43,926 nucleotides of DNA from Streptomyces coryli (GTDB lineage Bacteria; Actinomycetota; Actinomycetes; Streptomycetales; Streptomycetaceae), in NCBI RefSeq assembly GCF_011044975.1, contig NZ_JAAKZV010000041.1, positions 1 through 43,926 of the forward strand, written 5' to 3'. Position 1 is the stretch's first letter; every line of letters starts with the position of its first letter. The notes beneath the pieces were generated by a model, which did no database searches, was not told the DNA's origin, and was given only the letters and a program-made list of their open reading frames with translations. Below are positions 1 to 43,926 of the stretch, piece by piece. Made by a program: the position numbers and the translations under genes.

Positions 1-957
1 GGGGTCGGGAGTTTCGCTCGGCGGGTCGCTCGGACCACCCGTCGAGGGCGGAGGGCTCGGCTTGTTCGACGGCGGCGTGCTCGGGTCCTTCGGACTCGGG
101 CTCGAACCGGGCGTCTTCCCGCCGCCACCCGTCGGCTCATCACTCCGATGCCCCGGCAGCGCCCCCTTACCATCCGGCACCTCATGCGCGCCGCCGTCGC
201 GGTAGAACTTCAGCCACGACAGCACCGTCCGCACATACGCGTCCGACGGGTTGTAGCTGAGGATCGCGCGCCGCAGATCGGCGTCGTTGGCGAGGTCGCG
301 GCCGCCCGCGCACAGGTACTTCGCGGCGGCGAGGGCCGCGTCGTAGGCGTTGTTCGGGTCGCGCTTGCCGTCGCCGTTGGCGTCCTGGCCCCAGCGGTTC
401 CAGGTGCCCGGGATGAACTGCATCGGGCCGACGGCGCGGTCGTGGGTCTTGTCCCCGTCGTACGCGCCGTTGTCGGTGTCGGTGATGTTGGCGAAGCCGT
501 TGCCGTTGAGGACCGGGCCGCGGATGGGGCTCTTGGTGGTGCCCTCGGCGTCGACATTGCCGCCGCGGGCGTGGCCGGATTCGACCTTTCCGATGGCGGC
601 GAGCAGCTGCCACGGCAGATTGCAGCCGGGCTGCGAAGTGTTGAGTTCGGCGGCAGCCTCCTGATACGCGTCGAGGAGGGTGGCCGGTATGCCCGCTTCG
701 CCGCCGCCGGCCGGCGTCGCGCCGCTGCCTTCGGCCGGGGTCTTCAGCGGGGGGAGGTCGGTGTAGTACGGCCGCGAGTCGTCTCCGGATATGCCGGGCT
801 CGTCGTCCGCCTGGGAGTCCGCGAGGTCGCTGTTCTTGCCGGGTTTGTCGGGGAGGAGTGCGGGGGCTCCGGAGGCTCCGAGCCCGGCCATGGCGACCGC
901 GGCTATCGCCGCGCTCGCCGCCCCTCTTCGCAAACGTCGGCCGAAAGGCGCTGCCAT
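1..957 (-). CDS. Secreted lytic transglycosylase (SLT/MltB-like), C-terminus off the left edge
   Basis: The reading frame is open from an ATG at 957 to base 1, so 319 codons are visible and the end is missing. The ATG follows a strong AGGAGGGG ribosome site. Residues 1-32 form a signal peptide (Arg-rich start, then Ala-rich core). A low-complexity linker follows to about residue 90. The catalytic domain runs from about 90 to 240 and carries GKVESGH, with E126 the likely catalytic Glu, then PMQFIPGTWNRWG and a DANGDGKRDPNNAYDAA segment of the kind that binds calcium in MltB-type enzymes. The rest is a Pro/Ser/Thr-rich tail that may anchor the protein in the wall. Family knowledge: these enzymes cleave the MurNAc-GlcNAc bond of peptidoglycan outside the membrane. 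The exact substrate and the missing C-terminus are unknown. Confidence 0.9.
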   Translation of the reverse strand, partial: MAAPFGRRLRRGAASAAIAAVAMAGLGASGAPALLPDKPGKNSDLADSQADDEPGISGDDSRPYYTDLPPLKTPAEGSGATPAGGGEAGIPATLLDAYQEAAAELNTSQPGCNLPWQLLAAIGKVESGHARGGNVDAEGTTKSPIRGPVLNGNGFANITDTDNGAYDGDKTHDRAVGPMQFIPGTWNRWGQDANGDGKRDPNNAYDAALAAAKYLCAGGRDLANDADLRRAILSYNPSDAYVRTVLSWLKFYRDGGAHEVPDGKGALPGHRSDEPTGGGGKTPGSSPSPKDPSTPPSNKPSPPPSTGGPSDPPSETPDP

Positions 958-983
958 TGCGTTACGTCCCCTCCTATGGCGCT

Positions 984-1018
984 TATTGCCGGGCATCCCG
1001 GCCCGCGGCCCGGCAATA
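984..1018 (-). terminator. Hairpin downstream of the serine hydrolase gene
   Basis: An 11-bp perfect inverted repeat (TATTGCCGGGC / GCCCGGCAATA) encloses a 13-nt loop. It lies 60 bp after the stop of the serine hydrolase gene and 27 bp before the start of the transglycosylase gene, both on the minus strand. Its position fits a factor-independent terminator separating the two units; no U-tract follows, as is common in Streptomyces. Confidence 0.6.
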
Positions 1019-1077
1019 CGCGTGACAGTAACCCAACTTCAGGTGCGGATCTACCGGGCCCAAGCGACAGATTTGCG

Positions 1078-1983
1078 TCAGTCCTGGTCGGTCAGGACGC
1101 GGCCTTCCCGGCTTTGCGGCGCCGGGTCACCCAACTCGGCGTGGACGGCCCGCGCGACCCGTTCGACGGTGCGAACGCCGGTGTCCATGGAGGCGCTGCC
1201 CGTCGTCAGCACCGCGATGCGGTAGTCGCGGTCGCCGCCGCCGACCGTGCCGACGCTGTGCACGCGCCAGCCGCCCGAGGGGCGCGGCAGCCAGCCGTTC
1301 TTCAGCCGCACCCGGGCGCCTGCCGGGGCTCCGGCCGTTACGCCCCAGCGCTGGCCGGTGCGGATGTGGGCGAGCAGGTCGCGCATGTACGCGCGGGAGG
1401 CCGGGGTCGCGAGCGGCGAGTCCTTGCGGGTGAGGTGGTCGAGGAGGATGAGCTGGTCGCGGGCGGTGGTCTGGCTGAGGCCCCAGTAGCGGCCCCAGCC
1501 CAGCTCGGTGTCGCCGAGACCGGCCTTCTCGACGAAGCGCTGCATCCGTTCGCGGCCGACGTGGCTCCACAGCCGGCTGGCGGCGTTGTTGTCGGAGGCG
1601 GTGATCATCGGGCGCAGCTGCTGCTTCTCGGACGGGCTCAGCGTGCGGTGCTCCAGCTTCGCGCGGTACGCGACCGCCTGCATGATCATGAGCTTGGCGA
1701 CGCTGGCGGTCTCGATGCGGCGGCCCGCGTGGTACGAGCAGTCGAGGCCGCGGCGGGCGTCGTGCACCGCGAACGCCGCGGTCCCGGGCCGCCCTTGCAG
1801 CGCCGTGCGCAGGCCGCGCTCCAGCTGCCGCGCGATCCCGGGGTGGTCCTCGGAGGCGCAGGTGACGGCGGCGGCCCGGGGGGTCGGCGCCGCGGCCGCC
1901 TGCCCCGGCAGCGCGCAGGCGAGCAGAGCCGCCAGCGTCACGGTGGGCAGGAAGCGAGGTGCGGCCGCGTGCGTAACGCGCAT
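1078..1983 (-). CDS. Secreted serine hydrolase, class A beta-lactamase fold
   Basis: The 301-residue protein starts at the ATG at 1983, which has GGAG about 9 nt upstream and gives a clean signal peptide (Arg/His start, LAALLACALPGQAAAA core, Ala-x-Ala cleavage near residue 32). An upstream in-frame start would put 20 poorly hydrophobic residues ahead of it. The beta-lactamase/DD-peptidase motifs are S94-V-A-K97, S130-D131-N132 and K228-N229-G230 in place of KTG. No ExxLN omega-loop motif with the class A general-base Glu is visible, so hydrolysis of beta-lactams is doubtful. A wall-modifying peptidase or an esterase-like activity is more likely. It neighbours a transglycosylase gene, which fits a wall role, but a terminator hairpin separates them. 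Confidence 0.8.
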   Translation of the reverse strand: MRVTHAAAPRFLPTVTLAALLACALPGQAAAAPTPRAAAVTCASEDHPGIARQLERGLRTALQGRPGTAAFAVHDARRGLDCSYHAGRRIETASVAKLMIMQAVAYRAKLEHRTLSPSEKQQLRPMITASDNNAASRLWSHVGRERMQRFVEKAGLGDTELGWGRYWGLSQTTARDQLILLDHLTRKDSPLATPASRAYMRDLLAHIRTGQRWGVTAGAPAGARVRLKNGWLPRPSGGWRVHSVGTVGGGDRDYRIAVLTTGSASMDTGVRTVERVARAVHAELGDPAPQSREGRVLTDQD

Positions 1984-2086
1984 GGGGTGTACTCCGGCTG
2001 GCTGGTGGTCACATGAGGGACACACCAGCCTGCCGAACGCGATCACTTACCTGCCGCCGACGCGCCGGGCCGCGGCCGCCTTTCGC

Positions 2087-4792
2087 TCAGTGAGCAGCCG
2101 ACTCCCAGTCAGGACCCACACCGACCGACACGTCCAGCGGCGCCCGCAGTTGCACGGCTCCCGCCATCTCCCGGCGTACGAGCTCCTCGACCTGCTCGCG
2201 CTCCCCCGGCACCAGCTCCAGCACGATTTCGTCGTGCACCTGCAGCAGCAGCCGCGAGCGCAGCTCCGCCGCCCGCAGCGCCTCGTCGACCCGCAGCATC
2301 GCGATCTTGACGATGTCGGCCGCGGTGCCCTGGATCGGCGCGTTGAGCGCCATCCGCTCGGCCATCTCGCGGCGCTGCCGGTTGTCGCTGGTGAGGTCCG
2401 GCAGGTAACGCCGGCGGCCCAGGATGGTCTCCGTATAGCCGGTGGCCCGCGCCTCGTCGACGACCCGGCGCAGATAGTCCCGTACGCCGCCGAAGCGCTC
2501 GAAGTACTGGTCCATCAGCTTGCGCGCCTCGGCCGCCTCGATGTTCAGCTGCCCGGAGAGCCCGAAGGCGGAGAGACCGTAGGCGAGCCCGTACGACATC
2601 GCCTTGATCTTCCGGCGCATCTCGGCGTCGACGCCGCTGCGCTCCACGCCGAACACCTGGGAGGCGACGGTGTCGTGCAGGTCCTCGCCGGAGGTGAAGG
2701 CCTCCAGCAGGCCCTCGTCCTCGGAGAGATGGGCCATCACGCGGAGCTCGATCTGGCTGTAGTCGGCGGTCAGGAGGGACTCGTACCCCTCCCCGACGAC
2801 GAATCCGCGCCGGATGGCCCGGCCCTCGTCCGTACGCACCGGCACGTTCTGCAGGTTCGGGTCGGTGGAGGACAGCCGGCCGGTGGCCGCGACGGTCTGG
2901 CTGAAGGTGGTGTGGACGCGGCCGTCGGGCGCGATCGTCTTGATCAGGCCCTCCACCGTGGACCGCAGCTTGGACTGCTCGCGGTGGCGCAGCATGATCA
3001 CCGGAAGCTCGTTGGTGGTCTGCGCGGCCAGCCACGCCAGGGCGTCGGCGTCGGTCGTGTAACCGGTCTTGGTCTTCTTCGTCTTGGGGAGGTTCAGCTC
3101 GCCGAAGAGCACCTCCTGCAGCTGCTTGGGCGAGCCGAGGTTGAACTCCCGCCCGGCCGCGTCATGCGCCTCCTTGACGGCCTGCTGCACCGCACCGGCG
3201 AACTGCTGCTCCATGGCCTGCAGATGCTCGCGGTCCGCCGCGATCCCGGCCCGCTCCATCCGCGCCAGCAGCGCGGATACCGGCAGCTCCATGTCGTGCA
3301 GCAGCTCGGCGGCGCCGACCTCGTCGAGCCGGGTGCCGAACGCCTCACCCAGGTCCAGCACCGCCCGTGCCTTACGCATCAGCGCATCTGCCTCGGCCTG
3401 CTCGTCGGCGCCGAGCGCCAGCTGCCCGTCGTCGGCCGCGGCGGCCGGCTCCAGCTCGCGGCCCAGGAACTCCACGGTCAGCGCGTCCAGCGCGAAGCTG
3501 CGCCGGCCGGGCTGCACCAGATAGGCGGCGAGGGCGGTGTCCATGCCGATCCCGGCGAGGGACCAGCCGTGCTCGCCGAAGACGCGGAAGAGTCCCTTCG
3601 CGTCGTGCACCGTCTTGGGCTTGTCCGGGTCGGCCAGCCAGGCGGCGAAGGCGCGCTCGTCGCCCTCGTCCAGCTGCGCCGGGTCGAACCAGGCGGCCGG
3701 CCCGCCGGCCGCGGCCAGCGCCACCTCGGCGACGCTGCCGGTGCCCAGCTTCCACGTGTCCACGGTGGCGAGGCCGAGCGGCTGCGCGCCGTGCTCGGCG
3801 AGCCAGCCGGCGAGCTCGCCGTCGCCGATGACGGTGCCGTCCACCTCGACCCCGGCCTCGGGGGCGGCCGGCTCGGCCTCGGCGACGCCCGGGTCGGCGG
3901 CCATCAGCCGGTCGCGGAAGTTCTGGTGCCGGAACTCCAGCGCGTCCAGCACGACATTGAGCGCCTCGCGGTCGTACGGCTGCCGCGTCAGCTCGTCCGG
4001 GCGGGCGTTCAGCTCGACGTCGCGCACCAGCTCGGTCAGGCGGCGGTTGAGCCGGACGGAGTCGATATGCGCCCGGAAGTTCTCGCCGCCCTTGCCGGTG
4101 ATCTTGTCGGCGTTCTCCAGCAGGGCGTCGAAGGAGCCGAACTTGCTGATCCACTTCACGGCGGTCTTCTCGCCGAAGCCGGGGACGCCGGGGAGGTTGT
4201 CGGACGAGTCGCCGCGGATGGCCGCCACGTCGGGGTAGATGCCCGGCGGCACTCCGTACTTCTCCTCCACATAGGAGGGGGTCATACGGGCCAGCTCGGA
4301 GACGCCGCGCATCGGATACAGCACCGTGACGTGGTCCGAGACGAGCTGGAAGGAATCGCGGTCGCCGGTGACGATCAGGACCTCGAAGCCCTCGGCCTCC
4401 GCCTGCGTGGCCAGCGTGGCGATGACGTCGTCCGCCTCGAAGCCGTCCACGGCGAAGCGCCGCACATGCATGGCGTCGAGCAGCTCGCCGATCAGCTCGA
4501 CCTGCCCCTTGAAGTCGTCCGGGGTCTTCGACCTGTTCGCCTTGTACTCGGCGAACTCCGCCGACCGCCACGTCTTCCGCGATACGTCGAACGCCACCGC
4601 GAGATGCGTAGGCGTCTCATCGCGCAGCGTGTTCGCCAGCATCGACGCGAAGCCGTAAATCGCGTTCGTCGTCTGCCCCGTCGTGGTGGAGAAATTCTCC
4701 GCAGGCAGGGCGAAAAATGCCCGATATGCCAGAGAATGTCCATCCAGCAGCATCAGGCGCGGTCGGGTCGTCTTCGGTCCGTTCTCAGCCAC
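2087..4792 (-). CDS. polA: DNA polymerase I
   Basis: The 901-residue protein is close to the usual length in Streptomyces. It fills repair gaps and removes RNA primers. An N-terminal 5'-nuclease domain (about 1-300, with LLDGHSLAYRAFF, VTGDRDSFQLV, RGDSSDNLPGVPGFGEKTA) precedes a degenerate 3'-5' exonuclease domain and the polymerase domain. The polymerase motifs are A (TADYSQIELR), B (RRKIKAMSYGLAYG) and C (LLQVHDEIV). The first exonuclease motif reads VDTW where proofreading enzymes have DxE, and the second is also altered, so proofreading is probably lost. The start chosen is GTG at 4792, with GGGAGG 9 nt upstream. An in-frame ATG at 4822 would add 10 residues and has no such site. Confidence 0.97.
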   Translation of the reverse strand: MAENGPKTTRPRLMLLDGHSLAYRAFFALPAENFSTTTGQTTNAIYGFASMLANTLRDETPTHLAVAFDVSRKTWRSAEFAEYKANRSKTPDDFKGQVELIGELLDAMHVRRFAVDGFEADDVIATLATQAEAEGFEVLIVTGDRDSFQLVSDHVTVLYPMRGVSELARMTPSYVEEKYGVPPGIYPDVAAIRGDSSDNLPGVPGFGEKTAVKWISKFGSFDALLENADKITGKGGENFRAHIDSVRLNRRLTELVRDVELNARPDELTRQPYDREALNVVLDALEFRHQNFRDRLMAADPGVAEAEPAAPEAGVEVDGTVIGDGELAGWLAEHGAQPLGLATVDTWKLGTGSVAEVALAAAGGPAAWFDPAQLDEGDERAFAAWLADPDKPKTVHDAKGLFRVFGEHGWSLAGIGMDTALAAYLVQPGRRSFALDALTVEFLGRELEPAAAADDGQLALGADEQAEADALMRKARAVLDLGEAFGTRLDEVGAAELLHDMELPVSALLARMERAGIAADREHLQAMEQQFAGAVQQAVKEAHDAAGREFNLGSPKQLQEVLFGELNLPKTKKTKTGYTTDADALAWLAAQTTNELPVIMLRHREQSKLRSTVEGLIKTIAPDGRVHTTFSQTVAATGRLSSTDPNLQNVPVRTDEGRAIRRGFVVGEGYESLLTADYSQIELRVMAHLSEDEGLLEAFTSGEDLHDTVASQVFGVERSGVDAEMRRKIKAMSYGLAYGLSAFGLSGQLNIEAAEARKLMDQYFERFGGVRDYLRRVVDEARATGYTETILGRRRYLPDLTSDNRQRREMAERMALNAPIQGTAADIVKIAMLRVDEALRAAELRSRLLLQVHDEIVLELVPGEREQVEELVRREMAGAVQLRAPLDVSVGVGPDWESAAH

Positions 4793-4848
4793 GAAAGCGA
4801 TCCTCCCACGGACCACTGACATCGCCGTAACTCCGGACCACTCTCCCG

Positions 4849-5397
4849 CTACACCGCCCGCAGCACCAGCGTCACCGCCGCCGTCCCCGCGGCCAGGCCC
4901 AGCGCGGCGGCCGCCCAGCCGAAGCCGGAGCGCTGCCACGGCCGGCCCGCGTCCAGGGCCAGCCGGCCCGGGCCCGTGAAGGCGACGGCGGTGGCCGCCG
5001 TCAGATACGTCAGCGCCAGCTCGTATCCCTCGTAGACACCGGCTTCCAGCTCGGTCGCGATCGCGTTGATCATCGTGCCGACGATCGCCGCGCAGCCGAG
5101 CGGCGTCAGCAGCCCCGCGGCGAAGAGCAGACCACCGCCGGTCTCGCTGCACCCGGCGACCACGGCGAAGAGCTTGCCCGGCTCGTAGCCGTCCCCCGCC
5201 ATCTCCCCGGCCTCCGCCTCGAGCCCACCACCACCGAACCAGCCGAACAGCTTCTGCGTCCCGTGCCCGGCGAGCAGCAGCCCGAAGACGACGCGTACTA
5301 GCAGCAGCCCGACGTCTTCTGCGCGCACGCCGGCCCGGGCGGCGGCGGGGCCGGCCTCTCCTGCGGGGCTCCTGATGCCCGAAGTGTCCATACTCAT
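4849..5397 (-). CDS. DoxX family membrane protein
   Basis: The 182-residue protein begins at ATG 5397 behind GAAGGGAA. After a 25-residue hydrophilic start come four hydrophobic segments: about 29-46 (LLLVRVVFGLLLAGHGTQKLFGWF, the DoxX hallmark), then stretches around 78-110, 125-145 and 158-180. The GHGTQKLFGWFGG sequence and the ETGGGLLFAAGLLTPLG segment are typical of DoxX/SURF4-like proteins. Family knowledge: such proteins sit in the cytoplasmic membrane and are linked to redox or thiosulfate metabolism, but biochemistry is thin. It lies 93 bp downstream of the TetR gene on the same strand, so the two may be co-transcribed. polA follows after 56 bp. Confidence 0.85.
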   Translation of the reverse strand: MSMDTSGIRSPAGEAGPAAARAGVRAEDVGLLLVRVVFGLLLAGHGTQKLFGWFGGGGLEAEAGEMAGDGYEPGKLFAVVAGCSETGGGLLFAAGLLTPLGCAAIVGTMINAIATELEAGVYEGYELALTYLTAATAVAFTGPGRLALDAGRPWQRSGFGWAAAALGLAAGTAAVTLVLRAV

Positions 5398-5490
5398 CCG
5401 CTCGTTCCCTTCGTGACGACAGCGCGCTCGGCACGATGCTGCTGGGCGGGCGGTGCGGATGGGCGGGACGGAGCGTGGATCGCGGCGGAT

Positions 5491-6192
5491 TCAGTCAGGT
5501 CGCCGTGCCTCCGGCACACGGGCAGCCGCCTCGTAGCCGCTCAGGAACAAGTCCACACCGTTCTCGATGAGCCGCTCCACCAGCTGCGGATCCACGCCCC
5601 CGCTGTACTGACTCAGCACCAGGTGCGGATGCAGCACGAGCCCGGCCAGCTGCAGCGCCGCCACCTCGGTGTCCGCGATGCGCAGCCGGCCGCGGGCGAC
5701 GAGGCGGTCGAGGGCCGCCGCGATCGCGGCATGCTGCCGCGTCGGCCCGCGCTCCAGCCAGGTACGGCCGAGTTCAGGGAAGCGCCGCCGCTCGGCGGCG
5801 ATCAGGTCGCGCAGCGCGAGGACCTCGGGCGTGGTGAGGCCCTGCACCCAGGCGCGGCAGGTCTGCACGAGCGCGGCGCGCACGTCCACCGCCTCCGCCA
5901 GCCGCTCGTGGATCACTGCCTGGGACTCGCCGAGCGCCTCGTCGAGGGTCTGCCCGATGACGGCCATGAAGAGCCGTTCCTTGCTGCCGAAGTGGTTGTA
6001 GAGGGTGACCTTCGAGACGCCCGCCTCGGCGGCCAGCAGGTCCACTCCGGCACCGAAGCCCTCGCGCAGGAAGACCCGGCGAGCGGCGTCGAGGATCGCC
6101 TCGCGTTTACGGGCGGCACGCGGGCCACTGGGAACGGCCGGCGCCGGCGCGGCCTCGGCGCGGGTGCCCGCGGTCTTCCTGCGCGCGTCCAT
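5491..6192 (-). CDS. TetR/AcrR family transcriptional regulator
   Basis: The 233-residue protein starts at ATG 6192 with TAGGAGAGG upstream. A basic N-terminal extension (1-28) leads into the TetR helix-turn-helix (about 29-75), with ILDAARRVFLREGFG and the recognition region AGVSKVTLYNHFGSKERLF. The rest is an all-helical ligand and dimer domain of the AefR-like kind. Most TetR proteins repress a divergent gene and release DNA on binding a small ligand. Here the divergent gene is the transposase homologue, and the shared intergenic region holds two inverted repeats. The downstream doxX gene is a second candidate target. The ligand cannot be read from the sequence. Confidence 0.9.
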   Translation of the reverse strand: MDARRKTAGTRAEAAPAPAVPSGPRAARKREAILDAARRVFLREGFGAGVDLLAAEAGVSKVTLYNHFGSKERLFMAVIGQTLDEALGESQAVIHERLAEAVDVRAALVQTCRAWVQGLTTPEVLALRDLIAAERRRFPELGRTWLERGPTRQHAAIAAALDRLVARGRLRIADTEVAALQLAGLVLHPHLVLSQYSGGVDPQLVERLIENGVDLFLSGYEAAARVPEARRPD

Positions 6193-6240
6193 GAACGCTG
6201 CCTCTCCTAAGTGACTTCCGGCCCAGTCAACTCCGCCTAT

Positions 6241-6311
6241 TCAACTGCACTGTTGAGTGCGCACGACAGCCGGTGGCCCTTGACAAATGAACCATACAGT
6301 TCAGTACGGTT
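6241..6311. promoter_or_regulatory. Divergent promoter with two operator-like inverted repeats
   Basis: A TTGACA hexamer at 6280-6285 with TACGGT at 6305-6310 (19-bp spacer) can drive the rightward gene. An imperfect palindrome at 6290-6311, with AACC and GGTT ends and 16 of 22 symmetric positions, overlaps this promoter. A second palindrome at 6241-6256 (TCAAC...GTTGA, 12 of 16) lies nearer the TetR gene. Read on opposite strands, the two share the core ACAGTNCAGT. This is the layout expected for TetR control of both directions. Binding by the adjacent TetR is inference. Confidence 0.6.
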
Positions 6312-6343
6312 GACCGAGTGCGCTCCCACCGGAAGGGACATCC

Positions 6344-7414
6344 ATGCCACAGCGACCACCGCCCGACTTACCCGAGCTCCCCGCCCTGCTCGACGAATGG
6401 TGCGAGCATCTCTTCGCCTCCTTCCCCCGCCGCGACCAGCGCGAAAAAGGCAGGCTCTACCTCCGCGGCCTGCTCACCGCCCACGGCCGCAAATCCATCC
6501 GGCACATCGCCGGCGACCGCGCCGGAACCGCCCAGGAACAGCGCCTGCAGCACTTCATCACCGGCTCGACCTGGCCCTGGATGCCGGTACGGGCCGCCCT
6601 CGCCGACCGCCTCGCCGGCGCCGCACCACCGGCGGCGCACGTGGTACGCCCGCTCAGCCTCCCCAGATCCGGCACCCAGTCCGTCGGCATCGCCCGCCGC
6701 TACGACCCGTACCGCGGCCTCACCTACCGCGGCCAGCAGGCCATCGGCGTCTGGCACACCACCGCCCGGCTGAGCGCACCCGTGCACTGGCGCCTGCTCC
6801 TCCCCGGGGACCACCCCGCGGCCGAAACCATCCAGGACTGCGCCGCCGCTGCCGTCATGGAGGCCACCCGGCTCACCTGCCACCGCCGGCCCGTCATCCT
6901 CGATCTGCCCGCCACCGGTACGGCCCTGGATCACCTCACCACGGCCGGCCTGCCCGCACTGGCCCGCACCAGCACCCACGCGGCCTGCACCATCGCCGAC
7001 CCCGCGCTGCGCGGCTACACCGGCCGCACCCTGCCCGCCCGCCGCATCCTCGCGCTGCGCGCCCGGTTACGGCACCGCACCCCCGGCGCCGTCACGGTCC
7101 GCGTCACGCTGCCGCACCGCTCCGGCCACGTGCTGCACTTGTTCGCGACCGGATCCGCCCCACCACACCTGTGGCTCGCCAACACCCATGCGGCACCGAG
7201 CGGCAGCCCCACCGCGCTCGTCGCCCGCGTACGCCAGGACCTCGCCCGCATCGGCACCCGTGTCGGCCTGGCGGACTTCGAAGGCCGCTCCCTGGCCGGC
7301 TGGCACCGCCACATCACGCTGGCCTCAGCCGCGCACGCGGCGACCGTACTCGCGCTGCGGACACCGGAAGCCGCCCCGGCCACCACCACCGGGGCCGTCA
7401 GGCACCTCGCCTGA
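6344..7414 (+). CDS. IS701-like transposase homologue with degenerate catalytic triad, possibly domesticated
   Basis: The 356-residue protein starts at ATG 6344 behind GGAAGGGA. It matches the DDE_5/IS701 transposase architecture: the N-terminal LFASFPRRDQREKGRLYLRG block (about 24-43), the LQHFITGSTWPW block, SVGIARRY, and the C-terminal DFEGRSLAGWHRHITL block. Active family members carry a VDDTGFPK-like motif with the first catalytic Asp. The equivalent stretch here reads VVRPLSLPRSG and has no acidic residue. The second (VILDLP) and third (FEGRS) acidic positions remain. No terminal inverted repeats or target duplication are visible, and only 14 bp separate it from the convergent thioesterase gene. 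A well-formed promoter and operator precede it. I infer a fixed, non-mobile gene of unknown, perhaps DNA-binding, function. Confidence 0.75.
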   Translation: MPQRPPPDLPELPALLDEWCEHLFASFPRRDQREKGRLYLRGLLTAHGRKSIRHIAGDRAGTAQEQRLQHFITGSTWPWMPVRAALADRLAGAAPPAAHVVRPLSLPRSGTQSVGIARRYDPYRGLTYRGQQAIGVWHTTARLSAPVHWRLLLPGDHPAAETIQDCAAAAVMEATRLTCHRRPVILDLPATGTALDHLTTAGLPALARTSTHAACTIADPALRGYTGRTLPARRILALRARLRHRTPGAVTVRVTLPHRSGHVLHLFATGSAPPHLWLANTHAAPSGSPTALVARVRQDLARIGTRVGLADFEGRSLAGWHRHITLASAAHAATVLALRTPEAAPATTTGAVRHLA

Positions 7415-7428
7415 GGCGGCCCGACCGC

Positions 7429-7929
7429 TCAGCCCGCCGCCCGCCCGTTCTGCGGTGCCACGTCCCGCAGCAGGCACGTCAGCCGCGCCGTGCACACCCG
7501 GCGGTGCTGTTCGTCCGAGATCACGACCTCGTACGTGGCCGTCGTCCGGCCCCGGTGCACCGGCGTCGCGACGCCCGTCACCACGCCGCTGCTCAGGCCG
7601 CGGTGGTGGGTGCAGTTCAGGTCCACGCCGACTGCCATCTTCATCGGGCCGCCGTGCAGCATCGCGCCCACCGAGCCGAGGGTCTCGGCCAGTACGGCGG
7701 AGGCGCCGCCGTGCAGCAGTCCGTACGGCTGGGTGTTGCCCTCGACCGGCATCGTGCCGACCACCCGGTCGGGGGACGCCTCGAGGACCTCCACGCCCAT
7801 CCGCTGCCCCAGTGCTCCGGCGGAGAACAGCGCCTCCAGATCCACCCCGACGCCGGCGAAGCGGTTCAGGACCTCCGCCGGGAACTGCGTCTTCGTCCTG
7901 GTCGCGGTCCGGCTGTTCTGCTCGGCCAT
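7429..7929 (-). CDS. PaaI-type hotdog-fold thioesterase
   Basis: The 166-residue protein is read from ATG 7929, with GGAG 9 nt upstream; a longer in-frame start would add 21 residues with no family support. The hotdog domain covers about 35-160. The diagnostic stretch NTQPYGLLHGGASAVLAETLG (about 65-85) contains the conserved HGG and the following Glu. A second strand region reads VGVDLNCTHHRGLSSGVVTG. Family knowledge: PaaI/YdiI-like enzymes hydrolyse acyl-CoA thioesters, often aryl-CoA, in the cytoplasm. It is convergent with the transposase homologue and 93 bp downstream of the fdhF-like gene on the same strand. The substrate is not known. Confidence 0.88.
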   Translation of the reverse strand: MAEQNSRTATRTKTQFPAEVLNRFAGVGVDLEALFSAGALGQRMGVEVLEASPDRVVGTMPVEGNTQPYGLLHGGASAVLAETLGSVGAMLHGGPMKMAVGVDLNCTHHRGLSSGVVTGVATPVHRGRTTATYEVVISDEQHRRVCTARLTCLLRDVAPQNGRAAG

Positions 7930-8022
7930 GGGGAGCGGCTCCGATCGGGTGCGGCCGCACGTCCTCGAGTCGAGCGGCCTTGCTGCGTACAACAGGTGAT
8001 GGATGCAGTCTGCACCCTTACC

Positions 8023-10320
8023 TCACCGCACCGCTGTGACCGCCGTCTCCGACGTCGGCTCGAGCCGCACGACGAGTGACTTGCTCGCCGGCGTATTGCT
8101 CGTGTCCGCCGTCGCGTCCAGCGGGACGAGGACGTTCGTCTCCGGGTAGTACGCCGCCGCGCACCCGGGCGCCGTCGCGTAATGCACCACCCGGAACCCC
8201 GGCGCCCGCCGCTCGCGCCCGTCCTGCCACTCGCTGACCAGGTCGACATACGACCCGTCGGGCAGCCCGAGCCGCTCCGCGTCATCCGGATTCACGAGCA
8301 CCACCCGGCGCCCGCCCTTGATCCCCCGATAGCGGTCGTCGAGCCCGTAGATGGTGGTGTTGTACTGATCGTGCGACCGCAGCGTCTGCAACAGCAGCCG
8401 CCCCTCCGGCACCTCCGGATACTCCATGCCCGCCGTCGTGAAATTCGCCTTCCCCGTATGCGTGGGGAACCGCCGCTCGTCGCGCGGCGCATGCGGCAGC
8501 GTGAAGCCGCCCGGCCGCTCCACCTTCCGCTCGAAGTCCTCGAAGCCGGGCACCACCCGGGAGATCCGGTCCCGGATCCGGCGGTAGTCGTTCTCGAACT
8601 CCGCCCACGGAACGACGGACCGCTCACCGAGCACCGCCTGCGCCAGCCGGCACACGATCGCCACCTCGGACAGCAACTGCCCACTCGCAGGCGCCAGCCG
8701 CCCCCGCGACGCGTGCACCATGCCCATCGAATCCTCGACGGTGACGAACTGATCCCCGGTCGCCTGCCGGTCCCGCTCCGTACGCCCCAGCGTCGGCAGG
8801 ATCAGCGCCCGCGCGCCCGTCACGACATGCGACCGATTCAGCTTCGTCGATACGTGCACGGTCAGCCGCGCCCGCCGCATCGCGTCCTCGGTCACCTCGG
8901 TGTCGGGCGACGCGGAGACGAAATTCCCCCCGACCGCGAAGAACACCTTCGCGTCCCCGTCCCGCAGCGCCCGGATCGCCCGCACCACGTCATGCCCGTG
9001 CCGCCGCGGCGCCGCGAACCCGAACTCCTTCTCCAGCGCATCGAGGAAGGCCGCCGCAGGACGCTCGAAGATCCCCATCGTGCGATCGCCCTGCACATTG
9101 CTGTGCCCGCGCACCGGGCAGACTCCCGCCCCCGGCCGCCCGATATTGCCGCGCAGCAGCAGGAAGTTGACGATCTCCTTGATGGTGGGCACCGCGTGCT
9201 TGTGCTGCGTGAGCCCCATCGCCCAGCACACGACGGTCTTGTCGGCGGCGAGCACCATCTCCAGGGCCTTCTCGTACGCCTCCATGCCGAGCCCGGTCGC
9301 CTGCTCGAACGCGTCCCGGTCGAAGGCGCGGGCGCACTCCTCGTACGCCTCGAAGCCATGGGTGTGGGCGGCGACGAAGTCGTGGTCGACGGCGCCGGCC
9401 TCGAAGATCCCGCGGGCGAGGGCCCGGAAGAGTGCCTGGTCGCCGCCGATCCGCACCTGGAGGAAGAGGTCGGTGAGGGGGGTGCCGCCACCGGCGAGCC
9501 CGTGGGCCGTCTGCGGATTCTTGAACCGCACCATGCCCGCCTCCGGCAGCGGGTTGACGGTGATGATGCGGGCGCCGTTGGCCTTCGCCTTTTCCAGGGC
9601 GGTGAGCATGCGCGGGTGGTTCGTGCCCGGATTCTGCCCGGCGACGATGATGAGGTCGGCCTGGTAGAGGTCCTCGAGCAGGACGCTCCCCTTCCCGACT
9701 CCGAGGGTCTCGGAGAGGGCGGACCCGGACGACTCGTGGCAGAGATTCGAGCAGTCGGGGAGGTTGTTCGTACCGAACTCGCGGGCGAAGAGCTGATAGA
9801 GGAACGCGGCCTCGTTGCTGGTCCGTCCGGACGTATAGAAGACGGCTTCGTCAGGGGACGCGAGGGCGTTCAACTCCTCGGCGATGAGCGAGAAGGCCTT
9901 TTCCCAGGACACCGGTTGGTACGTGTCGGAGCCCTCGTCGAGGAACATCGGCTGGATCAGCCGCCCCTGCTGGCCGAGCCAATAGCCGCTGCGGCGGGCG
10001 AGGTCGGAGACGGGGTGGCGGGCGAAGAACGCGGGCGTGATGCGCCGCAGCGTGGCCTCCTCGGCCACCGCCTTCGCCCCGTTCTCGCAGAACTCCGCCG
10101 CATGCCGCTTGTCCGGCTCCGGCCAGGCGCAGCCCGGGCAGTCGAAGCCCTCCTTCTGGTTCACGCGGAGGAGGGTGAGGGCGGTGCGCCGTACGCCCAT
10201 CTGCTGCTGCGACATGCGCAGCGCGTGGGTGATGGCGGGAAGACCGACGGCGGAGTCCGGCGGGGGGCTCACCTCGGGGGCGTCTTGAATCGGGTCGCCT
10301 GCGGGAGCTTTGCCAGCCAT
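8023..10320 (-). CDS. FdhF/YdeP-type molybdopterin oxidoreductase
   Basis: The 765-residue protein starts at ATG 10320 behind GAAGGTGA. It belongs to the bis-MGD (Mo/W) oxidoreductase superfamily, in the FdhF/YdeP branch. The N-terminus has C61-P-G-C64 and FCENGAKA (C78), conserved in this branch. The Mo/W-cofactor core follows, with NLCHESSG; C194 is the candidate metal ligand, at the position of the active-site Cys/SeCys of formate dehydrogenase H. Later blocks include GQNPGTNHPRM, NFLLLRGNIGRPGAGVCPVRGHSNVQ (read in parts) and a C-terminal molydop-binding domain from about 640. No Tat signal is present, so it is cytoplasmic. No electron-transfer subunit or fdhD lies nearby, so the partner and true substrate are unknown. 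Confidence 0.9.
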   Translation of the reverse strand: MAGKAPAGDPIQDAPEVSPPPDSAVGLPAITHALRMSQQQMGVRRTALTLLRVNQKEGFDCPGCAWPEPDKRHAAEFCENGAKAVAEEATLRRITPAFFARHPVSDLARRSGYWLGQQGRLIQPMFLDEGSDTYQPVSWEKAFSLIAEELNALASPDEAVFYTSGRTSNEAAFLYQLFAREFGTNNLPDCSNLCHESSGSALSETLGVGKGSVLLEDLYQADLIIVAGQNPGTNHPRMLTALEKAKANGARIITVNPLPEAGMVRFKNPQTAHGLAGGGTPLTDLFLQVRIGGDQALFRALARGIFEAGAVDHDFVAAHTHGFEAYEECARAFDRDAFEQATGLGMEAYEKALEMVLAADKTVVCWAMGLTQHKHAVPTIKEIVNFLLLRGNIGRPGAGVCPVRGHSNVQGDRTMGIFERPAAAFLDALEKEFGFAAPRRHGHDVVRAIRALRDGDAKVFFAVGGNFVSASPDTEVTEDAMRRARLTVHVSTKLNRSHVVTGARALILPTLGRTERDRQATGDQFVTVEDSMGMVHASRGRLAPASGQLLSEVAIVCRLAQAVLGERSVVPWAEFENDYRRIRDRISRVVPGFEDFERKVERPGGFTLPHAPRDERRFPTHTGKANFTTAGMEYPEVPEGRLLLQTLRSHDQYNTTIYGLDDRYRGIKGGRRVVLVNPDDAERLGLPDGSYVDLVSEWQDGRERRAPGFRVVHYATAPGCAAAYYPETNVLVPLDATADTSNTPASKSLVVRLEPTSETAVTAVR

Positions 10321-10437
10321 GGAGGGTCACCTTCTCGGAGGTTGTGCACGCTCTTCGCATCCTGCCACGGGCCGCCTTCGCCGGGTCCCCCGGCGTGGCT
10401 GCGGCGAGCCCTCGCCCGCGGGCGCATGATCGACTCC

Positions 10438-10905
10438 ATGGAGAACACCACCTTGACGCACCCGCCTGTCGCGTACGCCTGCATGCTCGTCCGCACTCCG
10501 GCGGAGACGGCCTTCCGGGCCTTCGCCGATCCGGCGGTGACGACGCGGTTCTGGTACAGCAAGAGCAGCGGGCCGCTGGTGGCGGGGGCGTCGCTGCGGT
10601 GGGAGTGGGAGACGTATGGCGCGGCGGCGGATGTGTGGGTGGAGGAGGTGCGGGAGCCGGAGCTGATCCGCTTCGCGTGGGGGAATGCGGAGCGGCCGAC
10701 GGTGGTGGAGGTGCGGTTTACGGGGCGGGGGGCGGATGCCACGTTCGTGGAGGTGCGCGAGACGGGGTTTATGGGGTCCGGGGCCGAGGTGGTGTCCTGG
10801 CTGAACGACACGGTCGGGGGCTTCACGACGGCGCTGTGCGCGATGAAGGCGTGGCTGGAGCACGGGATCGAGCTCGGTGCGGTGCCGGATCATCATCCGG
10901 CGTGA
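10438..10905 (+). CDS. SRPBCC (START-like) domain protein
   Basis: The 155-residue protein is read from ATG 10438; another in-frame ATG at 10426 is equally possible, and neither has a clear ribosome site. The sequence shows the AHSA1/SRPBCC pattern: an N-terminal strand and helix (VRTPAETAFRAFADPAVTTRFWYSK, read in parts), a central ExxxP segment, and a long C-terminal helix (SWLNDTVGGFTTALCAMKAWLEHG) that closes the hydrophobic pocket. Such proteins bind small hydrophobic ligands. It is divergent from the fdhF-like gene, 117 bp apart, and is followed by a strong hairpin. Its ligand and role are unknown. Confidence 0.85.
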   Translation: MENTTLTHPPVAYACMLVRTPAETAFRAFADPAVTTRFWYSKSSGPLVAGASLRWEWETYGAAADVWVEEVREPELIRFAWGNAERPTVVEVRFTGRGADATFVEVRETGFMGSGAEVVSWLNDTVGGFTTALCAMKAWLEHGIELGAVPDHHPA

Positions 10906-10923
10906 ACTCCGCCGCAAACGAAA

Positions 10924-10949
10924 GATCGCCACCCATGTGGGTGGCGATC
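10924..10949. terminator. Bidirectional terminator between the SRPBCC gene and the tRNA
   Basis: A near-perfect palindrome pairs GATCGCCACCCA with TGGGTGGCGATC, a 12-bp stem with a 2-nt apex (or 11 bp with a 4-nt loop). It lies 18 bp after the SRPBCC stop on the plus strand and 32 bp after the tRNA 3' end on the minus strand, so it can end both transcripts. Confidence 0.75.
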
Positions 10950-10981
10950 AGCGGAGTCGAACCTTCGAATCGAAGGAAAAG

Positions 10982-11056
10982 TGCCCCGGGTCGGACTCGA
11001 ACCGACACTGTATGGGTTTTGAATCCATCGTCTGCTGCCAATTGGACTACCGGGGC
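10982..11056 (-). tRNA. tRNA with CAA anticodon (Leu by anticodon), class I shape
   Basis: On the minus strand the 75-nt sequence folds as a cloverleaf. The 7-bp acceptor is perfect (GCCCCGG / CCGGGGC) with discriminator A73. The T-arm is perfect (GTCGG TTCGAGT CCGAC). The D-arm has GTC/GAC pairs around AATTGGCAG. The anticodon loop TTCAAAA places CAA at 11021-11019, which reads UUG (Leu). CCA is not encoded. Two oddities stand out: the variable region is only 5 nt, whereas bacterial tRNA-Leu has a long variable arm, and the last anticodon-stem pair (A31:C39) is a mismatch. The fold is secure; the amino acid charged is less so. It is divergent from the pdtaR-like gene. Confidence 0.85.
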
Positions 11057-11163
11057 CCAGCGGATCGCAGGTCTACGACCTACCAGCGTTAGTAGAGCTT
11101 ACAGGAGGTAGGTACCCTCGTGGGTGCCCCCTGCCCCGGAACCTCACCGAGGAGCGCACCACC

Positions 11164-11856
11164 GTGAGCGCCGCCGACGACGCGACCACCCCGGCCACGC
11201 CGGATGCCGAGCCGAGCCCCGCGGATACCGCGGGGGACGAGCATGTGCCGCCGCAGACCACCCGCGTGGTCATTGCCGAGGACGAGGCCCTGATCCGGCT
11301 CGATCTCAAAGAGATGCTCGAGGAGGAGGGGTACACCGTCGTCGGCGAGGCCGGCAATGGTGAGGAGGCGGTGAAGCTCGCGCAGGAGCATCGGCCCGAC
11401 CTCGTCATTCTCGATGTGAAGATGCCCGTCCTCGATGGCATCTCCGCCGCCGAGCAGATCGCGGCTGACTCCATTGCCCCCGTCCTCATGCTCACCGCCT
11501 TCTCGCAGCGCGAGCTCGTCGAGCGGGCGCGGGACGCCGGCGCCATGGCGTATCTCGTGAAGCCCTTCTCCAAGAGCGACGTCGTCCCCGCCATCGAGAT
11601 GGCCGTCTCCCGCTTCACCGAGCTGAAGACGCTCGAGAGCGAGGTCGCGGACCTCACCCAGCGGCTCGAGACCCGCAAGCTCGTCGACCGCGCGAAGTCG
11701 ATCCTGCAGACGCAGTACGGGCTGACCGAGCCCGCCGCCTTCCGGTGGATTCAGAAGACCTCGATGGACCGGCGGCTGTCGATGCAGCAGGTGGCCGAGG
11801 CCGTTATCGAGGACGACTCGGAGAAGAAGAAGGCGAAGAAGAAGGACGGGGAGTAG
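11164..11856 (+). CDS. pdtaR: ANTAR-domain response regulator (PdtaR-like)
   Basis: The 230-residue protein starts at GTG 11164 with GAGGAG about 9 nt upstream. After a flexible acidic N-terminus (1-32) comes a receiver domain (about 33-150) with the acidic pair E39-D40, phosphoacceptor D84 (ILDVKMP), T111 and K133 (LVKPFSKSD). A coiled-coil linker leads to an ANTAR domain (about 165-220; KLVDRAKSILQ, SMQQVAEAV) and a Lys-rich tail. Family knowledge: phosphorylation by the kinase PdtaS, encoded elsewhere, promotes dimerisation, and the ANTAR domain binds paired hexanucleotide-loop RNA hairpins to prevent termination. A small hairpin (11111-11128) lies in its own leader. The last 53 bp overlap the convergent PAP2 gene. 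Confidence 0.92.
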   Translation: MSAADDATTPATPDAEPSPADTAGDEHVPPQTTRVVIAEDEALIRLDLKEMLEEEGYTVVGEAGNGEEAVKLAQEHRPDLVILDVKMPVLDGISAAEQIAADSIAPVLMLTAFSQRELVERARDAGAMAYLVKPFSKSDVVPAIEMAVSRFTELKTLESEVADLTQRLETRKLVDRAKSILQTQYGLTEPAAFRWIQKTSMDRRLSMQQVAEAVIEDDSEKKKAKKKDGE

Positions 11857-12637
11857 GGGCGGGGGTCGGCTGCACTCGGCCTGCCGCGGGCGGCGCCTTT
11901 CGTACGAGCCATTCCGTCACTCCCGTCGCCGGGCCGCGGCCGGCCAGCAGCAGCGCGCCCGCCAGTGCCGCGCCGAGGATGGCGCCGGCCGCCACGTCGT
12001 GCGGGTAGTGGGCGCCCACCAGCACGCGGAGCAGCGCCGCGGCCGCGCCCAGGGGCAGGGCCAGGGCGGCCCAGCGCGGGCGCAGCAGCGTTACGCCGAT
12101 GGCCAGGGCCGCGGCGATGGTGGCGTGGTTGCTGGGGAAGGACCAGTCGCCCGGGGGCGGGCAGGTGGCGAGGGCGTCGACGCCCGGGACCGTACGGCAC
12201 GGGCGGGCCTCGTCGACGGCGAGCTTCAGGGCTTCGCTGATGCCGTACGCCGCGACGGTCGCCGCTCCGGTCAGGCCGACGCCCGCCAGCGCGGAGGCGT
12301 CGCGCCGGCGCAGGGCCGTCCAGGCCAGCCATCCCAGCAGTGCGGCGAGCGCCAGCAGTGTGCCCTCGGTCGCCGCCTCCAGCAGGGTGTGCGCCCAGCC
12401 GGGGGTGTCGGCCGCCGCGTCGCTGAGGGTGCGGTACGCGTCCGCCGAGGCGCCGTCGCGTATCTCCACGGGGTCCGGGGTACCCACACCGCCGGGGGCG
12501 AGCCAGACGAGAGCGGCGACGGCCGCCGCGAGGAGTCCGGCGGCGAGCGCGAGTGCCCGAGCGGCGGCGGCGGCGGTAGCGGGGGCTGCAGCGGAGGCGG
12601 TGTTCGTGCGCTGTTCAGCTGGAGTTCGTCGTCCCAT
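11804..12637 (-). CDS. PAP2-family membrane phosphatase
   Basis: The 277-residue protein is read from ATG 12637 (MGRRTPAEQ). A GTG at 12661 is also possible, and no start has a strong ribosome site. It has about five or six hydrophobic segments. The three phosphatase motifs are intact: KLAVDEARP (K-x6-RP), SFPSNHAT (the PSGH motif with Asn for Gly) and RVLVGAHYPHD (R-x5-H-x3-D). Family knowledge: such enzymes dephosphorylate lipid or polyprenyl phosphates at the outer membrane face. The tail is Pro/Ser-rich and low in complexity. Its final 53 bp overlap the 3' end of the pdtaR-like gene on the other strand, so the two transcripts are antisense over that stretch. Confidence 0.88.
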   Translation of the reverse strand: MGRRTPAEQRTNTASAAAPATAAAAARALALAAGLLAAAVAALVWLAPGGVGTPDPVEIRDGASADAYRTLSDAAADTPGWAHTLLEAATEGTLLALAALLGWLAWTALRRRDASALAGVGLTGAATVAAYGISEALKLAVDEARPCRTVPGVDALATCPPPGDWSFPSNHATIAAALAIGVTLLRPRWAALALPLGAAAALLRVLVGAHYPHDVAAGAILGAALAGALLLAGRGPATGVTEWLVRKAPPAAGRVQPTPAPTPRPSSSPSSSPSRPR

Positions 12638-12688
12638 GACCGGGACGCTACGGGCGATCACTCCCCCGCTTCCGCCGTCTAACGGCAA

Positions 12689-12720
12689 GACCCACCCCTG
12701 ACGAAAGTAAGGGGTGGGTC
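12689..12720. terminator. Terminator at the end of the liv operon
   Basis: An 11-bp perfect inverted repeat (GACCCACCCCT / AGGGGTGGGTC) with a 10-nt loop lies 24 bp past the livF stop. It precedes the PAP2 gene, also on the minus strand, so it separates the liv operon from PAP2. Confidence 0.75.
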
Positions 12721-12744
12721 CGGTCTGCCGTAAAAAGCGAGCTG

Positions 12745-13461
12745 TCAGTCCTCGCCCAAGTACGCCTTCCTGACCGACTCGTCGTGCAGGAGCTCCTGCC
12801 CCGTACCCGACAGGACGATCTTTCCGACCTCCATCACATGCCCGTGATTCGCGAGCGACAGCGCCGCCTGGGCGTTCTGCTCGACGAGCAGGATGGTGGT
12901 GCCCTGCGACTTGAGCTCCTGGATGGTCTCCATGATCTTCTGCATCATGATCGGCGAGAGGCCCATGGACGGCTCGTCGAGCATCAGCAGCTTGGGACGC
13001 GACATCAGCGCCCGGCCCATGGCCAGCATCTGCTGTTCACCGCCCGACAGGGTGCCGGCGGCCTGCTTGCTGCGTTCGCCCAGGATGGGGAAGAGCTCGT
13101 AGGCGCGCTGGACGTCCTTGTCGATTCCCGCGGCGTCGCGGCGCAGGAAGGCGCCGAGCAGCAGGTTCTCCAGGATGGTGAGGCGCGGGAAGATGCGCCT
13201 GCCTTCCGGGGAGTGGGCGAGGCCCATGGCGACGATCTTGTGGGCGCCGACGCCATTGAGCGGCTGGCCGTCGAAGAAGATCTTGCCGCCGGCCGGCTTG
13301 AGCAGGCCGCTCAGGGTCCGCAGGGTCGTCGTCTTGCCGGCGCCGTTGGTGCCGATCAGGGTGACGACCTCGCCCGCCTCGACCTTGAACGAGATGCCTT
13401 TGACGGCTTCGATCTTGCCGTAGGCGACGCGGAGGTCCTCGACCTCGAGCAGTGCGGTCAT
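12745..13461 (-). CDS. livF: Branched-chain amino acid ABC transporter, ATP-binding protein LivF
   Basis: The 238-residue protein shows Walker A GTNGAGKT (37-44), the signature LSGGEQQ (138-144) and Walker B LLMLDEP (158-164). The H-loop lies in VEQNAQAALS, the LivF pattern with Gln-Asn where a His is more usual. Length and the short C-terminus are those of LivF rather than LivG. It supplies ATP hydrolysis for import of leucine, isoleucine and valine across the membrane, paired with LivG. The ATG overlaps the livG stop by 4 nt (ATGA), so the two are translationally coupled. It is the last gene of the operon. Confidence 0.95.
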   Translation of the reverse strand: MTALLEVEDLRVAYGKIEAVKGISFKVEAGEVVTLIGTNGAGKTTTLRTLSGLLKPAGGKIFFDGQPLNGVGAHKIVAMGLAHSPEGRRIFPRLTILENLLLGAFLRRDAAGIDKDVQRAYELFPILGERSKQAAGTLSGGEQQMLAMGRALMSRPKLLMLDEPSMGLSPIMMQKIMETIQELKSQGTTILLVEQNAQAALSLANHGHVMEVGKIVLSGTGQELLHDESVRKAYLGED

Positions 13462-14330
13462 CGGTCGGACTCCTTGCTGTGCTCGGCCGCCGCCACTTCG
13501 GCGGCTTCCTCCGCGCCCGGTGCGCCTTCGAAGGGGGTGCCGAGGTAGGCGGCGACGACGCGCTCGTCACTCTGGACCTGGGCGGCCGTGCCTTCGACCA
13601 GCTTCTCGCCCTGTACGAGGACGGCGACCCGGTCGCACAGGTTGAAGATGAAGCGCATGTCGTGCTCGATGACGAGGACGGCGATGCCCTGGTCGCGGAT
13701 GGCGAAGACGAGGTCCTGGGTGGCCCTGGTCTCCTGCGGGTTCATGCCCGCGGTGGGCTCGTCCAGGAGGAGCAGGCCCGGTTCGCTCGCCAGCGCGCGG
13801 GCGATCTCGAGTTTCCGCTGCTCGCCGTACGGGAGGTTGCGGGCCAGGTGGTCGCGCTTCTCCGCCAGGCCGGTGAACTCCAGGAGCTCCATGGCGCGGG
13901 CTTCGCTCTCCCGCTCGGCGCGCTTGAAGCCGGGGCCGCGGAGCAGCGCCGACCAGAGGCCTTCCTTCGTCCGGGTGTGCCGGCCGACCAGAACGTTCTC
14001 CAGGACGGTCATGTTGGCGAAGAGCCGGATGTTCTGGAAGGTGCGGGCCACGCCGGCCTGGGTGACCAGGTGGGAGCGGGCCGGCAGGACCTTGCCCTTG
14101 TAGTTGACCTTGCCGTCGGTGGGCGTGTAGAGCCCGGTCATGCAGTTGAAGAGGGTGGTCTTGCCGGCCCCGTTGGGGCCGATGAGGCCGACGATCTCGC
14201 CCTCGTTGACCTGCAGGTCGACGTCGCGTACGGCGGTGAGACCGCCGAACCGCATGGTCACGCCGCGGGCGTCGAGGACGGTGGCGCCGGTCTGGGTGAC
14301 CGGGATGGTGTCGCTGGTCATGTCGTTCAC
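13458..14330 (-). CDS. livG: Branched-chain amino acid ABC transporter, ATP-binding protein LivG
   Basis: The 290-residue protein has Walker A GPNGAGKT (51-58), the Q-loop FQNIRLF, the degenerate signature LPYGEQRK (166-173) typical of LivG, Walker B LLLLDEP (186-192) and the H-loop VIEHDMRF. An acidic Ala/Glu-rich tail of about 25 residues extends past the usual LivG end. The GTG at 14330 overlaps the livM stop by 4 nt (GTGA). An in-frame ATG at 14321 would shorten it by 3 residues. It forms the cytoplasmic ATPase pair with LivF. Confidence 0.95.
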   Translation of the reverse strand: MNDMTSDTIPVTQTGATVLDARGVTMRFGGLTAVRDVDLQVNEGEIVGLIGPNGAGKTTLFNCMTGLYTPTDGKVNYKGKVLPARSHLVTQAGVARTFQNIRLFANMTVLENVLVGRHTRTKEGLWSALLRGPGFKRAERESEARAMELLEFTGLAEKRDHLARNLPYGEQRKLEIARALASEPGLLLLDEPTAGMNPQETRATQDLVFAIRDQGIAVLVIEHDMRFIFNLCDRVAVLVQGEKLVEGTAAQVQSDERVVAAYLGTPFEGAPGAEEAAEVAAAEHSKESDR

Positions 14331-16108
14331 ACCCCAACCTTGGTGAGGCCGGGTTCTTCGCCCTTGGGTACGTCGAGTTGCCCGGTTTCCTTGAACTCCA
14401 GTTGCTTGCGGCGGTCGGCGATCAGGCCCTCGGGGCGGAAGCGCATGAGGAGGATGAGTGCGACACCGAAGATGAAGAGCTGGTAGTCCGCCAGGAACTG
14501 CAGCTTGTTCGGGATGAGGTAGAGCAGCGATGCGCCGATCAGCGGTCCGGTGACGGTGCCCATGCCGCCGAGGATGACGGCGGCGAGCAGGAACGCGGAG
14601 TTCGGCGGCACGGCCTCGACGAACTTGTACTGGGTCGGGGTGACCGTGTACGTGACGTGCGCCTGGATGGTGCCGGCGAAGCCGGCGAGGGTGGCGCCGA
14701 GGGCGAAGGCGAGCAGCTTGAGCCGGAAGCCGTTGATGCCCATGGCGCGGGCGGCGGTCTCGTCCTCGCGGATGGCGACCCAGGCACGGCCGATACGGGA
14801 CTGGTCGGCGCGCCGGAAGACCATCACGACGACGGCGGTGAACAGCAGCATCAGCAGGAAGTAGTTGGAGAACCTGCCGAGCTCGACGCCGAGGATCGTG
14901 TGCGGCTCACCGAAGTTGAAGCCGAAGATCTCCAGTTCGGGGATGGACGGGATGCCGTTGGGGCCGTTGGTGAGGTCAGGCCCTGAGGTGCCGTCCATGT
15001 TCTGCATGGCGATACGGAAGATCTCGCCGAAGCCGAGGGTGACGATGGCGAGGTAGTCGCCGCGCAGCCGCAGGGTGGGGGCGCCGATCACGACACCGAA
15101 GACCAGCGAGGCCAGGGCGCCGGTGAGGACGGCGGCCCAGAACGGGAAGGTGGTCCCGATCGGGGAGCTGGGGGCTCCGGAGACGAGGGCCGCGGTGTAG
15201 GCACCGACGCCGAGGAACGCCACGTAGCCGAGGTCGAGGAGGCCGGCGAGGCCGACGACGACGTTGAGGCCGAGGGCGACCGTGGCGAAGATCAGGATGT
15301 TCGTGCCCAGGGAGGCGTACTGGTCGCTGCTCTGGGTGAACGGGAACGCAAAGGCGGCGACGAAGGCCGCGGTCGCGGTGACGTTCTTGTGCTTGCCGGT
15401 GAGCCGGGCCAGCTGCTTGGTGAGGCCGGCGCGGCCGATGGCGGGCGCGAGGAAGGCGATGAAGATGACGTAGCCGAGGAACGGCGAGCCGTCTTCCGCG
15501 TCGATGCCGTAGGTGAAGGCGTACAGCCCGAGGCCGAAGGACCCGGCGATGATCAGGAGTTCGGCCCAGGAGGGCAGCTCCTTGGCTTCGCGCGCGGTCG
15601 GGGCCTTCAGGGAGTGCACGAACTTCTGCCAGGCGTTGGCCGGCGGGTCTTCCCCGGCGGGTACGTCGGCGGGAAGGCCGAGCGCGCCGAGGGCGAGGAT
15701 CAGGGAGGCGACCAAGGCGATCCAGCCGCCGGGCTCGAGGTTGGCGAGCCCGCCGAGTTCCACCGCGATGGCGATGACCGTGAACGCGGTGGTGGCGAAG
15801 ACGCCGAGGGCCAGCAGCCGGACGGCGCTGTTGCGGCCGCCGGGGGTGAGCCAGCGCAGTCCGCGTACGCCCTGGGTGGAGAGGGTGAAGGCGAGGACCA
15901 GCAGGGAGCCGACGAGGGTGAGCAGCTGCAGTCCGCCGGGGTAGCCGGTGACGGTCAGATTGCCCGGGAACTCGTCGGTCCAGGTCCAGGCGAGCCAGGT
16001 GGACGCGAAGGTGGCGACGGCGCCGACGAGGGTGGTCAGCCGGGCGCCGGCGGCGGGCAGGGGGATGACGCCCGCGGGCGTCTCGGTGGTGGGTGTGGTG
16101 ACAGTCAT
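14327..16108 (-). CDS. livM: Branched-chain amino acid ABC transporter permease LivM, with long N-terminal extension
   Basis: The 593-residue protein is about 200 residues or more longer than E. coli LivM. The C-terminal half (from about 270) is a normal permease, with GLNVVVGLAGLLDLGYVAF, LRLRGDYLAIVTLGFGEI, the cytoplasmic coupling loop with VAIREDETAARAMGIN, and AVILGGMGTVTGPLIGA. The N-terminal part adds five or six hydrophobic segments, split by a hydrophilic loop (about 150-190) rich in charged residues. The start at ATG 16108 lies 5 nt after the livH stop; an in-frame GTG at 16117 would overlap that stop. It forms the membrane channel with LivH. Confidence 0.93.
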   Translation of the reverse strand: MTVTTPTTETPAGVIPLPAAGARLTTLVGAVATFASTWLAWTWTDEFPGNLTVTGYPGGLQLLTLVGSLLVLAFTLSTQGVRGLRWLTPGGRNSAVRLLALGVFATTAFTVIAIAVELGGLANLEPGGWIALVASLILALGALGLPADVPAGEDPPANAWQKFVHSLKAPTAREAKELPSWAELLIIAGSFGLGLYAFTYGIDAEDGSPFLGYVIFIAFLAPAIGRAGLTKQLARLTGKHKNVTATAAFVAAFAFPFTQSSDQYASLGTNILIFATVALGLNVVVGLAGLLDLGYVAFLGVGAYTAALVSGAPSSPIGTTFPFWAAVLTGALASLVFGVVIGAPTLRLRGDYLAIVTLGFGEIFRIAMQNMDGTSGPDLTNGPNGIPSIPELEIFGFNFGEPHTILGVELGRFSNYFLLMLLFTAVVVMVFRRADQSRIGRAWVAIREDETAARAMGINGFRLKLLAFALGATLAGFAGTIQAHVTYTVTPTQYKFVEAVPPNSAFLLAAVILGGMGTVTGPLIGASLLYLIPNKLQFLADYQLFIFGVALILLMRFRPEGLIADRRKQLEFKETGQLDVPKGEEPGLTKVGV

Positions 16109-16113
16109 GCGTA

Positions 16114-17043
16114 TCACGCCCGATCCGCGACGCGTTCGCCGAGCAGGCCCTGGGGCCGCAGCAGCAGTACGAGAATGAGCAGGACGAAGGCCCAGACGTC
16201 CTTCCAGGCTCCGCCGCCGAAGGAGGCGAATCCGGGGACGTTCTCGATGTAGGCCGTTGCCATGGACTCGGCGAGGCCGAGCACGACGCCGCCGATCATG
16301 GCGCCGTAGATGTTGCCGATGCCGCCGAGGACGGCGGCGGTGAACGCCTTGAGGCCGGCGATGAAGCCCATCTTGAAGTTGACCTCGCCGTAGCGCAGGC
16401 CGTGCGCGATGGCGGCGATGGCGGCGAACGCGGCACCGATGGCGAAGGCCATCACGATGATGCGGTCGGTGTTGATGCCCATCAGCTTCGCGGTGTCCGG
16501 GTCCTGCGAGGTGGCCTGCATGGCGCGCCCGGAGCGGGTCTTGGAGACGAAGAGGCCGAGGGCGATCATGCACACCGGGGCGGCTATCAGCAGGAAGAGG
16601 TCGCCGCGCTCGATGCTGAAGGCGCCGAAGTCCAGGCGCGGGCCCGTGAATTCCGGGAAGGTGCGGGACTTGGTGGCGTCCGGGTACCAGGCCCAGATGG
16701 CCTGCTGGAGTGCGATGGACAGGCCGATCGCGGTGATGAGCGGCGCCAGCCGGGGGCCGCCGCGCAGCGGCCGGTAGGCGAAGCGCTCGGCGCCGACGCC
16801 GACGAGCACGGAGCAGACCACGGCGAAGAGGATCATGAGGGGCAGGGCGAGGGCCAGGCTGGTGCCCTCGGGCAGCCACAGGAACGCGGTGAGCGCGCCG
16901 AAGCCGCCGATCATGAATATCTCGCCGTGGGCGAAGTTGATGAGCTGAACAATGCCGTAGACCATCGTGTAGCCGATTGCGATGAGTCCGTACAGCGCGC
17001 CGAGTAGCAGGCCGTTGGCAAGTTGCTGCGGCAGATCGTTCAC
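16114..17043 (-). CDS. livH: Branched-chain amino acid ABC transporter permease LivH
   Basis: The 309-residue integral membrane protein has about eight hydrophobic segments and the LivH hallmarks GLLLGALYGLIAIGYTMVYG near the N-terminus (read in parts), NFAHGEIFMIGGF, the coupling loop with SGRAMQATSQDPDTAKLMGI, and AAVLGGIGNIYGAMIGG. It starts at GTG 17043 with GGAGG 7 nt upstream. A strong hairpin lies in the 98-bp gap between it and livK, which should lower expression of livHMGF relative to the binding protein. Confidence 0.95.
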   Translation of the reverse strand: MNDLPQQLANGLLLGALYGLIAIGYTMVYGIVQLINFAHGEIFMIGGFGALTAFLWLPEGTSLALALPLMILFAVVCSVLVGVGAERFAYRPLRGGPRLAPLITAIGLSIALQQAIWAWYPDATKSRTFPEFTGPRLDFGAFSIERGDLFLLIAAPVCMIALGLFVSKTRSGRAMQATSQDPDTAKLMGINTDRIIVMAFAIGAAFAAIAAIAHGLRYGEVNFKMGFIAGLKAFTAAVLGGIGNIYGAMIGGVVLGLAESMATAYIENVPGFASFGGGAWKDVWAFVLLILVLLLRPQGLLGERVADRA

Positions 17044-17075
17044 CGCGGGGCCTCCGAAGGGTTGTCAGATATGGC

Positions 17076-17105
17076 CGCGCGGGGGCGCTGTGGCGCCCCC
17101 GCGCG
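17076..17105 (-). terminator. Intra-operon hairpin between livK and livH
   Basis: A perfect 13-bp GC-only stem (CGCGCGGGGGCGC / GCGCCCCCGCGCG) with a TGTG loop sits in the gap after livK. No U-tract follows in the direction of transcription. Such hairpins commonly act as partial terminators or as 3'-end protectors of the binding-protein mRNA, giving excess of the binding protein over the permease. The role here is inferred from position. Confidence 0.75.
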
Positions 17106-17141
17106 TTAGGTGCATCAGTGGGCCTGGTTACCTCGGGTTGG

Positions 17142-18395
17142 TCACTGACCGCCCTCGAACTCACCGCTCTTGACCGGGACGTGCTGCAGCTTGCCGTCCT
17201 TCTTCTTGACCTCGTAGAGGGACAGCTGCTTGTTGGTGGTGTCGCCGAACTCGTCGAAGCCGACCTCACCGGTGACGCCGGAGAACTTGATGTCCTGCAT
17301 GGCCTCGGTGATCTGCTTGCGGGCGTCGTCGCCCTCGGGCAGCTTGCCGTCGTTCTTCTCCACGACGGCCTTCACGGCCTGGATGATCGCCCAGGTGGAG
17401 TCGTAGGCGTAGCCGCCGTAGGCGTCGTAGCCCTCCTTGTAGCCCTCCGCCTTGTAGCCCGACATGAACTTCTTGGCGGTGTCCAGGGTCTCCAGCGGGG
17501 CGCCGACGGAGCTGGCGATGTCGCCCGCGGCGTTGGCCTTGGCGAGCTTGACGTACTCGGGGCTGAACAGGGCGTCGCCGCCGACGGTCGGGATCTTCGC
17601 CCCGGCCTTCTTGATCTGCGCGGCGAGCGGGGCACCCGCGGGGTACTCCATGCCGGCGTAGACGAAGTCGGCGTTGGCGGCCTTGACCTTCGTGGCGACG
17701 GCGGAGAAGTCCTTGTCCTCCGGGTTGATGTGCTCGGTGCCCACGACCTTGCCGCCGAGCTTCTTGAACTCTTCGGCGAAGGTGCCCGCGAGGCCGGCGC
17801 CGTAGGTCTTCTTGTCGTCGATGACGAAGACCTTCTTGAGCTTCTTCTCCTTGAACATGTAGTGCGCCGCGTACGGGCCCTGGATGGCGTCCGTGGTCGA
17901 GGTGCGGAAGTAGGTCTTGAAGGGGCGGGCCTTCTGGTCGTCCTGCCACTTCTCGCCCTGGGTGAGCGCCGGGTTGGTGTTGGCCGGCGAGACCTGGACG
18001 AGGTTGGCGTCGGCGAAGACCTTCTGCATCGACTGGCCGACGTCGGAGTTCAGCGGGCCGACGACGCCCATGACCTCCTTGTTGCCGACGAGCTTGGTGG
18101 CGTTGGTCTGGCCCTGGGAGGCCTGCGCCACGTCGTCGAGGCTGGTCAGCTCGAACTTGACGCCCTTGACCTCTTTGTTCTTGTTCGCGGTCTTGACCGC
18201 GAGGTCGGCGGAGTTCTTGATGCCGAGGCCGAGGGCGGAGAGGTCGCCGGTAAGCGGCGCGTCCAGACCGATGGTGACGGTGGTCGTCTCGTCACCGCCT
18301 GACTTGTCGCCCTCGTCGCGGGAGCCGCACGCGGAGAGCGTGAGCGCTCCTACGGTGACCCCGGTGGTAAGTATGAGCAAGGAACGGTGACGCAC
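17142..18395 (-). CDS. livK: Branched-chain amino acid-binding lipoprotein LivK/LivJ
   Basis: The 417-residue protein starts at GTG 18395 with AAAGGAC 6 nt upstream. An ATG 33 bp upstream would place extra residues before the signal peptide. The signal sequence ends in a lipobox, LTLSACGS, so the mature protein is a lipoprotein with Cys about residue 23. The rest is a type I periplasmic-binding fold with typical segments such as GLDAPLTGDLSALG, VVGPLNSDVGQSMQKVF, VIDDKKTYGAGLAGTFAEEF and GYAYDSTWAIIQAVKAV. It captures leucine, isoleucine or valine outside the membrane and delivers them to LivHM. Confidence 0.94.
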   Translation of the reverse strand: MRHRSLLILTTGVTVGALTLSACGSRDEGDKSGGDETTTVTIGLDAPLTGDLSALGLGIKNSADLAVKTANKNKEVKGVKFELTSLDDVAQASQGQTNATKLVGNKEVMGVVGPLNSDVGQSMQKVFADANLVQVSPANTNPALTQGEKWQDDQKARPFKTYFRTSTTDAIQGPYAAHYMFKEKKLKKVFVIDDKKTYGAGLAGTFAEEFKKLGGKVVGTEHINPEDKDFSAVATKVKAANADFVYAGMEYPAGAPLAAQIKKAGAKIPTVGGDALFSPEYVKLAKANAAGDIASSVGAPLETLDTAKKFMSGYKAEGYKEGYDAYGGYAYDSTWAIIQAVKAVVEKNDGKLPEGDDARKQITEAMQDIKFSGVTGEVGFDEFGDTTNKQLSLYEVKKKDGKLQHVPVKSGEFEGGQ

Positions 18396-18470
18396 GATCA
18401 GTCCTTTCCCCTGGCGGCCTCCTCGCATGAGTGGCCGTTTCGCGGTGCCGCATCCGTATGATCTGCGCCG

Positions 18471-18539
18471 CGGTGACTGGCCGTGACTCTAAGGCGCGGC
18501 TAACTCGTGTGGCAGAGGTGCAGGCCATGCTGTGACTCT
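18471..18539 (-). promoter_or_regulatory. Repeated GTGACT motifs in the livK upstream region
   Basis: The hexamer GTGACT occurs at 18473-18478, 18483-18488 and 18532-18537. The first two are exactly 10 bp apart, one helical turn, and the last two lie inside a 10-mer CYGTGACTCT. The region lies 76-145 bp upstream of the livK start. This layout suggests a regulator site, but I cannot assign the protein. No other gene is visible between 18396 and 18639. Confidence 0.35.
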
Positions 18540-18639
18540 CTTGTTATGACCGACACCACATTGGCCTCCCGGGGAGCGGTGACCTACCTCACCTCTTCGC
18601 AGAGCGGACACGCTCGGGGACTCAAAGTTGCTGTTGGGG

Positions 18640-19239
18640 TCATGTACCGGGTGAGGCGGCGCGCTTGGGGTGTTCGCATAGCGCACGGAGTGCCGCGGAC
18701 AGGTCGGTGGCGTACCGGTCGCCGAGAATGGCGCTGTAAACCTGTATTGCGCGCGTGTTACGGAGCGTCACGTCGAGAAAGGCCATGCTGGCGTTGAGTG
18801 GTACCCCGGCGCACTGTTCGACCTCGAACGTAACGGTGAATTTCACCTTTTGGCCCGGCGGCAGCTTTATCGGCAGCGGCGGTCCGGCCTTCAGGTGGAG
18901 GCCATCGTAGCCCTGGGTGACATGGGTGAGAGCGGCACCGGTGGAAGATTCCGCCGTCAATCGAACGTGAAATACCTTTTGCCCGGAAATAGGGCCATCG
19001 ATTTCGACGTAGTGCAGCTCGGTGGACTGCAGCGGATACGGCATCAGCGACTCGGTCGGCACCGTCGGCACCGGGGTCGCGGGCCTGGTGGCCAGCCCGT
19101 ATCCAGTGAGTCCGGCGAGCAGCAGCAGCCCGGCCGTGATGATCACGGAGCGCCGGGTGCGGTCGGGCAGCGCCGTCCACCGGTCGGTGAGCCGCGGCTC
19201 GTCGTGGCCGAGCACCTCCGGCTCCGGCGGGGCGTCCAT
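18640..19239 (-). CDS. Membrane-anchored protein of unknown function
   Basis: The 199-residue protein starts at ATG 19239. A 29-residue cytoplasmic N-terminus (RLTDRWTALPDRTRR) leads to one transmembrane segment (about 31-50, SVIITAGLLLLAGLTGYGLA). A Pro/Thr-rich stalk and an extracytoplasmic beta-rich domain (about 70-190) with two Cys follow. I recognise no enzymatic motif; the domain resembles the short beta-sandwich exported proteins common in Streptomyces. It lies between livK and the protease gene, each separated by non-coding sequence, so it is probably its own unit. The ribosome site is weak. Confidence 0.75.
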   Translation of the reverse strand: MDAPPEPEVLGHDEPRLTDRWTALPDRTRRSVIITAGLLLLAGLTGYGLATRPATPVPTVPTESLMPYPLQSTELHYVEIDGPISGQKVFHVRLTAESSTGAALTHVTQGYDGLHLKAGPPLPIKLPPGQKVKFTVTFEVEQCAGVPLNASMAFLDVTLRNTRAIQVYSAILGDRYATDLSAALRALCEHPKRAASPGT

Positions 19240-19255
19240 GCCGGAAAGCTAAGTG

Positions 19256-19293
19256 CGCCGCGGCGGCACGGCAAGTCGCTTGCCACCGCGGCG
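19256..19293 (-). terminator. Hairpin downstream of the protease gene
   Basis: CGCCGCGG pairs with CCGCGGCG (8 bp), and inside it GGCAAG pairs with CTTGCC around a TCG loop. It lies 20 bp beyond the protease stop and just before the start of the membrane-protein gene, as expected for a terminator between the two. Confidence 0.65.
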
Positions 19294-19312
19294 AGTTGGG
19301 GTGATAGGAGGG

Positions 19313-20194
19313 TCAGGGGAGCTTTACGTGCGGGGCCAGGAAGTCGCGGGCGCCCGTGGTGTCCAGGCGGTAGGTGACGTTGGTGGCGTAGCACGGGGTG
19401 TCGCCGGTGACGGTGGTGGCGGCGAGGATGAGTTTGCCGCCGATATGGGCGAAGTTGGGACCGCCGGAGTCGCCGTAGCAGGCGCCGCCGTCGCCCTGCT
19501 GCTCGTGCATGCTGAGGCGGATCCAGGCGTCGTTGAGGGCGTTGTACGACACCGGCGCCTTCATCCGTACGCCGCCGCCCGGGTGCACGTGCCCGCCGGG
19601 GAGCCGCTCGGCCTCCTCGGTGCCGTAGCCGACGACCGTGAAGTCGGTCTTCTTCAGACCCTGCGGGCCGAGCTTGGACAGCTGCCCGGCGGTGGGGAGC
19701 GTGGCCGGGGTGAAGCTCCAGCGCTTCGCGAGGGCCTTGGCGTCGACGTTCACCACGGCGATGTCGTGGGTGTCGGAGGACGGGCCCGGATAGCCGGGGT
19801 GGCTGACGGCGGTGCCCGGGACGGCGACGGCCGCCGAGATGGCGTCGGCGTCGCCCGGGTGCGCGGCGTGTGCGGCGTCGAGGGCGCCCTGCACGTCCTG
19901 GTCGAGGGATACGGAGAGCTTGGCGCCCTCGGGCCAGTCGGTGGTGCAGTGCGCGGCGGTGAGGAAGGTGTCGGCGTCGACCAAGGTGCCGGAGCAGAAC
20001 CAGTCGACGCGGTCCGGGGTGGCCGGGTCGGCGTCGTTGTCGTACTGGACGATCAGGGCGCCGGTCTCGGTGCGCTCGGGGGCCGGGGTGGCGTTGTAGG
20101 AATTGATCGCGGCGGCGGGCTGCGCGGCGAGCACGGCGGCTATCGCGGCGGTGGCCGCGGCGGCGCCTGCGACGAGCTTCGGGGTACGTCTCAC
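19313..20194 (-). CDS. Secreted trypsin-like serine protease (S1 family)
   Basis: The 293-residue protein is read from GTG 20194, with GGAGAGG 5 nt upstream; a GTG two codons earlier would overlap that site. Residues 1-29 form a signal peptide ending AQPAAA. The S1 triad is complete: H82 in LTAAHC, D144 in THDIAVV and S243 in GACYGDSGGP. Cys pairs typical of chymotrypsin folds are present. The residue at the usual S1-pocket position does not point plainly to trypsin specificity. No pro-domain is obvious between the signal peptide and the catalytic domain. It has its own hairpins on both sides, so it is probably monocistronic. Confidence 0.88.
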   Translation of the reverse strand: MRRTPKLVAGAAAATAAIAAVLAAQPAAAINSYNATPAPERTETGALIVQYDNDADPATPDRVDWFCSGTLVDADTFLTAAHCTTDWPEGAKLSVSLDQDVQGALDAAHAAHPGDADAISAAVAVPGTAVSHPGYPGPSSDTHDIAVVNVDAKALAKRWSFTPATLPTAGQLSKLGPQGLKKTDFTVVGYGTEEAERLPGGHVHPGGGVRMKAPVSYNALNDAWIRLSMHEQQGDGGACYGDSGGPNFAHIGGKLILAATTVTGDTPCYATNVTYRLDTTGARDFLAPHVKLP

Positions 20195-20221
20195 GAGCAC
20201 CTCTCCGGTGTGTGGCGCCGC

Positions 20222-20268
20222 GGGGTGGCGGCGACTCGCTGGGTATTAAAGCGCGTCGCCGCCACCCC
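20222..20268 (-). terminator. Terminator after the EEP gene
   Basis: A 14-bp perfect inverted repeat (GGGGTGGCGGCGAC / GTCGCCGCCACCCC) surrounds a 19-nt loop. It lies 14 bp after the EEP gene stop and 27 bp before the protease start. It marks the likely end of the MFS-GH106-GH78-EEP transcript. Confidence 0.8.
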
Positions 20269-20282
20269 TGGACCCGGTTGGT

Positions 20283-21518
20283 TCAGCTCAGCTGCTCGGT
20301 GCGGCAATCGCGGGGCGGTTCGCCCGACTTGATCAGGCAGACCCGTAGCGCCACCGAGTCGGGGCCGGCGACCGAGCCCGTCGTGCTGTAGCAGGAGTCC
20401 GCCATCTGCGGGTCGGTCCTGGTGATGAACTCCGCGTTCGTCGCCGGGTCGTAGCCGGTGGCCCGGACCGCGTAGCCGTCGGCCTTCGTGTCGCAGACGC
20501 GCAGCTTCGCGGTGCCGTCAGCGAAGGTCGTGAGGTTGCCGTTGCCGGACTGTCCCTCCGCGCCCGCGACGACACCGGCCGACTTGCCGACGGCCTTCCC
20601 CGGCAGCTTGAGGTCGACCACCAGCGCGCGGTGGTCGGAGTCCGGCTGCTGCGGCACGGCGGCCGCCGCGATGTCGAGCGAGGGCGAGGCGTACGCGTAG
20701 TCGATCCGGGCGATGGGCGTGTCCGCCGGGAAGGTGCAGCCGGCGTCGCCGCGGTGCAGGGCCGTCCACGCGTCGACCCAGCCGGCGTCGGCGAACCAGG
20801 GGATCAGCCGGTCGTACGGGCGGGCGTTGAAGTCCCCGGTCATCACCACCGGCTCCTTCGCGCTGCCGAGCGCCTCGATGGTGGCGCGCGCCTCGCCCTC
20901 GCGCTGCGCGAGGCCTGGCTCGTCGTAACCGGCGGAGTAGTGCGTGGTGTAGACCCAGACCTTGGTGCCGCCCACGTCCACCTGCACGCCGTGCAGCCCG
21001 CGCCGCACATGCTCGCCCTCGGGGAGCGGGATGTGCTTCTCCTGCTCGATGGGGAATTTCGACAACAGCATGTTGCCGGCCTCGCCGGTGTGCCCGCCGG
21101 TGTTGTTCTCGCTGTTGGTGCGGTAGGTCGCGTACGGGTAGAGGTCCTTGAGGTTCTCCGCGAGCACGGTGGGCTGGTCGCCGTGCCAGGCGTCCTTGTG
21201 GTGGACCTCCTGGAGTCCGATGACGTCGGCGTTCTGCGCGCGTATCGCCGCCGCCGTACCGTCGAGGTCGTCGGTGCCCGGCACGGCGTCGTCGGCGTCG
21301 ACCGGGATGCCGAAGTGGATGTTGTACGTCGACACCCGCAGCGTGTCGCCGGCCGCCGCGGGCGCGGGGTCCTTCCCATCGCAGTCGTCGACCCCCGGAG
21401 CCTCGGGGGCGGCCTCCGGTGCGGGCTGCGAGTGCGCCGTCACGCTGCCGCCCGCGAGCAGTGCGGCCGTGGCGAGGGCGGCGACGAGGTGGCGTCCGGC
21501 TCTCTTCCGATGGAGCAT
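20283..21518 (-). CDS. Secreted EEP-family phosphodiesterase/nuclease with C-terminal Cys-rich domain
   Basis: The 411-residue protein starts at ATG 21518 behind GGAAGAGGA. Residues 1-29 form a signal peptide. The endonuclease/exonuclease/phosphatase domain (about 60-304) carries N66 in STYNIHFG, E104 in LQEV, D229-x-N231 in TGDFNARP and the S294-D295-H296 triad in SDHRAL, so the active site is intact. A separate C-terminal domain (about 325-411) has four Cys (342, 376, 394, 404) that could form two disulfides; I do not recognise it. The start is 13 bp after the GH78 stop with no terminator between, which suggests co-transcription with the rhamnosidases. The substrate could be nucleic acid, a phospholipid or an inositol phosphate. 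Confidence 0.85.
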   Translation of the reverse strand: MLHRKRAGRHLVAALATAALLAGGSVTAHSQPAPEAAPEAPGVDDCDGKDPAPAAAGDTLRVSTYNIHFGIPVDADDAVPGTDDLDGTAAAIRAQNADVIGLQEVHHKDAWHGDQPTVLAENLKDLYPYATYRTNSENNTGGHTGEAGNMLLSKFPIEQEKHIPLPEGEHVRRGLHGVQVDVGGTKVWVYTTHYSAGYDEPGLAQREGEARATIEALGSAKEPVVMTGDFNARPYDRLIPWFADAGWVDAWTALHRGDAGCTFPADTPIARIDYAYASPSLDIAAAAVPQQPDSDHRALVVDLKLPGKAVGKSAGVVAGAEGQSGNGNLTTFADGTAKLRVCDTKADGYAVRATGYDPATNAEFITRTDPQMADSCYSTTGSVAGPDSVALRVCLIKSGEPPRDCRTEQLS

Positions 21519-21531
21519 GCGTCCTCTTCCT

Positions 21532-24087
21532 TTAGGGGAGCGTGCAGGGGTCGGTGATCGTCCAGCTGTGCCGGCCGTGTCCCACGGCCACGGGCTCGCC
21601 GCCGTCGGGCAGATGCACGGTGGCGCGCGCCCCGACCGGCACCGCCACGTCGAGAGAGAACCGGCCGTCCGCGCGCCGCCAGGCGACGGACGCCTCCCCG
21701 TACGGGGTCAGATGGCGGGCGGCGGCGTGGTCGAGCGCGGCGTCGGGCAGCGGCCGTACCGTGATCTCCCGGTAGCCGGGGGCGGCAGGCGCGAGGCCGG
21801 CGACGGTCCGGTGCATCCAGTCGGCCACCGCGCCGAGCGCGTAGTGGTTGAACGACGTCATCTCGCCGGGGTTGATCGAGCCGTCCGGGAGCATGCTGTC
21901 CCAGCGCTCCCAGATGGTCGTCGCGCCCATGGTCACGGGATACAGCCAGGAGGGGCAGCTCTTCTCCAGCAGCAGCCGGTAGGCCAGGCCGGCGTGCCCG
22001 CAGGCCGTGAGCGCGTCGGCGATCAGCGGGGTGCCGACGAAGCCGGTGCTGATCCGAAAGCCGTTCTCCCGGACCAGCTCCGCCAGCCGCCGCCCCGCGT
22101 ACTGCCGCTGCTCCGCCTCGGGCAGTAGCGCCCAGCAGACCGCCAGCGCGTACGCGGTCGGCGCGTCGCTGTGCACCGCACCGTCGGCGGCGACATACGT
22201 GCGGGCGAATGCCTCGCGGGTACGGTCCGCGAGCCCGGCGTAGTGCTTGGCGTCGGCGTCGCGGCCCAGCAGCGCGGCGGCCTGCGCGACGATCTCCGCG
22301 GACCTCGCCAGATGGGCCGTAGCCACAACGCCCGGATCGGCCTTCGCGGCGAACGGGTCGTCCGGCGGCGCCGTCGGGTCGAGCCAGTCGCCGAACTGGA
22401 AGCCGCCCGTCCACACACCGTCCGTGGTGAGCGAGGCGATCCGGTCCACCCAGCCCCGCATGCTGCCGAACTGCCGCTCCAGCACCCCGGCATCCCCGAA
22501 TCGCTGGTGCAGCACCCACGGCACCACCGTCGCCGCATCACCCCACGCCGCGGCCGTGGGGTGCCCGTCCCCCGCCATGTCCGGGATGTCGCGCAGCACG
22601 TCCGGGATCACGTACGGCACCGAGCCGTCCGGCAGTTGGTCGGCCGCCAGATCGGCGAGCCAGGAGCCGAGGAACCCGGCGGTGTCGAAGAGGAAGCTCG
22701 CGGTCGGCGAGAAGACCTGAATGTCCCCGGTCCAGCCGAGCCGCTCGTCGCGCTGCGGGCAGTCGGTGGGCACGTCGAGGAAGTTGCCGCGCATGCTGCG
22801 GACGACGTTGTCGTGCAGCTGCTCGAGGTCGGGGTCCGAGCAGCTGAACCAACCGGTGCGGCGCAGGTCGCTGCCCACCACGACCGCCTGCAGGTCCTCG
22901 GCCCGTACGTCCGGGACACCACTGATCTCGGCGTACCGGAAGCCGTGGAAGGTCAGCTCGGGTTCGAGCATCGTCTCGGCGGCGTCGTCGAGCACGTAGC
23001 TATCGGTGGCCTTCGCGCTGCGCAGCGGGCGGGTGCCGAGCTCGCCGTCCTCCAGGACCTCGGCGTGCCGGACGACGACCTCGGCGCCCGCCGTCGCGCC
23101 GCGCACGCGCAGCCGCACCCGGCCGACCACGTTCTGCCCGAAGTCTGCCAGCGTCCGCCCCGACGGCGACTGCCATACGGACACGGCGGGCAGCACCTCG
23201 GTGACGCGGACCGGAGGCCCTTCGGGGGCGACCAGCCGGCCCAGGTCCTCGTCGAGTACGTCCACGGGGCCGGTCTCCGGCGCCACCGGCCGCAGATCGG
23301 TGCGCTGCCCGTCGTACAGGTCGTCGTGCAGGACGCCGCTGTTGCTGGCCGACCACCGCTCGTCGGTGCCGGAGACCTCCACCGAGCCGTCGGCGTACGT
23401 CACTTCGAGCTGGGCGAGCAGCGCCAGCCGGTCGCCGTAGTGGGCCCGCCGGCCGGTCCAGCCGAGGCGTCCGCGGTACCAGCCGTTGCCCAGAAGTACG
23501 TCGAGGGTGTTGTCGCCAGGGCGCAGCAGCGCGGTGACGTCGTGGACCTGGTAGCGCAGCCGGTGGTGATAGCTCGTCCAGCCGGGGGCCAGCACCTCGT
23601 CGCCGACGCGGCCGCCGTTGAGGGTGGCGCGGTAGACGCCGTGCGCGGTGGCGTACAGCCGGGCGGCGGCGATCTCGCCGCGCAGCGCCACGGTCCGGCT
23701 GAGGACCGGTGCGGGCGACCCGGCGGCGCCGAGCGTGCGCGGGCTGATGAACCGAGCGCTCCAGTCGCCCGGTTCGAGGAGCCCGGTCTCCGCCGTCGCG
23801 GGCGGGCTCCACGCGGTCCACCGCTCCCCCGCGGCCACGCGGACACGGACGGTCGCCCGGGTCCGCGAGGGCAGCGGGTCGAACGGCCAGCGGACCAGGA
23901 CCTGTTCGCCCGACTCGACGCGCACGGCCGGCCCGTCGTCGAGGCGGATCTCGTACGCGGTCTGCCGCCACGCCGGGTCGTCCGTACGTACCTGCCACGA
24001 CAGCCGCGGCGCGCCGGTGCCGAGGCCGAGCCCCTCGTCCCGGTGCTCGAAGCGGACCGCGGAGACGGTGGCCGGATCCTGCGTCAT
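21532..24087 (-). CDS. Alpha-L-rhamnosidase, GH78
   Basis: The 851-residue protein removes terminal alpha-L-rhamnose from glycosides. Order: an N-terminal Fn3-like beta domain (about 1-105), a second beta domain (about 130-270, with the LYATAHGVYRATLNGGRVG block), a further beta region, then the (alpha/alpha)6 catalytic domain from about 430. The GH78 hallmark DCPQRDERLGWTGD (442-455) holds the proposed general acid E448, and GEMTSFNHYALGAV supplies the second catalytic Glu. A C-terminal beta domain closes it. No signal peptide is present, so it acts in the cytoplasm. The ATG overlaps the stop of the upstream GH gene by 4 nt with GAGGAG in place, so the two are coupled. Confidence 0.93.
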   Translation of the reverse strand: MTQDPATVSAVRFEHRDEGLGLGTGAPRLSWQVRTDDPAWRQTAYEIRLDDGPAVRVESGEQVLVRWPFDPLPSRTRATVRVRVAAGERWTAWSPPATAETGLLEPGDWSARFISPRTLGAAGSPAPVLSRTVALRGEIAAARLYATAHGVYRATLNGGRVGDEVLAPGWTSYHHRLRYQVHDVTALLRPGDNTLDVLLGNGWYRGRLGWTGRRAHYGDRLALLAQLEVTYADGSVEVSGTDERWSASNSGVLHDDLYDGQRTDLRPVAPETGPVDVLDEDLGRLVAPEGPPVRVTEVLPAVSVWQSPSGRTLADFGQNVVGRVRLRVRGATAGAEVVVRHAEVLEDGELGTRPLRSAKATDSYVLDDAAETMLEPELTFHGFRYAEISGVPDVRAEDLQAVVVGSDLRRTGWFSCSDPDLEQLHDNVVRSMRGNFLDVPTDCPQRDERLGWTGDIQVFSPTASFLFDTAGFLGSWLADLAADQLPDGSVPYVIPDVLRDIPDMAGDGHPTAAAWGDAATVVPWVLHQRFGDAGVLERQFGSMRGWVDRIASLTTDGVWTGGFQFGDWLDPTAPPDDPFAAKADPGVVATAHLARSAEIVAQAAALLGRDADAKHYAGLADRTREAFARTYVAADGAVHSDAPTAYALAVCWALLPEAEQRQYAGRRLAELVRENGFRISTGFVGTPLIADALTACGHAGLAYRLLLEKSCPSWLYPVTMGATTIWERWDSMLPDGSINPGEMTSFNHYALGAVADWMHRTVAGLAPAAPGYREITVRPLPDAALDHAAARHLTPYGEASVAWRRADGRFSLDVAVPVGARATVHLPDGGEPVAVGHGRHSWTITDPCTLP

Positions 24088-27000
24088 GCGTGCTCCTCGC
24101 TCGTACGGGCGTATCGCTGCAGCCGCACCGGGCCGAACAGTCCGGTACGCGTCTGACCTGCCGTGACGGCCATCGTCGGGGAGGCGTCGTCGAGGTATCC
24201 GGCGAGCGTGCCGCGCACCACCACCTCGAGCAGGTGCTCCCCCGTGCCGAGGGCGTCGGTGATCTCCGTCCGCCACGGGCCCCACACGAGCTGGTCGACC
24301 AGCCGTCCGTCGATGAGGACGTCGGCGGTGCCGCGGACCTCGCCGAGGTCGAGCACGACGCGGTCGGCGGCCGGCGGCGCGGTGATCACGGTGCGATAGC
24401 GCACCTGCCCGCCGAGCGCCCGCAGCCCGAGCTCCTCCCAACTCGCCAGCCGCACCGGGCTCTCGGCCACCTCGACCTCGATCGCCCCGTCGAGCAGCGC
24501 CCCGCCCCGGCGGCCGTCCACGGCCCGTATCTCCAGCACGACCGGGATCGCGGCGGCCAGCGGGACGGGCAGGGCGACGCGGCCGCCGTCCGGCTTGTAC
24601 TCCAGGTCGCCGAGCCGTACGAGGACGTCCAGGTCGGTCGGGATCCGCAGGGCCGTCGTGCCCAGCGGGGCCGGGAAGCGCAGCCATTCGGTGCGCGGCC
24701 CGGGCGCCCGGTCGGGCACCACCGGTACGACGGTGTCGCCCGGTGCCGCGCCGGGTTCCAGCCAGTGGGCGCCCGGCAGCGGGTGCGGCCGCACCCGGGC
24801 GCACAGGAAGCGCGGGTCGCGCTCGTGGAAGCGGCGTACGGGCTCCGCCGCCCAGTCCGGGCCGCTGATCAGGCCGAGGCCTGGCGAGTCGAGGGCGACG
24901 GCGGTGCCTTCTGCGGGCCGGAGGGTGATCGTGTTCTCGCCGGCGCGGAGGACGCCGCTCAGGTCGTGCGGGTTCACGTGGACCTGCTGGTGGCCCGGAT
25001 ACGGGCTGAAGTCGCCCTGGCGGCCGACCTCGACGCCGTTGACCAGCACGCTGCACGCGCCCTCGCCGGCGACCAGCACCTCGGCGCCGGACGCGGGCAC
25101 CTCGTCGAGGCGGAACGTATGGCTCACGTCGCCCGCGCCGGTCAGCCACTCCGGCCTGCGGTACGCGTCCGGGTCCGCGACCACGGCGAAGGAGGCGCGC
25201 AGCGGTCCGTCCCGCTCGGCGGTGAACTCGATCTCCAGGTCCACCGTCCGCCCGGCGGTGTGCGCCGGGAGCGGGCTGAAGGACTGGTAACCGCCGCCCT
25301 CCGACGGTAGTTCGGCGCCGTCCACCCACACCCGGCGCGCGGCGTTGGACCCCACGGCCAGGTGCAGCCCGGTGCGGTCGGGCAGCGGGAGCCCGGTGCG
25401 CACGGCGACCCGCTCCCCTCCCCCGACCCGCCGCCAGTCGAGGAACTCCTCCGGCACATAGCCCTTGGGGCCCAGCGGCTCCAGGTGCACGGGGTCCTTC
25501 TGGATGCCCCGCGACAGCGACCACTGCGCCTGCCGCCAGGTGCCGTCGGGGTCGCGGACGTCGGCGAAGGGCCCGTATCCGGCGGTCACCTGCTCCCAGC
25601 CGGCGCCGCCCTCGGCCGAGTGCTCCAGCCGCCACACCTCGATCGGCAGCACTCCGTCCCGCCCGGCCGCGGCGAGATCGCCGTGCCGGTTGTCCAGGGT
25701 GGAGGTCGCCAGCGCACTCCAGGGCCCGTCGACCGGGACGCTGCCGAGGGCGGCGCCGAGCGGCTCGCGGCTGGCCTCGGGCAGGTCCTCGCCCAGCACC
25801 ACCAGTGCCACGGGCCCGTCCGCGAACGGCACGTCGAGCAGCAGCGCCCCGCCGTCCGCGGTCACCTCCAGCTCGGTGCGCTCGCCGGTCCGCGGATCCC
25901 ACCGCTGCGCGCGGACCCGCGGCAGCCCGTCGATACGGAGCCGGGCCCGGCGGTCGCCGGGCGGCACGAACGTATAGCCGTCCGCGCGCAGCTGCCGCCA
26001 GTACTCGTCCCAACTGAAGCCGGTGGCATACCAGTCGTCCCGGCCCGGCTGCACGATCGGCGCCTTGGTGCCGCTGTGCTCGTCATGCGCGGCGAGCATC
26101 ACGACGTACGTATCGCCGTGCCGCCGCAGCAGATACGGGGCGTCCGCCCGCACCCGTACAGGCCCTGCGGCCACCGCCTCCGGCACCTCCTCGGCCGTGG
26201 CCACCAGCAGCGCGTGCCCGGCCAGCGGCTCCGGCACCCGGCCCACGCACACGACGGTGCCGCCGGAGCGCGCGAACTCCACCAGCCGGCGCCCGGCCGC
26301 CGGATCCAGCAGCTCCACCTCGGGGAGCACCACGGTCCGGTACGTCTCGTCGCCGACCCGCAGGCCTTCCGGTACGGCCTCGCCCGCGGCGATCGTGTTC
26401 TCGTCGAGGGTGTCGTGGTCGATCCCGGCGCGCTCCAGGACGCCGCGCTTCTCCGCCAGCCAGTTGCTGACGCCGTTGAGCCCGTGGAAGCAGGCGGCCG
26501 CCCGCTCGGCCGGGGGCAGCGGCCCGTCCAGCGTCAGATACGCCTGCGAGGTGCTGGTGGGCGACAGCAGCACCGTGTCGCAGACATGCGTGCCCGCGGT
26601 CAGCACCGAGCACAGCCGGGTCACCGCGCCGGAGAACTGGTGGTACGCGGGCCAGTACGGCTGCCGCCAGCAGGTGGACGGCGGCGCCCACTCCCACCAG
26701 CCGCCGGCCGTCGAGTAGTAGACGGCGTGCGGGTCGTACAGATTCGCGCCGCGGCGCAGGAACGGCGCGAGCCAGTCGTAGGTCTCCTCCAGCGTGCCGC
26801 CCCAGCCGGAGGAGTGGAACGCCTCGATCCAGGTGCGCCGCCCGCCGTGCGCGTGCGCGAGCGAGCTGTGCACCTTGGGGTCGCCCCAGTGATCGCTGCC
26901 GGGCGCGCCGAAGCCGGCGTGCGTGCCCAGGTAGTCGCCGTACATCTGCACCCCGCCCACCGGGTCGCCCTCGCGGGCCGGGGACGCCTGGTCGAAGCCG

Positions 27001-27758
27001 CAGACCAGGCCGTGTTCGGCGAACCACGAGTCCAGCGGGTCGAAGAATGCCCGGCGGGCGAGGCGGGCGCGGTGCTCGTGGTAGTCCCGGCGGATACGGG
27101 CCGACGCCTCGGAGTCGCCCTCGAACAGCGCGGTGCGCAGCGGCATCAGGTCGTACCCGTACGCCTCGGCGAAGGTCTCCGCGAAGTCGCGCCCCCACGT
27201 GGGCATCGCCGGCAGCTCGTCCTGGAAGAACCCGGGGATCACGGTCCCGAACCAGTGGCCCACCTGGCGGGCGAGCTCACCGTGCACCTGGTCGAGCAGC
27301 GTCGCGCAGGCGTCGGTGCCCAAGTAGTCGAAGCCGCTGACCCGTTGCCCGATGGCCCCGTCCGGCCCGCGGTGCAGGGCGAGCCCGGCGAACTCCGGGT
27401 GGGCGGCCGTCAGCCGCCCCTGGAAGTTCGCTCCGGAGAAGCCGATCTGGTCGTACATCCAGAGCCGGAAGCCGAGGCGGCGGGCGTCCTCGCAGGCGCC
27501 GTCGAGCAGCTCGACCCACCGCGGGCTGAGGAACGGCGGGTCGTCGGCGAGCGAGCCGAACATCGGCCCGGCGGGCGCCAGACCCATCACCACGGCCTGC
27601 CGGACGCCCTGGGACACCAGCTGTTCCATCTGCCACCGCAGCCGGTCCCGGGTGATCTCGGCGCCGCTCCACCACCAGATCGGCAGCGGGGTGAATTCGG
27701 GCCCTGGATCGGTGAAGCGGGCGAGGAGTCCGTACGAGGAATGGAGCCGGGAAGTCAC
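24084..27758 (-). CDS. GH106-like alpha-L-rhamnosidase
   Basis: The 1224-residue protein resembles the GH106 rhamnosidases in length and layout. A TIM-barrel-like catalytic region spans about 20-420, with PIWWWSGAEIT (26-36), RLWMYDQIGFSGANFQG, and GFFQDELPAMPTWG, where D180-E181 are candidate catalytic residues. Several beta-sandwich domains follow, including galactose-binding-like modules in the last 500 residues. Cleavage of alpha-L-rhamnosides or rhamnogalacturonan fragments is the family role; the assignment rests on pattern, not alignment. No signal peptide is present. It starts at GTG 27758, overlapping the MFS stop by 4 nt (GTGA), and its own stop overlaps the GH78 start. Confidence 0.8.
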   Translation of the reverse strand: MTSRLHSSYGLLARFTDPGPEFTPLPIWWWSGAEITRDRLRWQMEQLVSQGVRQAVVMGLAPAGPMFGSLADDPPFLSPRWVELLDGACEDARRLGFRLWMYDQIGFSGANFQGRLTAAHPEFAGLALHRGPDGAIGQRVSGFDYLGTDACATLLDQVHGELARQVGHWFGTVIPGFFQDELPAMPTWGRDFAETFAEAYGYDLMPLRTALFEGDSEASARIRRDYHEHRARLARRAFFDPLDSWFAEHGLVCGFDQASPAREGDPVGGVQMYGDYLGTHAGFGAPGSDHWGDPKVHSSLAHAHGGRRTWIEAFHSSGWGGTLEETYDWLAPFLRRGANLYDPHAVYYSTAGGWWEWAPPSTCWRQPYWPAYHQFSGAVTRLCSVLTAGTHVCDTVLLSPTSTSQAYLTLDGPLPPAERAAACFHGLNGVSNWLAEKRGVLERAGIDHDTLDENTIAAGEAVPEGLRVGDETYRTVVLPEVELLDPAAGRRLVEFARSGGTVVCVGRVPEPLAGHALLVATAEEVPEAVAAGPVRVRADAPYLLRRHGDTYVVMLAAHDEHSGTKAPIVQPGRDDWYATGFSWDEYWRQLRADGYTFVPPGDRRARLRIDGLPRVRAQRWDPRTGERTELEVTADGGALLLDVPFADGPVALVVLGEDLPEASREPLGAALGSVPVDGPWSALATSTLDNRHGDLAAAGRDGVLPIEVWRLEHSAEGGAGWEQVTAGYGPFADVRDPDGTWRQAQWSLSRGIQKDPVHLEPLGPKGYVPEEFLDWRRVGGGERVAVRTGLPLPDRTGLHLAVGSNAARRVWVDGAELPSEGGGYQSFSPLPAHTAGRTVDLEIEFTAERDGPLRASFAVVADPDAYRRPEWLTGAGDVSHTFRLDEVPASGAEVLVAGEGACSVLVNGVEVGRQGDFSPYPGHQQVHVNPHDLSGVLRAGENTITLRPAEGTAVALDSPGLGLISGPDWAAEPVRRFHERDPRFLCARVRPHPLPGAHWLEPGAAPGDTVVPVVPDRAPGPRTEWLRFPAPLGTTALRIPTDLDVLVRLGDLEYKPDGGRVALPVPLAAAIPVVLEIRAVDGRRGGALLDGAIEVEVAESPVRLASWEELGLRALGGQVRYRTVITAPPAADRVVLDLGEVRGTADVLIDGRLVDQLVWGPWRTEITDALGTGEHLLEVVVRGTLAGYLDDASPTMAVTAGQTRTGLFGPVRLQRYARTSEEHA

Positions 27759-29044
27759 GCCGTGGCACGCTCCGCTTCGATCTGCTCCAGCGACTTGCCG
27801 GAGGTATTGGGCATGAAGAAGTAGCCGATGGCCCCGCTGATGACGAGGAACAGCGACAGCAGGAAGGCGACGGGGCCGATCCCGGCGCCGGCCAGCGTCG
27901 GCACGAAGAGGCTCCAGATCCCGAGGCAGGTACGGGCGACGCCGAAGGTGATGCCCTGCGCGGTGCCGCGCAGCATGGTCGGGAACAGCTCCTGGCTGAA
28001 CACCTTGTAGAAGGCCTCACCGGCCAGCGCGGCGCCGATGGAGAACAGGAAGATGTTGAGGATGATCACCGGCACGGTGAAGGGCAGCACCATGAACACG
28101 GCGTAGGCGACGATCTGCAGCACGGCGCCGATGCCCCACAGCAGCTTGCGCGTCGAGTGCCCGCGGTCGGCGAGCCGCATGAACACGAAGACGGTCGCCA
28201 CCCCGCCGAGGATGAAGCCCGAGGAGGACAGCGCCACGCTCGCGGCCTGGCCGCCGGCGTTCAGCGTCTTGATGAAGTACGGGGTGAAGATGCCGGCGGT
28301 GCCGGCCGCGATGTTCCAGAAGAGGTAGATGCTCCCCGTCCAGAGCAGCGCCTTGAGATGCGGGCCGCTGAACAGCGCCTTCACGTTGTGCCGCGGCGCC
28401 GACTCCGCTTCGGCGGCGGCCCGCCAGCGCGGCGACTCCGTCAGACCCTGGCGCAGCGCCCAGGTCACCAGGGCCATCACGAACAGATGCAGGAACACGA
28501 TCCGGATGCCCAGCAGGTCGAGCGAGGAGAGCACCAGGGCCAGCACCAGCACGACGACCGGGCCGAAGTTCCAGGCGACTTGAGTGAAGCCGAGCAGCTT
28601 GCCGCGCGCCTTCGACGGCGCGAACTCGCCGACCAGGGCCAGCGACGTGGGGACGTCGGCGCCGACCGCGACACCGACGACGAAGACGCCGATGAAGAGC
28701 ATGGGTGCGTTGAAGGCGAGCGCGATGCACAGGATGCCCGCGGCGTACACCAGCAGGTCGTACTTGTAGATGCGCTTGCGGCCCAGCTTGTCGCCGAGCC
28801 GGCCGCCGATGAACGCGCCGATCGCGCAGCCGATGGCGTTCGGCCCGATCGCGGCGAGCGCGCCCAGCGCGTCGCTGCTCAGGTGCAGATACGACTCGAA
28901 GAGGGCAAGCCCCGCGCCCAGCGCCACGATCGAACCGGCGTCCAAGTACGAGGCCATTCCGGCCAGGACGGACCATCTCCACTGCTCTTTGGTGATGGTG
29001 CCGTCGTCCTCGACGGTATTGGGGTGGGTCGTTTCCTGGGCCAT
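27755..29044 (-). CDS. MFS sugar transporter (SP family)
   Basis: The 429-residue protein starts at ATG 29044 with GGAG about 9 nt upstream. It has twelve hydrophobic segments and the sugar-porter signatures: GGRLGDKLGRKRIYKYDLLV after TM2 (the G-R-x-G-R-[RK] motif), a long central loop with LTESPRWR, the PESPR-type motif after TM6, and MRLADRGHSTRKLL in the second half. Such permeases import mono- or small oligosaccharides or glycosides with protons. It is the first gene of the rhamnosidase operon, and the promoter region carries two LacI-type operators. The imported compound is inferred to be a rhamnoside. Confidence 0.9.
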   Translation of the reverse strand: MAQETTHPNTVEDDGTITKEQWRWSVLAGMASYLDAGSIVALGAGLALFESYLHLSSDALGALAAIGPNAIGCAIGAFIGGRLGDKLGRKRIYKYDLLVYAAGILCIALAFNAPMLFIGVFVVGVAVGADVPTSLALVGEFAPSKARGKLLGFTQVAWNFGPVVVLVLALVLSSLDLLGIRIVFLHLFVMALVTWALRQGLTESPRWRAAAEAESAPRHNVKALFSGPHLKALLWTGSIYLFWNIAAGTAGIFTPYFIKTLNAGGQAASVALSSSGFILGGVATVFVFMRLADRGHSTRKLLWGIGAVLQIVAYAVFMVLPFTVPVIILNIFLFSIGAALAGEAFYKVFSQELFPTMLRGTAQGITFGVARTCLGIWSLFVPTLAGAGIGPVAFLLSLFLVISGAIGYFFMPNTSGKSLEQIEAERATA

Positions 29045-29082
29045 GACGTAGCGGCTCCTCACAGCGCTGAGCGGGGACGTGT

Positions 29083-29115
29083 GTAGAACGTTCTACGAGG
29101 ATTGAAACGTCTCAA
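29083..29115 (-). promoter_or_regulatory. Tandem LacI-type operators upstream of the MFS-rhamnosidase operon
   Basis: Two CG-centred palindromes lie side by side: GTAGAACGTTCTAC at 29083-29096, perfect over 14 bp, and TTGAAACGTCTCAA at 29102-29115, with 12 of 14 symmetric. Their centres are 19 bp apart. The outer one contains a TTGAGA on the minus strand that could be a -35 element. They lie 39-71 bp ahead of the MFS start. LacI proteins typically bind such palindromes, and the LacI gene begins about 1.1 kb away, so repression by it is a natural inference. Confidence 0.75.
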
Positions 29116-29174
29116 CCGTGGGGGCAACGGCTACGGCCGTCAAGGGGCGGTGCAGAAAAAGGTTGTTGGGGCGG

Positions 29175-30212
29175 TCAGCCGCGGGGCGGCGGCGCGGTGG
29201 TCCTGCGGATCACCAGACTCGGCGTCACCGACCTGGTCAGGGAGCGGGTCCGGCGGTCCTCGATGCGCTCCAGGAGCAGCCGGGCGGCCATCGCCCCCAT
29301 GTCGCCGCCCGCCTGGTCCACGCTGGTGAGTTGTACGGGTTCGAGGGCGGCGACCGCGGTGTTGTTGTAGCCGGCGAGGGACAGCTCCTCCGGGATGCGC
29401 AGCCCCAGTTCGGCCGCCGCCCGGAAGACGCCGGTCGCCGCGACGTCGGCGCCGGCGAAGATCGCCGTGGGCGGTTCGGACGCGGACAGCAGCTTTACGG
29501 CGCCCCGGTAGCCGCCCTCGTCGGTGAACGCGGCGGGCACGATCCGTAGCGGATCCGCCAGGCCGTGCGCGGCCATCGCCTCGCGATAGCCCTCGCTCGC
29601 GACGACCGCGGGCGGCCGGGTCCAGCCGCTGCCCTCGACGGGCGGCGAGGAGATCAGCCCGATCCGCCGGTGGCCCAGGCCGACGAGGTGATCGACCACT
29701 TCGCGGGCCCCGGCGGCGTCGTCGTTCACGACCAAGTCGTAGTGCGGCGAGGCGTCGTGGTGGCCGATCACCACGGTCGGGACGGCGGTGGCGGTCTTCT
29801 CCACCTCCTGCCGCCCGAAGGTCGGGGCGATCAGGATCAGGCCGTCGACCTGCCGGTCCACCATCGCGAAGGTGGCCTTGTACTGCTCCTCGGGGCCCGC
29901 GCCGCTGTAGCCGATCAGCATCGCGTACTCGGTGTCGCCGAGGACCCCGTTCATGCCGTCGAGGAGGTCGGCGAAGAAGGCGTTGCGGATGCCGTCCATC
30001 AGGACGCCGATCGTGTACGTCCGGCCGCGCATCCCGCGCGCCGCGGCGTGCGGGCGGTAGCCGAGCTCCGCCATGGCGGCGCGGACCCGGTCGCGCATCT
30101 CCGGGCTCACGCCGTACGCGTTGCGGAGCACCTTGGAGACCGCGGAGGTGGACACGCCGACGTGCTGCGCCACATCCGTGATCGTCACGCGCCCGCGTCC
30201 CGCCGTACCCAT
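29175..30212 (-). CDS. LacI family transcriptional regulator
   Basis: The 345-residue protein is read from ATG 30212; an in-frame ATG at 30239 would add 9 residues and neither has a good ribosome site. The first choice places the helix-turn-helix at the usual distance from the N-terminus. The DNA-binding domain (about 6-60) reads VTITDVAQHVGVSTSAVSKVLRNAYGVSP with the hinge ELGYRPHAAARGM. A periplasmic-binding-like effector domain follows, with YTIGVLMDGIRNAFFADLL, DGLILIAPTFGRQ and GYNNTAVAALEP. It sits between the MFS-GH106-GH78 operon and the divergent isomerase, and both flanking promoters carry matching palindromes. The inducer is probably a sugar released from the rhamnoside. Confidence 0.9.
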   Translation of the reverse strand: MGTAGRGRVTITDVAQHVGVSTSAVSKVLRNAYGVSPEMRDRVRAAMAELGYRPHAAARGMRGRTYTIGVLMDGIRNAFFADLLDGMNGVLGDTEYAMLIGYSGAGPEEQYKATFAMVDRQVDGLILIAPTFGRQEVEKTATAVPTVVIGHHDASPHYDLVVNDDAAGAREVVDHLVGLGHRRIGLISSPPVEGSGWTRPPAVVASEGYREAMAAHGLADPLRIVPAAFTDEGGYRGAVKLLSASEPPTAIFAGADVAATGVFRAAAELGLRIPEELSLAGYNNTAVAALEPVQLTSVDQAGGDMGAMAARLLLERIEDRRTRSLTRSVTPSLVIRRTTAPPPRG

Positions 30213-30283
30213 CAGGCCGCTCAGAATACGCCTCCCCATTGACGGCCCCGGAGAACGGGGTCTAGCTTCCGCGAAGAGCCCTT

Positions 30284-30295
30284 TGAAACCTTTCA
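30284..30295. promoter_or_regulatory. LacI-type operator between lacI-like and isomerase genes
   Basis: TGAAACCTTTCA is symmetric at 10 of 12 positions, failing only at the central CC where most LacI operators have CG. It lies 12 bp ahead of the isomerase start in the 95-bp divergent region. It resembles the 29102-29115 site (shared TGAAAC half), which supports one regulator for both promoters. Confidence 0.5.
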
Positions 30296-30307
30296 CTGAG
30301 GATCATC

Positions 30308-31759
30308 ATGACGTCTGCCACGACATCCGCCCGTATCCCCGCCGTCGCCCGCCGCCCGAAGGTCGGTCTGGTCGCGGGTGGACTCGGCGCGTACTGGCCG
30401 CAGTTCCCGGACCTGTTGCCGCAGCTCGAGCGCTCGGCGGCCCGGGTCGCGGAGCGGATGGGCGACTTCGACGCCGAGGTGATCGACGTCGGCTTCATCT
30501 CCGACGCCGAGGAGGGCGCGGCCGCGGCGGCGAAGCTGCGCGCCGCCGACTGCGACCTGATCGTCGGCTTCCTGACCACCTACATGACCGCCACCATGCT
30601 GGTCCCGATCGCCCAGCGCAGCGGCGCCCCGGTGCTGCTGATCAACCTGCAGCCGACCGAGGCGATGGACCACGCCACCTTCGACACCGGCCAGTGGCTG
30701 GCGTATTGCGGCGCCTGCCCGCTGCCGGAGATGGCCAACGCCTTCGAGCGGTGCGGCATCGACTTCCGCTCCGTATCCGGCTATCTGGAGGACGAGCGCG
30801 CCTGGGCCAGGATCGGCCGCTGGATCAAGGCGGCAGGCGTGCGCGCGGCGCTGCGCAACGGCCGGCACGGCCTGATGGGCCACCTCTACCCGGGCATGTA
30901 CGACGTCTCCACCGACCTGACGATGGTCACCGGCAATCTCGGCGGCCACGTGGAGGTGCTGGAGTTCGACGACCTGCGGGTGCGGGTGGAGAAGGTGAGC
31001 GACGCCGACGTCGAGGCGAAGCTGGCCGAGACCCGGAAGGTCTTCGAGCTGGACGAGACGGTGGTCTCCGAGGACCTGGCCTGGGCGGCGAAGGTCTCGG
31101 TCGGCCTGGACCGGCTGGCCGCCGACTTCGACCTGGACTCGCTCGCGTACTACCACCGCGGCCTGGACGGCGAGACCCACGAACGGCTCGGCGCGGGGAT
31201 GATCCTGGGCGCCTCGCTGCTCACCGCCCGCGGCATCCCGGCGGCCGGCGAGTACGAGCTGCGCACGTCCCTCGCGATGCTGATCGCCGACCGGCTCGGC
31301 GCCGGCGGCTCCTTCACCGAGCTGCAGGCGCTCAACTTCCGCGACGCCGTGGTGGAGATGGGCCACGACGGCCCCGGCCACCTGGCCATCAGCGACAGCC
31401 GCCCGCTGCTGCGCGGCCTCGGCGTCTACCACGGCAAGCGCGGCTGGGGCGTCTCGGTGGAGTTCGAGGTGAAGCACGGCCCGGTCACCGCGGTGGGCCT
31501 CGGCCAGTCCCGGGACGGCCGCTACCGCCTGATCGCCTCCGAGGGCACGGTGGTGGCGGGGCCCCGGCTGAAGATCGGCAACACGACGTCACGGGTGGAC
31601 TTCGGGCGCGATCCGGGCGAGTGGTGCGATGACTGGTCCGCGAGCGGCATCGGCCATCACTGGGCCCTGGCGACCGGGCACGTCCTGCCGGAGCTGCGGG
31701 CGATCGCGGATCTGACGGGGCTGGAGCTGCGGGAGGTGCCGTCTTCCGGGCAGGGGTGA
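30308..31759 (+). CDS. L-arabinose/L-fucose isomerase family protein
   Basis: The 483-residue protein starts at ATG 30308 behind GAGGATC. It shows the arabinose/fucose isomerase-like arrangement: N-terminal Rossmann-like domain (PKVGLVAGGLGAYWPQFPDLL), a second domain with LIVGFLTTYMTATMLVP and APVLLINLQPT, and a C-terminal domain with MGHDGPGHLAI and LKIGNTTSRVDF, the region that in this family completes the metal-binding site between subunits. The enzymes interconvert aldoses and ketoses with Mn2+. It is divergent from the LacI gene and likely part of the same regulon. The substrate is unassigned; L-rhamnose isomerases belong to a different family. Confidence 0.75.
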   Translation: MTSATTSARIPAVARRPKVGLVAGGLGAYWPQFPDLLPQLERSAARVAERMGDFDAEVIDVGFISDAEEGAAAAAKLRAADCDLIVGFLTTYMTATMLVPIAQRSGAPVLLINLQPTEAMDHATFDTGQWLAYCGACPLPEMANAFERCGIDFRSVSGYLEDERAWARIGRWIKAAGVRAALRNGRHGLMGHLYPGMYDVSTDLTMVTGNLGGHVEVLEFDDLRVRVEKVSDADVEAKLAETRKVFELDETVVSEDLAWAAKVSVGLDRLAADFDLDSLAYYHRGLDGETHERLGAGMILGASLLTARGIPAAGEYELRTSLAMLIADRLGAGGSFTELQALNFRDAVVEMGHDGPGHLAISDSRPLLRGLGVYHGKRGWGVSVEFEVKHGPVTAVGLGQSRDGRYRLIASEGTVVAGPRLKIGNTTSRVDFGRDPGEWCDDWSASGIGHHWALATGHVLPELRAIADLTGLELREVPSSGQG

Positions 31760-31839
31760 CGGCGGGGCGCGTAGGGGCGGGCGGCCTTGGCCGGTCCGGC
31801 GGATCCTGCCGGGTCGCGAGGTCGGACCGCACCCCTCCT

Positions 31840-31861
31840 CACTGGCGGCACACTGGCGGCA
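31840..31861 (+). promoter_or_regulatory. Tandem 11-bp direct repeat upstream of the two-component operon
   Basis: CACTGGCGGCA is repeated without a gap at 31840-31850 and 31851-31861, about 56-77 bp before the response-regulator start. OmpR/PhoB-family regulators bind such one-turn direct repeats head to tail. Autoregulation is the simplest reading. A 7-bp hairpin (31873-31889) follows in the leader. No gene is seen in 31760-31916. Confidence 0.5.
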
Positions 31862-31916
31862 CCCCCTGCCCGCCGGCGGTATCCGCCGGACAGGCGCTTG
31901 CTGCGAGGATGGCGGG

Positions 31917-32615
31917 ATGGAAGAGGGGAAGGGCCGCCGCCTGCTGGTCGTCGATGACGAGCCCGCGATCGTCGATGTGCTCGCGACGTCGCTGCGTTTT
32001 CTCGGATACGACGTCGCCGAGGCGACCACCGGACGCGCCGCGCTGGACGCGGTCCGCTCGCACGCGCCGGATCTCGTGCTGCTCGACGTGATGCTGCCCG
32101 ACCTCGACGGCTTCGAGGTCGTGCGGCGGCTGCGGGCCGGCGGGGCGCGGGTGTCGGTGGTCTTCCTGACCGCCCGGGAGGGCGATGTCGTCAGCGGCCT
32201 CGACCTGGGCGCGGACGACTACATCACCAAGCCGTTCCGCCTCGCCGAGGTCGCCGCCCGGGTCCGCGCCGTGCTGCGCCGCGCCGACGGCGGCTCCGGC
32301 ACCCCGGCCGATGACACCGTGCTGCGCTGCGCCGACCTGGAGCTGGACCCGCGGACGTACGAGGTGCGCCGCGGCGGCACGGCCGTGGAACTGTCGCCGA
32401 CCGAGTACCGGCTGCTGCACCATCTCCTCGCCAACGCCGGCCGCGTCCTCACCCACGAGCAGCTGATGGAGCACGTGTGGGACTACGGCGCCGCCGACAC
32501 GGCCGTGCTCAAGTCGTACATCTCCTACCTGCGCCGGAAGGTCGACTCCCTCGGCCCACCGCTGATCCACACCCGCCGCGGCATCGGTTACGTGCTGCGC
32601 GCCCCCGAGGCGTGA
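31917..32615 (+). CDS. OmpR-family response regulator
   Basis: The 232-residue protein starts at ATG 31917 with GAGGA about 5-7 nt upstream. The receiver domain (about 8-122) has acidic residues D13-D14, phosphoacceptor D57 (LLDVMLPDLDG), the Thr of VFLTAREG and the Lys of YITKPF. The OmpR winged-helix domain (about 135-228) shows LSPTEYRLLHHLLANAGRVLT and SYLRRKVD then RGIGYVLR. It works with the histidine kinase 5 nt downstream; the stop is followed by the kinase ATG. A direct repeat upstream may be its own site. Confidence 0.95.
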   Translation: MEEGKGRRLLVVDDEPAIVDVLATSLRFLGYDVAEATTGRAALDAVRSHAPDLVLLDVMLPDLDGFEVVRRLRAGGARVSVVFLTAREGDVVSGLDLGADDYITKPFRLAEVAARVRAVLRRADGGSGTPADDTVLRCADLELDPRTYEVRRGGTAVELSPTEYRLLHHLLANAGRVLTHEQLMEHVWDYGAADTAVLKSYISYLRRKVDSLGPPLIHTRRGIGYVLRAPEA

Positions 32616-32620
32616 CCGCG

Positions 32621-34015
32621 ATGCCCCGCTCCCTCCGCGCCCGCCTGCTGCTCGCGCTGCTGGCACTGGTGGCGGTCGTGCTGCTCGCCCTGGACGCGGT
32701 CGTGTACGGGGCGCTGCGCGGCTATCTGCTGGACCGCACCGACACGTCGCTGCGCGGGGTGCAGAGCCGCGTGGTCAAGCAGGTCCGGCAGGGGCTGCCG
32801 CCCGCGCAGGGGCTGGCGGCGGACGCGAAGATGCTCGGCACATCGGAGTACTTCATCGAGATCCGGCGGCCGAATGGCACCGTAACGCCGCTGGTCAAGG
32901 GCCTGCGCAATCCGGACGATGCGCCGCCGAGCCTGCCGGCGGAATCCCGTCCGGGGAAGCCGCTCACCGTCGGCGCCGTCGACGCCGACGGACCCGACTA
33001 CCGCCTCCTCACCCGCCCTCTCCCCAACAACCGCGGCACGCTGGTGACCGCCGTCCCGCTCACGTCGGTGGACGGGACGCTGCGCCGGCTGCTGCTGATC
33101 GAGGGGGTGGCGACCGCCGCCGCGCTGGCGCTGCTCACGGCGGCCGGGCTGTGGATCGTACGGCGCGGCCTGCGCCCACTGGAGTCCATGGCCCGCGACG
33201 CCGATGCGATCGCCGCGGGCCGCGGCGGCCACCGGGTCGCACCGGCCGATTCCGGGAGCGAGGTGGGCCGCCTCGGCCTCGCGCTCAACACGATGCTGGA
33301 CGGGCAGGAGGCCACGCAGGAGAGGCTGCGCCAGTTCATCGCGGACGCCTCGCATGAACTGCGCACCCCGGTGACGGCAATCCTCGGCTACGCCGATCTG
33401 CATGCGCAGGGAGCGCTGCCAGGTCCGGAGCAGGTCGGGAAGGCGATGGACGGCATCGCGGGCGAGGCGCTGCGGATGCGGCGGCTGGTCGACGACCTGC
33501 TGCTGCTCGCCCGCCTGGATACGGTACGGGCCCCGGAGCGCGGCGCGGTCGACCTGGGCGAGGTGGCAGAGGCGGCGGTGGGCGCGGCGCGGGCGGTGGC
33601 GCCGGAGCGCCGGGTCGAGTTGGAGGCGCCGCGTGGCGTGGTGGTGTACGGGGACGAGGAGCAGCTGCGCCGGGTGGTGGACAACCTCCTCGCGAACGTA
33701 AGGACCCACACACCACCCACCACGACGACCCGGATCCTCGTCCACAGCACGACGGATGGTGCCTGGGCAGACCTCGTGGTCACGGACGACGGCCCGGGAA
33801 TCCCGGCGGAGTCCCTACCAAAGGTCTTCGACCGCTTCTACCGAGCCGACCGCTCCCGCAGCGGGAAGGGGAGCGGCCTCGGCCTGGCGATCGTGGCGGC
33901 GGTGGCGGAGGCGCATGGAGGGCGTGTGGAGGTGGCGGCATCGCAGGCCGCGGGCCCGGCCGGCGCTGGTGGCGGGACGAGGGTGACGGTGCGACTGCCG
34001 CTGCCGCGGGGGTGA
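32621..34015 (+). CDS. Membrane sensor histidine kinase
   Basis: The 464-residue protein is read from ATG 32621, with GAGG 10 nt upstream; a GTG at 32612 would overlap the regulator stop. TM1 spans about 8-30 and TM2 about 158-180, enclosing a 125-residue extracytoplasmic sensor region. A HAMP domain follows (about 181-235), then the HisKA domain with phosphorylated H245 (ADASHELRTP). The ATP-binding domain has the N box (RRVVDNLLANVRTHTP), VTDDGPGIP and GSGLGLAIV. It is of the EnvZ/PrrB-like type. The signal is unknown. A giant palindrome begins 105 bp downstream. Confidence 0.94.
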   Translation: MPRSLRARLLLALLALVAVVLLALDAVVYGALRGYLLDRTDTSLRGVQSRVVKQVRQGLPPAQGLAADAKMLGTSEYFIEIRRPNGTVTPLVKGLRNPDDAPPSLPAESRPGKPLTVGAVDADGPDYRLLTRPLPNNRGTLVTAVPLTSVDGTLRRLLLIEGVATAAALALLTAAGLWIVRRGLRPLESMARDADAIAAGRGGHRVAPADSGSEVGRLGLALNTMLDGQEATQERLRQFIADASHELRTPVTAILGYADLHAQGALPGPEQVGKAMDGIAGEALRMRRLVDDLLLLARLDTVRAPERGAVDLGEVAEAAVGAARAVAPERRVELEAPRGVVVYGDEEQLRRVVDNLLANVRTHTPPTTTTRILVHSTTDGAWADLVVTDDGPGIPAESLPKVFDRFYRADRSRSGKGSGLGLAIVAAVAEAHGGRVEVAASQAAGPAGAGGGTRVTVRLPLPRG

Positions 34016-34120
34016 GGCTGCCGCGGGGCGAGGATCACGGCCGAGCCGCCAAGCCCAAAGCCGCCAAACCCCAACTCGCCAAGCCACCACGCCGCCAAGG
34101 CACCGCCCCCAACTCCCCAA

Positions 34121-34373
34121 CCGCCGCCCGGCAGCCCGGGCGCGCCCCGCTCCTCCTCCCTTCCGTAGCCAGCTAATCCACTGGCGCCGGGATCAAACAG
34201 GACTCGGCGACGCTGCCGTCACCATCCGATGCCAAGCTGTCCGGCCCTGACGGCGGGAGAGTTGGCATCGGATGGTGACGGCAGCATCGCCGCCCCACGT
34301 CCGGTGCCGGTGCGAGAAACGGAAGGCTGGCTACGGAAGGGAGGGGCGGGGTGCTTCGGCTGCCGGGCGGCGG
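34121..34373. repeat. Giant nested inverted repeat (about 253 bp) in the gene-free stretch 34016-34434
   Basis: Three pairs of arms share one centre near 34248. The inner pair, 34205-34235 and 34262-34292, matches over 31 bp with one mismatch (34211/34286) and a 26-nt loop. The middle pair, 34155-34173 and 34326-34344, is perfect over 19 bp (CCTCCCTTCCGTAGCCAGC and its complement). The outer pair, 34121-34136 and 34358-34373, is perfect over 16 bp. Intervening parts are partly similar. This is far larger than a terminator. It could be a MITE-like element, an inverted duplication, or a structured RNA. The rest of the gene-free stretch, 34016-34120, is a C-rich run of degenerate GCCGCCAA-like units; nothing else is seen there. 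Confidence 0.85.
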
Positions 34374-34434
34374 CTTCGGCGGCGGATAGAGAGGCGACGC
34401 CGCAAGCCCCCCACGCCTCTGACACGATGCGCTG

Positions 34435-34935
34435 ATGCGAACACCCAGGCAGGCAGCCAGAGTCGCGGTGCTGGACCCCGCGGGGTCGGTCTTCATGTTC
34501 CGGTACGACAACGAGGAGGTCGGCGTCCACTGGGCGATGCCTGGCGGCGGCCTCGACCCGGGCGAGACGCCGCTGCAGGGGGCTGTGCGCGAAGTGCGCG
34601 AGGAGACCGGCTGGACGGACCTCGAGCTCGACGGCACGGTGCTGTGCCTGTGGGAACACGACTTCACCAGGGCCGGCGTCCCGGTGCGGCAGCATGAGCA
34701 CATCTTCCTCGCGTACGGCCCACGCCGGGACCTGGCCGACGACCTCGCGGCCGCACATGCCGCGGATGGCATCCTGCACGGGCTTTGGTGGTCGCCGGAG
34801 GACCTGTCCGGCGATACGGAGCCACTGTGGCCCCCGCAACTTCCCGAACTGCTGGCTGCGGTGCGGCAGGACGGCCCGCCCGCGACGCCGGTGGACCTCG
34901 GGTACGTCCCGAACGGGTCCGTAGCCGGCCGCTGA
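34435..34935 (+). CDS. NUDIX hydrolase
   Basis: The 166-residue protein starts at ATG 34435, with no clear ribosome site. The full Nudix box runs from G38 to W60: G-x5-E44, then R52-E53-x-x-E56-E57-x-G59. The Glu pair binds Mg2+ and drives hydrolysis of nucleoside diphosphate-linked substrates. The domain is otherwise compact, with a C-terminal tail after residue 140. The enzyme is cytoplasmic and probably a housecleaning pyrophosphatase; the substrate cannot be told. It follows the giant palindrome by 61 bp and is convergent with the DUF1501 gene (22 bp between stops). Confidence 0.92.
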   Translation: MRTPRQAARVAVLDPAGSVFMFRYDNEEVGVHWAMPGGGLDPGETPLQGAVREVREETGWTDLELDGTVLCLWEHDFTRAGVPVRQHEHIFLAYGPRRDLADDLAAAHAADGILHGLWWSPEDLSGDTEPLWPPQLPELLAAVRQDGPPATPVDLGYVPNGSVAGR

Positions 34936-34956
34936 GCTCTTGGACCCGCCGCCGCG

Positions 34957-36198
34957 TCAGACGAACTCCAGCGTCCTCTCATGCCCGTCCAGCACCTCCC
35001 CAGGCTCCGTCCCCAGCACCCGCTCCAGCAGCGTCGCGTACACATCCCTGAAGTCCGTCGTCGTCTGCAGGTCGTCGTCCTTCAGCTTGGTCAGCGACGG
35101 CTGGTCGCCGTAGAAGCCACCCTTCACCGGCTCCCCCAGGACGAAGACCGGACCCGAAGTCCCATGATCCGTCCCCTGGTTGGCATTGGCCTTCACCCTC
35201 CTCCCGAACTCCGAATACACCGCGACCACGACCTTCTTCCCCCGCACTTCCTCCAGGAAGCCGCTCAGCGCCTTGTCCATCTCGCCGAGCAGTCGCGACT
35301 GGGTGTTCTTCTCGTTCGCGTGTGTGTCGAAGCCGCCCAGGCTGACGCTGAAGACCCGCGTCGGCACCCCGGCCTTGATCGCCTTCGCGACCACCGCCAG
35401 CTGCGCGCCCAGCTGCCCCTGCCCGCCCGCGGACGCGCCGTCGTCGGCCCCGTCCTCGCCACCGTCGCGCGGCTCGCCCGGGTCCACCTGCGCGGTCTCC
35501 CGCTCCGCCCCGAACTCCCCCACCACCTTGGTGAGATCCCCCAGCGACGCCGCCGCCCGCGCCTGCAGCGGATGCACGCCCTCCTGCGCCTGGGCGAGCT
35601 CGCGACATACCTGCTGCCACGGCTTGGCGAGCCGCAGCCCGCCCAGTTGCACGGCCGCGCCCGCGGTCTTCTCTCCCGCCAGCAGCGGCGGCAGCGTGGC
35701 GCCCACGGACACGGCCCGCAGCGGATCCGGGTCCCCCGCCACATCCAGCCACCGGCCCAGCCACCCCGTCGACGCCGGACTGCCCGGCGACCCTGTCTGC
35801 CAGATCGACATCGAGCGGAAGTGGCTGTGATCAGGCCGCGGATACGACACCCCGCGGACGATCGCCAGGTGCTCCTTGTCCCAGAGCTTCTTGAAGCCCT
35901 TCATCGAAGGGTTCAGCCCCAGCTCCTCCCCCAGCGGCAGCACCTCGTCCTCGCCGTACGCGAGATCGGGCCGGGCGTCGCGATACGCCCTGTCCCACGC
36001 CGGTACGACCGTGCCCAGGCCGTCATTCCCGCCGTACAACGTGACCAGCACCAGCGTCCGCGCCTCGCTCGCCCGGCTCGCCTCCGTGCTCGAGCCGAGC
36101 AGGTCGTCGACGCTGTACGCCGTGGCCCCGGCGGCGAGCGCGGCGCCGGCGGTGACGCCGCTCGCGGTCAGGAACTTGCGTCGGGTCCAGGTGTCCAC
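34957..36198 (-). CDS. Tat-exported DUF1501 protein
   Basis: The 413-residue protein starts at GTG 36198 behind GAGGAG. The N-terminus TRRKFLTASG is a twin-arginine signal (R6-R7), followed by a hydrophobic stretch GVTAGAALAAGATA. The body matches DUF1501, a domain of the alkaline phosphatase/sulfatase superfamily: LVLVTLYGGNDGLG, YPRPDHSHFRSMSIWQTG, VSLGGFDTHANE and NQGTDHGTSGPVFVLG. Its biochemical role is unknown. An acidic Gly/Asp-rich insert lies around residue 250. DUF1501 genes usually sit beside DUF1800, as here, with 19 bp between and the DUF1800 gene upstream. Confidence 0.9.
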   Translation of the reverse strand: MDTWTRRKFLTASGVTAGAALAAGATAYSVDDLLGSSTEASRASEARTLVLVTLYGGNDGLGTVVPAWDRAYRDARPDLAYGEDEVLPLGEELGLNPSMKGFKKLWDKEHLAIVRGVSYPRPDHSHFRSMSIWQTGSPGSPASTGWLGRWLDVAGDPDPLRAVSVGATLPPLLAGEKTAGAAVQLGGLRLAKPWQQVCRELAQAQEGVHPLQARAAASLGDLTKVVGEFGAERETAQVDPGEPRDGGEDGADDGASAGGQGQLGAQLAVVAKAIKAGVPTRVFSVSLGGFDTHANEKNTQSRLLGEMDKALSGFLEEVRGKKVVVAVYSEFGRRVKANANQGTDHGTSGPVFVLGEPVKGGFYGDQPSLTKLKDDDLQTTTDFRDVYATLLERVLGTEPGEVLDGHERTLEFV

Positions 36199-36217
36199 CG
36201 GTCAACTCCTCCTCGGC

Positions 36218-37516
36218 CTAGGCCAGTACGAGATACTCGGGCGCCGTAAGCGCGATCGCCGTCACCCGCCGCGGCTCCTTCGCCGCGCCGTCCAGCACCC
36301 GCGCCGTCGCCGCACTCCACTCGGGTACGCCGAGCAGCCGCGCCAGCGCCTCGGGCCGCCCCCCGCGGGCGGTCCTCTCGATCGGTCCGAGGTCGGCCTG
36401 CCGTACGAGCTGCTGCGCGAAGCCGATCCGCACCTTCGCCGCCGCGGTGGTCAGCCAGGCGGCGCCGTGCGGCCAGCCGCCGACGTTGGGAGGTGCGAAG
36501 GGGACCTGGCCGAGGCCGTTGAGGGTGCGCATCAGCTGTCGCCGCTGCTTCTTCTCCAGCTCCCGCGGCCGTACGCCGAGCGCTCGCATCGCGCCGACGA
36601 CGTACTCAACGGGCTGCTTCACCAGCACGCTGCCCGAGTCGGAGAAGGCCGGGTCCGTAAGAATCGCGCGCACCATCCGCGTCAGATCACGGCTCGCCGC
36701 GATCCGCTCCAGGCTCTCCTCCGACGGCCCGTCCTCGGCCGACACCAGCCGCGCCCACAGCCGCGACGCCACATGCCGGGGACACGCGGGCTGCTCGACG
36801 AGATGGTCCACCAGCGCCATCGCGGTGAAGTCGGTCTTCGTCCCGAGCACGGTCTGCGCGCCGTCCGCATGCTGCCGCGGCCGGAAACGAGGTTGCCACT
36901 CCTCGCCCTTGCGGTCGACGGCCCACCCTGTCAACGCGGCGGCGGCCTGCCGCACATCCGCTTCCTCGTAGTGGCCGACCCCAAGTACGAAGAGCTCCAT
37001 CAGCTCGCGGGCGAGGTTCTCGTTCGGCGCCTTCGCGGTGTTCCCCGCGGCGTCCAGCCAGAGCATCAGCGCCGGGTCCTTGACCATGGCCCGCGCCATG
37101 GCCTGGAAGTCACCACCACCCAGCCGCCGCAGCGTGGCGTTCTGCGCCAGCATCGCCTGACCGGACTTGACCTTCTGGATGGACGTCGCCCAGTGGTCGT
37201 GCCACAGCAGCGTCCGCTTCTCCACCCACGGCCGCCGGGTGGCGACCATCCGGTCCAGCCACCAGATGGTCAGCGCCTCCCGCTGCCCGCGTACGGCCTC
37301 CCGGTACGCCTTCTTCGCGCCCTCGTCCCCCTTGCGCTTCCCGCGCATGGGCAGCGGCCCGAGCTCGGGCGGCGGCGGCGCGTCCGGATCGTCCCCGGGC
37401 GCGAGTACGCGACCGACAGCACTGTCGAATCCGCCCCCGCCATCACCGGCACCCGTACTGAACCCGGTCCGCTGCAGCAGCCGGACGACCCGCGCCCGCT
37501 CCTCAAGAACTGCCAT
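36218..37516 (-). CDS. DUF1800 protein
   Basis: The 432-residue protein starts at ATG 37516, without a clear ribosome site. It matches DUF1800: TLLWHDHWATS, APNENLARELMELFVLGVGHY, DVRQAAAALTGW, KQPVEYVVGAMRALG and GLGQVPFAPPNVGGWPHG. No signal peptide is seen, so if it works with the exported DUF1501 partner it is either carried along or acts before export; DUF1800 proteins often lack obvious signals. The pair is found in many bacteria and its function is unknown. The two genes form an operon, DUF1800 first. Confidence 0.9.
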   Translation of the reverse strand: MAVLEERARVVRLLQRTGFSTGAGDGGGGFDSAVGRVLAPGDDPDAPPPPELGPLPMRGKRKGDEGAKKAYREAVRGQREALTIWWLDRMVATRRPWVEKRTLLWHDHWATSIQKVKSGQAMLAQNATLRRLGGGDFQAMARAMVKDPALMLWLDAAGNTAKAPNENLARELMELFVLGVGHYEEADVRQAAAALTGWAVDRKGEEWQPRFRPRQHADGAQTVLGTKTDFTAMALVDHLVEQPACPRHVASRLWARLVSAEDGPSEESLERIAASRDLTRMVRAILTDPAFSDSGSVLVKQPVEYVVGAMRALGVRPRELEKKQRRQLMRTLNGLGQVPFAPPNVGGWPHGAAWLTTAAAKVRIGFAQQLVRQADLGPIERTARGGRPEALARLLGVPEWSAATARVLDGAAKEPRRVTAIALTAPEYLVLA

Positions 37517-37592
37517 GGACAGAACGCTGACGGCATCCCGTCACACCACCATGTGTCCAAGGTGGGAATTCGGTGGGAGCTGCCCCAGAGAG

Positions 37593-39026
37593 CTACCTCG
37601 GCGCGTCGTCCTCACCGATGTGATGCACCCGCACCAGATTCGTCGACCCCGGCACGCCAGGAGGCGAGCCCGCCGTAATGACGACGACGTCGCCCTTCCG
37701 GCACCGCCCGATCTTCAGCAGCTGCTCATCCACCTGCGCGACCATCTCATCCGTGGTCTCCACGGTCGGCCCCAGGAAGGTCTCCACGCCCCACGTCAGA
37801 TTCAGCTGGCTGCGCGTGGACTCCACCGGCGTGAACGCCAGCGCCGGAATCGGCGAGCGATAGCGCGTCAGCCGCCGCACGGTGTCGCCCGACTGGGTAA
37901 AGGCGACCAGATACTTCGCCCCGAGAAAGTCCCCGATCTCGGTGGCGGCCCGCGCGACCGCGCCGGCCTGCGTGCGCGGCTTGCTGGATTCGGTCAGCGG
38001 CGGGAGGCCCTTCGCGAGCATGTCCTCCTCCGCCGCCCCGACGATCCGCCCCATCGTCTTCACCGTCTGAACGGGATACTTGCCGACGCTCGTCTCGCCG
38101 GACAGCATCACCGCGTCCGTGCCGTCCATCACCGCGTTGGCGACATCCGACGCCTCGGCCCGCGTCGGCCGCGACGCGTCGATCATCGAATCCAGCATCT
38201 GCGTCGCCACGATCACCGGCTTCGCGTTCCGCTTCGCCAGCTTGATCGCGCGCTTCTGCACGATCGGCACCTGCTCCAGCGGCATTTCCACGCCAAGATC
38301 ACCGCGCGCCACCATCAAACCGTCGAAGGCATCCACGATGCCCTCCAGGTTCTGCACCGCCTGCGGCTTCTCGATCTTCGCGATGACGGGGAGGCGGCGG
38401 CCCTCCTCGTCCATGATCCGGTGCACATCGCGGATATCGTGCGCATTACGGACGAACGACAGGGCGATCAGGTCGGCCCCGGACCGTAGCGCCCACCGCA
38501 GGTCAGCCGTGTCCTTCTCGGACATCGCGGGCACCGACACAGCCACGCCGGGGAGGTTGAGCCCCTTGTGGTCGGAGACCATGCCGCCCTCGATGACCAT
38601 GGTGTGCACCCGCGGCCCGTCCACCCCGGTGACCTCGAGCGTCACCCGCCCGTCGTCGACGAGGATGCGCTCGCCGCGCGAGACATCCGCGGCCAGCCCG
38701 GGATACGTGGTCCCGCACACCTGCCGGTCGCCGTCGACGCTGTCGACGGAGATGGTGAACTCATCGCCGCGTTCGAGAAGTACAGGCCCCTCACGGAAGG
38801 TGCCCAGCCGGATCTTCGGCCCTTGAAGGTCCGCGAGGATGCCGACGCTGCGCCCGGTCTCGTCGGCGGCCTTGCGCACCCGTGCGTAACGCTCCTCGTG
38901 CTCCGCGTAGCTGCCGTGGCTGAGATTGAATCTCGCCACGTCCATTCCCGCCTCGACCAGTGCCTTGATCTGGTCGTACGAATCGGTCGCGGGTCCCAGC
39001 GTGCAGACAATCTTGGCTCGGCGCAT
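37593..39026 (-). CDS. pyk: Pyruvate kinase
   Basis: The 477-residue protein has the standard length. It makes ATP and pyruvate from phosphoenolpyruvate and ADP. Active-site residues are R32, N34 and S36 (ARFNLSHGS), K71 (LQGPKIR), the K217-x-E219 pair (AKIEKP), D243 (RGDLG), and the ASDVANAVMDGTD helix. The C-terminal effector domain runs from about 350. The ATG at 39026 has only a weak ribosome site. A 127-bp leader region to 39153 holds no gene; a TTGTCA there could be a -35 element, but I see no convincing -10. Confidence 0.97.
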   Translation of the reverse strand: MRRAKIVCTLGPATDSYDQIKALVEAGMDVARFNLSHGSYAEHEERYARVRKAADETGRSVGILADLQGPKIRLGTFREGPVLLERGDEFTISVDSVDGDRQVCGTTYPGLAADVSRGERILVDDGRVTLEVTGVDGPRVHTMVIEGGMVSDHKGLNLPGVAVSVPAMSEKDTADLRWALRSGADLIALSFVRNAHDIRDVHRIMDEEGRRLPVIAKIEKPQAVQNLEGIVDAFDGLMVARGDLGVEMPLEQVPIVQKRAIKLAKRNAKPVIVATQMLDSMIDASRPTRAEASDVANAVMDGTDAVMLSGETSVGKYPVQTVKTMGRIVGAAEEDMLAKGLPPLTESSKPRTQAGAVARAATEIGDFLGAKYLVAFTQSGDTVRRLTRYRSPIPALAFTPVESTRSQLNLTWGVETFLGPTVETTDEMVAQVDEQLLKIGRCRKGDVVVITAGSPPGVPGSTNLVRVHHIGEDDAPR

Positions 39027-39153
39027 GTTTCGACTCTATGTCTTACCGGCCAGTAGAGAACTGTAGACCGCCTACCACCCAACGACTATTGCGTGAAAGG
39101 GTATTGACAAGTTGTAAAACGTGCGGCCGTCCGCTCGAATGAGCAATTCGGGG

Positions 39154-39852
39154 TTACAGCGCAGGCCGCGTCATCGTGAATCGCGCATTCACGTGCGCGT
39201 GGACGAGCTGCCGCTGCGGTTCGAGATCGAGCGCGGGCGCGTGGTCGGCCGCCATATCCATCTCCGGCATCGCCCGCGCCGAGGCGAAGGACATCGTCCG
39301 AGTCAACGGCTGCGCCCCCTCCGCCCCTTCATCCGCCAGCTCCACGATCGCGTCCAGCTCCGCGCCCAGCGCCTCGGCGTACTCCCGCGCCCGCGTCACC
39401 GCCTCCTTCACCGCCTGCTGCCGCGCCTCCCGGTACACCGGCGAGTCCGGCCGCAGCTGCCACCACGGCCCGTCGACCTGCGTCAGCTCCAGCTCGGCGA
39501 CCCGCGTGACCAGCTCACCCAGCGCCGTGAAGTCGCCGAGCGTCGCGGTCAGATGGACCCGCCCGTGATACGTCCGCACCCGCTCCCCGCGCCCGCGCTT
39601 GCCCAGCTCGGGGGAGACGCTGAACGCGCCGGTCTCCAGCTTCTCGACCGCCTCGCCGTAGCCCTTCACCAGCTCACGCGCCGCGTCATTGCGCCGCGTC
39701 AGGTCCTCCAGCGCACCCCGCCGGTCGGTGCCGCGCGCCGAGACGCTGATGCCGATCTGGGCGATCTCCGGATCGACCTCGAGCCGGGCCTCGCCGCGGA
39801 CCGCGACCCGCGGGGTGTCAGGGGTTCCGTACGGAGTGGGAGCAGTAGTCAT
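39154..39852 (-). CDS. SIMPL (DUF541) domain protein
   Basis: The 232-residue protein starts at ATG 39852. The SIMPL pattern is clear: VAVRGEARLEVDPEIAQIGISV near the start, DRRGALEDLTRRNDAARELV, YHGRVHLTATLGDFTALGELV, and the helical block YREARQQAVKEAVTRAREYAEALG (read in parts). Family knowledge: these domains form beta-rich oligomers and are often periplasmic, but no signal peptide is visible here, so the protein is probably cytoplasmic. Function is unknown. It lies 164 bp downstream of the lysine hydroxylase gene, a place where siderophore clusters normally carry an acyltransferase. Confidence 0.85.
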   Translation of the reverse strand: MTTAPTPYGTPDTPRVAVRGEARLEVDPEIAQIGISVSARGTDRRGALEDLTRRNDAARELVKGYGEAVEKLETGAFSVSPELGKRGRGERVRTYHGRVHLTATLGDFTALGELVTRVAELELTQVDGPWWQLRPDSPVYREARQQAVKEAVTRAREYAEALGAELDAIVELADEGAEGAQPLTRTMSFASARAMPEMDMAADHAPALDLEPQRQLVHAHVNARFTMTRPAL

Positions 39853-40016
39853 GCGCCCACTCTGGCACCCGGCCCCGGCTCACCGCAGCGCGTGCGACGC
39901 CGCCTTTCGGGTACGGTCCGCGGCCGCCGCGTGGGGCCTGCGCCGAGTCCCCCGTCGTCGCGCGAAGCGCGGCGCAGCGGTGTCCGGTGCGTGCGATCGG
40001 CGTGCGGCCTCGATGG

Positions 40017-41465
40017 TCATGTGGCGGAGCCACCTGTCCATCGGGGCTGTGCGACGAGCGTGCGTGCCGGGCGCCGGGGCGCAGGCGGGGGGCTCGGCGC
40101 AGGCCCCAGCCCGAACGTAGTGAAGGCGCTCCGGTCCGGCACCGGATAGGGCTCCTTCCCGGTGAGGTCGTTGAGGATGACCGCGCTGCGATGCGCGGCG
40201 AGCCCCAGGTCGGGCGCCCCTACCCCGTGCGTGTGCCGCTCCGCGTTCTGCACGTAGATCTTGCACCCGGCGTCCACCACCGACCGGTCCAGCACCAGCC
40301 GGTAGTCGGCGTCGATCCGCGGCCGTTCGGCGCCGTCCCTGCGCACGTACGGGGCGAGCGGCGCGAGCAGCGAGTCGAGCGGCCGCTCGCGGTAGCCGGT
40401 GGCCAGCACCACCGCGTCGGTGTGCAGCCGCTCGCGGGACTTCTGCTCGGTGTGCTCCAGGTGCAGCTCGATACGGCCGGCGCCGATCCGGCCCGCGGTG
40501 CGCACGGCGACGCCGGGCGTCATGACCACGTCGGGCCATCCCCCGCCCAGCGTGCGGCGGTAGAGCTCGTCGTGGACGGCGGCGAGGGTGTCGTGGTCGA
40601 TGCCCTTGTGCAGCTGCCACTGCCGCGGGACGAGGTCGTCGCGTACGGGCTCGGGCAGGCCGTGGAAGTAGCGGGTGTAGTCCGGGGTGAAGTGCTCGAG
40701 GCCGAGCTTGCTGTACTCCATGGGCGCGAAGGCGCCGGTGCGCCCCAGCCAGTGCAGCCGCTCGGCGCCGACCGGGCGGGACCGCAGCAGGTCGAGGAAG
40801 ACCTCGGCGCCCGACTGCCCGGAGCCGATCACGGTGACGTGCCGCAGGCCGAGGAAGCGCTCCCGGTTGGCGAGGTAGTCGGCGGCGTGCACGACCGGGA
40901 CGGTCGGGGTGTCGGCCAGCGGGCGCAGCGGGTCCGGGATGTACGGCTCGGTGCCGACGCCGAGGACGAGGTTCTTCGCCTGCACGCGGCCGAGCGCCTC
41001 GGCCTCGCCCAGCTCGTCGATCTGGGTGAAGTCGACCTCGAAGCAGGCGCGTTCGGGGTTGAAGCGGACGGCGTCGGCCTGGTGGCCGAAGTGCAGGCTG
41101 GGCAGCGATTCGCTGACCCAGCGGCAGTACGCGTCGTACTCGGCACGGTAGGGGTGCAGCCGCTCGGCGAAGTAGAAGGGGTAGAGGCGGTCGCGGCCGC
41201 GCAGGTAGTTGAGGTAGCTGAAGCGGCTGGTCGGGTCGGCGAGGGTGACCAGGTCGGCGAGGAACGGGACTTGGAGGGTGGTGCCGTCGATGAGCAGTCC
41301 GGGATGCCAGGAGAAGCCGGGGCGCTGGTCGTAGAACCGGGTGGTCAGGCCATCGGTGCCGTCCGCGAGGGCGGCGAGGGAGAGGTTGAAGGGACCGATG
41401 CCGACGCCGACGAGGTCGAGGGGCTGGGGGTCGGTGTCCGGTGCGTCGGGGGTCGTCGGGCTCAT
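40017..41465 (-). CDS. L-lysine N6-hydroxylase (DesB/IucD-like)
   Basis: The 482-residue FAD/NADPH N-monooxygenase hydroxylates the side-chain amine of lysine or of its decarboxylation product cadaverine, a first step in hydroxamate siderophores. Motifs: FAD-binding GVGIGPFNLSL (20-30), the substrate-side block DPTSRFSYLNYL, NADPH-binding VIGSGQSGAEVFLDL, and VVLATGY. The ATG overlaps the decarboxylase stop by 4 nt (ATGA). A Pro/Arg-rich tail of about 30 residues ends the protein. Both genes are downstream of an iron box. Ornithine as substrate is possible; the decarboxylase partner favours the lysine/cadaverine route. Confidence 0.88.
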   Translation of the reverse strand: MSPTTPDAPDTDPQPLDLVGVGIGPFNLSLAALADGTDGLTTRFYDQRPGFSWHPGLLIDGTTLQVPFLADLVTLADPTSRFSYLNYLRGRDRLYPFYFAERLHPYRAEYDAYCRWVSESLPSLHFGHQADAVRFNPERACFEVDFTQIDELGEAEALGRVQAKNLVLGVGTEPYIPDPLRPLADTPTVPVVHAADYLANRERFLGLRHVTVIGSGQSGAEVFLDLLRSRPVGAERLHWLGRTGAFAPMEYSKLGLEHFTPDYTRYFHGLPEPVRDDLVPRQWQLHKGIDHDTLAAVHDELYRRTLGGGWPDVVMTPGVAVRTAGRIGAGRIELHLEHTEQKSRERLHTDAVVLATGYRERPLDSLLAPLAPYVRRDGAERPRIDADYRLVLDRSVVDAGCKIYVQNAERHTHGVGAPDLGLAAHRSAVILNDLTGKEPYPVPDRSAFTTFGLGPAPSPPPAPRRPARTLVAQPRWTGGSAT

Positions 41466-42898
41466 CGAACGGGTGCGCCTTCCTGGTGGGCCTCGGCCGT
41501 GAGCTTGAGCAGGGCGGCGAGGTCGCTGGGCTGTGCGTGGGGGTTCAGCAGCGTGGCCTTGAGCCACAGCGGCCCGCCGGCGTGCGGGCGGGCGCGGCCG
41601 AGCACGGCGTGCCCGTCGGCGAGCAGCCGGCGGCGGACGCCGGCCACATCGGCGTCGGCGGCGGCGGCGGGGCGGAACAGGACGGTGGTGAGCGCCGGTT
41701 GGGCGTACAGCTCGAAGCCGGGGTGGGCGTCGACCAGCGCGGCGAGGTGGTGGGCGGCGGCGACGGTCCGCTCCAGGAGGTCGGCGAAGCCGTCCCGGCC
41801 GAGCGCCTTCAGCGTCGCCGCGATCTTCAGGATGTCGGGCCTGCGGGTGGTGCGCAGCGAGCGGCCGAGGAGGTCGGGAAGCCCGGCCTCGGTGTCGTCG
41901 TCGGCATTGAGGTAGTCGGCGCGGTGGTCGAGCGCCTTGAGGTCGGCCCCGTCCCGTACGGCGAACAGGCCGGCGGCGACGGGCTGCCAGCCGAGCTTGT
42001 GGAAGTCGAGGGTGACGGAGTCGGCTTCCGACAGCCCCTTCAGCAGGTGCGCGAGCCGCGGGGCGAGCAGCAGCAGCCCGGCGTACGCGGCGTCGACGTG
42101 CAGCCGGGCGCCGCGGATGCGGGCGGCGGCGGCGAGTTCGGGCAGCGGGTCGAGGGCGCCGGTGTCGGTGGTGCCGGCGGTGGCGATGACCAGGGCGGGG
42201 TTACGGGTGTCCCGTAGCACCTGGCGGACCGCGAGCGGGTCGAGAACGCCGGTCGGGGTGGGCACGGTGTGCGGGCGGCGCAGGCCGAGCAGCCAGGCGG
42301 CGCGGTGGATGGAGTGGTGGGCGTTGGCGCCGCAGATGATCTGCACACCGGGGCCTAGGTGTTCGCGGGCGAGGAGCAGCGCGAGCTGGTTGGCCTCGGT
42401 GCCGCCGGTGGTGACGAGGGCGTCGGGCCGGGGCGAGTCGGGGTAGACCTCGTCGGCGAGCGCGGCGGTGGTCTCGGCCTCCAGGGCGGAGGCGGCCGGG
42501 GCCTGGTCCCAGGAGTCCATGGACGGGTTGAGGGCGGCGGCGGCCAGGTCCGCGGCGGCGGCGAGGGCGAGGGGCGGGGTGTGCAGGTGGGCGGCGCACT
42601 GCGGGTCCGCCGGATCGGCGGACCCGGCGGCGACCGTGCGGACGAGGTCGCGCAGGCCCGAAGCCCCGACTCCCGTGGCCGGCAGCAGCGGCCGGGCGGC
42701 CTGCCGCACCCGGGCGGCCACGGCCTCGGGGCCGCCGGCGGGCAGCGGCCCCTGCCGTTCCGTGGCGCCCTCCTCCAGGGCGGCGAGGACGGCGTCGACG
42801 TACGGTCGGAGCGCCCGCGCTCCTGCGGCGCCACCCGCGAGGGCGTCAACCTCGGAGTGGTCGGGCCGACCGGGGCCTTCGGCGGTGGCCGCGTGCAT
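41462..42898 (-). CDS. PLP-dependent decarboxylase (DesA-like)
   Basis: The 478-residue group II decarboxylase starts at ATG 42898 with GGAG 7 nt upstream. Motifs: MDSWDQAPAAS (about 127-137), TTGGTEANQLALLLARE, ANAHHSIHRA with the PLP-stacking His, HVDAAYAG with D269, and the PLP lysine K301 in TLDFHKLGWQP. The overall pattern matches lysine/diaminobutyrate/aromatic amino acid decarboxylases. It looks diverged from the canonical DesA lysine decarboxylase as I remember it. Together with the coupled lysine hydroxylase it should feed N-hydroxycadaverine-type precursors. It follows a clear iron-regulator box. Confidence 0.85.
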   Translation of the reverse strand: MHAATAEGPGRPDHSEVDALAGGAAGARALRPYVDAVLAALEEGATERQGPLPAGGPEAVAARVRQAARPLLPATGVGASGLRDLVRTVAAGSADPADPQCAAHLHTPPLALAAAADLAAAALNPSMDSWDQAPAASALEAETTAALADEVYPDSPRPDALVTTGGTEANQLALLLAREHLGPGVQIICGANAHHSIHRAAWLLGLRRPHTVPTPTGVLDPLAVRQVLRDTRNPALVIATAGTTDTGALDPLPELAAAARIRGARLHVDAAYAGLLLLAPRLAHLLKGLSEADSVTLDFHKLGWQPVAAGLFAVRDGADLKALDHRADYLNADDDTEAGLPDLLGRSLRTTRRPDILKIAATLKALGRDGFADLLERTVAAAHHLAALVDAHPGFELYAQPALTTVLFRPAAAADADVAGVRRRLLADGHAVLGRARPHAGGPLWLKATLLNPHAQPSDLAALLKLTAEAHQEGAPVR

Positions 42899-42937
42899 GG
42901 GCGTGCTCCTTGCGGGGAATCCGGGGGAGGCGGGTGG

Positions 42938-42956
42938 TTAGGCACGCCTAAGCTAG
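42938..42956 (-). promoter_or_regulatory. DmdR/IdeR iron box
   Basis: TTAGGCACGCCTAAGCTAG matches the actinobacterial iron-box consensus at 14 of 19 positions and contains TTAGGC/GCCTAA as a perfect inverted repeat about two bases. It lies 40-58 bp ahead of the decarboxylase start. DmdR1/IdeR with Fe2+ binds such boxes and represses siderophore genes. Confidence 0.85.
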
Positions 42957-43063
42957 GCCTGGACTCCGCGGATTATGCGCGCATACAGGGGAGTTCGCCC
43001 GTACGTGGGACGCGCATGCGGGGTTGAGCGCGTCGGTCTGATAATGGGCAAGCGTCCGACCCG

Positions 43064-43926
43064 TCAGTGTGCGGCGCGCACCTCCAGCGCCCGGCGCAGG
43101 TCGTCCTGCTGGTCGGCCAGCTTGCGGCGCAGCGCCGGGGTGAGGTCGTCCCGCTCCAGCGCGGCGGCGCAGTGCCGCAGCGTGTCCTCCTCGACCAGGA
43201 CGGACGGGAAGCCGTGGCTGCCCGCCTGTGCGGCGATGGCCGGGCCGCGGCGCTCGGCGAGCGGCACGACGGCCTCGAAGTACCGCGGTACGTAGGCCCG
43301 TACGAGATCGCGCTGCTCCGGCCGCCAGAAGCCCTGGGCGGTGGCGGCGAACAGGTAGTTGGACAGTTCGTCGTTGGCGTAGAGCTGCTCCCAGGCGGCC
43401 TGCTTGGCCGCCGGGTCCGGCAGCGCGGCGCGGCAGCGGGCCGCGCCCTCCTCGCCGGTGGCGCTCGGATCGCTGGCGAGCTCGGCGTCGATCTTCGCGG
43501 GGGTGGCGGCACCGAGCACGCTCAGCCGCAGCAGCGCCCGCCAGCGCAGCTCAGGGTCGAGGACGGGCCCGCCGGGGACGGTGCCGGCGGCAAGCCAGTC
43601 GCGCAGCTCGTCCGGGGTGGTGGCGGAGTCGATGAGGGTGCGCACGGCGGTGAGGCGCAGGCCCGCGCCGGCGTCCGGCTGTGCGAGGAAGCCGCGGCAG
43701 ATCCCGGTGAGGGCGGCCAGCGCTTCGGAGCGCCCGCCCGGCTCCAGATAGCGGTCGGTGACCTGGGCGCGGGCGAAGGTGAGCACGCCCTGGACGATCG
43801 CCAGGTCGCTCTCGTGCGGCAGGTGGCGGGCGGCGAGGTCCAGGTAGTCGGCAGGCGGGAGTTCGGCGTCGCGGACCAGGTCGCGGGCGGCGTTCCAGGC
43901 GACGGCGCGGGCGAGGGGGTCGGGGA
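43064..43926 (-). CDS. pepN: Aminopeptidase N, C-terminal part, N-terminus off the right edge
   Basis: The frame is open from the right edge to the stop at 43064, giving 287 codons. The visible part is the ERAP1-like helical C-terminal domain of Streptomyces-type PepN, with YLDLAARHLPHES, GVLTFARAQVTDRYL, GPVLDPELRWRALLRLSVLG, YANDELSNYLFAATAQGF and YVPRYFEAVVPLAERRG. The HEXXH zinc site lies beyond the edge and cannot be checked. PepN removes N-terminal residues from peptides in the cytoplasm. The 165-bp gap to the siderophore-type operon holds the iron box and no gene. Confidence 0.88.
   Translation of the reverse strand, partial: PDPLARAVAWNAARDLVRDAELPPADYLDLAARHLPHESDLAIVQGVLTFARAQVTDRYLEPGGRSEALAALTGICRGFLAQPDAGAGLRLTAVRTLIDSATTPDELRDWLAAGTVPGGPVLDPELRWRALLRLSVLGAATPAKIDAELASDPSATGEEGAARCRAALPDPAAKQAAWEQLYANDELSNYLFAATAQGFWRPEQRDLVRAYVPRYFEAVVPLAERRGPAIAAQAGSHGFPSVLVEEDTLRHCAAALERDDLTPALRRKLADQQDDLRRALEVRAAH

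Follow-up and report, generated by a model that had tools for sequence, protein, structure and literature searches.

A rare nested palindrome of about 250 bp beside a NUDIX gene of Streptomyces coryli, most probably a private rearrangement scar

The DNA analysed here, a stretch of 43,926 nucleotides from Streptomyces coryli that we call the window, carries between the genes of a sensor kinase and a NUDIX hydrolase a nested quasi-palindrome, P1. The structure is confirmed and unusual for its length; most likely it is a private scar of rearrangement that affects termination incidentally if at all. Long palindromes are reported to endanger chromosome stability in Escherichia coli, where, in the absence of SbcCD and RecA, a 246-bp interrupted palindrome yields inverted duplications (PMC3315005). 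As a natural palindrome of 250 bp that is decayed yet foldable, P1 offers a test case for the origin and persistence of such structures in GC-rich actinobacteria; a survey of bacterial inverted repeats (PMC10434271) that by its own description covered repeats of 6 to 30 bp only therefore says nothing on it. The scan for strong folds that picked out P1 also revealed a second long palindrome about 6 kb away, P2, whose family may matter more than P1: it is a covarying palindromic repeat, with outer arms that differ between copies and are complementary within each.

All three arm pairs of the original prediction were located, with a single mismatch in the longest pair (Table 1), as was the common centre it had placed near 34248: the individual centres fall at 34247 for the 16-bp pair, 34249.5 for the 19-bp pair and 34248.5 for the 31-bp pair, slightly offset by small indels. 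The flanking genes, judged by their Pfam domains, are likewise the ones it had named. Folding of both strands, which had been proposed as a check, turned a 301-nt stretch containing P1 into one single hairpin on each, at -225.5 kcal/mol on the plus strand (z -13.5) and -229.2 kcal/mol on the minus strand (z -15.3), far outside the 100 shuffles, none of which equalled the native value on either strand.

Table 1. Coordinates of the features discussed, in positions of the window
Feature	Coordinates	Strand	Remarks
Sensor kinase gene (HAMP, HisKA, HATPase)	32612..34015	+	Pfam; start codon assumed
Segment between kinase and DUF1501 stop codons	34016..34956		941 bp; holds P1 and the NUDIX gene
P1, nested quasi-palindrome (whole)	34121..34373	.	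arm pairing, folding, fold scans
P1 outer left arm	34121..34136		pairs with 34358-34373, 16 bp, perfect
P1 middle left arm	34155..34173		pairs with 34326-34344, 19 bp, perfect
P1 inner left arm	34205..34235		pairs with 34262-34292, 31 bp, one mismatch
P1 central 26 nt	34236..34261		partly self-pairing in the fold
NUDIX hydrolase gene	34435..34935	+	Pfam, similarity searches
DUF1501 gene	34957..36198	-	convergent with the kinase gene; Pfam
P2, second long palindrome	39932..40108	+	member of a dispersed repeat; sequence unlike P1

Ranked by fold strength against other DNA, P1 stands out most clearly at its full length. In 260-nt windows taken every 75 nt it reached z -6.8, whereas the best of the relatives' DNA (853 kb) was -3.5. 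The 11,284 windows came almost entirely from relatives' loci, and although P1 was scanned more finely, its -6.8 is also obtained at the shared 75-nt step. At a 60-nt step it scored -6.0 against -4.0, the best value in the rescanned part of the relatives' stretches. In a set of 1.43 Mb (13,949 windows of 260 nt, 100-nt step) it came top after GC correction, at -5.3 against -4.4, leaving aside a palindrome at a contig end (L090, -8.5) that was dropped from the ranking as a likely artefact. At the scale of 120 nt (67,261 windows; 2.38 Mb) the inner hairpin of P1 is still first, but barely, with z -5.4 against -5.0 to -5.3 for the hairpins closest to it in strength. A separate palindrome with 49-bp arms was seen near the end of an ORF in Streptacidiphilus jiangxiensis (L070, 11955-12060); we take it to resemble a repeat said to be common in Streptomyces.

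Aligned with each other, the two arms of P1 agree at 91 of 118 columns; the remaining 27 comprise 18 substitutions and 9 gap columns. The non-identical positions are clustered: when 23 events were shuffled over 114 columns, the sum of squares gave p 0.007 and the longest run a borderline p 0.05, which is moderate evidence and depends on the arm alignment chosen. P1 thus has perfect arm blocks beyond those expected under uniform decay, the pattern looked for as a mark of template switching (p 0.007; again moderate evidence). Among its transition mismatches, four form G.U pairs on the plus strand and five on the minus strand, so that no strand bias is seen, unlike in P2, and GC content is flat over the three codon phases, giving no sign of decayed coding sequence within P1. 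Taken together, the degree of identity, the clustering, the lack of strand preference and the flat GC content fit a single inverted duplication that was eroded and in part re-perfected, and the proportion of identical columns and the clustered mismatches agree with the earlier suggestion of an inverted duplication that decayed between its arms.

Our preferred reading, held tentatively and at a little below an even chance, is that P1 is the scar of a one-off inverted duplication at an indel junction, and that its inner stem may be a terminator. A single inverted duplication of about 115 bp would have arisen during a DNA rearrangement at the kinase-DUF1501 junction, likely by snap-back synthesis or by template switching from an end that had stalled or broken, and would not have needed a transposase. 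Point mutations and small indels would then have eroded the arms unevenly, while three blocks were probably re-perfected by repeated template switching. The inner stem could fold at once in transcripts leaving the kinase gene and may, as a by-product, form a bidirectional, U-less terminator that shields the NUDIX gene. Reports credit template switching with bringing quasi-palindromes closer to perfection (PMC7202029) and with giving rise to hairpins (PMC8794818). Like the template-switch quasi-palindromes of E. coli and other organisms, P1 is an imperfect inverted repeat with perfectly identical blocks, for which no copies are needed; unlike with them, the mutation event itself is here a proposed one. 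By our own estimate, 250 bp is long for a quasi-palindrome of this kind. No unduplicated copy of the stretch from which P1 would have been made was seen, and no close relative carrying P1 or an earlier state of it was found.

The location of P1 bears on the same reading. Pfam identifies a response regulator, the sensor kinase, NUDIX, DUF1501, DUF1800 and pyruvate kinase as neighbours in the window, the last 84-87% identical to its best matches, which come from genomes of Streptomyces and Actinacidiphila and most likely place the host in the Streptomycetaceae. Among the relatives found, synteny is best in G709, where the response regulator matches at 77%, the kinase at 62% over 376 residues and DUF1501 at 71%. 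There, 19 bp separate the stop codons of kinase and DUF1501, against 941 bp in the window; the segment that holds P1 and the NUDIX gene is absent. Because G709 is the sole genome with the full syntenic junction, the choice between insertion and deletion is one of parsimony, and from this one informative relative we infer that the 941-bp segment was gained in the window rather than lost in G709. A second relative (G621) is without both kinase and NUDIX gene; in a third (G720) regulator and kinase were searched and neither matched. With the kinase as anchor, none of 394 family genomes gave a match at E 1e-80, a cut-off too strict to inform. By eye, a related response regulator in G621 (L136, 9469-10170) seems to be without acidic residues near its N-terminus; no kinase match adjoins it, and a gene that looks TetR-like lies in the gap.

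With the NUDIX gene as anchor, relatives were found at 80 other loci. None of these encodes the DUF1501, DUF1800 or PK proteins (E 1e-10), and four have distant regulators (36-39%) together with distant kinases (32-34%), some kilobases off. DNA similarity between the NUDIX gene and other loci starts at about 34415, some 20 bp before the start codon. The NUDIX gene accordingly looks acquired, and P1 lies outside its usual upstream region.

A segment absent from G709 would also be expected if P1 were a palindromic transposable element of the MITE or fold-back type, non-autonomous and long since decayed, that perhaps arrived with the NUDIX gene. P2, in the same window, is a dispersed repeat; the lineage thus has elements of this kind, and a mobile origin of P1 at 6 kb from one is not far-fetched; P1 also resembles MITEs and repetitive extragenic palindromes in being intergenic, non-coding, palindromic and within 100-300 bp. 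It differs from them in that neither convincing copies nor a target duplication were found for it, whereas P2 does have dispersed copies. No copy of P1 was found in plasmids or phages, or in a scan of viral contigs for exact inner arms, and a set of 100 relatives, which includes P2-rich genomes such as G681, G683 and G693, yielded one 31-nt match, unrelated by inspection. The 394 family genomes speak more weakly: 97 had matches at E 0.001 or better with two candidates scored per genome, and nearly all of the matches listed are short and lie on the GC-rich outer tips of P1. One locus (L116) has repeated tip-like matches, and the longest match of all (L112, 70% over 124 bases) looks like coding DNA by eye. 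The search for copies in related genomes that had been proposed was thus carried out and returned no convincing copy in the plasmids, phages, viral contigs and relatives' genomes covered.

The ends of P1 share no word of at least 4 bp that could be a target-site duplication, an outcome also seen in 399 of 2000 random pairs; this counts little against a mobile P1, because the ends of the dispersed P2 likewise share no word of that length. P1 and P2 have no significant sequence in common (score 23, where random comparisons had a median of 21 and reached at most 36), and the covariance model of the P2 family (R1), run on the window with matches up to E 10, found none in P1. A mobile origin seems unlikely to us, and the MITE-like element of the original prediction is not borne out in the sets searched. 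A linear-telomere hairpin was also considered for P1 and rejected, as linear telomeres carry many small palindromes.

Whether P1 acts on transcription is a separate matter from how it arose. It might be an oversized transcription terminator or insulator under selection, in which the inner 31-bp hairpin would end kinase transcripts while the outer arms stabilise the RNA 3' end, a reading that we consider fairly unlikely. Both flanking genes read in the same direction across P1, and its inner hairpin is of similar strength to eight strong 120-nt hairpins checked in G709, in seven of which an ORF (at least 120 aa, called mechanically) stops 17 to 86 nt ahead of the centre, although four of the eight also lie within an overlapping ORF, so that what counts as a 'gene end' is in doubt. 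Hairpins that lack a U-tract are moreover reported among the transcript ends of Streptomyces clavuligerus (PMC8269248), and from these two lines of comparison the inner stem of P1 could end kinase transcripts. The earlier statement that no terminator needs such a structure is consequently half right, since the inner stem is within the range of the strong hairpins, putative terminators, near relatives' ORF ends.

Other features of P1 count against a terminator. Its centre lies 233 nt beyond the kinase stop, and among the positive distances listed (17 to 234 nt) only one is greater; at the 260-nt scale the G709 hairpins have no counterpart of its extra outer arms. A search for intrinsic terminators, meaning a short stem-loop with a T-run, found no plus-strand site in the direction of the kinase, the sole site inside P1 being on the minus strand. 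P1 resembles the U-less ('I-shaped') terminators of GC-rich Streptomyces in following a gene end and in having a strong inner stem rich in GC; its nested extent of 250 bp, its 26-nt centre, its distance past the stop and the near-equal stability of its two strands set it apart from them.

Another possibility is that a structured small RNA, made by read-through from the kinase gene, has P1 as its gene or 3' end. The extreme fold of both strands would suit such an RNA, but the mismatches show no strand preference, there is no orthologue in which to seek covariation, and a promoter search, restricted to the sigma-70 type, gave no match. Rfam returned four matches to P1 up to E 1, all below the gathering score; two of them, microRNA hairpin models at E ~0.0004, are far below theirs. 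We regard this reading as very unlikely and retain the duplication scar as the better account of P1.

P2 begins just past the start of a SIMPL gene and reaches into the end of an N-monooxygenase reading frame (stop at 40017), folds more stably on the plus strand (-161 kcal/mol) than on the minus strand (-118 kcal/mol), and has transition mismatches that favour G.U pairs on the plus strand by 9 to 0. In 19 of the 20 best SIMPL loci, drawn from 56 matching genomes, a nucleotidase gene stands beside SIMPL, the twentieth locus starting at a contig end; in the window this gene is absent from the interval in question (39853-40110), where P2 lies. At one further locus (L180) the nucleotidase gene is also absent, with about 340 bp between SIMPL and monooxygenase and no long palindrome, so the loss of the gene and the presence of P2 need not be linked.

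Judged by sequence comparison, P2 is a member of a dispersed repeat family with covarying arms, to which P1 does not belong. Matches to P2 occur in 23 of 46 relatives, cover at least 100 bases in 11 of the 46, and at best reach 86% over 146 bp; one relative has at least 18. Twenty sites of the family were read (L251-L270 among the locus labels), and the core alignment (A3) combines the window with 16 of the 20, four (L253, L255, L256, L267) having been missed by the search expression. In these 17 cores 96.7% of cells pair, and both sides have changed in 14 of 37 pairs. They score 0.385 for covariation, shuffled versions 0.150 and slid versions 0.07-0.12; in such a comparison, relatedness can by itself lift sequences above their shuffles, without any structure. 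Four G.U pairs do not vary among the 17 rows of A3, by construction, because their letters are fixed in the search expression used to choose the rows. A2, an alignment not chosen in that way, comprises 15 copies and the window; all four pairs are kept in 14 of its 16 rows, and the exceptions, L253 and L267, each replace one of them by a Watson-Crick pair.

The outer arms of P2 vary between copies and match within a copy: the median score is 21 within and 5 between, and 2 of 272 between-copy pairs score at least as well (of the 17 alignments of outer arms, those of L248 and L270 extended past the element). Run on the window up to E 10, R1 gave four matches, namely P2 on both strands and weak ones at 25080-25150 and 23836-23869. 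Rfam yielded sub-threshold matches only for P2. Four Streptomyces plasmids have partial matches to P2, while a related copy matched no phage, and among the papers listed in literature searches none dealt with such a repeat.

The rewriting of outer arms with complementarity kept, as seen in the P2 family, is the basis for a joint reading of the two palindromes, in which they would be two kinds of one class: Streptomycetaceae palindromic cassettes whose arms are rewritten as a unit and which settle at junctions of gene gain or loss, P1 being an older, strain-specific member with a core of its own. We think this quite improbable, and continue to read P1 as a probable private scar. Many copies of the P2 family (L251-L270) end near C-T-A-G or C-T-G-G adjoining a run of G; a CTAG-like target is a trait of some insertion sequences, which these ends recall.
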